From Beijerinckiaceae bacterium (GTDB lineage Bacteria > Pseudomonadota > Alphaproteobacteria > Rhizobiales > Beijerinckiaceae): DNA of 64,000 nt. The stretch spans positions 212,720-276,719 of the forward strand of contig WSYC01000006.1 in assembly GCA_009773635.1 (NCBI GenBank), given 5' to 3'. The notes under the pieces are model-generated. The model saw only the letters and a list, made by a program, of their open reading frames with translations. It had not been told where the DNA came from and did no database searches. Positions 1 through 64,000 of the stretch are shown one piece after another (position 1 is the first letter of the stretch; each line of letters opens with the position of its first letter). The position numbers and the translations under genes were made by a program.

Positions 1-2
1 CC

Positions 3-1031
3 CTGCGCCGGGTGCTGACGCCGGTTCTGGCGCTTGTCGTCGCGGTGCTGATCGGCGGGCTGATTGTCGCGTTGATGGGAAAATCGCCGCTCACCGCGTT
101 CCGGGTCTTTATCCTCGATCCCCTGACCGACCCCTGGGCGATGCAGGAGGTGCTGCTGAAGGCAACGCCGCTGACACTGATTGCCATCGGCCTTTTGTTC
201 TGCTTCCGCGCCAGTCGCTGGAATATCGGGGCGGAAGGCCAGTTCCTGCTCGGCGGCATCTGTGGTGGCGGCGTCGCGATCCTCGCCCATGGCATGACCG
301 GGTTCTGGATCCTGCCGGCGATGCTGATCGCGGGGGCGCTCGGCGGGCTGGCCTATGCCGCCATTCCTGCGGTGCTCCGGACGCGGTTCGGGATCAGCGA
401 AATCCTCACCAGCCTGATGCTGGTCTATGTCGCGGATTTGCTGCTCGATTATCTCGTGCGCGGGCCCTGGCGCGACCCGAAAGGGTTCAACTTCCCGCAG
501 AGCGTCGCCTTTTCGGATTCAGCGGTCTTGCAGCCGCTGTTCGAGGGCGGGCGGCTGCATGCCGGGTTGCTGCTCGCACTCGCGGCAGTGCTGGTCGCTT
601 TCGTGCTGTTCCGGCGCACGCTGTTCGGCTTTGCTGTCAGCGCCAGCGGGGATGCGCCGCGCGCGGCCAATTTCGCCGGGTTCAACGAGAGCCGGATCAC
701 AGTGCTGGTCTTCCTGATTTCCGGCGCTTTGGCCGGGCTCGCCGGCGTTGTCGAGGTTTCCGGGCAGGTGGGCCAGCTTCGTCCTGGCTTCGGGCAGGGG
801 CTCGGGTTCACCGCGATCATTGTCGCGTTTCTCGGCCGGTTGACGCCAGCGGGAGCGGGGCTTTCCGCCATCGTCATCGCCGTGCTGCTGATCGGGGCCG
901 AAAGCGCTCAAGTGACGCTGAAACTCCCCTTCGATCTCACGCGCTTCTTCATGGGGCTGCTGCTCCTCTGCGTCCTCGTTGGCGAAAGCCTCAACAGATA
1001 CCGGCTTGAAATCCGGAAAGGAGGCGCGTGA
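3..1031 (+). CDS. ABC transporter permease, BMP/nucleoside type (5' partial)
   Basis: Inner-membrane permease of an importer of the basic membrane protein (BMP) nucleoside family, resembling YufP/NupB-type subunits. The frame is open to the window edge, so the N-terminus lies outside; a GTG at 12 is a possible but unlikely start. The protein is almost wholly hydrophobic with about eight to nine membrane segments and the family stretch NIGAEGQFLLGG near residue 75. Its stop overlaps the start of the next permease by 4 nt, so the two are translationally coupled. The ATPase of this system is not in the window and presumably lies just upstream. Substrate is inferred from family only (purine or pyrimidine nucleosides or bases). 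Confidence 0.88.
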   Translation: MRRVLTPVLALVVAVLIGGLIVALMGKSPLTAFRVFILDPLTDPWAMQEVLLKATPLTLIAIGLLFCFRASRWNIGAEGQFLLGGICGGGVAILAHGMTGFWILPAMLIAGALGGLAYAAIPAVLRTRFGISEILTSLMLVYVADLLLDYLVRGPWRDPKGFNFPQSVAFSDSAVLQPLFEGGRLHAGLLLALAAVLVAFVLFRRTLFGFAVSASGDAPRAANFAGFNESRITVLVFLISGALAGLAGVVEVSGQVGQLRPGFGQGLGFTAIIVAFLGRLTPAGAGLSAIVIAVLLIGAESAQVTLKLPFDLTRFFMGLLLLCVLVGESLNRYRLEIRKGGA

Positions 1032-1948
1032 TGGACATGTTGCCGCTTATTCTCGCGACGATTTTCACCGCCGCAACGCCGCTGCTGATCGCGGCGCTTG
1101 GCGAGCACGTCGTCGAGCGCGCGGGCGTGCTCAACCTCGGCGTCGAGGGGATGATGATTGTCGGCGCCGCGACGGGGTTCGCTGCGGCTGTTCTGTCGGA
1201 TTCGAGCGTTTTCGGACTGCTGGCCGGAGCGCTCGCCGGCATGGCGCTTTCTGCTGTCTTCGGCGTGCTGGTGATCTTCTTTGCGACCAACCAGGTCGCG
1301 ACCGGGCTGGCGCTGACGATCCTCGGGCTCGGACTCGCGGGATTGATCGGGCAGAACTTCGTCGGCCAGCCGCGCGGCGCCATTGCCGCCATCGAAATCC
1401 CGCTGCTCAAGGATATCCCGGTTCTCGGCAAGGCGATTTTCACGGGCGACCCCGTGTTCTACCTTTCGCTCGTGCTGGTGGCGCTGGTTGCCTTTGGTCT
1501 CAACCGGACGCGGATCGGGCTGCTGCTGCGCGCGGTGGGCGAGAACCATACCTCGGCACATTCGTTGGGGCTGCCGGTGCGCAGGCTGCGGTTCTGGGCG
1601 ATCCTGTTCGGCGGGCTGATGGCGGGGCTTGCCGGTGCCTATCTTTCGCTCATCTATACCCGTTTCTGGTCACCGGGCATGAGCGCCGGGCGCGGCTGGA
1701 TCGCGCTGGCGCTGGTGGTTTTCGCCGCCGGCCACGTCTGGCGGCTGGTTCTGGGAGCCTATCTCTTCGGTGGCATCACTGTTGCACAGCTCCATGCGCA
1801 GGCGGGCGCAATTGCGCTTCCCTCGCAGCTGCTTTCGGCGCTACCGTATCTGATGACGATCGCGGCGTTGCTGGTTCTTTCCCTTTCGGGGCGGAAGGGG
1901 GGCGGCGCGGCGGGATCGCTCGGGCAGCCGTTTGTGCCTGAACGCTGA
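1028..1948 (+). CDS. ABC transporter permease, BMP/nucleoside type
   Basis: Second permease of the importer, 306 aa, YufQ/NupC-like in family terms. It is strongly hydrophobic throughout, with the motif NLGVEGMMIVGA near residue 36, the counterpart of the NIGAEGQF motif in the preceding permease; the two form the usual heterodimeric channel. It starts at ATG 1028 inside the end of the upstream gene (ATGA overlap) with GGAGG just before it. The binding protein gene follows after 81 nt. The C-terminal tail after the last helix is Gly/Lys/Arg rich. Confidence 0.9.
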   Translation: MMDMLPLILATIFTAATPLLIAALGEHVVERAGVLNLGVEGMMIVGAATGFAAAVLSDSSVFGLLAGALAGMALSAVFGVLVIFFATNQVATGLALTILGLGLAGLIGQNFVGQPRGAIAAIEIPLLKDIPVLGKAIFTGDPVFYLSLVLVALVAFGLNRTRIGLLLRAVGENHTSAHSLGLPVRRLRFWAILFGGLMAGLAGAYLSLIYTRFWSPGMSAGRGWIALALVVFAAGHVWRLVLGAYLFGGITVAQLHAQAGAIALPSQLLSALPYLMTIAALLVLSLSGRKGGGAAGSLGQPFVPER

Positions 1949-2029
1949 CCAAAGCATTTCATCCCGTGCTGCGCGGCGTGGCGCGGCGGGAGACAAGGGA
2001 GACCACGCGACAAGATCGGGGAAGGCATC

Positions 2030-3112
2030 ATGCTTCGTCATTCATTCAAACTGGGCGCTTTTGCGCTGGCCGTCGGCCTCGGGGCAGCAAGCCTTGCTGC
2101 GCCGGCACTCGCGCAGGAAAAACTCAAGGTCGGGTTCATCTATGTCGGCCCGGTCGGTGATTTCGGCTGGTCCTACCAGCATGATGTCGGCCGCAAGGCG
2201 ATCGAGGCGGCGTTCCCCGGCAAGGTCGAGACGACCTTCATCGAGAACGTGCCGGAGGCCGATTCCGAGCGCTCGATCGAGCAGCTCGCCCGCACCGGCC
2301 ACAAGCTGATCTTCACGACCTCGTTCGGCTACATGGAGCCGACGCTGAAGGTCGCGAAGAAATATCCGAACGTGATGTTCGAGCACGCGACCGGCTACAA
2401 GCGCGACAAGAACGTCGCGACCTATTCGGCGAAGTTCCACGAGGGCCGCTACATCATCGGCAAGATCGCCGGCAAGATGAGCAAGACGGGCACGATCGGC
2501 TACGTCGGCTCGATGCCGATCCCCGAGGTTATCGCGGGCATCAACGCCTTCTATCTCGGCGCGAAGTCGGTCAATCCGACCATCAAGATCAAGATTGCCT
2601 GGGTGAACGCCTGGTTCGATCCGGGCAAGGAAGGCGATGCCGCCAAGGCCTTGATGGATCAGGGCGCGGATATCATCACCCAGCACACCGACAGCCCGGC
2701 CCCGCTCCAGCAGGCGGCTGCGCGCGGCAACCTTGCCTTCGGGCAGGCATCGGACATGACCGCCTTTGGACCGAAGAACATCCTGACCTCGATCATCGAT
2801 GACTGGAACCCCTACTATATCGAGCGTACGCGGGCGATGCTCGAAGGCAAGTGGGCGAGCCAGGACGTGTTCGACGGCATCGCCAAGGGCAAGGTCAAGA
2901 TGGGCCCCTACGTCAATATGCCGGATGACGTGAAGAAGATCGCCATGGAAACCGAAGAGGGTATCCGCACCGGCAAGATCGATCCTTTCACCTGCCCGGT
3001 GATCGCACAGGACGGCAAGGCCGTCGAGTGCAAGGACGGCAAGCTCAACGATGGGCAGATCGCCGGCATGAACTTCTACGTGCAGGGCATCGAAGGCACG
3101 GTTCCGAAATAA
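2030..3112 (+). CDS. BMP family ABC transporter substrate-binding protein
   Basis: Periplasmic binding protein of the importer, 360 aa. Residues 1-29 are a classic Sec signal peptide ending ALA-Q; there is no lipobox cysteine, so it is predicted soluble. The mature part begins with KLKVGFIYVGPVGDFGWSYQHD, typical of the PnrA/BMP fold that binds nucleosides, and continues with the family stretches TTSFGYMEP and GYVGSMPIPEVIAGINAF. It is the last gene of the operon and is followed by an intrinsic terminator at 3159-3187. The nearby RidA and cytosine-deaminase-like genes fit import of a nucleobase-related compound, but the exact ligand cannot be read from sequence. Confidence 0.92.
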   Translation: MLRHSFKLGAFALAVGLGAASLAAPALAQEKLKVGFIYVGPVGDFGWSYQHDVGRKAIEAAFPGKVETTFIENVPEADSERSIEQLARTGHKLIFTTSFGYMEPTLKVAKKYPNVMFEHATGYKRDKNVATYSAKFHEGRYIIGKIAGKMSKTGTIGYVGSMPIPEVIAGINAFYLGAKSVNPTIKIKIAWVNAWFDPGKEGDAAKALMDQGADIITQHTDSPAPLQQAAARGNLAFGQASDMTAFGPKNILTSIIDDWNPYYIERTRAMLEGKWASQDVFDGIAKGKVKMGPYVNMPDDVKKIAMETEEGIRTGKIDPFTCPVIAQDGKAVECKDGKLNDGQIAGMNFYVQGIEGTVPK

Positions 3113-3158
3113 GGGATCGGGCAGGAGAGGGCAGCCCTTTCACGGCACCTCGCGACAG

Positions 3159-3187
3159 ACGGCGGCTTGAGGGCCGCCGTTTTCGTT
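3159..3187 (+). terminator. Rho-independent terminator after the BMP operon
   Basis: ACGGCGGC (3159-3166) pairs perfectly with GCCGCCGT (3173-3180) across a 6-nt loop and is followed by TTTCGTTT. It lies 47 nt after the binding-protein stop and closes the operon. Confidence 0.85.
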
Positions 3188-3226
3188 TCCGCTTCATCAG
3201 AAAACTGTGTTTCCAGACCCTGCAAC

Positions 3227-3242
3227 ATGACCAAATGGTCAT
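3227..3242. promoter_or_regulatory. Perfect 16-bp palindrome, TetR-type operator candidate
   Basis: ATGACCA-AA-TGGTCAT is a perfect inverted repeat, and a third half-site (TTTGACC) follows directly, giving the series TGACC/GGTCA/TGACC. This geometry is typical of operators of small dimeric repressors such as the TetR family. It sits 69 nt upstream of the PepSY gene. No TetR gene is visible in the window, so the regulator would act from elsewhere. Confidence 0.5.
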
Positions 3243-3310
3243 TTGACCCTCGTTGCAGTGCGGCACGATACTGACAGCCGCATCGCATCAGGCTTGGTGA
3301 GTCCCTGCCC

Positions 3311-4234
3311 ATGAAACCGCTTCTGCTCCGCCTTCACCGCTGGACCACGCTTGTTTTCGCCGCGCCGCTCGCGCTGGTGATCTTGACCGGATTGATCCTC
3401 TCGTTCGAGCCGATCGCGCAGGACATGGCGACGCGCGGCACCGCGATCCCGGCGGAGCGCATTGTCGGCTATCTTGCGAAGCATGACCCGGAGGGCAAGG
3501 CGCGCTCCATCGCGATCCGTGCCTACGAAAACCGGATGGTGATCCAGGGGGTTGGCCCGGACGGCAGCCTCGATCTCGATCTCAAGACCGGCGAGGCCGT
3601 CGATGATGACGAGCGGACCATGCTCTCTGACATTTTCGGCACAGCAAAAAACCTGCACGAGCATTTCATCTTCGATCTCAGATGGATGGTGACGGCCTCG
3701 ACCATCGCGATGGTCGTCCTGATTGTCCTCGGGGTGTTCATGGGGTGGCCGCGCCTGCGCAACACGATCTCCGGCTGGCATCAGGGGGTGGCGTGGTTCG
3801 GTCTGCCGGTCCTCGCGCTGTCGCCGATCACCGGCCTGATGCTCGCCTACGGCGTGAGTTTCACGACGCCGCTGCCGCAGGACAAGGCCGCGTTGCCGAA
3901 AATCAGGGAGGCAGTCGAGATGCTCGGCAAGGAGCGCGATCTCGGTGGGCTGATCTGGCTGCGCAACCGGGGCGGGCGGCTGCTGGCACGCGTGAATGAC
4001 GGCGGCGTATTCCGCGTCTATCAGGTCAGCCGGCAGGGCGTTCAGCCGACGCAGACCAACTGGCCGCGCGGGCTGCACGAGGGCAATGCCTTCGGCCTCT
4101 GGACCGGGGTGATGGTCGTGCTGACCTCGTTCGGCTTCATCGGGCTGATGGTCACCGGATTGATCATTTATGTCCGGCGCCGCTTCCGCAAGCCGAACCG
4201 CGTGCGCGTGCGTGATGCGCAGCCCGCTGAATAG
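3311..4234 (+). CDS. PepSY-associated transmembrane protein
   Basis: Inner-membrane protein of 307 aa. A first helix near residues 13-35 follows the pattern LHRWTTLVFAAPLALVILTG that is usual in PepSY-TM proteins, which are often linked to ferric-siderophore reduction or uptake. A periplasmic PepSY-like segment follows (about 40-115), then helices near 125-150 and 155-180, a second extracytoplasmic part, and a last helix near 275-295 ending in an Arg-rich cytoplasmic tail. ATG 3311 is used; the ribosome-binding site is weak. It stands alone between a terminator and a convergent EamA gene. An iron-related role is inference from the family; no siderophore gene is nearby. Confidence 0.8.
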   Translation: MKPLLLRLHRWTTLVFAAPLALVILTGLILSFEPIAQDMATRGTAIPAERIVGYLAKHDPEGKARSIAIRAYENRMVIQGVGPDGSLDLDLKTGEAVDDDERTMLSDIFGTAKNLHEHFIFDLRWMVTASTIAMVVLIVLGVFMGWPRLRNTISGWHQGVAWFGLPVLALSPITGLMLAYGVSFTTPLPQDKAALPKIREAVEMLGKERDLGGLIWLRNRGGRLLARVNDGGVFRVYQVSRQGVQPTQTNWPRGLHEGNAFGLWTGVMVVLTSFGFIGLMVTGLIIYVRRRFRKPNRVRVRDAQPAE

Positions 4235-4237
4235 CGC

Positions 4238-5155
4238 TCAGATGCGCTGCGTCTTGGCGCGTGCGGTGAGGTAGACACCGGCAAGAATGATCCCTCCTGC
4301 CGCCGCCTCGCGCATCCCGATCCGCTCGGCGAGAATGATCGCCGAGATCACCACGGCCCAGGCCGGCACGAGATAGCCGGTGAGGGCCGCGCGCGTCGGC
4401 CCTGCCGCACGCAGGATATACATGAAGATGACGATCGGCAGCGCCGTGCCGACAACACCCAGCGCGACTAGGGTCCAGAGATGGTCGGGGGCCGCCGCGA
4501 AGCTCGCCGGGCCGACTGTTGCCAGGGCGATCAGCGCCGCAGCGAGGCCGGAGGTAATCTGCTGGCCGAGTGCGAGGCGGCGCGGATCGGCCACGGGCAT
4601 CATCCGCACATAGATATTGCCGGAAGCATAGCAGAAGGCGACGGACAGCATCGCCAGGACGGCGCCCGGCGTCGCGCTCGCGCCGACCAAGCGCGGGCCG
4701 ATCAGCAAGGCAACGCCGGCAAAGCCGATGAGAATGCCCAGAAGCCGCAAGGGCGTCAGCTTTTCATCTGCGAACAGCCGGTTGGCCAGCAGGGCGGTGA
4801 TCAGCGGGCCGCAAGCCTGGATCATCGCAGCCTGCCCGGCGGGCAGGCTCTGCATCGCGTAGGCAACGAGCAGATTGGCGATCCAGCCGTTGAGCGCGCC
4901 AAGCACCAACCAGTCGATCACCTCGCGCCGGCTGCGTGGCAGGACATTCTGGCGGATCACGAGGAAAAACAGGATCAGCGCCGCAGCCCCGATCAGCCCG
5001 CGCAGGGCGGCGATCGTGATCGGCGGGAAGGAGCCCGTCATGATCTTGGTGAGCGGGAAGCTCAGCCCCCAGAAGAAGGCGGCGAACAGCAGGCTCACAA
5101 GGATGAATTCCGGCTTCAGCTGGCCGCTGTCACCGTCGTTGTGCGGAAGTTTCAC
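4238..5155 (-). CDS. EamA (DMT superfamily) transporter
   Basis: Ten-helix drug/metabolite transporter of about 305 aa with two EamA repeats (roughly residues 15-140 and 155-295), the first containing the conserved [11 protein letters not shown]. Members export amino acids, nucleobases or other small metabolites; the substrate here is unknown. The frame is open further upstream, but the likely start is GTG at 5155, whose GTGA overlaps the rimO stop by 4 nt; an earlier start would give an unrelated Arg/Pro-rich extension lying inside rimO. Translational coupling to rimO is therefore likely. The gene ends 3 nt from the convergent PepSY gene. Confidence 0.88.
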
Positions 5156-6486
5156 ACTGCGACCCCGTGGAGATCGTAGGCATCCGCCCGCTCGATTTTC
5201 ACCGAGACGATCTCGCCGGCGCGCAGGGGGCGGCGGGAGGCGATATAGACCGAACCGTCGATCTCCGGCGCATCCCATTGGCTTCGGCCTTTCGAAACCG
5301 TCGGCCCAGCCTCATCCACGATCACCTTGATGCGCTGACCAACGCGGTGCTGGAGCAGCTTCGTGGAGATCGGCTGCTGGTGCTTCATGAAGCGGTCATA
5401 GCGGCGCTGCTGCTCTTCCGGCGGCACGGCCTCAAGGCCAAGATCATTGGCGGCGGCGCCCCGCACCGGCTCGTATTTGAACGCCCCGACGCGTTCGAGC
5501 TTCGCGGCGCTCAGGAAGCCAAGCAATTCCTCGAAATCCTCCTCCGTCTCGCCGGGAAAACCGACGATGAAGGTCGAGCGGATCGCGAGATCCGGGCAGA
5601 TTTCGCGCCATTTCTGGATGCGGGCGAGCGTCTTTTCGGCATGGGCCGGGCGCTTCATCGCCTTGAGCACGCCCGGCGCTGAATGCTGGAAGGGGATATC
5701 GAGATAGGGCACGATCATGCCGCCGCTCTCGGCCATCTGCCCCATCAGCGGGATCACCTCATCCACATGCGGGTAGGGGTAGACGTAATGCATCCGCACC
5801 CAGATGCCGAGGGTTGAGAGCGCCTTGGCGAGATCAAGGAAGCGTGTGCGGTATTCGACATCGTTCCAGACGCTCGGCGCGTATTTCAGGTCGACGCCAT
5901 AGGCGGACGTATCCTGTGAGATGACGAGCAGTTCCTTGACGCCGGCTTTGACGAGCTTTTCGGCCTCGCGCATCACATCCGCCAGCGGGCGCGAGACGAG
6001 ATCACCGCGCAGTTTCGGGATGATGCAGAAGGTGCAGCGGTTGTTGCAGCCCTCGGAAATCTTCAAGTAGGCGTAGTGGCGCGGCGTGAGCTTCACCCCC
6101 GCTTCAGGCACGAGGTCGAGGAACGGGTTGTGCAAGGGCGGCGCGACCTCGTGCACCGCGCTCATCACGCTTTCATAGGCCTGCGGGCCGGTGATTGCAG
6201 CGATGCCGGGATAGGCCTCGCGGATCTGCTCGGGCTCGGCACCCATGCAGCCGGTGACGATGACCTTGCCGTTCTCTGCCATGCCCTTGCCGATGGCTTC
6301 GAGGCTTTCGGCCTTGGCGCTGTCAAGAAAGCCGCAGGTATTGACGATCACAAGATCGGCGCCCGCATGGGTTTTCGTCAGCTCATAGCCTTCGGCGCGG
6401 AGCTTGGTGATGATGCGTTCCGAATCCACCAGCGCCTTCGGGCAGCCGAGTGAAACGAATGAAATCTTGGGAGCGGGTGCGGTCAT
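5152..6486 (-). CDS. rimO: Ribosomal protein S12 methylthiotransferase RimO
   Basis: Radical-SAM enzyme that adds a methylthio group to Asp of ribosomal protein S12. 444 aa, full length. The N-terminal UPF0004 domain carries the auxiliary cluster cysteines (C15 in [11 protein letters not shown]51 in VNTCGF, then VTGCMG near 80). The radical-SAM cluster motif CNNRCTFC lies near residue 148, and a C-terminal TRAM domain ends the protein. The PKALVD and QWDAPEIDG motifs separate it from MiaB. ATG 6486 is preceded by an AT-rich leader with a strong hairpin (6503-6528). It is coupled to the EamA gene downstream. Confidence 0.96.
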
Positions 6487-6502
6487 TCAATTTTCTTTCA
6501 TT

Positions 6503-6528
6503 CCTGGATTTGACCAGTCAAATCCAGG
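6503..6528. promoter_or_regulatory. 11-bp perfect inverted repeat just upstream of rimO
   Basis: CCTGGATTTGA (6503-6513) is perfectly complementary to TCAAATCCAGG (6518-6528) across a 4-nt loop. It ends 17 nt before the rimO ATG, between ridA and rimO. No T-run follows on the rimO strand, so it is not a standard terminator; it could be an operator or a leader/intercistronic hairpin. Confidence 0.5.
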
Positions 6529-6603
6529 GTTCCCTCGTATAAACTCGGGCGCGCGGTCGCGCTTGCGGCGTCGATCTCCTGCGTCAATCGCCGCCGGGAA
6601 AAA

Positions 6604-6990
6604 TCACGCCACGGCCGTCACCTCCACCTCCACCTTGAACTCGGGGCGGGTGAATCCGGAGACGATCAGCAGCGTCGAGGCAAAAGCGTTGCCGCTCACA
6701 TAGCGGCTTCTCACGCTGCCATAAACGGGAAAATACGCCCGATCGGTGACGAAGGCGGAAAATCGCACGACATGGGAGAAATCCATGCCGGCCTCGGCAA
6801 GGATCGCGCGGATATTCTCAAAGCAGATCACCGCCTGATCCTCGGCGCTTTCGGGGATGAAATCATCCGGCCCGACACCGAGCTGCCCGGAGGCGAAGAG
6901 GATGCGCTTGCCGTCCTCGACCACAAGCCCGTGGCTGTAGGCCGCGAAGGGCTGGCGGATCGTTGGTGGATTAATCGAGGTTCGACCCAT
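6604..6990 (-). CDS. RidA family protein
   Basis: Rid/YjgF-fold protein of 128 aa. RidA enzymes hydrolyse reactive enamine/imine intermediates; other subfamilies (such as RutC) act in pyrimidine breakdown. The conserved Arg in the C-terminal TRPEFKVEVEVTAVA segment and the following Glu, needed for deaminase activity in RidA proper, are both present. It is divergent from the cytosine-deaminase-like gene at 7129, and the 138-nt gap probably holds both promoters. With the FAD oxidases and amidohydrolase next door, a role in clearing an imine made during amine or heterocycle oxidation is a reasonable inference. Confidence 0.88.
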   Translation of the reverse strand: MGRTSINPPTIRQPFAAYSHGLVVEDGKRILFASGQLGVGPDDFIPESAEDQAVICFENIRAILAEAGMDFSHVVRFSAFVTDRAYFPVYGSVRSRYVSGNAFASTLLIVSGFTRPEFKVEVEVTAVA

Positions 6991-7128
6991 TGTTGTTCCC
7001 GCTCATCGCGCTACGCTTCGCGGCGAGAATGGAATCGCGCTTGCTTCCATGCAAGCTGGATATCATGCCGTCGCAAGGCCGGCGCGAAGGTCGATGGGTT
7101 TTGGGCGAGCGGGTTATGGGAGAGTGCA

Positions 7129-8454
7129 GTGCGATTTGAGGTTCCGGCGCGGCTTGTGCGCTATTGGCTGGATGGCGTTTCGCTTGTGCCTGCGATCAGT
7201 TCGGTCGAGGCATCGGGGGCGGGCACGCCTGCGCCCGATGGACTGGTGCGGGCCTCCATCCTGATCGAAGGCGGCCGCATCGCGCGGATTGTCGCCGGAG
7301 TCGCGCCGCCCGATGGCGTGCCACGCCTCGCCGGCAACGGGCGGCTGGTGCTGCCACGCCTCGTCGATGTCCACACCCATCTCGACAAGGGGCAGGTGTT
7401 CCACCGGGCGGCGAACCCTGACGGCACATTCATGGGCGCGCGCGAAACCGTGGGTCGCGACCGCGAGGCCAACTGGAGCGCGGAGGATGTGCGCGCACGG
7501 ATGGATTTCGCGCTGCGCTCGGCGCTGCATCACGGCACTGGCGCGATCCGCACCCACCTCGACAGCATCGGCAAGCAGATCGGCATTTCCTGGCCGGTTT
7601 TCGACGAGATGCGGAGCGAATGGAAGGGCCGCATCGCGCTGCAGGCGGCCTGCCTGATGCCGGTTGTGAACGTCATCGACAACCCGGCCGAATTCAAATC
7701 GATCGTCGCGACGCTGAAGCGCTATGGCGGCATTCTCGGTGCGGTGACGTTTCTGGGCGATCCGCCCGATGGCAAGCTCGATGCTGCGCTGCACCGGATG
7801 ATCGAAGCGGCGAAGGCTGAAGGCTTCGACCTCGATTTCCACGTCGACGAGAGCAATTCGCCCGATGCGCGCAGCCTTGAGGTGATCGCCGATGCGCTGA
7901 TCCGCCACAAGTTCACCGGCAAGGCGCTCGCCGGGCATTGCTGTTCGCTCGCGCTGATGACGGATGCGGAACGCGAACGCGTGACCGGCAAGCTGGTGGA
8001 GGCGGGACTCAATGTCGTCTCGCTGCCCATGTGCAACATGTATCTTCAGGACCGGCAGGCCGGCATCACGCCGCGCTGGCGCGGTGTCGCGCCGCTCCAT
8101 GAACTCGATGCGGCGGGCGTTTCGACGATGGTGTCGTCCGACAACACCCGCGATCCGTTCTATGCCTACGGCGATCTCGATGCGGTGGAAGTCTACCGCG
8201 AGGCGACGCGCATCCTGCATTTCGATCATTCCGCCCGGCCATGGCTCGAAACCCTGACGGCACGCCCGGCGGCGCAGATGCGGCTTGAAAAGCACGGGCG
8301 GATTGCGCCCGGTCTTCCCGCCGATCTTGTGATTTTTTCCGCACGCACGATGAACGAGTTTCTCTCGCGCCCGCAAGCGGACCGGTTGGTTTTGATCGAT
8401 GGCAAGGCGATCGACGCGCCCTTGCCGGACTATGTCGAACTCGATGCTCTCTGA
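7129..8454 (+). CDS. Cytosine-deaminase-like amidohydrolase
   Basis: Metal-dependent hydrolase of the amidohydrolase superfamily, about 441 aa, closest in motif pattern to cytosine deaminases (CodA type). Metal and active-site motifs are in order: VDVHTHLDKG (about 80), a His/Asp/Glu motif HVDESNS (about 240), AGHCCSL (about 275), and SSDNTRDPFYAYG (about 340), the Asp being catalytic. GTG 7129 is chosen because GGGAGAG precedes it and upstream codons read as low-quality sequence; the frame itself opens far upstream. It is followed after 14 nt by the FAD oxidoreductase. Substrate is probably a pyrimidine or related cyclic amidine; the annotation as true cytosine deaminase is not secure. Confidence 0.88.
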   Translation: MRFEVPARLVRYWLDGVSLVPAISSVEASGAGTPAPDGLVRASILIEGGRIARIVAGVAPPDGVPRLAGNGRLVLPRLVDVHTHLDKGQVFHRAANPDGTFMGARETVGRDREANWSAEDVRARMDFALRSALHHGTGAIRTHLDSIGKQIGISWPVFDEMRSEWKGRIALQAACLMPVVNVIDNPAEFKSIVATLKRYGGILGAVTFLGDPPDGKLDAALHRMIEAAKAEGFDLDFHVDESNSPDARSLEVIADALIRHKFTGKALAGHCCSLALMTDAERERVTGKLVEAGLNVVSLPMCNMYLQDRQAGITPRWRGVAPLHELDAAGVSTMVSSDNTRDPFYAYGDLDAVEVYREATRILHFDHSARPWLETLTARPAAQMRLEKHGRIAPGLPADLVIFSARTMNEFLSRPQADRLVLIDGKAIDAPLPDYVELDAL

Positions 8455-8468
8455 GGCAGGATTTTCCC

Positions 8469-9884
8469 ATGCGTTATGACCTCGCGACCCTGAAATCCCG
8501 CCTCGGTGCCATCAGGACCGATGATAACCCGGCGATTCTCAAGCAGAAGAGCCGGGACTTCTACTGGTATTCGCCGCCGCTGAAGCGCCAGCTCGATGCG
8601 GTGATCGGCGATCTCATCGTCATTCCGGCTGATGATGCGGAACTCGCCACCGTTCTGGGCGAATGCCACCGCCTCGGCATCCCGGTAACGCCGCGCGGCA
8701 CCGGCACCGGCAATTACGGGCAGGCGATGCCGCTGGCGGGCGGGGTGGTGCTCGACTTTTCCGCGCTCAACGCGGTCAAATCCATCGCGCCGGGGCGGGT
8801 CGTCACCGGGCCGGGGGCGATCCTCTCGGATATCGACCATGAAACCCGCACGAAATCCGGGCAGGAGCTTCGCCTGCACCCTTCGACCTATCACACTGCG
8901 ACGATCGGCGGCTTCATCGCCGGCGGCTCGGGCGGTATCGGCTCGATCCGCTGGGGTGGCTTGCGTGACTACGGCAACATCATCCGCATGAAGGTGATGA
9001 CGATGGAGGCGAGCCCGCGCGTGCTCGAACTCTCCGGCGATGATCTCCTCAAGGTCGCGCATGCCTATGGCACCAACGGCATCATCACGGAATGCGAGGT
9101 GCCGCTCGCGACCGCCTACCCTTGGGTCGATGTCATCATCGGTTTCGACGATTTGCGCCGCGCGACCGAATTCGCCAATGCGCTCGGCGAGCAGGACGGC
9201 TTGCTGCTGAAGGAGCTCGGCGTCGTCGCGGCACCGGTCCCGCATGATACTTTCCTCAGGCACAGGAAATTGTTGCCACGCGACAAGCATATCGTGATGG
9301 TGATGGTAGCCGACTTCGCGCTCCATCCACTGCTGGCGTTCACCGCGCGCTGGAAGGGGGCGGACGTACTGATGCGCTCCGACACGCTCAGTGCGGAGGA
9401 GGCCAAGGGCCTGCCGCCGGTGTTCGAACTGGCATGGAACCACACGACGCTGCGTGCGCTCCGCGTCGATCCGGGCATCACCTATCTGCAGGTGCTCTAT
9501 CCTTTCCCGAACCAGATCGATCTCGTCGAGAAAGTCCACGCACGCTTCGGCGATGAAGTGGCCTGCCACCTCGAATTCGTGCGCTTCGACGGCAAGGTGA
9601 CGTGCTTCGGCCTGCCAATGGTTAAATACACGACGGATGCCCGCCTCGACGAGATCATGGCCATCCACGAAGACATGGGCGCGCCGATCTTCAATCCGCA
9701 TCGCTATACGCTCGAAGAAGGCGGCATGAAGCAGACGGACGAGGCGCAACTCACCTTCAAGCGCGAGGCTGATCCGCAAGGGCTTCTCAACCCCGGCAAG
9801 ATGATTGCCTGGGAAGATCCCACCTATGATTTTACGGCCGGAAAGAACTTCCTGTTCAAGGGGTTGGGCAGCGCGCTTTCATGA
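8469..9884 (+). CDS. FAD-binding oxidoreductase (GlcD/VAO type), copy 1
   Basis: Flavoprotein of 471 aa with a PCMH-type FAD-binding domain: PRGTGTGNYGQ near residue 77 and HPSTYHTATIGGFIAGGSGG near 140, followed by GGLRDYGNI. The C-terminal part ends in the family motif DPQGLLNPGKM. Such enzymes oxidise hydroxy acids, alcohols or amines and pass electrons to oxygen or a carrier. It overlaps the next reductase gene by 4 nt (ATGA), so the two products are probably made together. It is clearly paralogous to the protein encoded at 13136-14497, which sits in the same kind of pair on the other strand. The substrate is unknown. Confidence 0.88.
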   Translation: MRYDLATLKSRLGAIRTDDNPAILKQKSRDFYWYSPPLKRQLDAVIGDLIVIPADDAELATVLGECHRLGIPVTPRGTGTGNYGQAMPLAGGVVLDFSALNAVKSIAPGRVVTGPGAILSDIDHETRTKSGQELRLHPSTYHTATIGGFIAGGSGGIGSIRWGGLRDYGNIIRMKVMTMEASPRVLELSGDDLLKVAHAYGTNGIITECEVPLATAYPWVDVIIGFDDLRRATEFANALGEQDGLLLKELGVVAAPVPHDTFLRHRKLLPRDKHIVMVMVADFALHPLLAFTARWKGADVLMRSDTLSAEEAKGLPPVFELAWNHTTLRALRVDPGITYLQVLYPFPNQIDLVEKVHARFGDEVACHLEFVRFDGKVTCFGLPMVKYTTDARLDEIMAIHEDMGAPIFNPHRYTLEEGGMKQTDEAQLTFKREADPQGLLNPGKMIAWEDPTYDFTAGKNFLFKGLGSALS

Positions 9885-10471
9885 AAGTCCTGCTCGTCTA
9901 TTGCCATCCTCGCCCGGATAGCTTCACCGCTTCGGTGAAGGACGTGGCCGTTGAGGCGCTCGTTGCGGCCGGCCACGAAGTGGACCTCCTCGATCTCTAC
10001 GCGGAAGGGTTCGACCCTGTGATGCGGGCCGGGGAGCGCGGGCTCTACCATACGCGTGATGCCAACCGCGCGCCGGTAGCCGATCATCTCGAACGCCTGA
10101 AAGCGGCGGAGGGACTCATTTTCGTCTATCCGACCTGGTGGTACGCCCAGCCGGCGATGCTGAAGGGCTGGCTCGAACGCGTGTTCATCCCGCACGAGAC
10201 CTTCTCGATGCCGGAAGGCAACCAGCCGATCCGGGGGCTCTTGCCCAACATCCGTTTCATCGGTGCGATCACCAGCCTCGGCTCGCCGAAATGGTGGTGG
10301 TGGCTGATGGGGCGGCCCGGACAGCGGATCCTGCTCACCGGCATCCGGGTGCTCTGCGCCCCCGCGTGCACAACGCTCTGGCTCGCGTTGCACCGGATTG
10401 ATGTTGTGGGCGCGGATGCCCGCGAAGCGCATCTTGCCCGCGTCCGGCAAGCGCTCGCACGGCTCCGCTAG
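9881..10471 (+). CDS. NAD(P)H-dependent oxidoreductase, flavodoxin fold, copy 1
   Basis: Flavodoxin-fold reductase of 196 aa, NQO/MdaB/KefF-like. It begins MKVLLVYCHPRPDSF, the phosphate-binding start of the FMN/FAD site, and has the active-site stretch FVYPTWWYAQPAMLKGWLERV near residue 85. Family members reduce quinones or similar acceptors with NAD(P)H. It overlaps the upstream FAD oxidase by 4 nt, and a paralogous pair lies at 12552-14497. A role as partner reductase or in recycling a quinoid product of the oxidase is inference. Note that its C-terminal part carries an unusual run SPKWWWWLMG. Confidence 0.88.
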   Translation: MKVLLVYCHPRPDSFTASVKDVAVEALVAAGHEVDLLDLYAEGFDPVMRAGERGLYHTRDANRAPVADHLERLKAAEGLIFVYPTWWYAQPAMLKGWLERVFIPHETFSMPEGNQPIRGLLPNIRFIGAITSLGSPKWWWWLMGRPGQRILLTGIRVLCAPACTTLWLALHRIDVVGADAREAHLARVRQALARLR

Positions 10472-10498
10472 CGGGTTTCTTTACGAAAGCCGGATATT

Positions 10499-10523
10499 CC
10501 TCCTTGCAACGATGTGAGGAGGG
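10499..10523 (+). promoter_or_regulatory. Possible Shine-Dalgarno-sequestering hairpin before the glycosyltransferase
   Basis: CCTCCT (10499-10504) can pair with AGGAGG (10517-10522), the ribosome-binding site of the GTG start at 10528, across a 12-nt loop. It would occlude the site when folded. A 6-bp match to a purine-rich SD can arise by chance, so support is modest. Confidence 0.3.
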
Positions 10524-10527
10524 CCGG

Positions 10528-11745
10528 GTGCGGATCGTCATTCTCGCCGATCAGGCGATTGCCGATGGCGGCGCGCCGCAGGTGGCCATCGCTTCGGCGC
10601 GTGGGCTTGCCGCGCTTGGTCATCAGGTGACCTATATCCACGGCGTTGGCGACGCCGGTGATCCGGTGCTGGACACCACTCCCAACATCGCGCGCATCGG
10701 GCTCGGCGGGGTGGACATCTGGTCAAAACCCGCGCTTGCGGCCGCGCGCGATGGCATCTGGTATGGCGAATACGTCGAACGGCTATCCGCCATCCTCAGG
10801 CAGTTTTCGCCGGAGGATACGGTGGTTCATGTCCACCAGTGGACGAAATATTTCTCTGCAAGCCTGTTCTCCGTGCTCAGGAAATCCGGCCTGCCGCTCG
10901 CGATCTCGTTCCACGACTATTTCCTGACCTGCCCGACCGGGCTGAAATACCGCTTCGACAAGGCCGAACCCTGCACGCTGGCGCCACTTTCCGGCGCCTG
11001 CCTCGTCGCGCCCTGCGATCCGCGTTCGATGGCGCATAAGCTCATCCGCTTCGCCCGGACCGTCGCGGCGGGCAGGGCGCTGAAATCCATGCCGTTTACG
11101 GTCATTCATGTGTCTGAACAGGGCCGGCGCACCATCGGTTCGTATCTCGCGCCTGACATCGCACAGCACGTGATTGAAAACCCGATCGAGGTGCCGAGGC
11201 CGTCCGGGCCGCGTGGCGGCATCGGCTCGAAGATCGTTTATTGCGGACGGTTGACCGCTGAAAAAGGCGCGTTGCTCGTCGCCCAAGCGGCGCGGGCGGC
11301 GGGCATGCCGAGCCTGTTCATCGGCGAAGGCCCGCTTCGCGCGGCCATCCAGGCGCTGGACCCATCCACCGAAATCACCGGCTGGCTCGACAAGGCTGCC
11401 GTGCGCGAAAGGATCGCGGCGGAAGCACGCGTCGTTGTCGCGCCATCGCTCTGGCCGGAGACCGGACCGATGGTGACGTCCGAAGCCATGGCGGCGGGCG
11501 TGCCGGTCATCATCTCCGAGCGGGCAGGAGCTTCGGCACGGGTGCAAGACGGCGTGACCGGGTTTGTCATACCGCCGGAGATCGAGCCCTTGCGGTCGGC
11601 GATGCTGGCACTGAAAGACGAGGGTCTGGCGCGCGCGATGGGGCAGGCAGCCGAGGCCGCCTATTGGGCGGACCCGCCCTCGATTGAAAACCACGCCAGA
11701 AAGCTGGTGGCGGTCTACGAAGCGCTGGTGCGAAGAAGGCGTTAG
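10528..11745 (+). CDS. Glycosyltransferase family 4
   Basis: GT-B fold glycosyltransferase of about 405 aa. The N-terminal half has the GT4-like acceptor domain (ADQAIADGGAPQVAIASARGLAALGH near the start), and the C-terminal half has the donor-binding signature VVAPSLWPETGPMVTSEAMAAGVPVI near residue 310 with the E-x7-E arrangement. It transfers a sugar from a nucleotide-sugar to an unknown acceptor, normally a polysaccharide or glycolipid. GTG 10528 is chosen over the longer frame because GAGGAGGG stands 5 nt upstream. It is out of place: it lies 56 nt after a catabolic reductase and is the only glycan gene in the neighbourhood. Confidence 0.88.
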   Translation: MRIVILADQAIADGGAPQVAIASARGLAALGHQVTYIHGVGDAGDPVLDTTPNIARIGLGGVDIWSKPALAAARDGIWYGEYVERLSAILRQFSPEDTVVHVHQWTKYFSASLFSVLRKSGLPLAISFHDYFLTCPTGLKYRFDKAEPCTLAPLSGACLVAPCDPRSMAHKLIRFARTVAAGRALKSMPFTVIHVSEQGRRTIGSYLAPDIAQHVIENPIEVPRPSGPRGGIGSKIVYCGRLTAEKGALLVAQAARAAGMPSLFIGEGPLRAAIQALDPSTEITGWLDKAAVRERIAAEARVVVAPSLWPETGPMVTSEAMAAGVPVIISERAGASARVQDGVTGFVIPPEIEPLRSAMLALKDEGLARAMGQAAEAAYWADPPSIENHARKLVAVYEALVRRRR

Positions 11746-11752
11746 CGTCGTC

Positions 11753-12544
11753 TCACTGCGCCAGATCGTCCAGCGGAAACTTCGTGACGTCCTTGAGCAG
11801 CTCAATGAAGCGCAGGGCCTGAAATTCGGCGGCTCTTGCGCCTTTTTCGGCCGTGGCGAGGTGCGCTTCGCCGGCGACGCCTTCGGGGTGGTTGTCCTCG
11901 GCGATCCAGGCCATCGAGGTGAAGCCGGTCATGCGCAGCTGGGTGTAATCCTTGGTCATCGCGATCGATTTCGGGACGAAATCCGCCATTTTGTCGGTTC
12001 GGACGCGGTTCGGTGCGAAATGCAGCATCACCGAAGTCTCGAAATCGCCGCCGTGGATACCAAAGTTGTTTTCGGTATCCGAGAACAGGCCCTGCGGCAC
12101 GCCAAGCCGCCGCCACGCGCATTGCGCCACCAGCATCTGGCAGCGGACGCGCAGCTCGCGCGCCACAATGCCCATGATCTCGACATTGCCGCCGTGGCTG
12201 TTGACGATCACCAGCTTGCGGATACCCGCGCGGGCCACACTTTCTCCGATCTCGGTCCAGGCGCTGATCAGCGTTTGTGCCGAGAGCGTCAGCGTGCCGG
12301 GGGAACGCAGGTGCTCGTTCGATTTCCCGATCATCTGGATCGGGAGGAACAACACGGAGAGATCTTCCGGCAGGCGCTTGGTGACTTCCTCGATCATGCC
12401 GGCGGCGATGATCGAATCCGTGCCCACCGAGAGATGCGGGCCATGCTGTTCGGTAGCGGCAATGGGGAGCACCGCGATGGTCCTCTCCGTGTCGAGTGCG
12501 GCGAAATCGCGGGCGGTGAGATCAAACCAGTGGGTTTTGCGCAT
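11753..12544 (-). CDS. Creatininase family protein
   Basis: Metal-dependent amidohydrolase of the creatininase/MftE/ArfB family, about 263 aa. Visible motifs are ATEQHGPHLSVGTD (about 31), VNSHGGNVEI (about 118) and HGGDFETSVMLH (about 160), which together supply the di-metal ligands. Members open cyclic amides such as creatinine, or hydrolyse formamides in flavin and mycofactocin pathways. ATG 12544 has GAGGA 6 nt upstream; the longer frame would overlap the reductase gene. It is third in a minus-strand operon FAD oxidase - reductase - creatininase, 7 nt after the reductase. A ring-opening amidase step is a plausible inference. It converges with the glycosyltransferase, 7 nt away. Confidence 0.88.
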   Translation of the reverse strand: MRKTHWFDLTARDFAALDTERTIAVLPIAATEQHGPHLSVGTDSIIAAGMIEEVTKRLPEDLSVLFLPIQMIGKSNEHLRSPGTLTLSAQTLISAWTEIGESVARAGIRKLVIVNSHGGNVEIMGIVARELRVRCQMLVAQCAWRRLGVPQGLFSDTENNFGIHGGDFETSVMLHFAPNRVRTDKMADFVPKSIAMTKDYTQLRMTGFTSMAWIAEDNHPEGVAGEAHLATAEKGARAAEFQALRFIELLKDVTKFPLDDLAQ

Positions 12545-12551
12545 TTTTTCC

Positions 12552-13139
12552 TCAGCGAAGGCTGGCGAGTTCGGTCGAAACGCGGGCAAGGAACGCCTTG
12601 CGCTGCGCCTCGCTCGCGATGTTCATGTGGTAGAGCGCGAGATAGCGGATGCGGGCGCCGCGCGCCACAAACCAGCGCAGATAGCGTGTCACCATTTTCC
12701 GCGGGGGATCGCCGACGATGAAGGCCCGCAGCCGGTCGCGGCCATAGGTCGAGATGCCGATGACATGGCGGATGTGCGTCAGCATCGGCTTCACATTGGC
12801 CGGATCGGAAAGGTCAAACGTGATGCCGGGCCCAAAAATCCGGTCGAAGAAGCCTTTCAGCATCGCCGGGAAGCCAAAGCACCAGGTCGGGAACTGCACA
12901 ACCAGCGCTTCGGCGGCATGCAGACGTTCGATGTAACCCTCGATGCCGGCGCGGTTTTTCTCGAGATCGTGGTAGTCGCGCCGCATGTCGGCCGTCAGCA
13001 CGGGCTCAAAGCCCTCCGCATAGAGATCGCAGAGGTCGACATCGTGTCCGGCACGGATCAGCGCGGCAACGCCCGCATCGCGGATCGCAGCGTGGAAGCT
13101 TTCTTCCAGCGGGTGGCAGTAAAGATACAGGATTTTCAT
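12552..13139 (-). CDS. NAD(P)H-dependent oxidoreductase, flavodoxin fold, copy 2
   Basis: 195-aa flavodoxin-fold reductase, plainly homologous to the one at 9881-10471: both start MK(V/I)L-YCHP, share GH-VDL-DLYAEGF near residue 32, and have a PTW--PAMLKG active-site stretch near residue 88. Here that stretch is FPTWCFGFPAMLKGFFDRIF. The start overlaps the stop of the FAD oxidase gene by 4 nt, exactly as in copy 1. The degree of divergence indicates old paralogues rather than a recent duplication. It probably works with the adjacent oxidase. Confidence 0.88.
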   Translation of the reverse strand: MKILYLYCHPLEESFHAAIRDAGVAALIRAGHDVDLCDLYAEGFEPVLTADMRRDYHDLEKNRAGIEGYIERLHAAEALVVQFPTWCFGFPAMLKGFFDRIFGPGITFDLSDPANVKPMLTHIRHVIGISTYGRDRLRAFIVGDPPRKMVTRYLRWFVARGARIRYLALYHMNIASEAQRKAFLARVSTELASLR

Positions 13140-14497
13140 GGCGTTACGGGGACATAGGTGCGCATCTTGCCGGGGTTCAGCAACCCGTGCGGATCGACGA
13201 TCGCCTTGAACCCGATCTGGTCCGCGTCGGCGCGCTTGTGGCGTGAGCCTTCCTCCAGCGTGATGACATGCGGGTTGGCGATAAATACGCCGCGCGCCTC
13301 ATGCGCATCGATGATCTCGTAGAGTCGCTCCTTGGTCGTGTAGCGGATGACGGGCAGCGCCGAGCAGGTGACGTTGCCGCCGAAGCGGATGAACTCGCAG
13401 TGCGGGATCAACTCGTCCGGGAACAGCGCAGCTGTTTCGAGGATGCTCTCGATCAGCCGGTCGAACGGGTAGAGGCACTGGAGATACGTGACAGAGCGGT
13501 CGACCTTCAGCATCTGCAACGTCGTGTGGTTCCACGCGTATTCATAGAGCGGAACCGCGCCGGCTTCCTCGCGCGTCGGCGTTTTCAACGTGATGATGCC
13601 GCGCCCGGCGACAAGGTCGGCGAAGGTTTCGAACGAGGCTTCGGAGACCATCGCGGCGAGGATCGCCTTGCCATCCGGGCAAAACTGCCGGAGCTGGCCG
13701 AAATATTCGGGCAGGGGAGAAGCAATCGGGGTCAGGAGCTTCTTGATCACGCCATCGGCGCGGGCGACATCGCGCCCGGCTTCAAGGCAGGTCTTGAAGT
13801 CATCGAAGGCGACAATCACGTCGAGCCAGGGGTAGGCAGGGGCAAGCGGCATTTCGAGCGCGGTGATGATGCCGGTCGTGCCATAGGCGCGGTTGACCTT
13901 CTGCGCCGCATCGCCCCTGAGTTCGATGACAACAGGCGTCTCTTCCACCGTGATCACGCGCGCAGCCAGAATATTGCCGGGTTCGCGCAGGCCGCCATAC
14001 ATCACCGAACCAACCCCGCCGGAGCCGCCGGCGACAAAGCCACCGATGGTCGCGGTGCGCTTGGTGGAGGGGTGCATGCGCAATTCCCACCCCTGCGCGC
14101 GCAGTTCAGTATCAAGCTTGCCCATATTCGCGCCGGCACCAACCCGGCACGCGCCGGGGCGCACCCATTCAAGGGTGTCGAGCGCGTTCATATCCAGCAG
14201 CACGCCGCCATGGATCGGCACCGCCTGCCCGTAATTGCCGGTCGCGCCGCCGCGCGGGGTGAGGGGGATGCGATGCTTGGCGCAGGCGGAGGCGATGGCG
14301 ATGACATCCGCCTCGTTGCGCGGCAGGGCGATGATATCCGCGCTCTTTTTCGCAAGCTCCTCGTTGAGGATAGGCGAATACCAGAAGAAATCGCGGCTCC
14401 TCTTGCGCACCACCTTTTCTTCCGTAATCACCGGGATATCGCCGAGATCCGCGATGAGCGCGGCAAGCGGGGCAGGCGAGGGGACGGCGAGGGTCAT
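13136..14497 (-). CDS. FAD-binding oxidoreductase (GlcD/VAO type), copy 2
   Basis: About 453 aa, homologous along its whole length to the protein at 8469-9884. Shared blocks include RSRDFFWYSP (about 36), PRGGATGNYGQAVP (about 80), HPSTKRTATIGGFVAGGSGG (about 143), YAWNHTTLQMLKVD (about 310) and the C-terminal DPHGLLNPGKM. ATG 14497 is preferred: homology to copy 1 begins shortly after it, and the upstream extension is low-complexity. It is the first gene of a minus-strand operon with the reductase and the creatininase-like gene, transcribed from the region shared with the divergent NMT1-type importer. Confidence 0.88.
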   Translation of the reverse strand: MTLAVPSPAPLAALIADLGDIPVITEEKVVRKRSRDFFWYSPILNEELAKKSADIIALPRNEADVIAIASACAKHRIPLTPRGGATGNYGQAVPIHGGVLLDMNALDTLEWVRPGACRVGAGANMGKLDTELRAQGWELRMHPSTKRTATIGGFVAGGSGGVGSVMYGGLREPGNILAARVITVEETPVVIELRGDAAQKVNRAYGTTGIITALEMPLAPAYPWLDVIVAFDDFKTCLEAGRDVARADGVIKKLLTPIASPLPEYFGQLRQFCPDGKAILAAMVSEASFETFADLVAGRGIITLKTPTREEAGAVPLYEYAWNHTTLQMLKVDRSVTYLQCLYPFDRLIESILETAALFPDELIPHCEFIRFGGNVTCSALPVIRYTTKERLYEIIDAHEARGVFIANPHVITLEEGSRHKRADADQIGFKAIVDPHGLLNPGKMRTYVPVTP

Positions 14498-14631
14498 GCG
14501 ATGGTTCCGCAACTGCGAGGGAAGGCCAGCCAATGCCGGATTGTAGCTGTGCAGGAGCGTAGCAAGCGCGGTGCCGCCTCGCAACGCGGCATGGCGGGCA
14601 AACCCTGTGCATCGCCGTCAGACAGCGTGCC

Positions 14632-14645
14632 TTGCCTCTAGGCAA
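14632..14645. promoter_or_regulatory. Inverted repeat in the divergent FAD oxidase / ABC importer region
   Basis: TTGCCT-CT-AGGCAA is a perfect 14-bp palindrome located in the 289-nt gap between the divergent operons, 2 nt before the sigma-54-like site. It may be an operator serving both directions. No regulator gene lies next to it. Confidence 0.35.
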
Positions 14646-14647
14646 AC

Positions 14648-14663
14648 TGGCACAAAATAAGCA
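14648..14663 (+). promoter_or_regulatory. Sigma-54 (-24/-12) promoter candidate for the NMT1-type importer
   Basis: TGGCACAAAATAAGCA keeps the full TGGCAC -24 box and GCA of the -12 box with the invariant 12-nt GG-to-GC distance; only the TT before GC is replaced by AA. It lies 124 nt upstream of the ATG at 14787. NtrC, the activator that would be needed for nitrogen control, is encoded in this window. I did not identify a paired NtrC-binding site. Confidence 0.35.
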
Positions 14664-14670
14664 CTATGCC

Positions 14671-14686
14671 CTCAGGATGGCCTGAG
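14671..14686. promoter_or_regulatory. Short inverted repeat between divergent operons
   Basis: CTCAGG (14671-14676) and CCTGAG (14681-14686) form a perfect inverted repeat with a 4-nt spacer, just downstream of the sigma-54-like site. It could be an operator or part of the leader; it is short enough to be chance. Confidence 0.25.
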
Positions 14687-14786
14687 ATCATTCCGGAAAG
14701 AGGGCGGGCACTCCGGCACAGGGGTTGCTTGGGCCTATCAGACCCGCTGAGCAGACAGGCGCAACGAACGGACAGAGGTGAGTTCC

Positions 14787-15806
14787 ATGATGACGAAATT
14801 CCGGATCAATCGCAGGGCAGCCCTCGGCGTTCTCGGCGGCTCGATGCTCACCCCGGTGCTTGGAGCCCGGGTCAGCGCCCAGACGCTCGACAAGGTGAGC
14901 TACCAGACCAACTGGCGGGCGCAGGCCGAGCATGGCGGCTTCTATTACGCCCTCGCGAACGGCATCTACAAGAAATACGGCCTCGACGCCGATATCCGCA
15001 TGGGTGGCCCGCAGCAAAACCCGTCACAGCTCCTGCTGGGCGGCACGGTCGATATGGTGATGTCGAACTCGTTCGAGGCGATCCGTTACGCCGAGCAGAA
15101 CCTGCCGTTCATGTGCATCGCCTCGATCTTCCAGAAAGATCCGCAGGTCATCATCTGCCACCCCGGTCAGGGCAATGACAGTCTCGCGGCACTCAAGGGC
15201 AAGCCCATTCTGGTCGGCGCGGGCGGGCGCAACTCCTTCTGGCCGTTCCTCAAGGCGAAGTTCGGCTATTCCGACGAGCAGATCCGGCCCTACACCTTCA
15301 ACATGGCGCCGTTTCTTGCGGACAAGACCATGTGCCAGCAGGGCTACATCACCTCCGAAACCTACGCGATCCAGAAAGAGGGCGGCGTGACGCCTGTCGC
15401 CCACCTCATCGCCGACGCCGGCTTCGACGTCTATTCGACGACCATCAACATCGGCCGCAAGATGGTCGCCGAGAAGAAGGATGTCGTGCAGCGTTTCGTC
15501 ACCGCCACGCTCGAAGGCTGGGCCGCCTACATGAAGGAAGGCCCGGAGAATGCCGCCGCGAACGCGCTGATCAAGGCTGCGAACCCGGATATGAGCGACG
15601 ACAAGATCGCGTTTGCCACCAAGGTGATGAACGAGAAGGGCATCGTCAAATCCGGTGATGCGCTCAAGCTCGGCATCGGCGCGATGACGGACGAGCGCTG
15701 GGCGAATTTCTATCGCGACATGACCGCCGCCGGCATGTTCCCCCCCAATATCGATCTCAAGAAGGCCTATAGCCTTGAATTCATCAACAAGGGCGTGGGC
15801 CTTTGA
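14787..15806 (+). CDS. ABC transporter substrate-binding protein, NMT1/ThiY type
   Basis: Periplasmic binding protein of about 339 aa of the SsuA/ThiY (NMT1-like) family, which binds alkanesulfonates, taurine or pyrimidine precursors of thiamine. The N-terminus has a twin-arginine-like signal (NRRAALGVLGG) ending near residue 32 (VSA-Q). The mature start DKVSYQTNWRAQAEHGGFYYA is typical of the pyrimidine-binding branch. ATG 14787 follows GAGGTGAG; the GTG nine bases earlier lies inside that ribosome-binding site. First gene of a three-gene operon; the ATPase follows with a 4-nt overlap. A pyrimidine-like ligand fits the amidohydrolase at 7129 but is inference. Confidence 0.87.
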   Translation: MMTKFRINRRAALGVLGGSMLTPVLGARVSAQTLDKVSYQTNWRAQAEHGGFYYALANGIYKKYGLDADIRMGGPQQNPSQLLLGGTVDMVMSNSFEAIRYAEQNLPFMCIASIFQKDPQVIICHPGQGNDSLAALKGKPILVGAGGRNSFWPFLKAKFGYSDEQIRPYTFNMAPFLADKTMCQQGYITSETYAIQKEGGVTPVAHLIADAGFDVYSTTINIGRKMVAEKKDVVQRFVTATLEGWAAYMKEGPENAAANALIKAANPDMSDDKIAFATKVMNEKGIVKSGDALKLGIGAMTDERWANFYRDMTAAGMFPPNIDLKKAYSLEFINKGVGL

Positions 15807-16618
15807 ATTCAACGGCGCCTGTCGGCAGCGCGGCCAGGCAAGCGGGCGTCCGCCCGCTTGTTTCGGTGCGTGCCCTCTCCAAGAAGTTCTCGAACGGCAC
15901 GCTGGCGCTGCGGGATGTCGATCTCGACCTTTTCCCGGGCGAGTTTGTCAGCCTGCTGGGCCCGTCCGGCTGCGGCAAATCGACGCTTCTGCGCCTGATC
16001 TCCGATCTCAGCGCACCGAGCGCCGGCACGATCGAATGGCCGGGCGCCGACAGCGCGGATGCCTACGGCAAGGCGGAGCACAGCCTTGGCTTCGTCTTTC
16101 AGGAGCCGACGCTGATGCCCTGGGCGCAGACGCTCGACAACGTGACGTTGCCGCTGCGCCTCAAGCATATGAACGCTGGCGAGGCGAGGGATCGCGCAGC
16201 CGCGATGCTCGATCTCGTCGGCCTCAAGGGCTTCGAGAAATCCTACCCGCGCGAGCTTTCCGGCGGCATGAAGATGCGTGTCTCCATCGCCCGCGCTCTC
16301 GTCACAGAGCCGAAGGTGCTGTTGATGGACGAGCCCTTCGCCGCCCTTGACGAGATCACGCGGCACAAGCTGAACGACGATCTGCTCGCGCTCTGGGAGC
16401 GTAACCGCTTCACGGCGGTGTTTGTCACGCATTCGGTGTTCGAGAGCGTCTACCTCAGCCAGCGTGTCGTCGTGATGGCGGCGCGGCCGGGCCGGGTGAT
16501 GAGCGAGGTGATGGTCGATGCGCCGTTCCCGCGCGACAATCTCTTCCGCACATCGGCGGATTACGCCCACCTGTGCCGTCTCGGCTCCGAGGCGCTCAAG
16601 CAGGCCATTGATGCGTAA
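15803..16618 (+). CDS. ABC transporter ATP-binding protein, NitT/TauT type
   Basis: Cytoplasmic ATPase of 271 aa for the adjacent binding protein and permease. Walker A GPSGCGKST near residue 53, Q-loop in GFVFQEPTLMPW near 97, signature LSGGMKMRVSIARAL near 152 and Walker B VLLMDEPFAALDE near 173 are all intact. The likely start is TTG 15803, overlapping the upstream stop (TTGA); no better start with a ribosome-binding site is seen before the conserved LVSVRALSKKF. The short form of the signature (LSGGMK) is usual in the SsuB/TauB/ThiZ group. Confidence 0.9.
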   Translation: MNSTAPVGSAARQAGVRPLVSVRALSKKFSNGTLALRDVDLDLFPGEFVSLLGPSGCGKSTLLRLISDLSAPSAGTIEWPGADSADAYGKAEHSLGFVFQEPTLMPWAQTLDNVTLPLRLKHMNAGEARDRAAAMLDLVGLKGFEKSYPRELSGGMKMRVSIARALVTEPKVLLMDEPFAALDEITRHKLNDDLLALWERNRFTAVFVTHSVFESVYLSQRVVVMAARPGRVMSEVMVDAPFPRDNLFRTSADYAHLCRLGSEALKQAIDA

Positions 16619-16634
16619 GAGGGCGACCAATTCC

Positions 16635-17516
16635 ATGAGCGCTGACCTTTCAACCACCGTGAGCTCGGCCAAGGGCACGGATCAGGATGCCGCACCGGTT
16701 TTCGCGCTTGAGGAAACCTTCCTCGGCATTTCGAAAAGCCGCTGGCCGGGTATCATCGCGCCGCTCGTCACCGGCCTGATCTTTATCGGGTTCTGGGAGG
16801 GGATCGTCCGCCTCAAGGGCATTCCGTCCTATATCCTGCCGGGCCCGATCATCATCCTGCAGACCCTGTTCGCCGATTGGGCAACACTTTCAATCGCGCT
16901 CGGTGTGACCCTGAAGATCACCTTTGCGGCGCTGATCGCGGCGGTGAGCGTGGGCGTCGCACTTGCGATCCTGTTCACGCAATCCAAGTGGCTGGAGCGT
17001 TCGCTCCTGCCCTATGCCGTCATTTTGCAGGTGACGCCGGTGGTCTCGATCGCGCCGCTCATCATCATCTGGGTGGGCGACGTGAACCTGTCGTTGCTGA
17101 TCTGCGCGTGGCTGGTGGCGTTTTTTCCCATCCTGTCGAACACGATCATGGGGCTGAGTTCGGCGGATCACAACCTGGTCTCGCTGTTCCAGCTTTATGG
17201 CGCCAACCGCTGGCAGACCCTGCGCTACCTGCGCCTGCCGGCGGCGCTGCCGTTCTTCCTTTCCGGGCTGAAGATTTCCGGCGGTCTGGCGTTGATCGGC
17301 GCGGTGGTGGCGGAATTTGTCGCGGGCACGGGGGGAACGGCGTCGGGGCTGGCGTATCGCATTCTTGAATCGGGCTACCAGCTCAAGATCCCGCGGATGT
17401 TCGCGGCGCTGCTGCTGATCTCGACCTCGGGGATCCTGATCTTCCTGACAACATCCTATATCTCGCACCGGCTGCTGCATCGCTGGCACGAGAGCGCCAT
17501 CAAACGCGAGAGCTGA
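16635..17516 (+). CDS. ABC transporter permease, NitT/TauT type
   Basis: Inner-membrane permease of about 293 aa with six or so helices and the EAA-like loop LFQLYGANRWQTLRYLRLPAALPF near residue 185, the contact site for the ATPase. ATG 16635 follows AGAGGG; an in-frame ATG at 16611 overlapping the ATPase stop is an alternative. It completes the binding protein-ATPase-permease set. No terminator is obvious after it. Confidence 0.9.
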   Translation: MSADLSTTVSSAKGTDQDAAPVFALEETFLGISKSRWPGIIAPLVTGLIFIGFWEGIVRLKGIPSYILPGPIIILQTLFADWATLSIALGVTLKITFAALIAAVSVGVALAILFTQSKWLERSLLPYAVILQVTPVVSIAPLIIIWVGDVNLSLLICAWLVAFFPILSNTIMGLSSADHNLVSLFQLYGANRWQTLRYLRLPAALPFFLSGLKISGGLALIGAVVAEFVAGTGGTASGLAYRILESGYQLKIPRMFAALLLISTSGILIFLTTSYISHRLLHRWHESAIKRES

Positions 17517-17606
17517 GAGCGCAGGGAAGGGCACCCACAGCCCGTTTTGTCTCGATGTGCGTTTGATTTTCAGGCAGATTGCAGGCAATTTGCGCGAAGA
17601 TACGTG

Positions 17607-17621
17607 TTTCGAATATCGAAA
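17607..17621. promoter_or_regulatory. 15-bp palindrome upstream of the GGDEF gene
   Basis: TTTCGA-ATA-TCGAAA is a perfect palindrome 63 nt before the ATG of the diguanylate cyclase, in a locally AT-rich 167-nt gap. It is a candidate operator; no dedicated regulator is adjacent. Confidence 0.35.
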
Positions 17622-17683
17622 TCGGAACTTCTTAAAGGTTTTCTGGTATCAGGTACCCTCTTGAAACGGGGTGAATACCGGAT

Positions 17684-18595
17684 ATGCGCATCCTGCTGGC
17701 AGAGCCCAGCCGCATCGGCCGCACGATTGTCGCCAACATGGTCACTGCCGATGGCCATGACGTGGTGTGCAGTGGCGATGCCGATGTCGCGCTCGACTAC
17801 ATGCGCTCCGGGCAGCCGTTCGATGTGCTGATCACCGCCATCGAATTTGCCTCAATGTCCGGTTTCGAGCTGTGCTGGGAAGCCAAGCTCTGCGCGGATC
17901 AGAGCAATCCCGTCTATGTCATCGTCCTGTCCTGTTCGCATGACGAGCTGAAGCTTGTCGAGGCGCTCGATTGCGGTGCGGATGAGTTCATCACCAAGCC
18001 GCCGCGGCAGAGCGAGCTGCTCGCCCGCCTGCGCGCAGCCGGGCGGCTGCTCTCCGCGCAGCATGATCTCATCCGCCTTGCTTCCTACGACAGCCTGACC
18101 AACCTGCGGAATCGTCGCTCCTTCTTCGAGGAGCTCGACAAGTGCGCGACCTGCGATAAACCGATCTCGATCATGATGTTCGACGTCGACCACTTCAAGA
18201 AGGTCAACGATCAGTATGGCCATGATGCGGGTGATGATGTCCTGCGCGAGATCGGCCGGCGTGTGGTTGCGATCGACAAGGGCTTTTCGCGCCTTGGCGG
18301 CGAGGAGTTTGCCCTGATCATCAAGGCGCAGCTGCGTGAGGCCGGCGATATCGCCGAGGCCATCCGCAAGGCGATCTGCACCGAGCCGTTCGAGACCTGC
18401 GCCGGGCCGCTGGCCATTTCAGCGAGTATCGGGGTTGCCGAGCGCGCGCTTGGCGTGCCGTTCGATCTGGTGCTGAAGGAAGCGGATGTCGCGCTCTATG
18501 CTTCGAAATCCGGCGGGCGCAACCGCGTCACGCTCTCGCGAACGGGGGCTGAAAGCGGCGCCATCATGCATATGAGCGTCTCGAAGGTTGCCTGA
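17684..18595 (+). CDS. Receiver-like/GGDEF protein, putative diguanylate cyclase
   Basis: 303-aa cytoplasmic protein: a response-regulator receiver fold (about 1-120) followed by a GGDEF domain (about 130-290). The catalytic loop RLGGEEFAL near residue 206 is intact, as are the substrate residues in FDVDHFKKVNDQYGHDAGD, so c-di-GMP synthesis from GTP is expected. The expected phospho-acceptor Asp is replaced by Ala52 (DVLITAIEF), and the acidic pair at strand 1 is reduced to Glu7, while the conserved Lys (FITKPP) remains. The receiver is therefore unlikely to be phosphorylated. No RxxD inhibitory site is seen at the usual place. The gene stands alone, followed at once by an IS6 relic. Confidence 0.9.
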   Translation: MRILLAEPSRIGRTIVANMVTADGHDVVCSGDADVALDYMRSGQPFDVLITAIEFASMSGFELCWEAKLCADQSNPVYVIVLSCSHDELKLVEALDCGADEFITKPPRQSELLARLRAAGRLLSAQHDLIRLASYDSLTNLRNRRSFFEELDKCATCDKPISIMMFDVDHFKKVNDQYGHDAGDDVLREIGRRVVAIDKGFSRLGGEEFALIIKAQLREAGDIAEAIRKAICTEPFETCAGPLAISASIGVAERALGVPFDLVLKEADVALYASKSGGRNRVTLSRTGAESGAIMHMSVSKVA

Positions 18596-18631
18596 CGACG
18601 TGCCGGGCAGCATGGCGGAGAGGGTGACCGC

Positions 18632-19281
18632 TATCCGCTGTCGCTGCGGAATGTCGAGGATCTGCTTCACGAGCGGGGTATCGATATCACCCACGAGACG
18701 GTGCGGCTCTGGTGGAACCGGTTCGGAACCATTTTGGCTGCTGAGATCAGGCGAAACCGCGTTCAGGCGATGCGGGCTTTCTGCCATCGGCGGTGGCATC
18801 TTGACGAGGTCTTCGTGAAGATCAACGGCGAGAAACACTACCTCTGGCGCGCGGCTGATCACGAAGGCGAGGCCCTCGAAAGCTTCGTCGCAAGACGCCG
18901 GGACAAGAAGGCGGCGTTGAACCACAGGTCCGCGTAGCGAAATTCCTCAGGAAATCGCTTAAACGTCATGGCGCCACCGAAGCCATCGTAACCGAGCGGC
19001 TGGCGTCTTATGGCGCGGCACTCAGAGTTCAGGGTGTTTTCGGCAAGCGCGAGGTTGGGCGGTGGGCCAACAACCGCTCGGAAAACTCACAGCAGCCGTT
19101 TCGACGACGAGAGCGAGCGATGCTGCGGTTCCGGCGGATGCGAAGTCTGCAGAAGTTTGCCGCGCCGCACGGCTCCAGTCACAACCGCTCCAACGGGGAA
19201 CGTCGCCTCTCTTCCAGGGCCATATTCAAGGAACGCCGCACCGCCGCTCTCACGGAGTGGCGTCAGCTTTGCGTGGCCTGA
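18632..19281 (+). pseudogene. IS6-family transposase remnant, 5'-truncated and frameshifted
   Basis: Two consecutive frames give one IS6-type (DDE) transposase. Frame A (18632-18919) reads YPLSLRNVEDLLHERGIDIT and later HLDEVFVKINGEKHYLWRAAD, containing the first catalytic Asp. Frame B (18940-19281) resumes with KFLRKSLKRHGATEAIVTERL (second Asp replaced by Glu) and ends with RRRERAMLRFRRMRSLQKF and EWRQLCVA. About 20 extra bases at 18920-18939 separate them and bring a TAG. The first 35 or so residues of the family are missing. The element is dead. It lies 36 nt after the GGDEF stop. Confidence 0.85.
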
Positions 19282-19317
19282 CGACTGGCGAGGGCAGGGT
19301 ATCCTGAGACCATTTTG

Positions 19318-19334
19318 GTTTGTTCGACAGCACC
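19318..19334. mobile_element. Probable right end (inverted repeat) of the IS6 relic
   Basis: GTTTGTTCGACAGCACC lies 36 nt after the transposase stop and resembles IS6-family ends, which read GG(T/C)-CTGTC/G- inwards. It ends 3 nt before the stop codon of the ABC ATPase on the other strand. No matching left end is visible, consistent with truncation. A search for a target duplication fails because one end is gone. Confidence 0.4.
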
Positions 19335-19337
19335 TTT

Positions 19338-21097
<1,760 letters not shown>

Positions 21098-21101
<4 letters not shown>

Positions 21102-22021
21102 TCTGCGGCCTTTGATTGCGCCTGGAAGGTTGCGATCCGTTCTATGCGCTCGATATGGCCGGGCACATCATCGAAACCGGCCAATGGCCGATACCAGCGT
21201 CGCGCGGTCTGCTCGACCGGGATGACGGCGCGGAACGCATCCGCACCAAAAACCTGCCAATCGATCGTTTCAGCGTTGAGGTTGAGCAAACCGAACGCGC
21301 CGCACGCTTCGCCCGCGCCGTTTTCCGGCGACATCACGAAGCTCTCGGTCAGGGATTGCTGCGTCAGGTGCGGGATACCGTCGATGGTCGTCACTGTGTT
21401 CCAGTGGACATGGCCGGCGAGGCAAAGGGTAGGGACCTTGCTCGCCCGCAACACATCGCGGACCAGTTCGGCATGCTGCGGATAGGTTGAGGAACCGGGG
21501 TTGCGCTGGAAATAGTAATTCCCGATCTGCGAGTGTCCCGAAACCGGCACATGGCTGGCGACCAGCAGCGGACGATCCGCTTCGGCGATCGCGTTTGCCA
21601 ACCAGGCGATATCGCTTTTTGGGCATTGGAAGCCGTCGGGACGCTGGATCCGCGTATCGGCGCGCCACAGAACGATGCGCCAGCCGCCGGCATCGAGGAT
21701 CTGGTGCGTCAGGGATTGGCCAAGGATTTCCTCGTTCTGCGCTACCGAGAGGAAATCCCGGTCATGGTTGCCGCAGAGGTGATGAACCGGGCAAACCGCG
21801 CGAATCGGCTCGAATGCGGCATTCACCTCGCGCTCGAGGATCACGTCAGTCTCAGGATCCTCATCGGAAATCCTGTCACCAAGGTCGAGCACGAGATCCG
21901 GCTTCTCCTGCGAGACAAACGCGGCGAAATCGGCCATCAGGCGCAGCGCGCTGCCGCCCTTTTTGGCTTCGGCATCCTTGCCGTGATGGATATCCGTGAC
22001 GATCGCGATTTTGAGGTTCAT
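21098..22021 (-). CDS. Metallophosphoesterase (calcineurin-like)
   Basis: 307-aa dinuclear-metal phosphoesterase. All five blocks are present: TDIHHG (residue 9), LDLGDRISDED (about 45), CGNHDRDFL (about 84), ASHVPVSGHS (about 155) and LAGHVHWN (about 201). No signal peptide, so it is cytoplasmic. It lies between the binding protein and the ATPase of a Dpp-type operon and overlaps the ATPase by 4 nt, so it likely acts on the imported solute. A phosphomonoester or phosphodiester substrate is inferred from family. Confidence 0.9.
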
Positions 22022-22092
22022 GAACCTGTTCCTGCAACAAATGACGGGAGATCCGCACCGCGTCGGCGGTGCGGATCGGGGAGCATCAAAGC

Positions 22093-23658
22093 TCAGTTGG
22101 TCGCGATGTTGATCTTGCCGGCGCGGAAATCGAGCACATACGGGATATGGCCGGGCAGGGGCTTCCAGTTGATGCTCTTTTTCACGCCATAGGATTCGAA
22201 GGGCTGCCAGAGCACCAGAACCGGCGGGTCATTCCTGATGTAGTCCATCAGCTCGGCATAGGCCTTCTTGCGATCTTCGAGTTTTGGCGAAAAGCGGAAG
22301 CGCTCCCACATCGCCTTGTAGGTGGCATCCGGCTTGAACCGGCCTTCGGCAAAGGAGGCGGCTTCGGGTGCCCACATCGTGCCGAACGAGCCGGCGGGAT
22401 CGGGGAAATACATCGGGTTCGACCAGTTCCGGCTCATCATCTCCGGCTTGTTGCCTGTCCAGGCCTCCTCGACATTGATCCGGACGTTGATGCCGACAGC
22501 ACCCCACATTTCCTTGAGGGCCTGGGCGGCGAGAAGCGCGTTCGTGTAATAGCCCGAGCCGGTATCGAAGCGGATCTCGAAGCCGTCATATCCGGACTTC
22601 TTGAGCAGCTCCTTGGCCTTGACCGGATCATATTCGAAGGTCTTCAGCTCCGGCATGAACAAGCCGCCATATTGCGGATAGGTATGCGTGCTCGGGATCG
22701 CCGCCTTGCCGAGCCAGAGCGCCTCGTTCAGCGTCTTGCGGTCGATGGCGTAGTTCATCGCCTGCCGCAATTCCTTGCTGGCCATTTTGGCGTGCTGGGT
22801 ATTGTAGATCACCACATGGAAGAGCGGCGTCACGATGCTTTCCGCACGCAGCTTCGCATCTTGCGAAATGATGGAGATCTGGTCCGGTGGAACATTGGTG
22901 ATGATGTCAACCTCACCATTCTTCAGCGCGGTGATGCGGCCGGACAACTCGGGGATGCGGCGCACGGTGATTTTCTTGAACGGGGCCTGCTCGCCCCAGA
23001 ACTCGTCGAAACGCTCGTAGACGATATGCTGGTTGGGGACGAATTCCGTGACCTTGTAGGGGCCGGTGCCGATCGGCTTGAGGCCGAAGGCTTCATAATC
23101 GGAGGGTTCGTCCTTGGCGGCGTCGCCCGTGAGACCCATCATGTAAGCCTTCGGGACGATCATCGTCTGCTGGATGTTGAGCAACGTCTCGAAAAGCGGC
23201 TCTTCGCGGTAGGTCGAGATCCGGATGGTTTCGGCATCGACCACATCGACCTTCTCGATGTTGGGGATGAAATCCTTCTTGCGCAGCAGGTAGGGCGGGA
23301 AAGTCGTGTTGATGATGCGATCAATCGAGTACTTGATATCCTCGGCGGTCATCGTCGCGCCGTTGTGAAATTTCACGCCCTGGCGGATCTTGAATTCCAT
23401 CACCGTCGGCGAAATCAGCTTCCAGGATGTCGCAATGCCCGGCTTCCAGACCGGTTCGGACTTCATGTGATCCTTCTCGATCAGCGTGTCGAACGCGTTG
23501 TAATAGTGCTGGGAGCCGACATTGGAATGATCGCGGCCCGGATCGAGGTAGGCCGACATATTCTGGACGCCGACCTTGAGCTCCTGCGTCATGGCGGAAG
23601 TGCCAAAGGCCAGCGCTGCGACTGTAGTTGCGAGGAAGATTTTTAGGCTTCTGGTCAT
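22093..23658 (-). CDS. ABC transporter substrate-binding protein, SBP_bac_5 (Dpp/Opp) family
   Basis: Periplasmic binding protein of about 521 aa. ATG 23658 follows AAGGAG and yields a signal peptide (TRSLKIFLATTVAALAFGTSAMTQ); the longer frame has a Cys-rich non-signal extension. Family features include KFHNGATMTAEDIKYSID near residue 105 and GTGPYKVTEFVPN near 175. It is third in the operon after the two permeases. Ligand is uncertain; the phosphatases and the SIS-domain regulator nearby suggest a phosphorylated or sugar-containing compound. Confidence 0.9.
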   Translation of the reverse strand: MTRSLKIFLATTVAALAFGTSAMTQELKVGVQNMSAYLDPGRDHSNVGSQHYYNAFDTLIEKDHMKSEPVWKPGIATSWKLISPTVMEFKIRQGVKFHNGATMTAEDIKYSIDRIINTTFPPYLLRKKDFIPNIEKVDVVDAETIRISTYREEPLFETLLNIQQTMIVPKAYMMGLTGDAAKDEPSDYEAFGLKPIGTGPYKVTEFVPNQHIVYERFDEFWGEQAPFKKITVRRIPELSGRITALKNGEVDIITNVPPDQISIISQDAKLRAESIVTPLFHVVIYNTQHAKMASKELRQAMNYAIDRKTLNEALWLGKAAIPSTHTYPQYGGLFMPELKTFEYDPVKAKELLKKSGYDGFEIRFDTGSGYYTNALLAAQALKEMWGAVGINVRINVEEAWTGNKPEMMSRNWSNPMYFPDPAGSFGTMWAPEAASFAEGRFKPDATYKAMWERFRFSPKLEDRKKAYAELMDYIRNDPPVLVLWQPFESYGVKKSINWKPLPGHIPYVLDFRAGKINIATN

Positions 23659-23692
23659 TGATCCAGCTCCTTCTGGGTGCAAAAATACGGGT

Positions 23693-24685
23693 TCATCGTT
23701 CACGCAAACGAACGTCGAGATGGTCGCGCAGCCAGTCGCCCAGCAGCATGACGGTGAGCGAAACAAGCATGATCAGGAGCGCCGGCGAGGCGACGACCCA
23801 GGGCGCGGTCGGCATGTAATCGCGCCCCAGGCCCACCATCGAACCGAGCGTCGCGGTGGGGGGCTGCACCCCGAGGCCCAGGAACGAGAGCGCGCTTTCA
23901 AGGAGGATCAGGTTCGAGATGTTCAGCGTGAACATCACGATCACCGGCGAAACGATGTTGGGCAGGACGTGCCGGATGGCGATGCGCACCGGCGTTGCGC
24001 CCGCCGCGCGTGCTGCTTCGATATAGGGCATCTCGCGGAGGGTCAGCACCTGAGCGCGGATCAACCGCGCAAACTGCGCCCAATAGGCGAGGCTGAGCAC
24101 GCAGACGAGGACAATCGTCGAGGCACCGGCCAGCGCGATTACCAACAGCGCAACCAGCGTGAAAGGAACGGAGATCTTCACGTCGCACAGCCCCATGATC
24201 AGGGCATCGACGATGCCGCCCACCATGCCGGAAACCAGCCCGGCGAGGGCTCCCAGGACCAACCCCATCGCGGCGCCAAAGAGCGCGATCAACAGTGTGA
24301 GGCGCAGGCCATAAAGGCAGCGCGAGAGCATGTCGCGGCCAAGCTGGTCGGTGCCAAGAAGGTATCGCGGATCGGCGCGCTCGAAGCCGACAGGCGGGCG
24401 CAGCCGCGCCAGAAGCCGTTGTGCGTCTGGTTCAAACGGCGCGATCAGTGGCGCAAGGATGGCTGCGCCGAGCAGAACGATGGCTAGAACTGTGGCGATT
24501 GTCACGACCGGATCAAACCGCATCCGGCGACGCGCAGGTGGAGGAGGAGAGCTTTCCGCCGGTCGAGCCGGCATTACTTCCGGCGCGGCACTGGGCGCCA
24601 GTAGCGTAAGGCTCGGGGCCGGAACAGGCTTTTCTGGAGCATCCCGCCGGTCCTGAATCGCGCGTCGCTCAAGAGCTGTGCTCAT
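23693..24685 (-). CDS. ABC transporter permease, DppC type
   Basis: 330 aa. After an unusual Pro/Ala/Arg-rich N-terminal extension of about 55 residues come the DppC-family helices, the stretch LLGTDQLGRDMLSRCLYGLRL near residue 110 and the EAA loop IEAARAAGATPVRIAIRHVLPN near 225. Its start overlaps the DppB-type gene by 4 nt (ATGA). It pairs with that subunit to form the translocation channel. The extension could be an over-long start; an in-frame ATG (M55) stands just before the first helix. Confidence 0.9.
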   Translation of the reverse strand: MSTALERRAIQDRRDAPEKPVPAPSLTLLAPSAAPEVMPARPAESSPPPPARRRMRFDPVVTIATVLAIVLLGAAILAPLIAPFEPDAQRLLARLRPPVGFERADPRYLLGTDQLGRDMLSRCLYGLRLTLLIALFGAAMGLVLGALAGLVSGMVGGIVDALIMGLCDVKISVPFTLVALLVIALAGASTIVLVCVLSLAYWAQFARLIRAQVLTLREMPYIEAARAAGATPVRIAIRHVLPNIVSPVIVMFTLNISNLILLESALSFLGLGVQPPTATLGSMVGLGRDYMPTAPWVVASPALLIMLVSLTVMLLGDWLRDHLDVRLRER

Positions 24686-25611
24686 GTTGCTGCTCCGCCA
24701 AGCCGGACCCTGGGGTCAACCGCACTGTAAATCAGGTCGATCAGCAGGTTGATGGTGACAACGGTGCAGGCGACGATCAGCACGCCGAATTGAATGACCG
24801 GGTAATCGCGCCGCAGGGTTGCCCCGACGAGCAAATCGCCGATGCCGTTCCAGGCGAACACCGTTTCAACCACGACCGCGCCCGAGACGAGCGTCGTCAT
24901 CTGGAGGCCGATCACGGTGATGACCGGGATGAGCGCATTCCTCAGGCCATGGCGCAGGATGACGGCTTTTTCCGAAAGACCCTTAGCGCGTGCGGTGCGG
25001 ATGTAGTCCTGCGAGAGCACATCAAGCATCGAATTGCGCGTGTAGCGCACCAGGGAGGCGACGAAAAATGCCGAAAGCGCCAGAACCGGCATGACATAAT
25101 GCGCCAAGGTCGCCGAGCCAGCGCTTGGCAGCCATTGCAGGGAGAACGAGAAGATCAGCAGGAAAAGAATAGCCAGCACGAAATTGGGGACCGCATAGCC
25201 GAGGAAAGCGAGGAGCAGCACGGCATTGCCGAGCGAGGTGTTTCGCCATACCGCCGAGACAATCCCCAGTGGCACGCCGACGCCAACCGTCACCACGAGC
25301 GTTGCTGCGAGCAGTGAAACGCTTCGCCAAACTCGTTCCCCGAAGATGACGGCCACCGAGCGGCGTTCCATCAGGCCAAGCCCGAATTCACCTTCGACAA
25401 GCGACTTCCAGAAATTCGAGTATTGCGTCCAGAGCGGCTGATCGAGCCCAAAATAGGCGATCATCGCATCCCGTGACTGCGGATCGAGTCCTTCGGGCAT
25501 CAGGAAGTCGATGGGATTTCCTGTTACGCGCGTTGCGAGAAACACGACGGTCGTGATCACCCAGAGCGTGACCAGCATGCGCCCAAAACGACCGGCCAGA
25601 TACTCAAGCAT
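24682..25611 (-). CDS. ABC transporter permease, DppB type
   Basis: About 309 aa with six helices. The first, YLAGRFGRMLVTLWVITTVVFL, and the pattern GLDQPLWTQYSNFWKSLVEGEFG are standard for DppB/OppB; the EAA loop IRTARAKGLSEKAVILRHGLRNA lies near residue 200. ATG 25611 follows GGGAGCGAG; the open frame extends upstream but with no membrane or conserved content. It is the first gene of the five-gene minus-strand operon, divergent from the RpiR regulator. Confidence 0.9.
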   Translation of the reverse strand: MLEYLAGRFGRMLVTLWVITTVVFLATRVTGNPIDFLMPEGLDPQSRDAMIAYFGLDQPLWTQYSNFWKSLVEGEFGLGLMERRSVAVIFGERVWRSVSLLAATLVVTVGVGVPLGIVSAVWRNTSLGNAVLLLAFLGYAVPNFVLAILFLLIFSFSLQWLPSAGSATLAHYVMPVLALSAFFVASLVRYTRNSMLDVLSQDYIRTARAKGLSEKAVILRHGLRNALIPVITVIGLQMTTLVSGAVVVETVFAWNGIGDLLVGATLRRDYPVIQFGVLIVACTVVTINLLIDLIYSAVDPRVRLGGAAT

Positions 25612-25713
25612 CAGCGCTCGCTCCCGTGCTCCTGCCTCTTCGTACACAGGGATAGAGGCCGGGCATGACGCCTTGGTGACATTTAAGCAGCGAGAACATT
25701 TCTTATCTGAGTA

Positions 25714-25724
25714 AAATTCAATTT
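25714..25724. promoter_or_regulatory. AT-rich palindrome in the dpp/rpiR divergent region
   Basis: AAATT-C-AATTT is a perfect 11-bp palindrome within an AT-rich patch (about 25681-25730) of the 245-nt divergent gap, where both promoters should lie. It is a candidate site for the adjacent RpiR-type regulator. Confidence 0.35.
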
Positions 25725-25856
25725 GCCTCAACGCGATCCCGGCGCTTGACTGGGCCTCATGCACGACATCGGACCGGCTGCTGCTCCGCTTTTTCCAACG
25801 GCGCGGTGGATTTCCCTCTGGTCGAGGGCTATGTACCGGGTGCTGGAGGATGCTGA

Positions 25857-26714
25857 ATGGATTTCGTTCTTGCGCGCCTGAAGGCGTCCCTGCTCGATAT
25901 GCCGCCTGCGGCGCGACGTATCGCCACGGTCATGACATCGGCGCCCGACAAGGTGATCCGCATGTCTGTCGGCGAGTTGGCGGCGGCTGCGGAGACGAGC
26001 GAGGGCAGCGTTATCGGGCTTTGTCAGCAACTCATCGGGAAGGGTTTTCCAGACCTGAAGATCGCGATCGCGCAGGAGATCGCCGCCGGGCAATCCCTCC
26101 TGCACGAGGATGTGGTCGCGACGGACGACGCCCCCACCATCGCGCGCAAGATCGCCTCCAGCCACACGCTGGCGATTGAGGACACGGTCAAGGTGCTCGA
26201 CCCGCAGGCGGTTGATCGCGCCGTCAAGCACCTGCTTTCCGCGAGCAGGCTGGAGTTCTACGGCGTCGGCACGGCAGCGCCGATCGCCGAGGATGCCGCC
26301 TATCGCTTCCTGCGGCTTGGCATTCCCACCAAATGCGTCACCGATTCCCACACCCAGGCCGTCAGCGCTGCCTTTACCGGGCCGGATGTTGCGACCATCA
26401 CGATCAGCCATTCGGGGCGCACCCGCGAGACGATTGCCTCGACGCGTATCGCGAAGGAGGCGGGCGCGCGAACGATCTGCATCACCAATTACGGAAAGTC
26501 TCCGCTGCAGCAATACAGCGATGTCGTGCTCTACACCGCCGCGCAGGAGACGAAGTACCGGATGGAGGCGCTCTCCAGCCGTATCGCCCAGATGGTGGTG
26601 GTTGATATCCTGTACGCCCGGCTCGCCACCGAGCGCTGGTCGCAATCCCTGGACGCAATCAAGCGCTCCTACGATATCCTGGCCACGAAGCGGACCGAAA
26701 ACGGCTTAGAGTGA
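25857..26714 (+). CDS. MurR/RpiR family transcriptional regulator
   Basis: 285 aa: an N-terminal HTH_6 domain (about 1-77) with MSVGELAAAAETSEGSVIGLCQQLIGKGFPDLKIA, and a C-terminal SIS sugar-phosphate-binding domain (about 105-260) including YGVGTAAPIAEDAAYRF and ITISHSGRTRETI. Such regulators sense phosphosugars or related ligands. It is divergent from the Dpp-type operon and probably controls it. Its 3' end overlaps the convergent HAD phosphatase gene by 9 nt. Confidence 0.92.
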   Translation: MDFVLARLKASLLDMPPAARRIATVMTSAPDKVIRMSVGELAAAAETSEGSVIGLCQQLIGKGFPDLKIAIAQEIAAGQSLLHEDVVATDDAPTIARKIASSHTLAIEDTVKVLDPQAVDRAVKHLLSASRLEFYGVGTAAPIAEDAAYRFLRLGIPTKCVTDSHTQAVSAAFTGPDVATITISHSGRTRETIASTRIAKEAGARTICITNYGKSPLQQYSDVVLYTAAQETKYRMEALSSRIAQMVVVDILYARLATERWSQSLDAIKRSYDILATKRTENGLE

Positions 26715-27503
26715 TTTTTCCAGCCAAACGCCTACATCGGCGATGCTGCGACCGACGTGATCGCCCACTTCGATAAAACGGATGTTGGCATTCCGAGCCG
26801 CCTGTCCGTCGGTGGTCGGGTTGTCGCCGATCATGATCGCGCTTGCTCTTGGCCGTTGCAGCCGTTCGAGGGCACGGACCAGCATGTGTGCATCCGGCTT
26901 TCCATAGACCCGGTCCGGCGAGCGCCCGGCAAGTGCCATGATCGCCACCGTCAGACTGCCCGTCTCGGGTACCCGGAGGCACACCGGACCTGGGTGGAAT
27001 ACATCCGAATTGCTGGCATAGAACTTCGCCCCGGCAGCAACGGCGTTTCCGGCAGTCGCAAGCTTCGCGTAGTTGAAGCTTTCGTCGCGCCCGACCAGCA
27101 CGATTTCCGGTCGGTGATCCGACAGCTCCAATCCAAGGGATGATGCAAAGGCCTTCAGCTCTGGCGATCCCAAAATCATGACAGTCTTCCCAGGGTGCTC
27201 CCGCGCAATGTGTTCCGCGGCCGACACGCCAGCAAGAAAGATCAGGTCTGAGGGGATGTTCAGGCCCATCTCCCCCAATCTAGCCGCCATGCTTGCCGGC
27301 GTGTCGCTTGAGTTGTTGGTGACAATTGCGATACGCGAGTGATGGCGGGACACGAATTCGACTGCGCCCGGGATGGCTTGTCCGCCGCGGATGAGCGTTC
27401 CGTCGAGATCCAGCAGAAGTGCGCATTCCTGCTGTTCGAGGTGCGATCGAATGCCGTAGGTCTTGCCGACGATCCACGAGTCAGGAGCCAGTTTCGCAGC
27501 CAC
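26706..27503 (-). CDS. HAD-IIA family phosphatase (NagD-like)
   Basis: 265-aa haloacid dehalogenase-like hydrolase. Motif I is LLLDLDGTLIRGG (about residue 29), motif II VTNNSS (about 61), the Lys of motif III is in RVYGKPDAHM (about 205), and motif IV is MIGDNPTTDGQ (about 228). The capping domain between motifs II and III defines class IIA (NagD, PGP, AraL), which dephosphorylate sugar phosphates, nucleotides or glycerol phosphate. Together with the metallophosphoesterase and SIS regulator it suggests phosphate-ester metabolism. It has its own promoter region upstream (27504-27600). Confidence 0.88.
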   Translation of the reverse strand: MAAKLAPDSWIVGKTYGIRSHLEQQECALLLDLDGTLIRGGQAIPGAVEFVSRHHSRIAIVTNNSSDTPASMAARLGEMGLNIPSDLIFLAGVSAAEHIAREHPGKTVMILGSPELKAFASSLGLELSDHRPEIVLVGRDESFNYAKLATAGNAVAAGAKFYASNSDVFHPGPVCLRVPETGSLTVAIMALAGRSPDRVYGKPDAHMLVRALERLQRPRASAIMIGDNPTTDGQAARNANIRFIEVGDHVGRSIADVGVWLEKSL

Positions 27504-27670
27504 TCATTTTTCTCCCGTGAAACGGCTTACAGCGAATCGATCACAGAGAATAAATAAAACTCATATGTCATCATCGTGTCGCTGACTATCGCTCACTTAG
27601 CGAGGCCTCGCTTTGGGAGGGCACTGTCAGAGGAAAATCGGGTTGCCACTGTACGCGCTATTGGCATTCG
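27504..27670. other. Intergenic region upstream of the HAD gene
   Basis: Together with the candidate RNA this is a 343-nt stretch without a convincing protein gene. The first 100 nt are AT-rich (around 27536-27600) and probably hold the promoter of the minus-strand HAD gene. Short frames on both strands were considered and not accepted. No IS end or tRNA fragment was seen. Confidence 0.5.
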
Positions 27671-27818
27671 AGCTTGGCAGGCTAGGGCCGAAGCTTCCCT
27701 TGGCCTGATATTGGCCAAGCGGGTACTGGTAATACCCCTGTCTTGGCCATGCGGTGGATCGTATCGCGCCGCGATCCACCGTTCTTAGCCCGCCAGCCGC
27801 CACGCTGGCGGGCTTTTT
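27671..27818 (+). ncRNA. Candidate structured small RNA ending in an intrinsic terminator
   Basis: On the plus strand successive perfect or near-perfect stems occur: AGCTT/AAGCT (27671-27695, with an inner GGC/GCC), CTTGGCC/GGCCAAG (27699-27719), GGGTA/TACCC (27721-27737), CGGTGGATCG/CGATCCACCG (27752-27781) and the terminator stem (27788-27813) with TTTTT. No convincing plus-strand reading frame runs through it. This density of stems before a terminator is what a non-coding RNA gene looks like. I recognise no known family (not 6S, SRP or tmRNA), and the 5' end is not defined. Confidence 0.4.
27788..27818 (+). terminator. Strong Rho-independent terminator
   Basis: GCCCGCCAGC (27788-27797) pairs perfectly with GCTGGCGGGC (27804-27813), loop CGCCAC, followed by TTTTTC. 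No protein gene on the plus strand lies upstream within about 1 kb (the RpiR gene ends at 26714), which is why an RNA gene is suspected. Confidence 0.85.
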
Positions 27819-27846
27819 CATGCCGAAACGCGGCAAAGGCGACCGA

Positions 27847-28665
27847 TCATTGAAACTTTCGCTTTTTGAAGGCCGCAATATCTTGCGAAGTCAGCTTGAA
27901 CCATTCGCCATTCGCCCTGCGATCTGCAAAGCGGCGGTGCCAATAGGCTTCAATGCCGGGCGGATCATCGGTACGGATCGTGTGGAACAATTCGGCCTTG
28001 TCGGGCAAAGCAATTGTGATTTGCTTGAAACGCCGTTCCGCATCGTCGCTTCGACCGATCTTGTAGAAGTCACCCGATTTGATGAGATACACGAAGCCTT
28101 CAACGGTCTTTGATGGATTTTTCCGGCTTAGTCCTTCGATGCCTTGTTCCGGCAACATGGCTGCAACGTCAGATAAACTCATATCCGTTGCAGCATGTTT
28201 CGAAATAGCTGCGATCAATTCCGGTCGGCGACCAATATTGTTTTTGATGACATTTGGATGCGGAACGTCAGGATTTGTTCGTCGCAGTATTTCCATCTCA
28301 GCATTTGTTGGCAACCGCCCATAGTGGCGGCACGCAATAACTACGCCCGACAAAATAGCGTTTGCGTCGGATTTCCCATTCCAATCGTTCGGTTCAAGCC
28401 CGGCGTCTTTAAGAGCATCACCCCATCGCGCCCAAAATTTCCCTCGCCACTGATGTTGAGCAATGGCCGTCTCTTTGGCGAACAGCTTTTGCCCCGGAGC
28501 TTGTCCGCTATTTGCCGAAGCTAATCGTCGAATCTCTTGAAGAATAAAATCACGCATTCTTGCAACATAGATGACTCGTAGAGCGGATGAAACACCCGTC
28601 AAATCGGGTCGCATCGTCGTGCCATTGTCGAAGCCCAATCCGCTACCTGTGGGCACAAAGCCCAT
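27847..28665 (-). CDS. GIY-YIG nuclease family protein (T5orf172/MUG113-like)
   Basis: About 272 aa. The N-terminal half resembles the DNA-binding-like region of such proteins (HQWRGKFWARWGDALKDAGLEPN near residue 75). The C-terminal 90 residues form a GIY-YIG domain: GFVYLIKSGDFYKIGRS, the Arg in DAERRFKQI, and Glu in GIEAYWHRRF. ATG 28665 follows AGGTGA; a GTG nine bases upstream and an ATG at 28557 are alternatives. Base composition is visibly more AT-rich than the neighbours, and the gene lies between a terminator and the 3' end of a tRNA-Ser, so horizontal acquisition is likely. Its biological role is unknown. Confidence 0.8.
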   Translation of the reverse strand: MGFVPTGSGLGFDNGTTMRPDLTGVSSALRVIYVARMRDFILQEIRRLASANSGQAPGQKLFAKETAIAQHQWRGKFWARWGDALKDAGLEPNDWNGKSDANAILSGVVIACRHYGRLPTNAEMEILRRTNPDVPHPNVIKNNIGRRPELIAAISKHAATDMSLSDVAAMLPEQGIEGLSRKNPSKTVEGFVYLIKSGDFYKIGRSDDAERRFKQITIALPDKAELFHTIRTDDPPGIEAYWHRRFADRRANGEWFKLTSQDIAAFKKRKFQ

Positions 28666-28744
28666 TTCGTTCACCTGATTTCCGGTAGTAGATCGTTAGT
28701 AGGTTTTCAGAAATCGAAAATTCTTCAATAAAATCAATAGTTAG

Positions 28745-28834
28745 TGGCGGATGGGGTGAGATTCGAACTCACGGTAGGCTTCCACCTACGGCGGTTTTCA
28801 AGACCGCTGCCTTAAACCACTCGGCCACCCATCC
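28745..28834 (-). tRNA. tRNA-Ser (anticodon UGA)
   Basis: The minus strand folds as a class II tRNA of 90 nt. The acceptor stem is GGATGGG paired with the end of the gene, followed by G and an encoded CCA. The D-arm is GGCCGAGTGGTTTAAGGC, the anticodon loop CTTGAAA gives UGA, there is a long variable arm (TAGGTGGAAGCCTA), and the T-loop is GTTCGAATC. The 3' end faces the GIY-YIG gene. Confidence 0.97.
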
Positions 28835-28872
28835 GGCAGAGAAGCACATGCAATTTTTGTCGTGCTGATGCA

Positions 28873-28906
28873 AGTCCGACAGCCAAAAGAGTCCAACAGC
28901 CAAAAC
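28873..28906. repeat. Two imperfect 17-bp direct repeats
   Basis: AGTCCGACAGCCAAAAG and AGTCCAACAGCCAAAAC are adjacent copies differing at two positions, followed by a third partial start (AGTCCGGG). They lie 40 nt upstream of the tRNA-Ser 5' end. Function unknown; they may be old slippage or binding sites. Confidence 0.5.
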
Positions 28907-29081
28907 AGTCCGGGCGCGATAACAGGCCCTGGGGAATATCGGGCCAATTGCATTGACAGGGCAAAAGCCTTCGCATCCGGCGACGCGGGCCGAAAGTGTT
29001 AACGATGCGGAAACCAGCTTGCCTGCGCTTGCTTGACCATTGCTGCCAACGCCTTTAACCCGCCTTATTCTGGATATTCTG

Positions 29082-29112
29082 TTGACGTGGTCGATCACGT
29101 TCGCGTGAATTA
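29082..29112 (+). promoter_or_regulatory. Possible housekeeping promoter for the rlpA operon
   Basis: TTGACG (29082-29087) is a good -35 match; an AT-rich segment GAATTA lies 19 nt further on as a poor -10. The position, about 95 nt before the rlpA ATG, is suitable. The spacing is long, so this is tentative. Confidence 0.25.
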
Positions 29113-29195
29113 ATTCAGAAATTCCTAACGGAATGTCTGGATCGGGCTTTTCCCGCACGGGATCGGGGCCTGCACCGGCGACCGGGCAGAATCTA

Positions 29196-29204
29196 GGGGG
29201 GGGG
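29196..29204 (+). repeat. G9 homopolymer overlapping the rlpA ribosome-binding site
   Basis: Nine consecutive G residues end 2 nt before the ATG at 29207 and occupy the Shine-Dalgarno position. Length change by slippage would alter spacing and strength of translation initiation. Confidence 0.6.
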
Positions 29205-29206
29205 CT

Positions 29207-30379
29207 ATGTCGCGTTGGACGCAAGATCGGAACGTTTCGGCGCAGGCCGGGGCGACATGCGCCACGGTGACATGCGCCACGGTGACATGCGCCACGGTGA
29301 CATGCGCCAGCGCGATGGCCGGTTTCCGTGTTGCAAGTGCCGCCATCAAGATCGCGGGTGTTTCCCTGCTGGCGCTGACACTCGCCAACTGCGCCAAACA
29401 GACCAGCACCCGCACAAGCCATAACTCCCGCGAGATCGGCGCGTTTTCCGATCCGAAATACGGCAAGGCCAGTCCGCGTGTCGTCGGCCTTGATGACGAT
29501 GCTCCCAAGGGCGGCGGCCGTTATCAGGTCGGGCGGCCCTATCAGGTCGCGGGCCGCACCTATGTCCCGCGCGAGCGGCCGGTCGGCTATACGGTGTCGG
29601 GCAATGCGAGCTGGTATGGCATCGCCTTCCATGGCCGCAAGACTGCGAATGGCGAAGTCTATGACCGCAACTCGATTTCCGCCGCGCACCCCACCATGCC
29701 GCTGCCGAGCTATGCGCGCGTGACGAACCTCAACAACAATCATTCGATCGTGGTCCGCGTCAATGATCGCGGCCCCTATCACGGCGGGCGCGTGCTCGAT
29801 GTTTCCGAACGCACCGCCAATATGCTGAAATTCCGGCACCTCGGCACGGCGCGCGTGAAGGTCGACTATCTCGGTCCCGCAGCGCTGGCCGGTTCGGACG
29901 ACACACGGCTCGTTGCATCGCTCAACACGAATGGCCCGGCATCCGCGCCGATCGGCGGCAATGCGCCGACGATGGTCGCCTCGATCGAGCCGGTCGCCAC
30001 CGCGCGGCCGCAGATGACAGCGCTGTCCTATGCGTCGCAGACGGGCACATCGCCGCGTGCGGTGCCGGTGTCGCGGCCCGCCCCGGAAAATGCCGGCGTC
30101 ATCACCGAGACGAAGTTCGTGCCGGTTTCGAACCTGCCGGTTCCACCGGCGCGACCGTTCGATCTTGATACCATCGGTGGTGCAGCGACGCCGGTTACGC
30201 CGGGGGGCGTCAGCACCGGCCAGCGGATCAGCCGCGGGGAAATTCTGCCCCCGGCACGGCCGACGGATCTGTCGTTCGTCGAGATGGGTGGCGGGTTCTC
30301 GCGGTTTGGCAAGGGGCACCCGTTTTCGCGCATGGGCGAACTTGAACTGCGCTCCGACGTGCCGCAGAACGGGCGCTGA
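29207..30379 (+). CDS. rlpA: RlpA-family septal ring lytic transglycosylase, lipoprotein
   Basis: 390 aa. The double-psi barrel RlpA domain spans about 125-220 (GNASWYGIAFHGRKTANGE, ISAAHPTMPLPSYARV, VRVNDRGPYHGGR), with the catalytic His and Asp of the family. A hydrophobic segment ending LALTLANC near residue 63 is a lipobox of the kind seen in alphaproteobacterial RlpA, so an envelope lipoprotein is likely. The C-terminal 170 residues are Pro/Ser/Thr-rich with no SPOR domain visible. Oddly, about 36 residues including the repeat TCATV precede the signal segment; ATG 29315 is an alternative start without a ribosome-binding site. RlpA cleaves denuded glycan strands at division sites in species studied. 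Confidence 0.88.
   Translation: MSRWTQDRNVSAQAGATCATVTCATVTCATVTCASAMAGFRVASAAIKIAGVSLLALTLANCAKQTSTRTSHNSREIGAFSDPKYGKASPRVVGLDDDAPKGGGRYQVGRPYQVAGRTYVPRERPVGYTVSGNASWYGIAFHGRKTANGEVYDRNSISAAHPTMPLPSYARVTNLNNNHSIVVRVNDRGPYHGGRVLDVSERTANMLKFRHLGTARVKVDYLGPAALAGSDDTRLVASLNTNGPASAPIGGNAPTMVASIEPVATARPQMTALSYASQTGTSPRAVPVSRPAPENAGVITETKFVPVSNLPVPPARPFDLDTIGGAATPVTPGGVSTGQRISRGEILPPARPTDLSFVEMGGGFSRFGKGHPFSRMGELELRSDVPQNGR
29254..29309 (+). repeat. 15-bp tandem repeat, 3.7 copies, inside rlpA
   Basis: The unit GACATGCGCCACGGT is repeated exactly three times and followed by 11 bases of a fourth copy. The unit length keeps the frame and encodes the pentapeptide TCATV. Copy-number change would lengthen or shorten the region before the signal segment. 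Confidence 0.9.
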
Positions 30380-30459
30380 GGCGTCTTTCACGTCAAAATA
30401 TGGTCAAGCGAGTTGATCTCGCTTCCCCCCTCCGGCAAAGAGGAGCGGGGAGGCGCGCG

Positions 30460-31749
30460 ATGTCGATAGCGCAGATCGGAAAGGTTCTGACAGTGCTGGC
30501 CTTCGTGCTGGCTGCAGCGCCCTTGCGCGCGCAGGACAAGGCCGCAGATAAGGGGGCCGCCTTCGACACCAGCGCCAAGCAGGCCTTCCTGTTCGATTAT
30601 TCCACCCGTTCCGTCTTGTTCGAGCGTGAGGCGGACAAGCGCATCGCACCGGCGGGCCTTGCAAAGCTGATGACGGTTGCGATCGTCTTCCGTGAACTCA
30701 GGGAAGGGCGGCTGAAGCTCGAAGACGACATGGTCGTCTCGACCGACGCCTGGCGGCGCGGCGGGGCGGTTTCCGGCAATCCCAATATGCTGCTGACGCC
30801 GAACCGCGTCATCAAGGTCGCCGAACTGCTCAACGGGCTGATCGTCGGCGGCGCGAATGACGCGGCGCTGGCGCTCGCGGAGAATATCGCCGGCAAGGAA
30901 GAGCGCTTCGCCGGGATGATGAGCGCTCATGCGCGCACGCTGAAACTGACGGGCTTCGAGTTCCGCACCGCGACGGGCCTTGCTGCCGAAGGCCAGAGCG
31001 CGACGCTGCGTGACCTCGTGGCGCTGGCGGCGCATATCATCGAAACCTACCCCGAATATTACCCGCTGTTCGCGCAGCGCGACATGGCGCTCGGCAAGAA
31101 CCGGCAGGTGAGCCGCAACCCGCTGCTGACGATGGACATCGGGGCGGATGGGCTCATCACCGGCTATGCACCGGAAACCGGGCAAGCGCTGATCGGCTCC
31201 GCGACGCAGGAGGGGCGGCGCGTCATCGTCGGCGTTGCCGGGCTCGAAACCGTGCAGGAACGTTCGCTGGAGGCCCGCAAGCTGATCGAATGGGGCTTCC
31301 GCCGCTTTGAGGTTCGCACGCTGTTTGCTGCTGGTACCGAGATCGGGGATGTGTCCGTCTATGGCGGTGCCAGTGGCTCCGTGCCTGTCCGGCCGGCGCG
31401 TGATATCCGTCTGCCGCTGCTGCGCGGCACGAACGACGGTACGGTGCTGCGGCTCGCCTATCGCGGACCGGTGCCGGCGCCGATCGCGGAGGGGCAGGAA
31501 ATCGCCCGGCTCGAAATCATGGTCGATGGCCGCGTGATCCAGAATGCGCCGCTGGTGGCCGCCCGTGCCGTGCCGCTTGGCGGGGTTGTGGATCGCGCGC
31601 GCGATGCGGCACTGGAAGCCTCCCGGCAGGTTGCGCGCAACGGGCTGTACTGGGTGCTCGAAAAGATGGGCTTGCGCTCCCGACAGCCGGAAACCGGCAA
31701 GACGCCGGAATCCAGCAAGGCCCTTGAAGCCAGCAAGGCGAAATCGTGA
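30460..31749 (+). CDS. DacA/PBP5-family protein with degenerate active site
   Basis: About 429 aa, exported (signal peptide near 1-27 ending LRAQ). Fold and length match D-alanyl-D-alanine carboxypeptidases: catalytic-like domain to about 290, then the PBP5 C-terminal beta domain and a terminal amphipathic/helical anchor region. Yet the three motifs are altered: the SxxK motif is GLAK (Gly66, Lys69), SxN is GAN (Gly131), and KTG is ITG (Ile233), in otherwise family-typical surroundings (FRELREGRLKLEDD, AWRRGGAVSGNPNMLL, NDAALALAENIAG). Hydrolysis of the pentapeptide stem is not expected. ATG 30460 follows GGGGAGG. Its GTGA end overlaps tmk. A structural or regulatory envelope role is inference. 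Confidence 0.88.
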   Translation: MSIAQIGKVLTVLAFVLAAAPLRAQDKAADKGAAFDTSAKQAFLFDYSTRSVLFEREADKRIAPAGLAKLMTVAIVFRELREGRLKLEDDMVVSTDAWRRGGAVSGNPNMLLTPNRVIKVAELLNGLIVGGANDAALALAENIAGKEERFAGMMSAHARTLKLTGFEFRTATGLAAEGQSATLRDLVALAAHIIETYPEYYPLFAQRDMALGKNRQVSRNPLLTMDIGADGLITGYAPETGQALIGSATQEGRRVIVGVAGLETVQERSLEARKLIEWGFRRFEVRTLFAAGTEIGDVSVYGGASGSVPVRPARDIRLPLLRGTNDGTVLRLAYRGPVPAPIAEGQEIARLEIMVDGRVIQNAPLVAARAVPLGGVVDRARDAALEASRQVARNGLYWVLEKMGLRSRQPETGKTPESSKALEASKAKS

Positions 31750-32396
31750 GTGCGCGCGGCCTGTTTCTGACCTTCGAGGGTGGCGAAGGCGCGGGCAAGT
31801 CGACGCAAATCCGGCGGCTGGCGCGGGATCTCGAAGCGGCAGGCCATACCGTGCTTGTCACACGCGAGCCGGGCGGCACCCCCTTCGCCGAAGCGATCCG
31901 GGGGCTGTTGCTCGGGGCGGGGGCCTCGGAAGATGCGCTGACGCAGGCGCTGCTGTTCGCCGCTGCGCGGCGCGAGCATATCCGCGCGCTGATCGCCCCG
32001 GCGCTCGCCGCCGGGCATATCGTGCTCTGCGATCGTTTTGCCGATTCCACGCGCGCCTATCAGGGTGGACGGCTGCCCGAAGCCGAATTGGCCGCGACGA
32101 TCGCGCTCGCGACCGGCGGTCTTTTGCCCGACCTGACGCTGCTGCTCGATCTGCCGCCGGAGGCCGGTCTCGCACGGGCGAGGGCGCGCAGTGCCGCGAC
32201 TGATACCTTCGAGCGCGCTGACCTCGCGTTCCACGCCGCTGTGCGGGCGCGGTTTCTGGCGCTGGCGAAAGCCGAGCCGCAGCGCATCGCCGTGATCGAT
32301 GCCAGCGCCGACGAAGCCGCCGTTGCCACCGCCGTCCGGTCAACGGTTGCAGCACGGCTCGGCTTGCCCGGAACGCCCGACGGGCAGGGCGCGTGA
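31746..32396 (+). CDS. tmk: Thymidylate kinase
   Basis: Phosphorylates dTMP to dTDP. 216 aa, normal length. P-loop FEGGEGAGKSTQ near residue 10, the TREPGGTPFAE motif near 39 and the DR(F/Y) segment LCDRFADSTRAYQGG near 95 are all present. GTG 31746 overlaps the previous stop by 4 nt. It is followed with overlap by holB, an arrangement common in proteobacteria. Confidence 0.96.
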   Translation: MSARGLFLTFEGGEGAGKSTQIRRLARDLEAAGHTVLVTREPGGTPFAEAIRGLLLGAGASEDALTQALLFAAARREHIRALIAPALAAGHIVLCDRFADSTRAYQGGRLPEAELAATIALATGGLLPDLTLLLDLPPEAGLARARARSAATDTFERADLAFHAAVRARFLALAKAEPQRIAVIDASADEAAVATAVRSTVAARLGLPGTPDGQGA

Positions 32397-33484
32397 TGCC
32401 GCCGATCCGCTTCCTGCCGCCGCATCCCGGCGAAGTGCCTGAGATCGACCGGATTTCCGGCGTGCCGCACCCGCGCGAGATGCTCTCGCTGGTCGGCCAG
32501 CAGGCGGCGGAGGCGGCGTTTCTGGAGCTTTATCGCGCCAGCACGCTGCATCACGCCTTCCTGCTCAGCGGGCCGGAAGGCATCGGCAAGGCGACCTTCG
32601 CCTATCGCGCGGCGCGCTTCCTGCTCGCTGAAGCCGAGCGGGAGGGGGCGGGCAGCGCCCTTTTGGGGGATGCTCCCGCCGGGACTCTGGACATTGCCGA
32701 GGCCTCGCGCACGGCGCATCTCGTCGCCAATGATGCCCACCCGGACCTCGCGGTTCTCAAGCGGCGTTATGACGCGAAAACCAAGAAATTCCGCTCAGAA
32801 ATCGGTGTAGAAGATACGCGCAATACCTTAGAATTGTTCGAAAAAACTTCCGCATTTGGTGGTTGGCGCGTCATCATCGTCGATGCCGCCGATGACCTCA
32901 ACGCTTCGAGCGCGAACGCGCTGCTGAAGACGCTGGAGGAGCCGCCGGCGCGAGCCGTATTCTTTCTGGTCGCGCACCAGCCGCAGAAACTGCTGCCGAC
33001 GATCCGCTCACGCTGTCGCAGGCTGCCGTTTGCGCCGCTGGCACCGGAAGCGCTGGCGACCCTGATCCCGGCGATTTCCGGCGCGCCGCTCGATAGCGCC
33101 GTACTCACCCGCGCGGGCGGCTCGGTGCGGCGCGCGCTGCGTTTTGCCGATCCCGCCTTCCGGGCCTATCTCGCGGTGCTCGACGATGTGCTCTCGGCTC
33201 TGCCGAAGCGGCGGCACGCCGAGATCGACCGGATCGCCGAGGCCGCAAGGTCCGGCTCCGAAGGTGAGCAGGCGTTTGCGGATTTCCTGGAGGCGGTCGA
33301 ACTCTGGCTCGACGGCGCCATCCGCCAGCGCGTTGCGGCGAATGATCTCGTGCGCGCGTCCAGCCTTGCCGAGTTCTGGGCGACGATGAGCGAGAACGCT
33401 GCAAGGCTTGACGCCTTCAACCTCGACCGCCGCGCTTTCGTGATTACGATGATCGACGAGTTGGCGACGCTGGTTTCCGGCTGA
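32396..33484 (+). CDS. holB: DNA polymerase III subunit delta'
   Basis: Clamp-loader subunit of the replicative polymerase, about 362 aa. The AAA+ domain has LSGPEGIGKATFAYRAARF near residue 58, VIIVDAADDLNASSANALLKTLEEPP near 160 and the following sensor region IRSRCRRLPF near 202. ATG 32396 overlaps the tmk stop by one base (TGATG); a GTG directly before it is an alternative. A 77-nt gap precedes metG. Confidence 0.94.
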   Translation: MPPIRFLPPHPGEVPEIDRISGVPHPREMLSLVGQQAAEAAFLELYRASTLHHAFLLSGPEGIGKATFAYRAARFLLAEAEREGAGSALLGDAPAGTLDIAEASRTAHLVANDAHPDLAVLKRRYDAKTKKFRSEIGVEDTRNTLELFEKTSAFGGWRVIIVDAADDLNASSANALLKTLEEPPARAVFFLVAHQPQKLLPTIRSRCRRLPFAPLAPEALATLIPAISGAPLDSAVLTRAGGSVRRALRFADPAFRAYLAVLDDVLSALPKRRHAEIDRIAEAARSGSEGEQAFADFLEAVELWLDGAIRQRVAANDLVRASSLAEFWATMSENAARLDAFNLDRRAFVITMIDELATLVSG

Positions 33485-33561
33485 CGTCGCTGATAGAGAA
33501 GGGCGAAGGGCCGGGCAATCGCCCGATTCCCGCCTCTGTTTGATTGTTCAGGAATTCCCGC

Positions 33562-35118
33562 GTGACAGACCGCTTCTACCTTACAACCCCGATCTTCTAT
33601 CCGAACGGTTCGCCGCATATCGGCCATGCCTATACGGCGGTTGCCGCCGATGCGATCGCGCGGTTCCAGCGTCTCGACGGCAAGGATGTGTTCTTCCTCA
33701 CCGGCACCGACGAGCACGGGCTGAAGATGAAGCAGACTGCGATTGCGGAAGGGATTTCGCCGATCGCGCTCGCCGATCGCAATTCCGCGCGCTTCCGGGC
33801 GATGGAAGACCGGCTGATGGTCTCCTATGACACCTTCATCCGCACCACCGAGGAGCGCCATCACAAGGCCTGCGCCGAACTCTGGAAGCGGATGGCGGAT
33901 AACGGCGACATCTACAAGGGCAAGTATGGCAGCTGGTATTCCGTGCGGCAGGAGGCCTTCTTCGACGAGAAGGAGACCACCGTCGGCACCGATGGCGTGC
34001 GCCGCGAACCGCTGGGCTCGCCCGTGGAGTGGGTGGAGGAGGAGAACTACTATTTCCGCCTCTCGGCCTATCAGGACAGGCTGCTCGCGCATTTCGAGGC
34101 GCACCCGGAGTTCATCTCGCCAGCCGAGCGACGCAACGAGGTGATGAGCTTTGTGAAGGGCGGATTGCAGGATCTCTCGATCTCGCGCTCGACGCTCGAC
34201 TGGGGCATCAAGGTGCCGGGCGACCCCGAGCATGTGATGTATGTCTGGATTGACGCGCTCAACAATTACGTGACGGCGACGGGGCTCCTCGACGGCGCGG
34301 TCGACAGGAAGGCCTATTGGCCCGCGAACCTGCACCTCATCGGCAAGGATATCGTGCGATTCCATACGGTCTATTGGCCGGCGTTCCTGATGTCCGCCGG
34401 GTTGCCGCTGCCGCGCCGGGTGATGGCGCATGGCTTTCTCTACAATCGCGGGGAGAAGATGTCGAAATCGGTCGGCAATGTCGTCGACCCCTTCGCGATG
34501 GCCGATCAATACGGCGTCGATGCCTTCCGCTATTTCTTCCTGCGGGAAATCCCGTTCGGACAGGATGGCTCCTACAGCCATGAGGCGATCGTCGGCCGGC
34601 TCAACGCGGACCTTGCGAACGATCTCGGTAATCTCGCCCAGCGCTCGCTGTCGATGGTCAACAAGAACTGCGACGCCAAGGTGCCGGGGAAGGGGGCACT
34701 TTCCTCCGAGGATCAGGTGTTGCTCGATGCGGCCTATGCGCTGCCGGCGGAAGCGCGGACCGCGATGGACAGCTTCGCGCTCCACGCCATCCTCAATGAC
34801 ATCTGGAAGGTCGTGGCGGATACCAATCGCTACTTTGCCGGCCAGGCGCCGTGGGTGTTGCGCAAGAGCGACCCCGCGCGCATGGAGACCGTGCTCTGGG
34901 TCACGGCGGAGGTGCTGCGCGTTATCGGCATCCTGACACAGCCGTTCATCCCGCTTGCCGCGCCAAAGCTGCTTGATCTGCTTGGCGTGCCGGCGGATCA
35001 GCGCTCGTTTGCTCATGCAACCGCCGCCTATGCGCTGAAATCCGGGGCTGATCTGCCTGCGCCTTCCGCCCTGTTTCCCCGCTATGTCGAGGAGACAAAG
35101 GAAGGAGAGGGGGCGTGA
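33562..35118 (+). CDS. metG: Methionine--tRNA ligase
   Basis: About 518 aa, class I synthetase that charges tRNA-Met. HIGH-type motif [10 protein letters not shown] near residue 18, KMSKS in [11 protein letters not shown] near 299, and the anticodon-binding helical domain to the end. No C-terminal dimerisation (EMAP-like) domain, as is usual in alphaproteobacteria. GTG 33562 with AGGA 8 nt upstream is used. Its 3' end overlaps tatD by 4 nt. Confidence 0.96.
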
Positions 35119-35906
35119 ACCCGCCTCTGATCACCGACACGCACTGCCACCTCGATTTTCCCGATTTCGCCGAGGAGATCGAGGCCGTTGTCGCGCGTGC
35201 GGAGGCTGCCGGCGTCAAGCGCCTGATCACGATTTCGACACGCGTGCGCAAGGTCGCGATCTACCGTGCGTTGGCAGAGCGGTTTCCGAACGTCTGGTTC
35301 ACGGTTGGCACGCATCCGAACAGCGCCGCCGAAGAACCGGACGTCACGCTGGCTGATGTGCTCGCCGGGGCGGATCACCCCAAGTGCGTCGCGATCGGCG
35401 AGGCCGGACTCGACTATTACTACGACAAGGCGACACCGGCGCAGCAGCAGGCCTCGTTCCGCATGCAGATCGAGGCGGCGCGCATCACCGGACTGCCGCT
35501 CGTTATCCACGCGCGCGCGGCGGATGGCGACATGATCGCCATTCTTGAAGAAGAAATGGCAAAAGGGGCCTTCAAGGCCGTGCTGCACTGTTTCTCGTCC
35601 GGGGCGGAACTCGCGCGCCGCGGCGTGGCGCTGGGGCTCTATCTGTCGTTCTCGGGCATTCTGACCTTCAAAAATTCAGAGGAGATCCGCGCGATTGCCG
35701 CCGAAGCGCCGGAGGACCGGTTGCTGGTCGAGACCGATGCGCCGTTCCTCGCGCCGATGCCGCATCGCGGCAAGCGCAACGAACCAGCCTATACCGCGCA
35801 TACGGCAGCCGTTTTGGCCGAAGTGCGCGGCGTGCCGCTGGTTGATCTGGCACCACGGCTCGAGGCCAACACCGACAGGCTGTTTTCCAGGCTGGTGGCG
35901 CGCTGA
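35115..35906 (+). CDS. TatD family hydrolase
   Basis: 263-aa TIM-barrel metal-dependent hydrolase, DNase/deoxyribonuclease-like. Family motifs: [12 protein letters not shown] (residue 6), GEAGLDYYY (about 96), HARAADGD (about 134), HCFSSG (about 157) and ETDAPFLAP (about 207). Overlaps metG upstream (GTGA) and the MBL gene downstream by one base. TatD proteins are linked to 3'-5' DNA repair processing; the exact substrate here is not known. Confidence 0.93.
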
Positions 35907-36718
35907 TGGCCCGGATGATCGTGACCATTCTCGGTTGCGGATCATCGGGCGGCGTGCCGCGTGTCGCGCAAGGCTGGGGCAAGTGCGACCCCGCCGAGCC
36001 GCGCAACCGGCGGCGGCGCTGTTCCATTCTGGTGGAGCGCGAAGGCCCGGAGGGCGTCACGCGGGTGCTGATCGATACCTCGCCCGATCTGCGCGAACAG
36101 CTGATCGATGCCGGCGTCAAGGCGCTCGATGCCGTGGTTTTCACCCATGAGCACGCCGACCACACCCACGGGATCGATGATCTCCGGCCGCTGGCGCTGG
36201 TGATGCGCAGGCGTGTGCCGATTTACGCGGACCACACAACCCTGACGATGCTGAAATCCCGTTTCGGCTATTGTTTCGAGACCCCGCCGGGCAGCGATTA
36301 TCCGCCGATCTTGACAGATCATCACATTGATAATAAACATGTTTTCGAGATTTATGGCGCCGGTGGGCCAATCCGCTTCCAGCCGTTTTCGCTCGAGCAC
36401 GGCACTATCGAGGCGCTCGGTTTCCGAATCGGCAGTTTCGCCTATACGCCGGATGTCAGCGCCATTCCGCCTGAGAGCCAGCCGCTGCTGGATGGGCTCG
36501 AATGCTGGGTGATCGACGCCTTGCGCGAAGCGCCGCACCCGACACATTTCAGCCTCGGTGAAGCGCTGGACTGGATCGAGCGCAAACGCCCGGCGCGTGC
36601 CGTGCTCACCAATCTTCATACCGATCTCGATTACGGACGCCTTGCGCGCGAATTGCCGCCGACAATTGTGCCGGCCTTTGACGGGATGCGCCTTGAATGG
36701 GAAGATGGAAATTCGTGA
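35906..36718 (+). CDS. MBL-fold metallo-hydrolase, PhnP-like
   Basis: 270 aa. Starts with the PhnP/RNase Z-like ILGCGSSGGVPRV, has the metal motif TFxHxHADH in VVFTHEHADHTHGIDD (about 75), and later histidines in LEHGTIEALGFRIG and LTNLHTDLDYGRL. Such proteins are phosphodiesterases; in this conserved synteny its role is unassigned. Starts TGATG on the tatD stop. Last gene of the operon; no clear terminator follows. Confidence 0.9.
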   Translation: MARMIVTILGCGSSGGVPRVAQGWGKCDPAEPRNRRRRCSILVEREGPEGVTRVLIDTSPDLREQLIDAGVKALDAVVFTHEHADHTHGIDDLRPLALVMRRRVPIYADHTTLTMLKSRFGYCFETPPGSDYPPILTDHHIDNKHVFEIYGAGGPIRFQPFSLEHGTIEALGFRIGSFAYTPDVSAIPPESQPLLDGLECWVIDALREAPHPTHFSLGEALDWIERKRPARAVLTNLHTDLDYGRLARELPPTIVPAFDGMRLEWEDGNS

Positions 36719-36899
36719 GAAAACGCGGATAAGTTATTGGTACAGAAGGCGTATCCAGCGATGGAATGTCGCAGGCCGGCGCCGCACGGAAAGATCAATT
36801 AGTTCCATAATATGTCTTATGCGAATCATAGATCAGGATTGACGATATCCGGAATTCTGTATCCTCTGACGGGTGTTGAGAGCGAAAGAAGCGGCTGCC

Positions 36900-38051
36900 A
36901 TGTTCACCTTCACCACCACCAGGACGATTGTTGCCGGTGCGGGATCAACCCAGCATATCGTCGAGCACATCCGGCCGATCCTGGGCGACCGCATCCTGCT
37001 GGTGACAGACAAGGGCCTGCGCCGTCTCGGTCTGCTTTCGCATATCCAGCAGCAGCTGGCCGGCGCCGGTATTGCCGTCGCGGTCTTCGACGATATCGCG
37101 GCGGACCCACCGGAAGCGAATGTCTTCGCGGGTGTCCAGATTGCGCGGACGCATCGCGCGACCGGTGTTCTGGCTGTTGGCGGCGGCTCACCGATGGATG
37201 TTGCCAAGGTCATCGCCCTGCTGGCGAAAAGCAGTGAAAGCCTCGCCGAGGCCTATGGCATCGGCAACGCCAAGGGGCCGCGCCTGCCGCTCGTGCTGGT
37301 GCCGACCACCGCCGGCACCGGCTCGGAGGCGACGCCGATCGCGATCCTGACAACCGGCACGGCAGAAAAAAAGGGCATTGTCAGCCCCCTCCTCCTGCCG
37401 GACATGGCGATCCTTGACGCCGATCTGACGCTCGGGCTGCCGCCGCTCGTCACAGCAGCCACCGGCATCGATGCCATGGTCCATGCGATCGAGGCCTATA
37501 CGTCGGGCTCCGCCAACAACAATCCGGTCTCGAAAGCGCTCGCACGTGAAGCGCTCCGGCTGCTGGGGGCCAACATCCGGCAGGCCTGTTTCGAGGGCAA
37601 CAACCGTGAAGCGCGCGAGGGCATGCTGCTGGGCTCGCTGCTGGCCGGGCAAGCCTTCGCCAATTCGCCCGTCGCCGCCGTGCACGCACTCGCCTACCCC
37701 ATCGGCGGGCATTTCCATATCCCGCACGGGCTGTCGAACGCCCTCGTGCTGCCGCATGTGATGCGCTTCAATCTGGAGGCTGCCGGAGAGGCTTACGCCG
37801 AGATCGCGGCGGATGCCTTCCCCAAGCTAGGCAATACGCCGCGCGAAAGCCGGGCCAATGCGTTCATCCTTGAAATCGAGGCGCTTTCCCGTGCGCTTGA
37901 GGTGCCGCAGCGCTTGCGTGATGTCGGCATTCCCGAGGATGCCATCGGCCTGCTCGCCAGCGAGGCGATGAAGCAGACGCGTCTCCTGATCAATAATCCG
38001 CGCCCGCTCACCGAGGTCGACGCGCTCGCGATCTACGAGGCGGCGTATTGA
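36900..38051 (+). CDS. Iron-containing alcohol dehydrogenase
   Basis: About 383 aa, group III Fe-ADH. NAD-binding GGGSPMDVAKV near residue 96, VPTTAGTGSEATP near 138, and the metal-binding His residues in HALAYPIGGHFHIPHGLSNALVLP near 262. ATG 36900 is used. It is preceded by a 181-nt, partly AT-rich gap with its own promoter region, so it is probably not part of the upstream operon. Substrates in the family range from short alcohols to lactaldehyde and maleylacetate. Confidence 0.92.
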   Translation: MFTFTTTRTIVAGAGSTQHIVEHIRPILGDRILLVTDKGLRRLGLLSHIQQQLAGAGIAVAVFDDIAADPPEANVFAGVQIARTHRATGVLAVGGGSPMDVAKVIALLAKSSESLAEAYGIGNAKGPRLPLVLVPTTAGTGSEATPIAILTTGTAEKKGIVSPLLLPDMAILDADLTLGLPPLVTAATGIDAMVHAIEAYTSGSANNNPVSKALAREALRLLGANIRQACFEGNNREAREGMLLGSLLAGQAFANSPVAAVHALAYPIGGHFHIPHGLSNALVLPHVMRFNLEAAGEAYAEIAADAFPKLGNTPRESRANAFILEIEALSRALEVPQRLRDVGIPEDAIGLLASEAMKQTRLLINNPRPLTEVDALAIYEAAY

Positions 38052-38094
38052 TACGAAAAGTGGGCTTCAGGGCCCCTTCCCTGTGTGACGGCTG

Positions 38095-39492
38095 TCAAAG
38101 ATCCAACGTTTTCCGGCTGGCTTCGCCGAGATCCCAGTAAAGCCCCGCCATCAGCCCCAGCGCCTCGCGGATGAGCGCATGCGGCACATGCTCGTTCGGC
38201 GCATGCTGCGAACAGCCGGGATAGGAATGCGGCACCCAGATCGTCTTGAGGCCGAGGAGATCGCAGAACACATCGTTCGGCAGCGCGCCGCCAAGGTTGG
38301 GCAGCAACGCCGGCTTCTTGTTGCTGGAGCGCTGGATCGAGGCGAGCGCGAAATGCACCGCCGGGTGATCCGGATCGAGCCGTGTCGCCGGAAAATTGTT
38401 CTCGCGGGCGCTCCTCACCTCCACCATCGGGAAGCCGTGCCGGTCGAGGTGCGCGCGCAAGGCCGGCATGATCTCGGCATGATCGACGCCGACCACGTGC
38501 CTGAGCTGGCATCGGGCGAAGGCGCGTGGCGGAATGGCGTTGACCGGGGTTTTCGGGTTGCCGGTCTCGTAGGCGAGCACCTCGAAATTGCACCAGCCGT
38601 AGACGCGTTCGACCGGCGTCAGGCCCGGCTCGCCCCAATCGGGGTCGATCACGGGATCGCCGGGGCCGGGTTCGAGCGTGCAATCTGCCAGCGCGGCGCG
38701 GACATTGGCCGGAATGCCCGCTTTCGGCACCAGTGCCGGGACGCGGATCTCGCCCTTCGGCCCGACGATGGAAGCAATCGCATGCGCGAGCTGGGTGCCG
38801 GGGTTTGAGAGCAACCCGCCCCAGTTGCCGGAATGATGCCCCCCTTCCCGCGCCTCGATCACGAGATCGACGAGAAACGCCCCGCGCGCGCCAAGAAACA
38901 CCGTCGGCCGGGTGGCGGAAAGGCGTGGGCCATCCGAGGCGATCAGAAGGTCCGCGGCCAGCAGCGCATTGTTGGCCTCACAGACCTCGCGCAGACCCGG
39001 TGATCCGGTCTCCTCGCCCATCTCGATGATCCACTTGGCGTTGAAGCCAAGCTTCCCGCGTGCCGCGATCACCGCCGCCTGCGCCGCCATGTTGATGGAA
39101 TGCTGACCCTTGTTATCGACGACGCCACGACCATACCAGCGCTCGCCGACAGCCTCCATTTTCCACGGCGAAAGCCCGTCCTTCCAGCCGTCATCAAGGC
39201 CACGGACCACATCGCCATGGCCATAGCCGAGCACGGTCGGCAGATCGGCGCCCTCGATCCGCTCCGCGTAGAGAAACGGCGCCTGCGCTTTCGGGTGGGT
39301 GAGAATCTGCGTTCTGAAGCCCATGGCCTCAAAGGCGGGAATCATCTCGGCGGTGAGATAGGTTGCAAGATCCCCTGCCCGGTCCGGGTTCTGGCTCTCG
39401 GTCGGAATGGCGATCCTGCGCGCGAGATCGGCGGCGAAGGTGCCGGAATCGAACCCGGCGAACGCCGTTGCAATGGCGAGGTCACGCGACAT
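38095..39492 (-). CDS. M20 family metallopeptidase
   Basis: 465 aa, dinuclear zinc peptidase/deacylase. Metal ligands in GYGHGDVV (about 94), VDNKGQHSIN (about 125), the catalytic pair in MGEETGSPG (about 162) and HHSGNWGG (about 222), plus the terminal His in VPHSYPGCSQHAPNEH (about 427). It overlaps the end of the DppF-type ATPase by 11 nt and is last in that operon, so it probably cleaves the imported peptide or acyl-amino acid. Confidence 0.92.
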   Translation of the reverse strand: MSRDLAIATAFAGFDSGTFAADLARRIAIPTESQNPDRAGDLATYLTAEMIPAFEAMGFRTQILTHPKAQAPFLYAERIEGADLPTVLGYGHGDVVRGLDDGWKDGLSPWKMEAVGERWYGRGVVDNKGQHSINMAAQAAVIAARGKLGFNAKWIIEMGEETGSPGLREVCEANNALLAADLLIASDGPRLSATRPTVFLGARGAFLVDLVIEAREGGHHSGNWGGLLSNPGTQLAHAIASIVGPKGEIRVPALVPKAGIPANVRAALADCTLEPGPGDPVIDPDWGEPGLTPVERVYGWCNFEVLAYETGNPKTPVNAIPPRAFARCQLRHVVGVDHAEIMPALRAHLDRHGFPMVEVRSARENNFPATRLDPDHPAVHFALASIQRSSNKKPALLPNLGGALPNDVFCDLLGLKTIWVPHSYPGCSQHAPNEHVPHALIREALGLMAGLYWDLGEASRKTLDL

Positions 39493-40456
39493 GGGAGATT
39501 TCCTTGTTCAGAAGATGACAGGCGGCCGTGCCACCGTTGGCAGGCGCGAGCGCTGGAATCTGGCGGGAGCAGGCGGCGAAAGCGACCGGGCACCGCGGGT
39601 GAAAGACGCAGCCCGGCGGCGGGTTCAGCGGATCAGGGAAGCCGCCCTTGAGGCCGATGTCCGGCACCCCTGCCCCCGGCTCCGGCGTCAGCACGGATTT
39701 CAGCAGCGCCTGCGTGTAGGGGTGCCGGGGCTTGGCGAAGAGGTTGCCGGATGGCGCGACCTCGACCATGCGGCCGAGATACATCACTGCCACCCGGTCG
39801 GCGATGTGTTCGACGACCTGAAGATTGTGCGAAATAAAGAGATAAGTCAGATTAAAATCACGACGCAAATCCATCAAAAGATTGAGAATTTGCGATTGAA
39901 CGGAAACGTCGAGCGCCGAGGTCGGCTCGTCGCAGACGATGAGCTGCGGGTTGAGGATCAGCGCCCGCGCGATCGCGACCCGCTGGCGTTGACCGCCGGA
40001 GAGCTGGCTCGGAAAATGGTTCGCGAAACGGCTCGGCAGGCCCACGCGATCAAGCATCGCGACAGCCGTATCGAAGCGTTCGGTGCGCGCGCCGATGCCA
40101 TGGATCTCGAGCGGCTCGGCCACGCTCGCCCCAATCGAGCGGCGCGGGTTGAGCGAGGAATACGGATCCTGGAAGATCGGCTGCACCAGCTGCGCCAGCT
40201 CAAGGCGCGGGATCGCAGTGACATCGCGTCCGGCGAGCTGGATGCGCCCCTCCGAGGGCCGCATCAAGCCGGTGACGATGCGGCCAAGCGTCGACTTGCC
40301 ACAGCCGGATTCGCCGACAACCCCGACAATCTCGCCGGCGGCAAGGTCAAGGTCGATGCCGTTCACGGCGTTGAGGATCGCGGGCTTGCGGAACGCGCCC
40401 TGCGCGATCTCGAAGCGCTTGGTGACGCCTTGGATCGAGAGAAGTGGCGTGCTCAT
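39482..40456 (-). CDS. ABC transporter ATP-binding protein, DppF type
   Basis: About 324 aa. Walker [10 protein letters not shown] near residue 46, signature QLSGGQRQR near 150, Walker B LIVCDEPTSALD near 170, and the C-terminal oligopeptide/dipeptide-family zinc/cysteine-type tail CVFHPRCPVAFAAC near 290. ATG 40456 follows GGAGG. It forms the heterodimeric ATPase with the DppD-type subunit upstream. Confidence 0.92.
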   Translation of the reverse strand: MSTPLLSIQGVTKRFEIAQGAFRKPAILNAVNGIDLDLAAGEIVGVVGESGCGKSTLGRIVTGLMRPSEGRIQLAGRDVTAIPRLELAQLVQPIFQDPYSSLNPRRSIGASVAEPLEIHGIGARTERFDTAVAMLDRVGLPSRFANHFPSQLSGGQRQRVAIARALILNPQLIVCDEPTSALDVSVQSQILNLLMDLRRDFNLTYLFISHNLQVVEHIADRVAVMYLGRMVEVAPSGNLFAKPRHPYTQALLKSVLTPEPGAGVPDIGLKGGFPDPLNPPPGCVFHPRCPVAFAACSRQIPALAPANGGTAACHLLNKEISHVA

Positions 40457-40520
40457 GCGGCCTCCGGTCTTGATTTTGGCCGCGCGACGATCGTCGAAAA
40501 CCGGTTCCCACTTTTCGACA

Positions 40521-41489
40521 TCACGCGGCCTCCTCACGCAGGCACCGCCAGCGATGCGTGCCGCTTTGTCGTTCGGGGATATCCGCGGCGCACTCCGGCC
40601 CCGCGAGCGAACAGCGGTCGCGGAAGGCGCAGCCGGAGATATCCCCGATCAGCGAAGGCACGACGCCGGGGATGGCACCGAGTGGTTCCCCCGGCTTCGT
40701 CCGCCCAGGCACGGGGATGCAGGCCATCAACCCGCGCGTATAGGGGTGTTTGGGCGCGGAGAAAACCTCCGCTGTCGTCCCCTCCTCGACGATCTCGCCG
40801 GCATACATCACCGCCACGCGGGTCGCGACGCGCGCGACCAGGCCGAGATCATGCGTGATGAGCATCAGTCCGAGACCGAATTCCTGCCCGAGGCTGGCAA
40901 GCAGGCGCAGGATCTGCGCCTGAATGGTCACGTCGAGCGCAGTGGTGGGCTCATCGGCGATCAGGAGCTTCGGCCCGCACATCAGCGCCATTGCGATCAT
41001 CACGCGCTGACGGAGGCCACCTGAGAGCTGGTGCGGGTATTGCGTGAGGCGCTGCGCGCCGTTGGCGATGCCGACCTTGTCGAGCAGGAACAGCGCCCGC
41101 TCCCGCGCCTCGGCCACGCTGGATTGCTTGTGGCGCAGATAGCCTTCCATCAGCTGATCGCCGATCGAGAAGATCGGGTTCAGCGACGTCATCGGCTCCT
41201 GGAAGATCATGGCGATCTCGGCACCGTTGAGCCTGTCGGTCTCGCGAACATCGAGCTTGCGCCCTTCGAAGGCCAGCTGACGGAAGCTGCGCGTCGCGAC
41301 CTTGGGCAGGAGGCCCATGATCGACATGGCCGTCATGGATTTTCCGCAGCCGCTCTCGCCGACGAGGCAGAAGGTTTCCCCGGCTTTCACCGCGAAGGAG
41401 ATGCCGCGCACGGCGCGCAAGGTGCCGCGCTGGGTCGTGATATCCACCGTGAGCCCTTCAACGGCGAGAAGTGGCGTTTGAGCGGCCAT
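40521..41489 (-). CDS. ABC transporter ATP-binding protein, DppD type
   Basis: About 322 aa. Walker [11 protein letters not shown] near residue 42, [11 protein letters not shown] near 95, signature QLSGGLRQR near 152, Walker [13 protein letters not shown], and the cysteine-containing tail CAFRDRCSLAGPEC near 290. ATG 41489 lies 1 nt after the permease stop. The gap to the DppF-type gene is 64 nt. Confidence 0.92.
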   Translation of the reverse strand: MAAQTPLLAVEGLTVDITTQRGTLRAVRGISFAVKAGETFCLVGESGCGKSMTAMSIMGLLPKVATRSFRQLAFEGRKLDVRETDRLNGAEIAMIFQEPMTSLNPIFSIGDQLMEGYLRHKQSSVAEARERALFLLDKVGIANGAQRLTQYPHQLSGGLRQRVMIAMALMCGPKLLIADEPTTALDVTIQAQILRLLASLGQEFGLGLMLITHDLGLVARVATRVAVMYAGEIVEEGTTAEVFSAPKHPYTRGLMACIPVPGRTKPGEPLGAIPGVVPSLIGDISGCAFRDRCSLAGPECAADIPERQSGTHRWRCLREEAA

Positions 41490-41490
41490 C

Positions 41491-42375
41491 TCAGCCCCTC
41501 CCTTTCGGCACGATGATGTCGCGCAAACCGTCGCCCACGAGGTTGATGGCAAAGACAAGCATCGCCAGCATCGAGCCGGGAATGGCGATCATCCAGAAGG
41601 CGAAGAACATCATGGTTTTCGCCTCCGAGATCATCAGCCCCCACGAGGGCAGCGGCGGCTGCACGCCGAGCCCGAGGAAGGAGAGCGCCGCTTCCAGAAG
41701 AATTGCGCTGGCCGCCTCCACCGTTGCGACCACGACGAGCTGCGGGAAGACGTTCGGCAGCACTTCTTTCAGGATGATGCGTGGCATGCTCGCGCCAGCC
41801 GCCTCGGCAGCGGCGACATAATCAAGTCCTCGTACCTGCTGCGTCGCCGCGCGCATGACGACGGCGATGCGGTCCCATTTCAGGAGGCCGAGCACGAGGA
41901 TCACGATCAGCAGCGAGCCGCCGATCATCGCGACGACTGCGAGCGCAACCAGCACGACCGGGATCGCGAGCCGCGTCGTGATCAGGAAGGTGATGAAAAG
42001 ATCGATCCTGCCGCCAAAATAGCCCGCCAGCAGCCCCATCGCCGTGCCGATGACGCCGGAGATCAGCATGACAGCAAAGCCGATCAGCAGCGAGATGCGC
42101 GCGCCGTAGATGAGGCGCGAGAGGTAGTCCCGCCCGAGATTGTCGGTGCCCAGAAGGTGGGCCGGGTTGGCCTTCGCGCTCCAGAACGGCGGAATGAGCC
42201 GGCGCGCAAGATCCTGATCATACGGGTCGAACGGCGCCAGCAGCGGCGCGAACACTGCCATGGCGACGATGATGCCGAGCAGCGCCAGGCCGAGGGTCAG
42301 CCCGCGATGGCCAAGGATCTTGCCGAGAATGCCTGTCCCCGGAGGGCGGGCGGCAACGGATGTGGGGGAGCTCAT
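41491..42375 (-). CDS. ABC transporter permease, DppC type
   Basis: 294 aa with six helices. LLGTDNLGRDYLSRLIYGARI near residue 75 and EAA loop YVAAAEAAGASMPRIILKEVLPN near 185 mark the family. It pairs with the DppB-type subunit, 7 nt upstream. The final helix region ends with the usual GDGLRDIIVPK. Confidence 0.92.
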   Translation of the reverse strand: MSSPTSVAARPPGTGILGKILGHRGLTLGLALLGIIVAMAVFAPLLAPFDPYDQDLARRLIPPFWSAKANPAHLLGTDNLGRDYLSRLIYGARISLLIGFAVMLISGVIGTAMGLLAGYFGGRIDLFITFLITTRLAIPVVLVALAVVAMIGGSLLIVILVLGLLKWDRIAVVMRAATQQVRGLDYVAAAEAAGASMPRIILKEVLPNVFPQLVVVATVEAASAILLEAALSFLGLGVQPPLPSWGLMISEAKTMMFFAFWMIAIPGSMLAMLVFAINLVGDGLRDIIVPKGRG

Positions 42376-42382
42376 CGGTGCC

Positions 42383-43300
42383 TCACTGGATGCGGATGCG
42401 CGGATCGATCCACGCGTTGATGAGATCGGCGGCGAGCGTCAACAGCACGTAGGCAATCGAGAGCATCAGGAGGATCGCCTGCGTTACCGGGAAATCCTTG
42501 TGCGTGATCGACTGGTAGGCGAGGTAACCGAGGCCATCGAGCGCGAAGATCGACTCGATGATGACCGAACCACCGAGCAGCAGCCCGAGCTGCACGCCGG
42601 CCAGCGCCACCACCGGCACCAGCGCATTCGCCAGCGCATGCTTGAGCACCACTTTCGCCTTCGAAAGCCCCTTCGCCCGCGCGGTGCGGACGAAATCCAT
42701 CTCCAGCGCATCGACCATCCCGGCGCGGACGATGCGCATGAACGGCGGCGTGATGTAGTAGCCGAGCGCCAGCGTCGGCAGCACGAAATGCGCCCAGGTG
42801 CCGCTGCCGGAAACCGGCAACCAGCGCAACTGCACCGAAAACAGCATCACCAGCACAAGCGCGAAAAAGAAGTTCGGCATCGCCTGACCGACGACCGCAA
42901 TGCCGAGCGAGAGGCGATCCACCCAGCTGCCCTGATGCACTGCCGAGAGCACGCCGAGCGGAATGCCGACGATGAGCGCGAAGGCGAGCGAGGCCAGCGA
43001 CAGGATGATCGTCGTGCCGATCTTGTCGACAATCAGTCCCATGACCGGGGATTTGAAATAGAGCGAATTGCCGAAATCACCGGTTATCGCGCGCCCGAGC
43101 CAATCAAGGTATTGTACGACGAGCGGCCGATCGAGCCCGTTCAGCTTGCGGATCAGCGCGATATCAGCTTCCTGCGCCCCCTCGCCGGCCAGCGCGATGG
43201 CGACGTCGCCCGTCATCCTGAGCAGCACGAAGCTCAGCACGGAGACGAACAGCGCCACAAGAAACGCCGTTCCCAAGCGTTTCAGGCAATACCCCAGCAT
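42383..43300 (-). CDS. ABC transporter permease, DppB type
   Basis: 305 aa. Starts MLGYCLKRLGTAFLVALFVSVL, followed by the periplasmic segment LNGLDRPLVVQYLDWL and the EAA loop VRTARAKGLSKAKVVLKHALANA near 190. It is separated from the binding-protein gene by 140 nt that holds two perfect hairpins. Confidence 0.92.
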   Translation of the reverse strand: MLGYCLKRLGTAFLVALFVSVLSFVLLRMTGDVAIALAGEGAQEADIALIRKLNGLDRPLVVQYLDWLGRAITGDFGNSLYFKSPVMGLIVDKIGTTIILSLASLAFALIVGIPLGVLSAVHQGSWVDRLSLGIAVVGQAMPNFFFALVLVMLFSVQLRWLPVSGSGTWAHFVLPTLALGYYITPPFMRIVRAGMVDALEMDFVRTARAKGLSKAKVVLKHALANALVPVVALAGVQLGLLLGGSVIIESIFALDGLGYLAYQSITHKDFPVTQAILLMLSIAYVLLTLAADLINAWIDPRIRIQ

Positions 43301-43322
43301 GGTGCCCCCGGATTCTTTCCTT

Positions 43323-43341
43323 GTGAGACCTGAGGTCTCAC
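43323..43341. promoter_or_regulatory. Intercistronic hairpin 1 between binding protein and permease genes
   Basis: GTGAGACC (43323-43330) and GGTCTCAC (43334-43341) form a perfect 8-bp stem with a 3-nt loop. On the transcribed minus strand no T-run follows, so full termination is unlikely. Confidence 0.55.
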
Positions 43342-43372
43342 GTCCCTCGCATAAGCCAGAATATCTGGTAAA

Positions 43373-43396
43373 CCGATCCCGAGGTATCGGGATCGG
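43373..43396. promoter_or_regulatory. Intercistronic hairpin 2 between binding protein and permease genes
   Basis: CCGATCCCGA (43373-43382) and TCGGGATCGG (43387-43396) form a perfect 10-bp stem, loop GGTA. It lies 45 nt after the binding-protein stop. Such hairpins commonly stabilise the binding-protein message and lower expression of the permeases; that role is inferred. Confidence 0.6.
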
Positions 43397-43440
43397 ACGC
43401 GCTTCGCGCTACGCAGGAAGAAGCTTTGCGGAACGCGCGG

Positions 43441-44979
43441 CTACTTCCAGCTCATTTCCCAGAAGCGCGGGATTTCATCCGGGTAGGTTGCGAACTTCAG
43501 CGCCCCGTTGGCGACATAGTGCGTCGTCAGCGAATAGAGTGGCACCGCCAGAGCCTTCTCCTGGATCATCGTGAGTGCCTTCTTGTAGGCCTCCTTGCGC
43601 ACGGCAGGATCGACCGACGAGTCACCCTTTTCGAGGAGATCACGCACCTCCGGGTCGCGCGCCATATCGTCGGCGTGGAACTTGAAGTAGTTCGGTGTCG
43701 AGGCCGAAACGTCATTCACCGAGAACGAGCCCCAGGTCTGGTGCGAGATCGGCACCTTGTTGGTGCGGATCTGCTCGCGCATGGCGGCGTATTGCATGAA
43801 CTTCAGGTTCGCGGTGACGCCGATCGAACGCAGCGCGCCGATCATCGCCTCGGTCTGGTCGCGCTCGCGGTAGGCGTAGATATCGAGCTCGAGCTTCTTG
43901 TCGCCGCCAAAACCGGCTTCCTTCATCAGCTCGCGCGCCTTGGTCGGGTCGTAGGCGTAGCGCGGCGCGCCGGTATCGTCACAGCCGAACTGGGTGGGAA
44001 AGCAGATCACGTTGATCATGCGGGCTTTATCGCCCACAAGCTGCTTCACCATCGCCGCCTTGGGGATAGCGTGGGCAATCGCCTTGCGCACCCGGATGTC
44101 CTTCAGCGCCGGAGTCGGGCTGCCGTCCTGAAGGTTGAAGTTGAGGAAGACGATGCGCATCGTTTCGCCCTCGACCACCTGGAGATGCGGCACGGCCTTC
44201 ATCCCCAGCGCCTGATCGACCGCGACGCCCATGATGAAGTCGAGATTTTCGGCCATGACCTCGGCGGTCTGCGTCTGCCGGTCGGGCAGGAAGCGGATTT
44301 CAAGGTTCTTGATCTTGGGGATATTCTTGCCGAGCGCTGCCGGGTAATCCGGGTTCGCGGCGAGCTTGATCGATTTGCCGATCACGTGCTCGACGATCTT
44401 GTAAGGTCCGGTGCCGACAGGCTTCTCGTTCATGCCCTTGGGGCCGACCTTCGCATAATACTCGTTCGGGTGGATGATCACCGGCCCGGCGAGGTATTCG
44501 ATCGCGGCGGGGAACGGGCGCTTGAGCTTTACACGGACCTGGAACTTGCCGAGCTTCTCGGCGCTCTCGATCCAGTTGACGTTCGTCTGCGTGACGACCT
44601 TGTTCTCGGGCTTGCCAACGAAATTGAAAGTGTAGACGACGTCATCGGCGTCGAATTCCTCACCATTGTGGAATTTGATACCTTCACGCAGGTCGAAATC
44701 GAGGGTCTTGTCGTCAACCCACTTCCAGCTCTTCGCAAGCTGCCCGCGGTATTCATTCGTCACGGGGTCGCGATGGATCAGCGTATCCCAGCCGAGCTGG
44801 CCCATGATGACGCCGATACGGACGTTGTTGAAATAGGGATCGACGCTTTCCGGCACCTGCTCATAAGCAAAGCGGATCGTGTCATCCTTCTTGCCGGCGA
44901 AAGCGGCACTCCCCAGCACCAACGTCGCGGCACCCGCCGCAAGGCACGCCTTCATCAAACGCTGTGTCGTGATCGGCAT
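43441..44979 (-). CDS. ABC transporter substrate-binding protein, SBP_bac_5 (Dpp/Opp) family
   Basis: About 512 aa. A signal peptide (RLMKACLAAGAATLVLGSAAFA) precedes KKDDTIRFAYEQVPESVDPYFNN, and family blocks KFHNGEEFDADDVVYTFNFV (about 102) and KPVGTGPYKIVEHV (about 175) follow. ATG 44979 is preferred over ATG 44985 because GGGAG then has proper spacing. First gene of the operon and divergent from the LysR gene. Peptide-like ligand is supported by the M20 peptidase at the end of the operon. Confidence 0.92.
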   Translation of the reverse strand: MPITTQRLMKACLAAGAATLVLGSAAFAGKKDDTIRFAYEQVPESVDPYFNNVRIGVIMGQLGWDTLIHRDPVTNEYRGQLAKSWKWVDDKTLDFDLREGIKFHNGEEFDADDVVYTFNFVGKPENKVVTQTNVNWIESAEKLGKFQVRVKLKRPFPAAIEYLAGPVIIHPNEYYAKVGPKGMNEKPVGTGPYKIVEHVIGKSIKLAANPDYPAALGKNIPKIKNLEIRFLPDRQTQTAEVMAENLDFIMGVAVDQALGMKAVPHLQVVEGETMRIVFLNFNLQDGSPTPALKDIRVRKAIAHAIPKAAMVKQLVGDKARMINVICFPTQFGCDDTGAPRYAYDPTKARELMKEAGFGGDKKLELDIYAYRERDQTEAMIGALRSIGVTANLKFMQYAAMREQIRTNKVPISHQTWGSFSVNDVSASTPNYFKFHADDMARDPEVRDLLEKGDSSVDPAVRKEAYKKALTMIQEKALAVPLYSLTTHYVANGALKFATYPDEIPRFWEMSWK

Positions 44980-45089
44980 TGTCATCTCCCGGTTCGAACC
45001 AATTGATCTGCTCAGAGTCTTGTCGCTCACTGTGCGCCAGACTGCACTGCCCCTTGCTGCCTCACAATAAGAATGTTTAGAAGAAGGCG

Positions 45090-45104
45090 TTGCCATAAAG
45101 GCAA
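45090..45104. promoter_or_regulatory. LysR-type T-N11-A box
   Basis: TTGCCATAAAGGCAA is a palindrome containing T(45091)-N11-A(45103). It lies in the 155-nt gap between the divergent LysR gene (30 nt upstream of its ATG) and the ABC operon, the expected place for an autoregulatory and activating site. Confidence 0.6.
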
Positions 45105-45134
45105 TGCTAATTCAAAAGGCATGGTGCAAAAGCA

Positions 45135-46100
45135 ATGGATAGCACGGCCCTTCGCTATTTCTCCACCGTTGCCCGCCTCGGCTCGCTACAGGCCGCCGGA
45201 GCCGCCCTGAATGTCGCGGGATCGGCGATTTCCCGGCAGATCGCCGGGTTGGAAGCAAGCCTTGGCGTAACACTGTTCGAGCGGCATGCGCGCGGCATGC
45301 GGCTCACGGATGCCGGAAGTATTCTCGCCAGCCATGCGCGTCGTCAGGAACTCGAGACGGAGCGCGTCTCGGCGGACCTTCGCCGCCTGACCGGGCTTGA
45401 GAGCGCCATCCTGCGCGTCGATACGGTCGAGGGCATGGCGCAATACGTCATGCCGGAGACGATTGCGCGTCTTTACAGCCGGCGCCCCGGCGTCCAGGTC
45501 CAGATGAGTATTCCCGGCACCGGCAATGTGCCGCCGCGCGTCCGTTCAGGTGAAGCCGACATTGGTATCACCTTCGCTCTCGCGCCGGAGCCCGAGATCC
45601 GGGTGGTTCGTCGCCTTGATGGCGCCATCATGGCTTTCGCTGCGGCAAGACATCCGCTGGCCACGCGCGGCTCGCTTGCCCTGAAGGAGCTTGCAGGGGT
45701 GCCGATGTTCCTGATGGGGCAGGACACAACCGTGCGGCGGCTGTTCGATATGGCCTGCGCACAGGAAGATGTGGCGATCACACCGGTTGTCGTCGCCAAT
45801 TCTTCCTCCACGATCCACCGGCTGGTGCTGACGGGTGCCGGCCTCTCGGTTTCCAGCTATCTCAGCATGGCCGAACACGTGCGGAACGGCAGCGTGGTAG
45901 CACTTCCGCTTCTGCATCCGATCCTCCAGCAACGATCCATTCAGGTGCAGGTGCTGGCCGGGCGCCGTCTGCCGGTGATGGTGGAAGCATTCCTCGACTG
46001 TCTCGACGAGGTGATTGCAGAATTGGCGCCGTTCTCTACCAGTCTTGCCCCGACCAGCCTTGCTGCCCCCTCTCCTGCTGACCGGAACCACGCCCGATGA
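45135..46100 (+). CDS. LysR family transcriptional regulator
   Basis: 321 aa: winged HTH at 1-60 (LRYFSTVARLGSLQAAGAALNVAGSAISRQIAGLE) and a LysR substrate-binding domain (about 90-295). It is divergent from the peptide-type ABC operon and probably controls it through the box at 45090. The mazG gene starts within its last codons (ATGA overlap). The C-terminal 20 residues are Ser/Ala/Pro-rich and outside the domain. Confidence 0.93.
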   Translation: MDSTALRYFSTVARLGSLQAAGAALNVAGSAISRQIAGLEASLGVTLFERHARGMRLTDAGSILASHARRQELETERVSADLRRLTGLESAILRVDTVEGMAQYVMPETIARLYSRRPGVQVQMSIPGTGNVPPRVRSGEADIGITFALAPEPEIRVVRRLDGAIMAFAAARHPLATRGSLALKELAGVPMFLMGQDTTVRRLFDMACAQEDVAITPVVVANSSSTIHRLVLTGAGLSVSSYLSMAEHVRNGSVVALPLLHPILQQRSIQVQVLAGRRLPVMVEAFLDCLDEVIAELAPFSTSLAPTSLAAPSPADRNHAR

Positions 46101-46930
46101 AACCCTCCCGCGATCTTGCCGATCTCATCGCCATCATGGCCGCGCTGCGACACCCCGAAACCGGCTGTCCGTGGGACATCGAGCAGGATTTCTCGACCAT
46201 TGCGCCCTATACGATCGAGGAGGCACACGAGGTCGCCGATGCGATCGCGCGCGGCGATATGGTCGATCTGTGCGATGAACTCGGCGATCTCCTGCTTCAG
46301 GTCGCCTTCCACGCCCGCATGGCGGAAGAGGCCGGGCATTTCGCCTTTCCGGATGTGATCGAGGCAATCACCACCAAGCTGATCCGCCGGCACCCGCATG
46401 TGTTCGGGGAGAGATCTGCCGGCAATCCCGGTGCAGTCAAGGCGCTCTGGGAGGCCATCAAGGCCGAGGAGCGGGCGGAAAAGGCCGCGCGCAAGGCCGA
46501 GGCGGGCATCCCCGCGCCGGTGCGGAGCCTGCTGGATGGCGTGCCGCCCACCCTGCCCGCGCTGACCCGCGCGGTGAAACTGCAAAAAAAGGCCAGCACC
46601 GTTGGCTTCGACTGGAACGATCCGAAGGCTGTCCTCGCCAAACTTCACGAGGAAATTCAGGAGGTTGAGGAGGCGTTCGGCAAAAAGGACGTATCCGACA
46701 TAAAGGATGAGATCGGCGACATGCTGTTCGTGATCGCCAACCTCGCCCGCCACGCCGATATCGAGCCGGAAGCCGCACTCGAAGGCACCAACCGCAAATT
46801 CATGCGCCGCTTCGCGCACATCGAGGCGCGGCTGGCAGCGATGGGGCGCAGCTTTGACGGCGCAACGCTCGATGAGATGGACGCGCTCTGGGATGAGGCC
46901 AAGGGGCTGGAGAAAATTCCTCGCACCTAA
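46097..46930 (+). CDS. mazG: Nucleoside triphosphate pyrophosphohydrolase MazG
   Basis: 277 aa with two tandem MazG domains: about 10-105 (HPETGCPWDIEQDF, TIEEAHEVADAIARGD, ELGDLLLQVAFHARMAEE) and about 150-255 (VGFDWNDPKAVLAKLHEEIQEV, EIGDMLFVIANLARH). The EExxE/EGD metal sites are present in both. Hydrolyses NTPs and dNTPs to the monophosphates, as a house-cleaning enzyme. Overlaps lysR by 4 nt. Confidence 0.95.
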   Translation: MKPSRDLADLIAIMAALRHPETGCPWDIEQDFSTIAPYTIEEAHEVADAIARGDMVDLCDELGDLLLQVAFHARMAEEAGHFAFPDVIEAITTKLIRRHPHVFGERSAGNPGAVKALWEAIKAEERAEKAARKAEAGIPAPVRSLLDGVPPTLPALTRAVKLQKKASTVGFDWNDPKAVLAKLHEEIQEVEEAFGKKDVSDIKDEIGDMLFVIANLARHADIEPEAALEGTNRKFMRRFAHIEARLAAMGRSFDGATLDEMDALWDEAKGLEKIPRT

Positions 46931-47012
46931 ACTGTTAAGAAGCGCAACCATGCCTTGCCGCACGGCGATTGTTCGTGCAATTTCGCCCTGCTTTTTCATT
47001 TCGGAGATCATT

Positions 47013-47405
47013 ATGCGTGTTCTTTTGACGATTGCCGGGCTGGCTCTCGTGCTCGCTGGCTGCCAGACAACCGGAGGTAATTCCTCCAGGCGTGTGGCTA
47101 TCGCTGGCAAGCCGCTGAAGCTTGGCCATTATATGTCGGTGAACCCGGACTGCACGCCGGCCGGCTCAGCAACAATTCGGGTGCTGTCCTCTCCCCAGAA
47201 CGGCAGTGTTGCGGTGCGTGCCGGTAGCGATTTCCCATACTTTTTCCGCAACAACATCCGCAGCAACTGTAACGGTCGCCGGGTTGCATCGCAGCAGCTT
47301 TGGTATACGGCCCGGACGAGTGGCGTTACCGATCACGTGACGGCGGAAGTCATCTATTCAAACGGCATTGCGCGGACCACGACTTATCTGATCGAGACCC
47401 GCTGA
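47013..47405 (+). CDS. Small putative lipoprotein
   Basis: 130 aa. ATG 47013 (CGGAG upstream) gives a lipoprotein signal with LVLAGC at 13-18, so it is predicted to be lipid-anchored in the envelope. The mature part has two cysteines (NPDC and RSNC), which could form a disulfide, and a beta-rich pattern (ATIRVLSSPQNGSVAVRAG, AEVIYSNGIARTTTYLIETR) suggesting a small Ig-like fold. I do not recognise a named family. It lies between mazG and the convergent hflX. Confidence 0.8.
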   Translation: MRVLLTIAGLALVLAGCQTTGGNSSRRVAIAGKPLKLGHYMSVNPDCTPAGSATIRVLSSPQNGSVAVRAGSDFPYFFRNNIRSNCNGRRVASQQLWYTARTSGVTDHVTAEVIYSNGIARTTTYLIETR

Positions 47406-47438
47406 ACGCCCGAGGGAGAGTGATCGATTGCGCAAAAC

Positions 47439-48638
47439 CTAGTCTTGCGCACCCTTCACGCCCGGAAATCTCCGTGTAATCCGGCCCATTTCCGTCTTGC
47501 CGGCCCGAATTTTAAGCGTGACCTTGCCCGTCCGGCCGTTGCGGCGCGCGAGGACTTCGGCGTTCTCGTAGAGCCAGGCAAGGCCCGCGCCATCGCCGGC
47601 ATCCAGCGTGATATCCAGCGTTTCGCGCCCTTCCGCGAGGCGGCGCTCGATTTCCGCCAGCAAGTCCCCGACGCCTTTGCCGGTGAGTGCGGAGACGAGG
47701 ACCGGCGCGCCCTCCCCCCGTCGCGCCGCGACTTCCTTGAGGCGTTTGGCCTCGGCAGCGGTGAGCAGGTCCGCCTTGTTCCAGACCTCGACAATGCGCT
47801 TTTCCGCGGCCCCGGAAATCCCGAGATCGGCGAGCACGGACTTGACGTCCAGCTCCTGTGCCTCGGTATCGGCATTGGCGATATCGCGGACATGGAGGAT
47901 GATTTCGGCGGAGATCACGTCTTCCAGCGTCGCGCGGAAGGCCGCGACAAGCTGCGTCGGCAGATCGGAGATGAAGCCGACGGTATCGGAGAGCACGACC
48001 TTCAGCCCGTGCGGGAGTGAAACCGCGCGCGTCGTGGGATCGAGGGTGGCGAACAGCATGTCCTTTGCCAGCACTTCGGCCTCGGTCATGCGGTTGAAAA
48101 GGCTCGATTTCCCGGCGTTGGTGTAGCCGACGAGCGCAACGGTCGGGTATGGCACCTTGTCGCGGCTGGCGCGATGGAGCCCGCGCGTGCGTTTGACATC
48201 CTCGAGATCGTTTTCGATGCGCGTCATCCGCTCCTGAATGAGGCGGCGGTCGGTTTCGATCTGGGTTTCGCCGGGGCCGCCGAGGAAGCCGAAGCCGCCG
48301 CGCTGGCGCTCCAGATGGGTCCACGAGCGCACGAGCCGCGATTTCTGGTAGGCGAGATGCGCCAGCTCCACCTGAAGCCGCCCTTCGCGTGTCGAGGCTC
48401 TGCGGCCGAAAATCTCGAGGATTAGCCCGGTTCGATCGATGACCTTGGCCTTGAATGCCTGTTCGAGGTTGCGCTGCTGCACCGGCGAGAGCGCGCAATC
48501 CATCATCACCAGTGCGATCTCTTCCGCCTCGACGAGCGCTGCGATTTCCTCGACCTTGCCGGCCCCCAGGAAGGTCGCCGGGCGCGGCTGGCGGATCGGA
48601 ACGATTTGACTGGCAATGATCGCAAGATCGATCGCCAT
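47439..48638 (-). CDS. hflX: GTPase HflX (start probably upstream of the first ATG)
   Basis: Ribosome-associated GTPase that splits stalled 70S particles in species studied. From ATG 48638 it is 399 aa: HflX domain (PRPATFLGAGKVEEIAALV), HLERQRGGFGFLGGPGETQIETDRR, then G1 GYTNAGKSSLFN (about 170), G3 DTVGF and G4 NKAD. However, the same frame stays open to the hfq stop at 48917 and encodes the conserved first part (TLVVGPYLSERG, ARLEEAIGL), with no ATG, GTG or TTG. CTG at 48911, 6 nt after GAGGAG, would give about 490 aa; ATT at 48878 is another possibility. Confidence 0.93.
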   Translation of the reverse strand: MAIDLAIIASQIVPIRQPRPATFLGAGKVEEIAALVEAEEIALVMMDCALSPVQQRNLEQAFKAKVIDRTGLILEIFGRRASTREGRLQVELAHLAYQKSRLVRSWTHLERQRGGFGFLGGPGETQIETDRRLIQERMTRIENDLEDVKRTRGLHRASRDKVPYPTVALVGYTNAGKSSLFNRMTEAEVLAKDMLFATLDPTTRAVSLPHGLKVVLSDTVGFISDLPTQLVAAFRATLEDVISAEIILHVRDIANADTEAQELDVKSVLADLGISGAAEKRIVEVWNKADLLTAAEAKRLKEVAARRGEGAPVLVSALTGKGVGDLLAEIERRLAEGRETLDITLDAGDGAGLAWLYENAEVLARRNGRTGKVTLKIRAGKTEMGRITRRFPGVKGAQD

Positions 48639-48914
48639 CGTCAGACCGATGGCCTCCTCCAGCCGGGCTTCCTGCGTGCGCAGCGTGAGCGTGCCCGCAG
48701 CGGCGGCGCCGCGTTCGGAGAGATAGGGTCCGACAACCAGCGTCCGCGTTTCGAGCGCGATCGTCTTCTCCGGCTCGAAAACGGGCTTCTGGGCAGCCTT
48801 CAGGCCATCCCGCGTCTTCGCGCCGCTTTTGGCGCCGCGTTTCGCCGGGGTTATTTCAGGGTGATCGGTCGTGGCAATATTCCGTTCTGATGAGAGAGGA
48901 TGCGCGGGCAGCGA

Positions 48915-49157
48915 TCACTCCTCGTCATTCGGTCCGGGCAGGTGGATCGGCGAGGCTGGCATGATCGTCGAGATCGCGTGCTTGTAGACGAGCTGCGACA
49001 CGCCGTCACGCTTGAGCAGCACGCAAAAATTGTCGAACCAGGTCACCGCGCCCTGTAATTTCACGCCGTTGACAAGGAAAATTGTCACTGAAATCTTGTT
49101 CTTGCGGACGTGATTGAGAAAATTGTCCTGCAAACTCAGTGCGCGTTCAGTCGCCAT
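48915..49157 (-). CDS. hfq: RNA-binding protein Hfq
   Basis: 80-aa Sm-like chaperone for small RNA-mRNA pairing. Sm1 motif in [28 protein letters not shown] (residues 9-36) and Sm2 motif [12 protein letters not shown] (56-67) are intact; the acidic end NDEE is typical of alphaproteobacterial Hfq. Ribosome-binding site GGGTG before ATG 49157. It is placed between ntrX and hflX in the classical alphaproteobacterial order. Its last codons GAGGAG may double as the ribosome-binding site of hflX. Confidence 0.98.
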
Positions 49158-49415
49158 TCTTTTTCACCCGTCTTCTTGTTCGCCAATGTTATGGCGTGGT
49201 GTCCTGCCGTTCGCAGCCCGATTCCGATCCGGAAATCAGGGTTGTAATTTGAAGCGGAATTCCACCGGTGTCCAATGGGGATTTCGCCCCGATTCACAAA
49301 ATGTTGCACTGCAACCAGTTGGCCCTATCCTGCATGAATTGCGAGTGTTGCCAAGCCTTCTTGATTACCAATGTCGTCTTGATGCCCGATGTGCTTGGAA
49401 GCACATCATCTCGCC

Positions 49416-50780
49416 TCAAATTCCCAGCGATTTCAACTTGCGGTGAAGAGCCGAGCGTTCCATGCCGACGAATTCGGCTGTGCGCGAGATATTTCCGCCA
49501 AACCGGTTGATCTGGGCGATGAGATATTCGCGCTCGAACACCTCGCGCGCCTCGCGCAGCGCCATTGACAGCAAACGCTCGCCGCCAGCCCCGCTGGGCG
49601 TCGCCGGGGCGGAGGAGCCGACATCCTGCGGCAGCATTTCGGCGGTCACCTCCTGGCTGGCGTCACCGCCGGCAAGGATCATCAGCCGTTCGACGTTGTT
49701 TCTGAGCTGGCGCACGTTGCCGGGCCAATCATGCGTTTGCAGGATCGCCATCGCATCGGCCGCGATCCGCCGTTTCGGCAGGCCGGACGCCACCGCGATC
49801 TGCTGCATGAAATGCTCAATCAGGGATGGGATGTCCTCCCGCCGTTCGGCCAGCGCCGGTACGCGGATCGGCACCACGCCGAGGCGGTGATAGAGGTCCT
49901 CGCGGAAGCGCCCGGCGGCGATTTCCTCGCCAAGATCGCGGCTGGTTGACGAAATAATGCGAACATCGACATGCACCCGCGCGCTGCCGTCAACGCGCTG
50001 GAAATTCTGGTCAACGAGCACGCGCAGGATTTTGCTCTGGGTTTCCTTTGGCATGTCGGCGATTTCATCGATGAAGAGCGAGCCACCATGCGCCTCCTCC
50101 AGCGCGCCGACGCGCCGCGCACGGCCCTTGGTCGCTTCGACGCCGAACAGCGCCTCCTCCATCCGCTCGGGCGTGATCGCCGCGGCGTTGATGACCACGA
50201 ACGGCCCCCCTGCCCGCGACGACGCCTGATGCAGCGAGCGCGCGGCCAGCTCCTTGCCGGAGCCCGGCGGGCCGGACACCATCACGCGCGCATTGGTCGG
50301 CGCGACGCGCTCGATCTGCTGGCGCAGCTGCGACATCACGGTCGAATGGCCGATGATGCCATCGGGCTCGCCGGAGCGGGTCTTGAGGTCGCGGATCTCG
50401 CGTTTGAGCGCCATCTGTTCGAGCGCACGTTGGGCGACGAGCACCAGCCGATCGGCCTTGAACGGCTTCTCGATGAAATCGTAGGCGCCTTGCTTGATCG
50501 CGGCGACGGCGGTCTCGATGTTGCCATGGCCGGAGATCATCACCACCGGGATTTCCGGGTGCAACTCGCGGATGACATCGAGCAGCTGCAGCCCGTCGAG
50601 GCGGCTGCCCTGAATCCAGATATCGAGGAAAATCAGGTTCGGGCGGCGCGCCTCGATCGCAGCCAGCGCCTCGTCCGAATGCCGCGCCGTGCGGGTGGCA
50701 TAGCCTTCATCGTCCAGAATGCCGGCGACGAGATCACGGATATCGGCCTCGTCATCCACAATGAGAATGTCGCTTGCCAT
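49416..50780 (-). CDS. ntrX: Nitrogen assimilation response regulator NtrX
   Basis: 454 aa: receiver (1-120, acidic D9/D10 and phospho-acceptor D53 in LIFLDIWIQG), AAA+ domain (about 140-370, Walker A SGPPGSGKELAARS near 169, Walker B GGSLFIDEIADMP) and a Fis-type HTH at the end (GGNISRTAEFVGMERSALHRKLKSLGI). The GAFTGA loop that contacts sigma-54 is absent, as is usual for NtrX of this class. Its ATG overlaps the ntrY stop by one base. Pairs with NtrY in nitrogen and redox/envelope responses. Confidence 0.96.
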   Translation of the reverse strand: MASDILIVDDEADIRDLVAGILDDEGYATRTARHSDEALAAIEARRPNLIFLDIWIQGSRLDGLQLLDVIRELHPEIPVVMISGHGNIETAVAAIKQGAYDFIEKPFKADRLVLVAQRALEQMALKREIRDLKTRSGEPDGIIGHSTVMSQLRQQIERVAPTNARVMVSGPPGSGKELAARSLHQASSRAGGPFVVINAAAITPERMEEALFGVEATKGRARRVGALEEAHGGSLFIDEIADMPKETQSKILRVLVDQNFQRVDGSARVHVDVRIISSTSRDLGEEIAAGRFREDLYHRLGVVPIRVPALAERREDIPSLIEHFMQQIAVASGLPKRRIAADAMAILQTHDWPGNVRQLRNNVERLMILAGGDASQEVTAEMLPQDVGSSAPATPSGAGGERLLSMALREAREVFEREYLIAQINRFGGNISRTAEFVGMERSALHRKLKSLGI

Positions 50781-53110
50781 TATCGGTCACCTTCATTGGG
50801 TCGGGTATCGGATGGGGTTAGGGTCTGCGGTGTCGCCGTTGCGCCGGGCTGTGCGCTGGCGCACGGCAGATGCACGCGCACAAGGGCGCCGGGCGTCGGA
50901 GTCCCGTTCTTGGCGGGAGGATCAAGCAGCTCGATCCGCCCACCGTGGTCTTCAAAAATCTTCGCGACGATCGGCAGGCCCAGCCCGGTGCCGCCTTCGC
51001 GGGTCGTCATATAGGGTTCGAGCAGGCGCTGGCGGCCTTCTTTCGGGAATCCCTTGCCGTTATCGAGAATATCGACCAGCACCTCGCTGCCCGCCTGCGT
51101 TGGCAGGCTGATCTCGATCCGCCCGGTTCCCGCCGCGCCGGAAGGCGATTCCGCGATGGCCTCGCAGGCGTTCTTGATCAGGTTCTGCACCGCCTGGCTG
51201 ACCAGACGCCGGTCGAACCGCGCGAGAACCGGGGTTTCCGGCAGGGTCTCGACGATCTCGACGCCCGGATTGCCGACGCGCATCATGAAGGCGACCTCAC
51301 GCAGCGTCGTGACGATATCCTCATCCGCCGGCTGCGGCTTCGGCATCCGCGCGAACGACGAGAACTCGTCCACCATGCGCTTGATGTCCTCGACCTGCCG
51401 GATGATCGTATCCGTGCATTGGTCGAATACCGGGCGATCCTCGACGATCACCTTGCCGAATTTGCGGCGGATGCGCTCGGCGGAAAGCTGGATCGGCGTC
51501 AGCGGGTTCTTGATCTCATGCGCGATGCGGCGCGCGACGTCGGCCCATGCCGAGGTGCGCTGCGCGGTCACGAGATCGGTGATGTCATCGAGCGTCACGA
51601 CATGGCCGCCGGCGGAATCGCCGGTGACACGCACGGAGAGGATGCGTTCAACCCCGCGCCGCCGAACGATGATTTCGTGCTGCGAAAGCCGTTGCGAGCC
51701 GCCGCGCGCTTCCTCGATCGCATCCGCGATCTCCGGGAAGAGTTCGGCATAGGGCCGATCATGGACGTCCTGCTCGCCGAGCGCGAGGATCAGCCGCGCC
51801 ATCGGGTTCACAAGGCTGACGTGCCCCTCGGCATCAAGCCCGATCACCCCTGCCGGCACGCCGGAGAGCACGGCCTCCATGAAGCGGCGGCGCTGGTCGA
51901 TCAGCGCATTGGCCTCGGAGAGCGAGTTATGCTGCTCGCGCAGCACCGTCGTCATGTTGTTGAAGGTTGCGCCAAGCTGGCTGAGATCGCTGCCGATTTT
52001 CGCCAGCGGCACCTGCACGTAGAGGTTGCCGGCGGAAACCTGGTCTGTCGCCTGCATCAGCCGACGGATCGGGTCGACAAGGCGGTCGGCAAAGCCGAGC
52101 CCCAGCAGCACCGAGGCCAGGAGGCCGATCAGCGTCAGCAGCGCGAACACCAGCGCGATGCCGAACTGCGTCGCTTGCCGGCGTGCCTCAAGCACCTGAT
52201 ATTGCACCACGCCCGAGCGCGCGATCACCGGAAATTCGAGCATGCGCGGATCAATGCCGCGCGCCACCATCAGAAAGCTGTCCGTGCCGAAATTCTTCAG
52301 CTGGATCAGCCCGCCGATCGATTCCCGGCTGAAGAGACACGGCGGCTCCTCCGTCGCGGCGTAGCGGAAATCCTCCGGCGAGACGGTCGGCGGCTGGACC
52401 TGCCGGCCCTCCACCTGCGCCTTTTCAACGAGGCTGCCATCTTCCTTGAAGATCACGGCATGCGGAAACCCGAGCGCAGCCGCGCGGCCATTGAGAAAGG
52501 TCTGGAACCCCGCCGTATTGCCGAGAAAGAAGCCGGAGGCATTCGCCCGATCAAGATCGTTGGCCATCAGCCGCATCTCGCGGCCGAGATTCTGGCAGAT
52601 CTGCTGCTGGAAATTCTGGCTGATGACATCCGCGTTCTGCACCAGCGCGCGCAAATCGCCGGAGAACCACGGCGTCAACCCGCGTTCGAGCGCCAGCAGC
52701 CCGGCCCCGGCGACCAGCGTTGTCGGCACCGCCGCGACGAGGCTGAACAGTCCGACGATCCGCCGGTGCAGCCGCGCCCCCGCGAGCCCGGCGAGATTGG
52801 CCCGCCGCAGCCGGATCAACTGCCGGATGACGATGACGAGCAGCGCCAGAATGAGGACGACATCGACCCCGAGGAACACCAGCACCGCGTTCTGCGCCGG
52901 CTCGATGCCGAACGTGCCCATCAGGAACAGGAAGGTGCCGATCGCAGCGATCAGCGCGATGCCGACGATCGAGGGTGCCCAGAGCGAATTGATGGGTTCA
53001 TCGAGCGGTGCTGCGATCGCGGCCGGGGCTGGTTCAGGGCTCCCCGCCGCCTGGACAGAGCGCGCGTCGGAAGCCGGCTCCCCCGCTGCGGATGCCATGC
53101 GGTCGGTCAT
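50780..53110 (-). CDS. ntrY: Sensor histidine kinase NtrY
   Basis: About 776 aa membrane kinase. Three to four helices lie near 45-165 with another near 330-350, then HAMP (FADRLVDPIRRLMQATDQVSAG), PAS (about 430-530), phospho-acceptor H in RRIAHEIKNPLTPIQLSAERI, and the ATPase domain with N-box NLIKNACEAI, GKGFP and GGTGLGLPIVAKIF. The start is uncertain: ATG 53110 fits usual NtrY length; the frame opens to 53185. Upstream of ntrX, which it phosphorylates. Confidence 0.95.
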   Translation of the reverse strand: MTDRMASAAGEPASDARSVQAAGSPEPAPAAIAAPLDEPINSLWAPSIVGIALIAAIGTFLFLMGTFGIEPAQNAVLVFLGVDVVLILALLVIVIRQLIRLRRANLAGLAGARLHRRIVGLFSLVAAVPTTLVAGAGLLALERGLTPWFSGDLRALVQNADVISQNFQQQICQNLGREMRLMANDLDRANASGFFLGNTAGFQTFLNGRAAALGFPHAVIFKEDGSLVEKAQVEGRQVQPPTVSPEDFRYAATEEPPCLFSRESIGGLIQLKNFGTDSFLMVARGIDPRMLEFPVIARSGVVQYQVLEARRQATQFGIALVFALLTLIGLLASVLLGLGFADRLVDPIRRLMQATDQVSAGNLYVQVPLAKIGSDLSQLGATFNNMTTVLREQHNSLSEANALIDQRRRFMEAVLSGVPAGVIGLDAEGHVSLVNPMARLILALGEQDVHDRPYAELFPEIADAIEEARGGSQRLSQHEIIVRRRGVERILSVRVTGDSAGGHVVTLDDITDLVTAQRTSAWADVARRIAHEIKNPLTPIQLSAERIRRKFGKVIVEDRPVFDQCTDTIIRQVEDIKRMVDEFSSFARMPKPQPADEDIVTTLREVAFMMRVGNPGVEIVETLPETPVLARFDRRLVSQAVQNLIKNACEAIAESPSGAAGTGRIEISLPTQAGSEVLVDILDNGKGFPKEGRQRLLEPYMTTREGGTGLGLPIVAKIFEDHGGRIELLDPPAKNGTPTPGALVRVHLPCASAQPGATATPQTLTPSDTRPNEGDR

Positions 53111-53304
53111 CGGGGCAAACCTGTCGACAGCGAGAAAATGACGGCGCTCCATGCGGGGCAAATGCGGGGAAACAAGACCACGCAACCGATGCCGCGCGGC
53201 GACAACTCACCGCGACAGGAATACGCGCGAATGACTCATCTGCGCAACACTGTTGTTGGATTGTGACAATTCTGCGGCAGGCGAATGCACCGGTAGCTGG
53301 TGAT

Positions 53305-54792
53305 TTATCCCACCGCGCTGGTCATGCGGATGCCGAGTTCGCGGATCTTCTTGCGCAAGGTGTTGCGATTGAGACCCAGCAAATCCGCTGCCCGCACCTG
53401 ATTGCCATTGGTGGCCGCGAGCGCAGCCGCGACCAGCGGCCGCTCGAATTCGACCAAAAGCCGGTCGTACAGCCCCGCGGGGGGCAATTCGTCGCCAAAA
53501 CGGCCGAAATAGGTCTTGAGATAACCCCGGAAAAAGCCTTCGAGCGTCTCGCTCGAGGGGACGGCTTCGACGATCCGCGGCTCGGCCTCGCGCGGCGCGG
53601 CGCGGCGCACGACCGTCAATTCGTTCTCGATCGCGCCGACGCCGATCACGTCATCGGGGTGCAGCGCGGCGAGGCGCCGGACCATGTTCTCGAGTTCACG
53701 GATGTTGCCGGGCCAATCGTGACGCTTCATGCGCTCGAGCCCCGCCTGATCGATCACCTTCTTCGGCAGGCCTTCCTTTTCGGCCTGCGTGAGAAAATGC
53801 CGGACGAGATCGGGCACGTCGCCGAGGCGTTCGCGCAAGGGCGGCAGGCGGATCGGCACCACCGAGAGCCGGTAATAGAGATCCTCGCGGAACAGCCCCT
53901 TCTCGATCAGGGTCACGAGATCCTTGTTGGTGGCGGCGACGATGCGCACATCGGTCTTGATCGGCGTCCGGCCGCCCACCGTCATGTATTCGCCCTGCTG
54001 GAGCACGCGCAGCAGCCGCGTCTGCGCTTCCATCGGCATATCGCCGATCTCGTCGAGGAAAAGCGTGCCGCTTTCGGCCTGCTCGAAGCGGCCCTGGCTG
54101 CGGTTCTGCGCGCCGGTGAACGCGCCCTTTTCATGCCCGAACAGCTCGCTTTCGATGAGATCGCGCGGAATGGCGGCCATGTTGATGGCGACAAACGGGC
54201 CTTTGCGGCGGCGGCCGAAATCATGCAGCGCGCGGGCGACCAGCTCCTTGCCGGTGCCGCTTTCGCCGGTGATCATCACGGTCAGATCGGTGTTCATCAG
54301 CCGCGCGAGCACGCGGTAGACGTCCTGCATCGCGGCGGAACGGCCAACGAGCGGGATTTCCTCCGCCGGCTTGGGCGACGGCGTGCCGTCTGCCTTGGTT
54401 TCGGGGGCTTCGGGTGCTTTTCGCGCATCGCTGCCGGCGAGCGCCTGCCCGACGATCCGCACGAGCTGATCGAGATCGAAGGGTTTGGGGAGATATTCGT
54501 AGGCACCGCGTTCCGAGGCGCGGATCGCGGTCATGAAGGTATTCTGCGCGCTCATCACCACGATGGGGAGCTGTGGCCGCGCCTTCTTCATGCGCGGCAG
54601 GAGCTCGAAGATATTCTCGTCGGGCATGACGACATCGGTCACGACGAGATCGCCATCCCCGGCCTCGACCCAGCGCGAGAGGATATTCGCGCTGCCGGTC
54701 GCCCGCACGTCATAGCCGGCGCGGATCAGCGCCTGTGATACAACCGTCCGGATTGCCAGATCGTCATCCGCTACAAGAATCATGTGCGCCAT
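53305..54792 (-). CDS. ntrC: Nitrogen regulation protein NtrC (NR(I))
   Basis: 495 aa sigma-54 activator. Receiver with D53 in [13 protein letters not shown]+ domain (Walker [16 protein letters not shown] near 175, [13 protein letters not shown] containing the GAFTGA loop, Walker [13 protein letters not shown]) and C-terminal Fis HTH ([26 protein letters not shown]). Phosphorylated by NtrB under nitrogen limitation. It is the candidate activator for the sigma-54-like site at 14648. 75 nt separate it from ntrB; ntrY follows in the same direction after 195 nt. Confidence 0.98.
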
Positions 54793-54866
54793 GCCGTGTC
54801 GGCCCTCGTCTTCTCATGCTGTCCGGCGTGCAGGGCACCCGCCATTGGGAGCCCTTTCTGCCGGGT

Positions 54867-56003
54867 CTATGGTGTTACCGTCTGCCGACCATGGTGCATG
54901 GGCAACAGGATGCGGAACTGCGTCAGGCCCTTCAGCCGTTCGCATTCGATAACCCCGCCGTGATCGCTCACGACTTTCGCTACCATAGCAAGACCGAGGC
55001 CAGTTCCGCTGGCCTTGCTGGTCACGAAGGGTTCGAAGAGATGCGGCAGCAGGTGATCCGGGATGCCCGGCCCGTTGTCGAGAATACCGATTTCGAATGG
55101 CAGCGCCACGCGCTGTGCGCTCGTCGGCACCACCACGGAAACGCCGGGTCGGAACGCGGTCGTCAGGATGATCCGCCCGCCGATCGTCTCTGAGCCGATC
55201 GCTTCGGCGGCGTTTTTGACAAGGTTCAGAATGGCTTGCACCAACCGGTCGCGGTTGGCCATGATGGGGGGCAACGAAGGATCGAACCGATGCTCGAACG
55301 CGATGTGCTCGGCAAAGCCGCTGGTCGCCAGCCGGCTGATATGATCGAGCACCTCGTGGATGTTCACCGGCGACATCGGCATCGGCCGCCCGTCCGAGAA
55401 CACCTCGAACCGCTCGACGAGCCGGACAATGCGGTCCACTTCCGAGCGGATGAGCGCAGACAGCGGCTTTTCATCCGCCGGCAGCGAGTGCTCGATCAGC
55501 TGCGCTGCACCGCGGATGCCTGAAAGCGGGTTCTTGATCTCATGCGCCAGCATCGAGGCCATGGCGCTGACCGAGCGCACGGCGTCGCGATGCGTGAGCT
55601 GCCGGTTCATCTTGTCCATCATCGCGCGCGGCTGGATGACGAGCAGGATGTGATTGACCGGATCGAGCAGCGGCGTTGCGTAGATATCGGCGATCTGGTC
55701 GCCCTTCGCCGCCTTGCTGGCGGAGAGGTCGATGCCATATTCGGTGATGCTGCCGCCCTTGGCGCGCACATGCTCGATCAGCTGGATGAGCGGCGAGCCG
55801 ACGGCCAGAACCTCGCCCAGCGCTTTCTCGCGCAGGCGCTCACGGCCTGCGCCGAACAATTGTTCCGCCGCTGAATTCGCAAAGGAAATCCGGTTCGCGC
55901 GGTCGAGTTCTACCACGGGCATCGGCATGGCATCGATCAGGCTGCGGGCGTCCCGGTTCTTGTGAATGGAGAATTCCCCTTCGGCGATTGCGACCCTGTT
56001 CAT
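54867..56003 (-). CDS. ntrB: Nitrogen regulation sensor kinase NtrB (NR(II))
   Basis: 378 aa cytoplasmic kinase: PAS domain (about 20-125, DAMPMPVVELDRANRISFANSAAEQLFG), phospho-acceptor His in SMLAHEIKNPLSGIRGAAQLIEH near residue 155, N-box LVKNAAEAIG and G-box DNGPGIPDHLLPHLFEPF, GTGLGLAMV. No membrane segment. ATG 56003 overlaps dusB by 4 nt. Responds to PII in studied systems. Confidence 0.97.
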   Translation of the reverse strand: MNRVAIAEGEFSIHKNRDARSLIDAMPMPVVELDRANRISFANSAAEQLFGAGRERLREKALGEVLAVGSPLIQLIEHVRAKGGSITEYGIDLSASKAAKGDQIADIYATPLLDPVNHILLVIQPRAMMDKMNRQLTHRDAVRSVSAMASMLAHEIKNPLSGIRGAAQLIEHSLPADEKPLSALIRSEVDRIVRLVERFEVFSDGRPMPMSPVNIHEVLDHISRLATSGFAEHIAFEHRFDPSLPPIMANRDRLVQAILNLVKNAAEAIGSETIGGRIILTTAFRPGVSVVVPTSAQRVALPFEIGILDNGPGIPDHLLPHLFEPFVTSKASGTGLGLAMVAKVVSDHGGVIECERLKGLTQFRILLPMHHGRQTVTP

Positions 56004-57016
56004 GCTGCCACCCCCCTGCTCCCGGGCGTCGTGAGGCTTGAAAACAGGCTCTCGAGGAAACGGCAGACCGTCTCCGGCTGGTCTGATTGCAAGATTGCCG
56101 CCATTTCGGCCTTTTCCAGCGGCGAACCGAGGCGGATCGCCTCCTCCGCATAGGCGGCAACGTGCTTGCGGGCGTGGCGCACGCCCTGCCGTGCCCCCAT
56201 GGCTTCGATCAGGCTCATATAGTGTTGCATGATGCTATCCGCCATCGCGGAGGCGGAGGGCGGCGCCCAGCTTTTGCCGGCAAGGCCATGCGCGATCTCG
56301 CCGATCAGCCAGGGACGCCCCAGTGCCGCGCGCCCGATCATCACGCCATCAGCGCCTGATTGCTCGAGTGCCGCCTGCGCATCCGCGAGGCTGGAAATAT
56401 CGCCGTTGACGATCACCGGCAGCCGCGTCGCGGCCTTTACGGGTTGAACTGCACGCCAGTCTGCCTGCCCCGTGTAGAATTGCTGCCGCGTCCGCCCGTG
56501 CACCGTCACCAGCGAAAGGCCGCAATCTTCAGCCCGGCGCGCGAGTTCGGCGGCATTCCGGCTCGCATCATCCCAACCGAGCCGCATTTTCAGTGTTACC
56601 GGGACCGAAACTGCGCCGCGCACCGCATCAATCAGGCTCTGCGCATGATCGAGATCGCGCATCAGCGCGGAGCCCGCCAGCCCGCCCGTGACCTTTTTCG
56701 CCGGGCAGCCCATGTTGATGTCAATGATATCGGCGCCCGAAGCCTCGGCGACACGCGCGCCCTCCGCCATTGCCGAGGCCTTGCAGCCGGCGAGCTGGAC
56801 AACATGCAGCAACAGCCCCTCGCCTTCCGCCCGAAGCCGCGATTCCTCGTCACCAGCTGCCAGTTGGTCGGCCGCGACCATCTCGCTGACCACCATGCCG
56901 GCGCCGAACCCGGCCGCGACCATGCGGAAACCATGATCGGTGACACCGGACATCGGCGCCAGCACGGCCGGGCCGGTGAGCGTATGACCTGCGACGATCA
57001 AAGGTGTGCCATTCAT
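56000..57016 (-). CDS. dusB: tRNA dihydrouridine synthase (NifR3/DusB)
   Basis: 338-aa FMN enzyme reducing uridines in the tRNA D-loop region. N-terminal LAPMSGVTDHGFRMVAAGFGAGMVVSEM, catalytic Cys in DINMGCPAKKV near residue 99, and TVHGRTRQQFYTG near 170 are diagnostic. First gene of the nifR3-ntrBC unit. The 281-nt gap to ispDF holds the two divergent promoters. Confidence 0.96.
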   Translation of the reverse strand: MNGTPLIVAGHTLTGPAVLAPMSGVTDHGFRMVAAGFGAGMVVSEMVAADQLAAGDEESRLRAEGEGLLLHVVQLAGCKASAMAEGARVAEASGADIIDINMGCPAKKVTGGLAGSALMRDLDHAQSLIDAVRGAVSVPVTLKMRLGWDDASRNAAELARRAEDCGLSLVTVHGRTRQQFYTGQADWRAVQPVKAATRLPVIVNGDISSLADAQAALEQSGADGVMIGRAALGRPWLIGEIAHGLAGKSWAPPSASAMADSIMQHYMSLIEAMGARQGVRHARKHVAAYAEEAIRLGSPLEKAEMAAILQSDQPETVCRFLESLFSSLTTPGSRGVAA

Positions 57017-57297
57017 GAGCGGAATGCCTAATTTTTATGCACTATGCCTGACATCATGCAGAAGCGCGAATTTCGCGACAGCGGAGCGCTGAAAACCATG
57101 TCCCAGGGTTTCGATCTGCCGCGCCGCATGCGTGCCCGGTTACGGCAACGGCACGGGCAGCACAAGCCTCGCAACGCCGACCCGGTCGTCCTCTCCTGCG
57201 ATCCTGCCCGAGTTGACGTTGACGCAGCCGGAAAATTTCTCGATTGATCCCCCACAGTGATCCCGCCGCGCTTGCGGCGCTTGCCCGTGGAAATGCC
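57017..57297. other. Divergent intergenic region dusB / ispDF
   Basis: 281 nt without a supported gene. The part next to dusB (57030-57060) is relatively AT-rich and should hold its promoter. Short frames on both strands lack codon bias or homology that I can recognise. No riboswitch or strong hairpin was seen. Confidence 0.5.
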
Positions 57298-58488
57298 ATG
57301 TCATCGCTCCCGCCCGTTGCTGCCCTGATTGTTGCCGCCGGTCGCGGCACGCGCGTGGGCGGTGCTGTCGCCAAGCAATACCGCAGGATCGGTGGGCGGC
57401 CCGTGCTCGCGCATGCGATCGCACATCTGGGGGCTGTCGACCTCATCGAAACGATCGGCACCGTGATCCATGCCGAGGATGGAGAAGCTTTCTCCGCCTC
57501 CGCGCTGGCGAGCGGGGTTGCTGCGGCGCGGCTGTTCAGCACATCCGGCGGCGGCTCTCGTCAGGATTCGGTGCGGCTGGGCCTTGAAGCGCTCGCAGCG
57601 CGCGGCTTTGCGCGCGACGGGCTCGTGCTGATCCACGATGCCGCCCGCCCCTTCGCCAGCGAGGTTGTGCTGTTGCGGGCGATCACGGCCGGCGCGCGCT
57701 TTGGCGCGGCGATCCCGGTGCTGCCCGTGCCCGATACGCTTGGCGTCGTCGATGCGGAGGGCATCCTGCGCGGCAACCATGCGCGCGCCGAAGCCCGGAT
57801 GGTGCAGACGCCGCAGGTTTTCCGCTTCGGGGTGATCCTCGATGCCCATCGCCGGGCGCTGGCGGACGGGCGCGCGGATTTCACCGATGATGCCGGCCTC
57901 GCAGCGGCCTGTGGGCAGGAAGTCCATACCTTCATGGGCGATGCCGATCTCTTCAAGATCACCGAAGAAACCGATTTTGCGCGCGCGGAGCGCCATCTGG
58001 CCAATGCGCGGGGCGAGAGCCGTTCCGGCATCGGCTATGATGTGCATGCCTTCACGGCGGGCGATCACGTCGTGCTGGGTGGTGTTTCAATCCCGCATAG
58101 CCACGCGCTGCTTGGGCATTCGGATGCCGATCCGGTGCTCCATGCGCTGACGGATGCGCTGCTCGGCACTATCGGCGACGGCGATATCGGCATGCACTTC
58201 CCGCCTTCCGATGAAAAATGGCGCGGCGCGGCCTCGCATCTCTTCCTCGCAGATGCGCTGCGCCGCGTTATCGAGCGCGGCGGCACGCTGGTGTCGGTTG
58301 ATTGCACCATCGTCTGTGAAGCGCCGAAGATCGGCCCGCACCGCGCCGCCATGCAGGCGGCCATCGGCGGCGTGCTCGGCCTTGCGGCGGATCGTGTCGG
58401 CGTGAAAGCCACGACCTCGGAAAAGCTGGGGTTTACCGGGCGGCGCGAGGGCATCGCCGCGATCGCGATTGCCAATGTCGCCTTCTGA
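57298..58488 (+). CDS. ispDF: Bifunctional IspD/IspF, MEP isoprenoid pathway
   Basis: About 396 aa fusion, common in alphaproteobacteria. IspD (about 1-232): LIVAAGRGTRVGG near residue 12, DAARPF near 103 and TDDAGLAAACG near 197; it makes CDP-methylerythritol. IspF (about 238-396): GIGYDVHAF near 241, GVSIPHSHALLGHSDADPVLHALTDALLGTIGDGDIG with the metal ligands, and TTSEKLGFTGR near 378; it forms MEcPP. ATG 57298 is used; the frame opens at 57244. cinA follows 34 nt later and is probably co-transcribed. Confidence 0.97.
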   Translation: MSSLPPVAALIVAAGRGTRVGGAVAKQYRRIGGRPVLAHAIAHLGAVDLIETIGTVIHAEDGEAFSASALASGVAAARLFSTSGGGSRQDSVRLGLEALAARGFARDGLVLIHDAARPFASEVVLLRAITAGARFGAAIPVLPVPDTLGVVDAEGILRGNHARAEARMVQTPQVFRFGVILDAHRRALADGRADFTDDAGLAAACGQEVHTFMGDADLFKITEETDFARAERHLANARGESRSGIGYDVHAFTAGDHVVLGGVSIPHSHALLGHSDADPVLHALTDALLGTIGDGDIGMHFPPSDEKWRGAASHLFLADALRRVIERGGTLVSVDCTIVCEAPKIGPHRAAMQAAIGGVLGLAADRVGVKATTSEKLGFTGRREGIAAIAIANVAF

Positions 58489-58522
58489 GCGGACATTGGC
58501 TGCCTGACCGGAGGTTGATCCC

Positions 58523-59038
58523 ATGCCCGCATCCCGTTCCATCCCCGCGCTGGCGCGCACGGTGCTGGCTGAAGCCCGCCGGAACGGGTTGACGATTGCC
58601 ACCGCCGAATCCTGCACCGGCGGCATGGTCGCGGCAGCGCTGACCGATATCGCGGGCTCATCCGATGTCTTCGACCGCGGTTTCGTGACCTATTCGAACG
58701 CAGCGAAAGAGGCGATGCTGGGCGTTCACCCCGATATTATTGACGAGGTTGGCGCGGTTTCGGCCGAAGTTGCATCAGCGATGGCGGTGGGCGTTCTCAG
58801 AGTCTCGCTGGCAGACATTTCGGTCGCCATCACCGGGGTGGCCGGCCCCGGCGGCGGCAGCGCAGCCAAGCCGGTCGGCCTCGTGCATTTTGCCGCTGCG
58901 GCACGCGATGGCCGGGTCAACCGCGTCGAGCGACGCTATGATCCTGCACTTGGTCGCAAGGGCATCCGCCGCGCCGCGACGATCGAGGCGCTAGGGCTTC
59001 TTCTCGCCCTCGCCGCACCCGGCGTTCAGTTCGCGTAG
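58523..59038 (+). CDS. CinA family protein (nicotinamide-nucleotide amidase, PncC-like)
   Basis: 171 aa, the stand-alone C-terminal CinA domain. Active-site Ser in [21 protein letters not shown] near residue 30, then [12 protein letters not shown] and [15 protein letters not shown]. Converts nicotinamide mononucleotide to nicotinic acid mononucleotide in NAD recycling. GGAGG precedes the ATG. It overlaps the convergent spermidine-synthase-like gene by 13 nt. Confidence 0.93.
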
Positions 59039-61266
59039 CGCCGCCAGAGCGCGCCGACGATATTCGAGAAATCGTCGGTCCAGGGCTGGATGCCGATATC
59101 GCGCACCGGCTGCCAGCCGGGCATGGCTTCAAGCGGCTTGAGCGCCTCCGGCTTCCTCGCGATCGCCACGGCGATCGAGGCGACGCGCGCATCAAGCGTG
59201 GCCTGCCCTTCGCCCGGATCGGCCTTGATCATGGCACTCGCCCCGGCATCGCGTGCCAGCGCGGCGACAACGCTCTGCAGCTCGAGATGCCGGTTCGAGA
59301 TGTGGATCGTCAGGATGCCGTTCTCGGTGAGCTTGGCGAGGTAGAGTGCGATTGCCTCCCGCGTCAGCAGATGCATCGGGATGGCGTCGGACGAGAAAGC
59401 ATCGACAAGGAGATTGTCGAAACTTCCCGGCTTTTCACTTGCGAGCGTCAGGCGCGCATCGCCCAGAACGATCCTCCCGTCGGGTGCGCATTCCGAGAGG
59501 AAGCGGAAGAGCTTCGGGTCACGCGCGATCTTCACCACGGTGGCGTCGATCTCGAAATAGGTCCAGCGATCCTTGCCCGTGCCGTTGCAGGCATGCGCGC
59601 CGGCACCAAGGCCGATGACACCGAGCGCGCGCCCTTCGGCACGCTCCGGCACCGCGCGCAGCGTATCCGCGATCGGCGCATCCGGGTGATAATAGGTCAG
59701 GGGCCGCGGCCGCCCGGTGGTCGGCGAGCCATCGGCATTCATGATCCGCATCGCGCCATGCACGGTTGTGCCGTGGGAGAGGATGCGGAACTGGCCTTCG
59801 CTGCGCATTTCGAGCTTGTGGACCCCGAAGAACGAGCGCTCGTGCGTGCGGCTGTTTTCCAGTGTCTGCAGGGAATCGAGCGCGATGAACAGCACCGGCA
59901 GCATCGCGGCCACAACCAGTGGCTTGCGGTAGAGCAGCATCGCCAGCCCGGCAGCGCCGAGGAAAATGTAATAGACCATCGGCCCGGGATGCCCGCCCTT
60001 GCCGAAGCGGATGTAATACAGCAGCGCAATATAGGTCGCGCCGATTGCGAAGATCGGCACCACCACGCGGATGATGTCCTTGCGCGAGGCCTTGCCAACC
60101 GCCGGGATTGCCAGCATCGCGGCGATCACCAGCAGCGGATATTCCGCGACGCGATCGAAAATCACCGGCGCGATCAGCCCGCTGAACAGCCCGCCCAGCA
60201 CACCGCCGAAACTCATCCAGAGATAGAAACTCGTCAGATGCTCCGCACCCGGGCGTGCGGCGTAGAGACGGTTGTGACACACCAGCGTCGCGCAGAAGAA
60301 GAAGCCGATATGCACCGCGAGCACGACGACAAACATATGCGCGCCGAAATACGAAAACAGCACGAGAGCGCCGGCAAGAATCGGCAGGATGCGCTCGACC
60401 GCCACCATCGGTACCAGCGGCGTATCGCGGAAGATCAGCACAAACGTCAGCAGGAACAGCGCCAGCGGAATGACCCAGAGGAAGGGTGCAGCGGCAACAT
60501 CTGTCGAGATATGCGCGGTCACCGCGACCAGCAGGCCCGAGGGGATGAACGAGAGTACAATCCACGTGAGGACGGCGCGCGGCTTCGGCCTGTCGAGATC
60601 AGCGGTCGCGACCGGGGCCGCGCGCGAGGCGCTGGCGTGGCGGATCGTCAGCACGGCGAGCCCGATCAGGATGATCAGCGTCACGAACCCGAGCCCCCAG
60701 CTGATCGACTGCGCCTTCACCGGCAGCAGTGGTTCGATGGCAACCGGATAGAGCAGCAGTGCCGCAAACGAGCCGAGATTGGAGGCGCCGTAAAGGAAAT
60801 ACGGATCGCGCGCATGGACATGGCCGGAGCGGGCAAACCAGGCCTGCAACAACGGCCCATTGCCGGAAACGGCAAAAAACGGCAGCCCGACCGAGACCAG
60901 AAACACCCCGATCAGCCAGAGCGCCTGTCCTTCGGAGGGCGGTGCGCCAAAATGGCCGGAGACCGCGATCGGCAGTGTCAACGCCGTCAGGGCGAGGATC
61001 GCAAGATGCAGCAGCGCCGCGGCGCGGGTCGTCAGGTATTTGGTCGACAGATGCGCATAGAGATAGCCCGCCAGCAGCAGCGCCTGGAAGAACACCATCG
61101 CGATCGACCAGACCGCAGGCGAGCCGCCGAGTTGCGGCAGCACCATTTTCGTGAACATCGGCTGCACGGCGAACAGCAGGAAGGCGGAGGTGAAAATCGC
61201 CAGCGTGAAGGCGGTCAACATCAGCCCGTCGCGGCCCTTGGCCACCGGTAGCGCACGATTGGTCAT
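59026..61266 (-). CDS. Fused MFS transporter/spermidine synthase-like protein
   Basis: 746 aa. The first 480 or so residues form about 12-13 membrane helices; the C-terminal 260 carry a spermidine-synthase-like Rossmann domain: [12 protein letters not shown] near 556, [46 protein letters not shown] near 635. Such fusions are widespread, but no aminopropyltransferase activity is established, and the usual DxGGG motif reads GLGAG here. A membrane-linked methyl- or aminopropyl-transfer role is only inference. Confidence 0.9.
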
Positions 61267-61346
61267 CCAGAGTCCCCGCGTCGATCCGAAATTTCGCGGA
61301 GCCTAGCGGCGAGAGAAAAAGATGCCGTTAATACCGCCGGTTGTGC

Positions 61347-61796
61347 TCAGGTTCTGCGTGCAAGGTCGTCGGCGCGCGCCTCGAAGGCCTCGGCCATCTT
61401 GCGGAACACTTTCTCGAATACGGCGCCCGCAAGCATCTGGAAGGTTCGGCTCCTGAACTCGTAGTCGATGAAGAATTTGACATCCGCTCCGGTGGCAGTC
61501 GGCACGAAGGTCCAGCGGTTTTCGAGGTGCTTGAACGGCCCGTCGACATAACTCACCCGGATCTGGCGGTTCGCCGCATCAAGCTCGACACGGGTAGTGA
61601 ACACCTCACGGATCATTTTGTAGCCGATCGCCATATCCGCGAGCAGCGTGACAATGCCATCATTCTCATTCCGCCGCTTGATGGTGAGGCTCTCGCACAT
61701 CGGCACGAATTGAGGATAGCGCGCGATATCGGCCACGAGGTCGAACATTACCTCGGGGGAGTGCTTGACCGGGCGCGTGGTTTCGAAGCGGGGCAA
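61347..61796 (-). CDS. RatA/COQ10-type START-like protein
   Basis: 149 aa. Pattern PRFETTRPVKHSPEVMFDLVADIARYPQFVPMCESLTI is typical of the coenzyme Q-binding COQ10/RatA family (SRPBCC fold), which binds ubiquinone in mitochondria and alphaproteobacteria; the same family is named RatA toxin in E. coli. It starts 3 nt after lipA, so the two are in one operon. The respiratory (COQ10) reading is preferred for this lineage. Confidence 0.9.
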   Translation of the reverse strand: MPRFETTRPVKHSPEVMFDLVADIARYPQFVPMCESLTIKRRNENDGIVTLLADMAIGYKMIREVFTTRVELDAANRQIRVSYVDGPFKHLENRWTFVPTATGADVKFFIDYEFRSRTFQMLAGAVFEKVFRKMAEAFEARADDLARRT

Positions 61797-61799
61797 GGC

Positions 61800-62771
61800 T
61801 CAGGTCCGCGCGGCCCGGTTGGCCTTCAGCCTGGCGAAATCCTCGCCGGCATGGTGTGACGAGCGCGTCAACGGGCTGGCGGAAACCATGGCAAAACCCT
61901 TGGTATAGGCGATGGTCTCGTAGCCCTTGAACTCGTCCGGCGGCACGAAGCGGATCACCGCATGGTGCTTCTTCGTCGGCTGGAGGTATTGCCCGATGGT
62001 GAGGAAATCAACCTCGGCCGAGCGCAAATCGTCCATCAGTTGCAGGATCTCGTTCCGCTCCTCGCCGAGGCCGACCATGATGCCGGACTTGGTGAAGATG
62101 CTCGCATCCAGCTCCTTCACCCGCTGCAGCAGCCGGATTGAGTGGAAATAGCGCGCGCCGGGGCGCACCTTCAGGTATTTCGACGGCACGGTTTCGAGGT
62201 TGTGGTTGAAGACATCCGGCTTTGCTGCAACCACAACCTCCAGCGCGCCATCCTTACGCAGGAAATCCGGCGTCAGGATTTCAATGGTCGTCTTGGGCGA
62301 CGCCTTGCGGATCGCCCGGATCGTTTGCGCGAAATGCTCCGCCCCGCCGTCAGCGAGATCGTCGCGATCCACCGACGTGATGACGACGTGCTCGAGCCCG
62401 AGCTTGGCGGTTGCCATCGCCACATAATCCGGCTCGTTCGGGTCGAGCGGGCCGGGCATGCCGGTCTTCACGTTGCAGAAGGCGCAGGCCCGCGTGCAGG
62501 TATCGCCCATGATCATGAAGGTCGCGTGCTTCTTGTCCCAGCACTCGCCGAGGTTCGGGCAGCCGGCCTCCTCGCACACCGTGACGAGGCCGTTCTCCTT
62601 GACGATGCGGTGCGTTTCTTTCCAGCCCGGCGACCCCGGCGCTTTCACGCGGATCCAGTCCGGCTTCTTCTGGATCGGGTTGTCCGGCCGATGCGCCTTT
62701 TCGGGGTGACGTGCTTCCGCCGACAGCGATTTCTTGCGCGGATCATTGGTGAGGAGATCGATGGTAGCCAT
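61800..62771 (-). CDS. lipA: Lipoyl synthase
   Basis: 323-aa radical-SAM enzyme inserting two sulfurs into octanoyl groups. Auxiliary cluster [12 protein letters not shown] near residue 66 and SAM cluster CTRACAFC near 92 are intact, as is the C-terminal Ser of the auxiliary cluster in LTRSSHHA. Full length. Co-transcribed with the COQ10-like gene. Confidence 0.97.
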
Positions 62772-62944
62772 GGGTGCTTTCGGACGTAGGAACCTTCGGC
62801 AAAACCGGGATGCTTCTTCACCTAATCCGGTCGCATCGTCCCGGCAAGGGCGGAACCTCCATGCACGCGCGGCATAGCTCCGGTTAGCGCCTTCTCCTCA
62901 ACGCTTCCGAAGGGAAATTGTGCGATGCTGGGGGCATCGGAAGT

Positions 62945-62969
62945 CTTGGGAATGCGCTGCATTCCCAAG
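62945..62969. promoter_or_regulatory. 11-bp perfect inverted repeat upstream of a small exported protein
   Basis: CTTGGGAATGC (62945-62955) is perfectly complementary to GCATTCCCAAG (62959-62969) with a 3-nt loop, 24 nt before the ATG at 62994. No T-run follows. It may be an operator or a leader hairpin near the ribosome-binding site (GGGAGG, 62983-62988). Confidence 0.5.
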
Positions 62970-62993
62970 TGGCGCATTCGAAGGGAGGGTCCG

Positions 62994-63296
62994 ATGAAAC
63001 GTGTGCTGATCTTCATCGCGCTGTTCATCACCGCGCTGGCGCTCTTCGCCCTGCCCGCCGCCCGCGCCGAAATCTGGAGCGAGGTGACGGGCGATGCCAA
63101 GGAGCACGTCACCTATATCTGCGCGCCGTGCTGCAAGCTCACCAACTATCACCCGACGCGCACGGTGCGCGCGCGGCTCTTTACGATGATGGACCCGCGT
63201 GTGCTGATCCTCAAGCCGCAGGACACGGAAACCTTCATGACGCCAAAGGGCTGCATGACCGCCGGCTTCGGCCTCGAGGTGATGTTCATCAACTGA
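62994..63296 (+). CDS. Small exported Cys-containing protein
   Basis: 100 aa. ATG 62994 follows GGGAGG and gives a signal peptide (VLIFIALFITALALFALPAARA) with cleavage near residue 24. The mature 75 residues contain CAPCC and a later GCMTAG, suggesting metal binding or disulfides, and conserved-looking aromatic turns (TNYHPTRTVRARLF). I do not recognise the family. It stands alone between lipA (divergent) and a convergent membrane protein gene. Confidence 0.75.
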   Translation: MKRVLIFIALFITALALFALPAARAEIWSEVTGDAKEHVTYICAPCCKLTNYHPTRTVRARLFTMMDPRVLILKPQDTETFMTPKGCMTAGFGLEVMFIN

Positions 63297-63305
63297 AGCG
63301 GCGCT

Positions 63306-63554
63306 TTACCGGCTCAGGAACCGCCCGACGACGATCACCAGCACGCCGCCGAGCACGGCCGCAGCGAGTGAATTCAGGATCGGCCCGCCGAGCCTCAGAC
63401 CAAGCTGCGCGAACACAAAATGCCCGACCACCGCACCGATCAGCCCGACGGTCACATTGCGGATGATGCCGCCCGAGCCGCCGACGATCAGGCTCGCGAG
63501 CCAGCCCGCGATACCGCCAAGAAGAAGCGTGACGATGATGGGAGGAATGGACAT
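63306..63554 (-). CDS. GlsB/YeaQ/YmgE family membrane protein
   Basis: 82 aa, three helices, Gly-rich. The family pattern IIVTLLLGGIAGWLASLIVGGSGGIIRNVTVGLIGAVVGHFVF and the final LGGVLVIVVGRFL are clear. These transglycosylase-associated proteins respond to stress; the molecular role is unknown. Ends 10 nt from the convergent small exported protein gene. Confidence 0.9.
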   Translation of the reverse strand: MSIPPIIVTLLLGGIAGWLASLIVGGSGGIIRNVTVGLIGAVVGHFVFAQLGLRLGGPILNSLAAAVLGGVLVIVVGRFLSR

Positions 63555-63743
63555 GGGGGCTCCTACTTGGTCTGTGTCGTCACGGCCGGGCTGGTCCCGG
63601 GCATGACTGTGGAGGGAAACACCCCCTCACGCATCGAACGTCTTCCAGAAATCATCAGGCACGCCCCCGTTGTCCGGGAGCGCGGGGTGCGGAAGAACCA
63701 TGTGCATCTGGCGCCCTGAGGGATTGCCAGAGCTCCCGGGCCG

Positions 63744-63986
63744 TCAGCGTGCAGGGTCGCAATAGGTGATGCGGCAACGGCCAGAGCGCGGCGTGCGGAC
63801 AGCGCATTCGTTCAGGGCCCGCCTCGTGGCTTGCGCTCGGGAAGAATAACTCCAGCTCGATCCCCTTGCGCCGGTGGTGCCGCGTGCTTCGCAGCCCCAG
63901 GCCGCAGCTTCCTGCGTTGAGGTGAGGTAGAAGGGTGCGGCAGCCAGCACGGCAGCAAGGCCAAACATCAGGCGTCTGTGTTTCAT
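63744..63986 (-). CDS. Small secreted protein, DUF4189-like
   Basis: 80 aa. Signal peptide to about residue 29 (AAVLAAAPFYLTSTQEAAA-W). The mature part has SYSSRAQATRRALNECAVRTPRSGRCRITYCDPAR, with four Cys in all (CEARG, NECA, GRCRI, YCD), resembling the repeat unit of DUF4189 proteins. Function unknown. A GGGGGG-rich ribosome-binding region precedes the ATG near the window end. Confidence 0.75.
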   Translation of the reverse strand: MKHRRLMFGLAAVLAAAPFYLTSTQEAAAWGCEARGTTGARGSSWSYSSRAQATRRALNECAVRTPRSGRCRITYCDPAR

Positions 63987-64000
63987 GTTTCCCCCCGGAA

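Follow-up and report, generated by a model that had tools for sequence, protein, structure and literature searches.

In the window, as we call the 64,000-nt stretch of Beijerinckiaceae bacterium contig WSYC01000006.1 analyzed here, one gene encodes a protein that belongs to the PBP5/DacA (peptidase S11) family, as judged by its sequence and predicted fold, and whose key catalytic residues have all been replaced. We consider it somewhat probable that this syntenic orthologue of PBP5/DacA has turned into a membrane-anchored pseudoenzyme, retained for binding or positioning during peptidoglycan growth, with catalysis left to active paralogues. The loss of catalysis itself is well supported by the sequence, and comparison of aligned orthologues showed that the PBP5 active site has eroded repeatedly and in an ordered way at a single syntenic locus within one bacterial order. 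PBP5 is the textbook enzyme for trimming stem peptides. If true, such natural, repeated and ordered erosion of the active site in a protein that is nonetheless retained would mean that PBP5 acts beyond cutting, an issue raised and left unsettled by laboratory mutants such as S44G; the Hyphomicrobiales series of intact, lysine-less, serine-less and gene-absent lineages would allow the second function to be separated from the first. It also cautions that family membership alone is a poor ground for annotating a carboxypeptidase or a beta-lactam target.

The gene (P0001, 429 amino acids; positions 30460–31749, forward strand, as are all features below) lies, as the first-pass annotation had placed it, downstream of rlpA, which encodes an RlpA-like lipoprotein/lytic transglycosylase (29207–30379, from its open reading frame (ORF) and translation), and upstream of tmk, which encodes thymidylate kinase (31746–32396, from its ORF); both neighbor names are our assumption and follow that annotation. 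The dacA stop and the tmk start overlap by 4 nt. This neighborhood is widespread: within the flank lengths available, a tmk match was found downstream in 202 of 209 orthologue rows (44/45 lacking the KTG lysine and 158/164 intact) and an rlpA match upstream in 183 of 209 (42/45 and 141/164, respectively).

The ORF is uninterrupted, and its product was identified by Pfam, structure alignment, AlphaFold2 and Foldseek. It passed the curated Pfam cut-offs for Peptidase_S11 (E-value 1.6e-49; 169 bits against 27.6) and PBP5_C (E-value 9.4e-16; 58.2 bits against 21.2), the latter spanning residues 283–372 (31306–31575), so the earlier description of a full-length PBP5-like protein with its C-terminal domain was borne out. 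When the window protein alone was scored against the NCBIfam DacA/DacC/DacD equivalogs, it fell below the cut-offs of NF007445 (195 of 765 bits), NF008059 (190 of 694) and NF008489 (189 of 610). A signal peptide region (residues ~1–24; 30460–30531) was recognized by eye. The nearest solved structure by sequence is Pseudomonas aeruginosa PBP5 (4k91; E-value 1.6e-63), and the AlphaFold2 model (mean pLDDT 88.3, pTM 0.82) also had 4k91 as its best solved Foldseek match (E-value 7.9e-38; TM-score 0.91 by target length and 0.74 by query length). The model contains a C-terminal helix at residues 376–402 (31585–31665), presumably a membrane anchor as in other PBP5 family members. Alignment to solved PBP5s assigned residues 66, 131 and 233 to the SxxK serine, the SxN serine and the KTG lysine. 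Where an active serine DD-carboxypeptidase has SxxK, SxN and KTG, the window protein has GxxK, GAN and ITG, and the codons read directly from the DNA agree with those first proposed: GGC for Gly66 (30655–30657), GGC for Gly131 (30850–30852) and ATC for Ile233 (31156–31158). The accompanying statement that all three motifs are lost holds for the key residue of each and not for the remainder, since Lys69 of SxxK (30664–30666), Asn133 of SxN and Thr234-Gly235 of KTG are retained. Arg268 (31261–31263), which by alignment takes the position of PBP5 Arg248, is also present.

The same-genus genomes were then compared. An orthologue was found in 16 of 17; the seventeenth (G005, 83% complete) yielded neither a dacA nor a tmk match, and because tmk is missing there too the region is probably unassembled and gene loss in this genome is unsupported. 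Lys233 is gone in all 16 orthologues (replaced by Ala in seven, Met in four, Leu in four and Ile in one), Ser131 in 11, and Ser66 in four, namely the window protein (Gly), L013 (Ala), L014 (Gly) and L016 (Gly). In all 16, by contrast with these replacements, Lys69, Asn133, Thr234, Gly235 and Arg268 are retained. Thus the three-residue loss is real and not special to the window's species, as the lysine is missing throughout the genus and the nucleophile from a quarter of it, and losses recur in other families. Among the observations that the first-pass annotation had named as overturning its reading were intact motifs in sister species and sequencing errors. No genus member carries all three key residues, while in other genera most of the scored orthologues have them. 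An error in sequencing these codons was ruled out because several genus genomes lose the same sites and the lysine is variously Ala, Met, Leu or Ile; the copy in G000 that matches the window protein at 100% identity comes from the window's own assembly and gives no independent confirmation. Reading frames are open across the aligned domain in the 16 orthologues; the matches in L008 and L012 have one TGA each, located where the frames run out at the C terminus. Five genus members named among the matches listed (L033–L037) are metagenome-assembled genomes, one of them Rhizobiales bacterium PAR1, which NCBI places in unclassified Hyphomicrobiales.

Beyond the catalytic residues, the genus proteins are conserved and locally changed. 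Of 61 columns with at least 95% conservation among intact orthologues, 50 remain at least 90% conserved in the genus, and the 11 altered columns are 66, 108, 131, 137, 141, 162, 209, 218, 233, 241 and 255. In addition, 29 residues that are rare among intact orthologues are fixed (≥93%) in the genus. Seven of them fall within residues 104–117 (VSGNPNMLLTPNRV; 30769–30810; hypergeometric p = 2.7e-5 against a background of ~355 positions, for a stretch picked after inspection of the data). Position 108 within it is Pro in 16/16 genus orthologues versus Ser in 158/164 intact ones. AlphaFold2 confidence is lower at residues 101–110 (mean pLDDT 66).

To place these losses in the order, orthologues from Hyphomicrobiales were scored at the same positions. 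The query's own copy (L001), a truncated sequence (L217), one with unresolved bases (L222) and two with 10-base fillers (L227 and L228) were excluded before counting. Removal of identical cores left 211 rows, and removal of paralogues L002 and L003 left 209. This is a non-random sample: the named loci are the top 80 matches to an alignment with eroded members in it, the rest are top matches or were hand-picked across genera and families, and the E-value cut-off of 1e-50 disfavors badly eroded copies. Within it, 164 rows are intact and 45 lack Lys233; 30 of the latter also lack Ser131 and seven lack Ser66. Sorted by pattern on the 211-row set (whose 166 intact rows include L002 and L003), the 45 comprise 12 with both serines kept, 26 that lost only Ser131, three that lost only Ser66 and four that lost all. 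Lys69, Asn133, Gly235 and Arg268 are each retained in 44 of the 45. Thr234 is retained in 30, and the 15 losses all lie outside the genus.

Several lysine-less DacA proteins from other genera (L109–L112, L090, L103, L075 and L079) share the rlpA–tmk position with the window protein. The Mesorhizobium and Aquamicrobium orthologues have AAN for SxN and AVG or VVG for KTG, that of Falsochrobactrum has AAN and ATG, that of Chelatococcus AGN and STG, and that of Ancylobacter MTG. The SxN serine is gone in all of this set except L079. Unlike the window protein, they keep the nucleophile serine, and the KTG threonine is missing as well from L109–L112 and L090. The lysine is missing from genomes of further families as well, for example L196, L201, L205, L206, L210 and L211. 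In orthologues from other alphaproteobacterial orders, 67 of 67 rows keep all three key residues; these rows comprise 27 top matches plus 40 chosen among the matches listed for an intact query, a choice that favors intact copies, and Fisher's test of 45/209 against 0/67 (p = 1.6e-6) ignores phylogeny and sampling. Separately, the histidine that follows KTG (residue 236 of P0001) occurs in 63/67 rows outside Hyphomicrobiales and in 7/164 intact rows within the order, and the active site in this order may have changed before any catalytic loss. An apparent DacA–Tmk fusion in L222 was ruled out because unresolved bases (X) lie at the junction of the open frame, and the row was discarded.

The number and order of the losses were estimated by parsimony. 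On an IQ-TREE tree built with the motif columns excluded, the lysine, the SxN serine and the nucleophile changed 13, 8 and 7 times, respectively, with at least seven of the lysine changes forced by well-supported branches; an earlier FastTree tree gave 10, 8 and 6. The IQ-TREE tree came from a quick search and carries a long-branch warning for L205, L190, L203, L214 and L206, with L214 joining L216. None of the 164 rows that keep Lys233 lacks Ser131 or Ser66, and erosion therefore appears to begin at KTG: by comparison, the lysine is lost first, and both serines may go later. Lysine-less branches make up 23.9% of the tree length, and all seven independent nucleophile losses fall on them, which has a chance of ~4.4e-5 if losses are independent and spread by branch length, a rough figure given that four of the seven sit in one genus. 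Some SxN losses share a tree branch with a lysine loss, and there the tree sets neither before the other. Two further rows keep Lys233 and have lost Lys69 of SxxK (L083 and L178, the latter also without Asn133). Because of these rows, inactivation may also have entry points other than the KTG lysine.

Selection on the gene was estimated with IQ-TREE codon models (GY+F3X4). Across the 16 genus orthologues, omega is 0.094 for dacA, 0.087 for tmk and 0.060 for rlpA. In a subset in which three of five members lack the nucleophile serine (L013–L017), dacA is at 0.072 and tmk at 0.055; in L005–L007, L009 and L010 the values are 0.034 and 0.057. Nine Mesorhizobium-type orthologues without the lysine and the SxN serine gave 0.057 (tmk 0.053, n = 8), compared with 0.051 (tmk 0.087, n = 14) for 16 intact Methylobacterium-type rows and 0.040 (tmk 0.081) for nine intact Bosea-type rows. 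Constraint on dacA is thus strong in every set, whether intact or lysine-less. The dacA/tmk ratio of omega is approximately twofold higher after loss (~1.1 in the genus), the L005–L010 set excepted, and under midpoint rooting the mean root-to-tip path is 1.01 for lysine-less rows versus 0.74 for intact ones. Since the lysine-less paths are longer and the genus omega relative to tmk exceeds that of two intact clades, some modest relaxation took place. Pairwise Nei–Gojobori estimates over all pairs (medians 0.56 and 0.52) suffer from saturation at larger distances, and in the least diverged bin (dS of 0.1–0.3) the medians are 0.058 for seven lysine-less pairs and 0.125 for 33 intact pairs; our conclusions rest on the codon model. 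The proposal that selection acts on a non-catalytic protein, as opposed to decay, accordingly stands with that modest relaxation added, given the omega close to that of tmk, the open frames and the 50 retained columns, and on these sequence measures the window protein has the marks of a conserved pseudoenzyme, with catalytic residues gone and purifying selection ongoing.

The locus can also be found without the gene. No dacA match at an E-value of 1e-50 was obtained in 49 of 248 genomes in the family search and 39 of 297 in the order search. When 20 dacA-less genomes were checked for tmk, 17 possessed it, and in 15 of these, from several Hyphomicrobiales genera and families (L259–L261, L263–L265 and L267–L275), tmk is preceded by an rlpA match, and nothing matching dacA lies between the two. 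The rlpA–tmk gap is ~1.3 kb in L264 and L271, where an open frame runs on from rlpA. The remaining two of the 17 are L262, which is eroded, and L266, with neither rlpA nor dacA in the stretch around tmk. Lineages therefore have three states at this locus, an intact PBP5, a dead PBP5, or no gene at this place, and dacA can become dispensable, as it is absent from the rlpA–tmk locus in other genera. Such absences, together with the longer paths of lysine-less rows and the repeated nucleophile losses in the genus, fit an explanation that we consider unlikely, namely slow decay, in which the activity became redundant beside two active S11 paralogues, the site is drifting toward deletion, and the frame is held by coupling to the essential tmk. 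The 4-nt overlap would supply that coupling; however, coupling holds a frame and not amino acids, and against decay stand omega values of 0.034–0.094 in the lysine-less sets, the family-invariant columns retained in the genus, and an altered stretch that is fixed in all 16 of its rows.

The paralogues named in that explanation were examined directly. The window's genome has three S11 genes, and the two beside P0001 (L002 and L003) share the Peptidase_S11 domain with it; they differ from it in having intact SxxK, SxN and KTG motifs, and their matches to P0001 run no further than residues 319 and 283, short of PBP5_C or in its early part. Across the genus, the three motifs are complete in 26 of 26 S11 paralogues examined, of 33 matches above the cut-off. 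A swap of paralogues was ruled out because the gene is the syntenic orthologue, as the downstream tmk indicates, and the examined paralogues are intact. An S13/PBP4-type carboxypeptidase as the replacement enzyme was likewise rejected, as a PF02113 search of the 17 genus genomes gave partial matches only, which by their coordinates lie on S11 genes with the exception of one fragment in G001.

The pseudoenzyme reading favored here would run as follows. The starting point is an alphaproteobacterial PBP5/DacA carboxypeptidase, in which loss of the KTG lysine comes first, as the comparison shows, and the serines may follow. The pseudoenzyme would still be exported, its C-terminal helix would tether it to the inner membrane within the growth or division machinery, and it would act by binding and not by cutting. 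Its likeliest job would be to occupy or shield stem-pentapeptide ends and thereby tune where the two active S11 paralogues trim. We propose these ends as the ligand because the whole genus retains Lys69, Asn133, Thr234, Gly235 and Arg268 in the old cleft; a pure protein–protein docking role would be next best. The cleft is not preserved everywhere, given the Thr234 losses outside the genus, and the retained residues may be structural only.

Precedents in Escherichia coli make a non-catalytic PBP5 plausible. The available text of PMC4916385 describes PBP5(S44G), whose substitution aligns with Gly66, as worsening shape defects, and PBP6a as seemingly inactive in cells, with activity five times lower in vitro, and possibly protecting pentapeptides. 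Both have the PBP5 fold and little or no carboxypeptidase activity in cells, as proposed for the window protein; they differ in that S44G is a laboratory mutant and the window protein has lost three key residues naturally (PMC4916385). The same text concludes that normal E. coli shape needs enzyme activity and that dead PBP6a(S66A) is without effect. Compared with P. aeruginosa PBP5 (4k91) and E. coli PBP5/DacA (1nzo), low-molecular-weight class C PBPs of family S11, the window protein likewise has both Pfam domains, a full-length (predicted) fold, a C-terminal helix and an rlpA neighbor, and differs at the nucleophile serine, the SxN serine, the KTG lysine and the Ser108 position. Among relatives, the parts of the reports available state that an Agrobacterium tumefaciens DD-carboxypeptidase gene, dac, is synthetically essential with loss of the group-3 LD-transpeptidases (PMC11527210) and that Sinorhizobium meliloti has four annotated serine DD-carboxypeptidase genes (PMC7327166). 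A search of open-access titles and abstract openings found no paper on dead PBP5 orthologues in Hyphomicrobiales.

The strong conservation of a dead protein, and the repetition of the same path by its relatives, suggest that PBP5 has a second job besides cutting. It is possible, though we hold this broader scenario only tentatively, that the rlpA-linked PBP5 of Hyphomicrobiales already had a second, non-catalytic function before catalysis was lost, and that this function alone held the gene once other S11 enzymes covered the chemistry, after which the lysine and then the serines would have been lost lineage by lineage. The window protein would be the end state, fully dead and still constrained, its rebuilt stretch binding peptidoglycan stems or proteins of the growth zone.

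If the protein were instead a docking factor for RlpA or division proteins, the old substrate cleft would be uninvolved, an arrangement that we judge quite improbable. The upstream rlpA match in 42 of the 45 lysine-less rows and the retained PBP5_C domain and helix are as expected for such a factor, and the available text of PMC9712689 places rlpA beside dacA in E. coli too; the text consulted on P. aeruginosa RlpA, however, names PBP7 and not PBP5 among its partners. The neighborhood also accompanies the intact enzyme (141/164 rows for rlpA and 158/164 for tmk), so the dead form is not singled out, and every genus orthologue retains Asn133, Thr234, Gly235 and Arg268 of the cleft. Because the rlpA–dacA neighborhood is old and common to intact orthologues, position says little for a special scaffold role. 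Least probable of the explanations weighed is an enzyme of altered chemistry in which SxxK alone (Ser66-Lys69) acylates slowly, for example as a sensor, in the 38 of 45 lysine-less rows that have the serine, a few species having lost it: the nucleophile does outlast the SxN serine (38/45 versus 15/45) and Lys69 is kept in 44/45, but PBP5 carboxypeptidase activity is considered to require the KTG lysine, position 66 of the window protein is not a serine, and Lys69 persists even in 7/7 serine-less rows, so its retention needs no nucleophile.

Two minor observations concern the locus itself. L262 (positions 28–1404), found later and left out of all counts, is a highly diverged orthologue in which Asn occupies the nucleophile site, SxN reads HAN and KTG is missing; it is possibly akin to L206, with which it shares a family code and similar losses. 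In the window, the probable true start of rlpA is the ATG at 29315, right ahead of a lipobox-like LANC recognized by eye. A short repeat at 29255–29305, also seen by eye (ATVTC repeated in translation), falls in the 5'-terminal part of the longest rlpA frame, ahead of this probable start.
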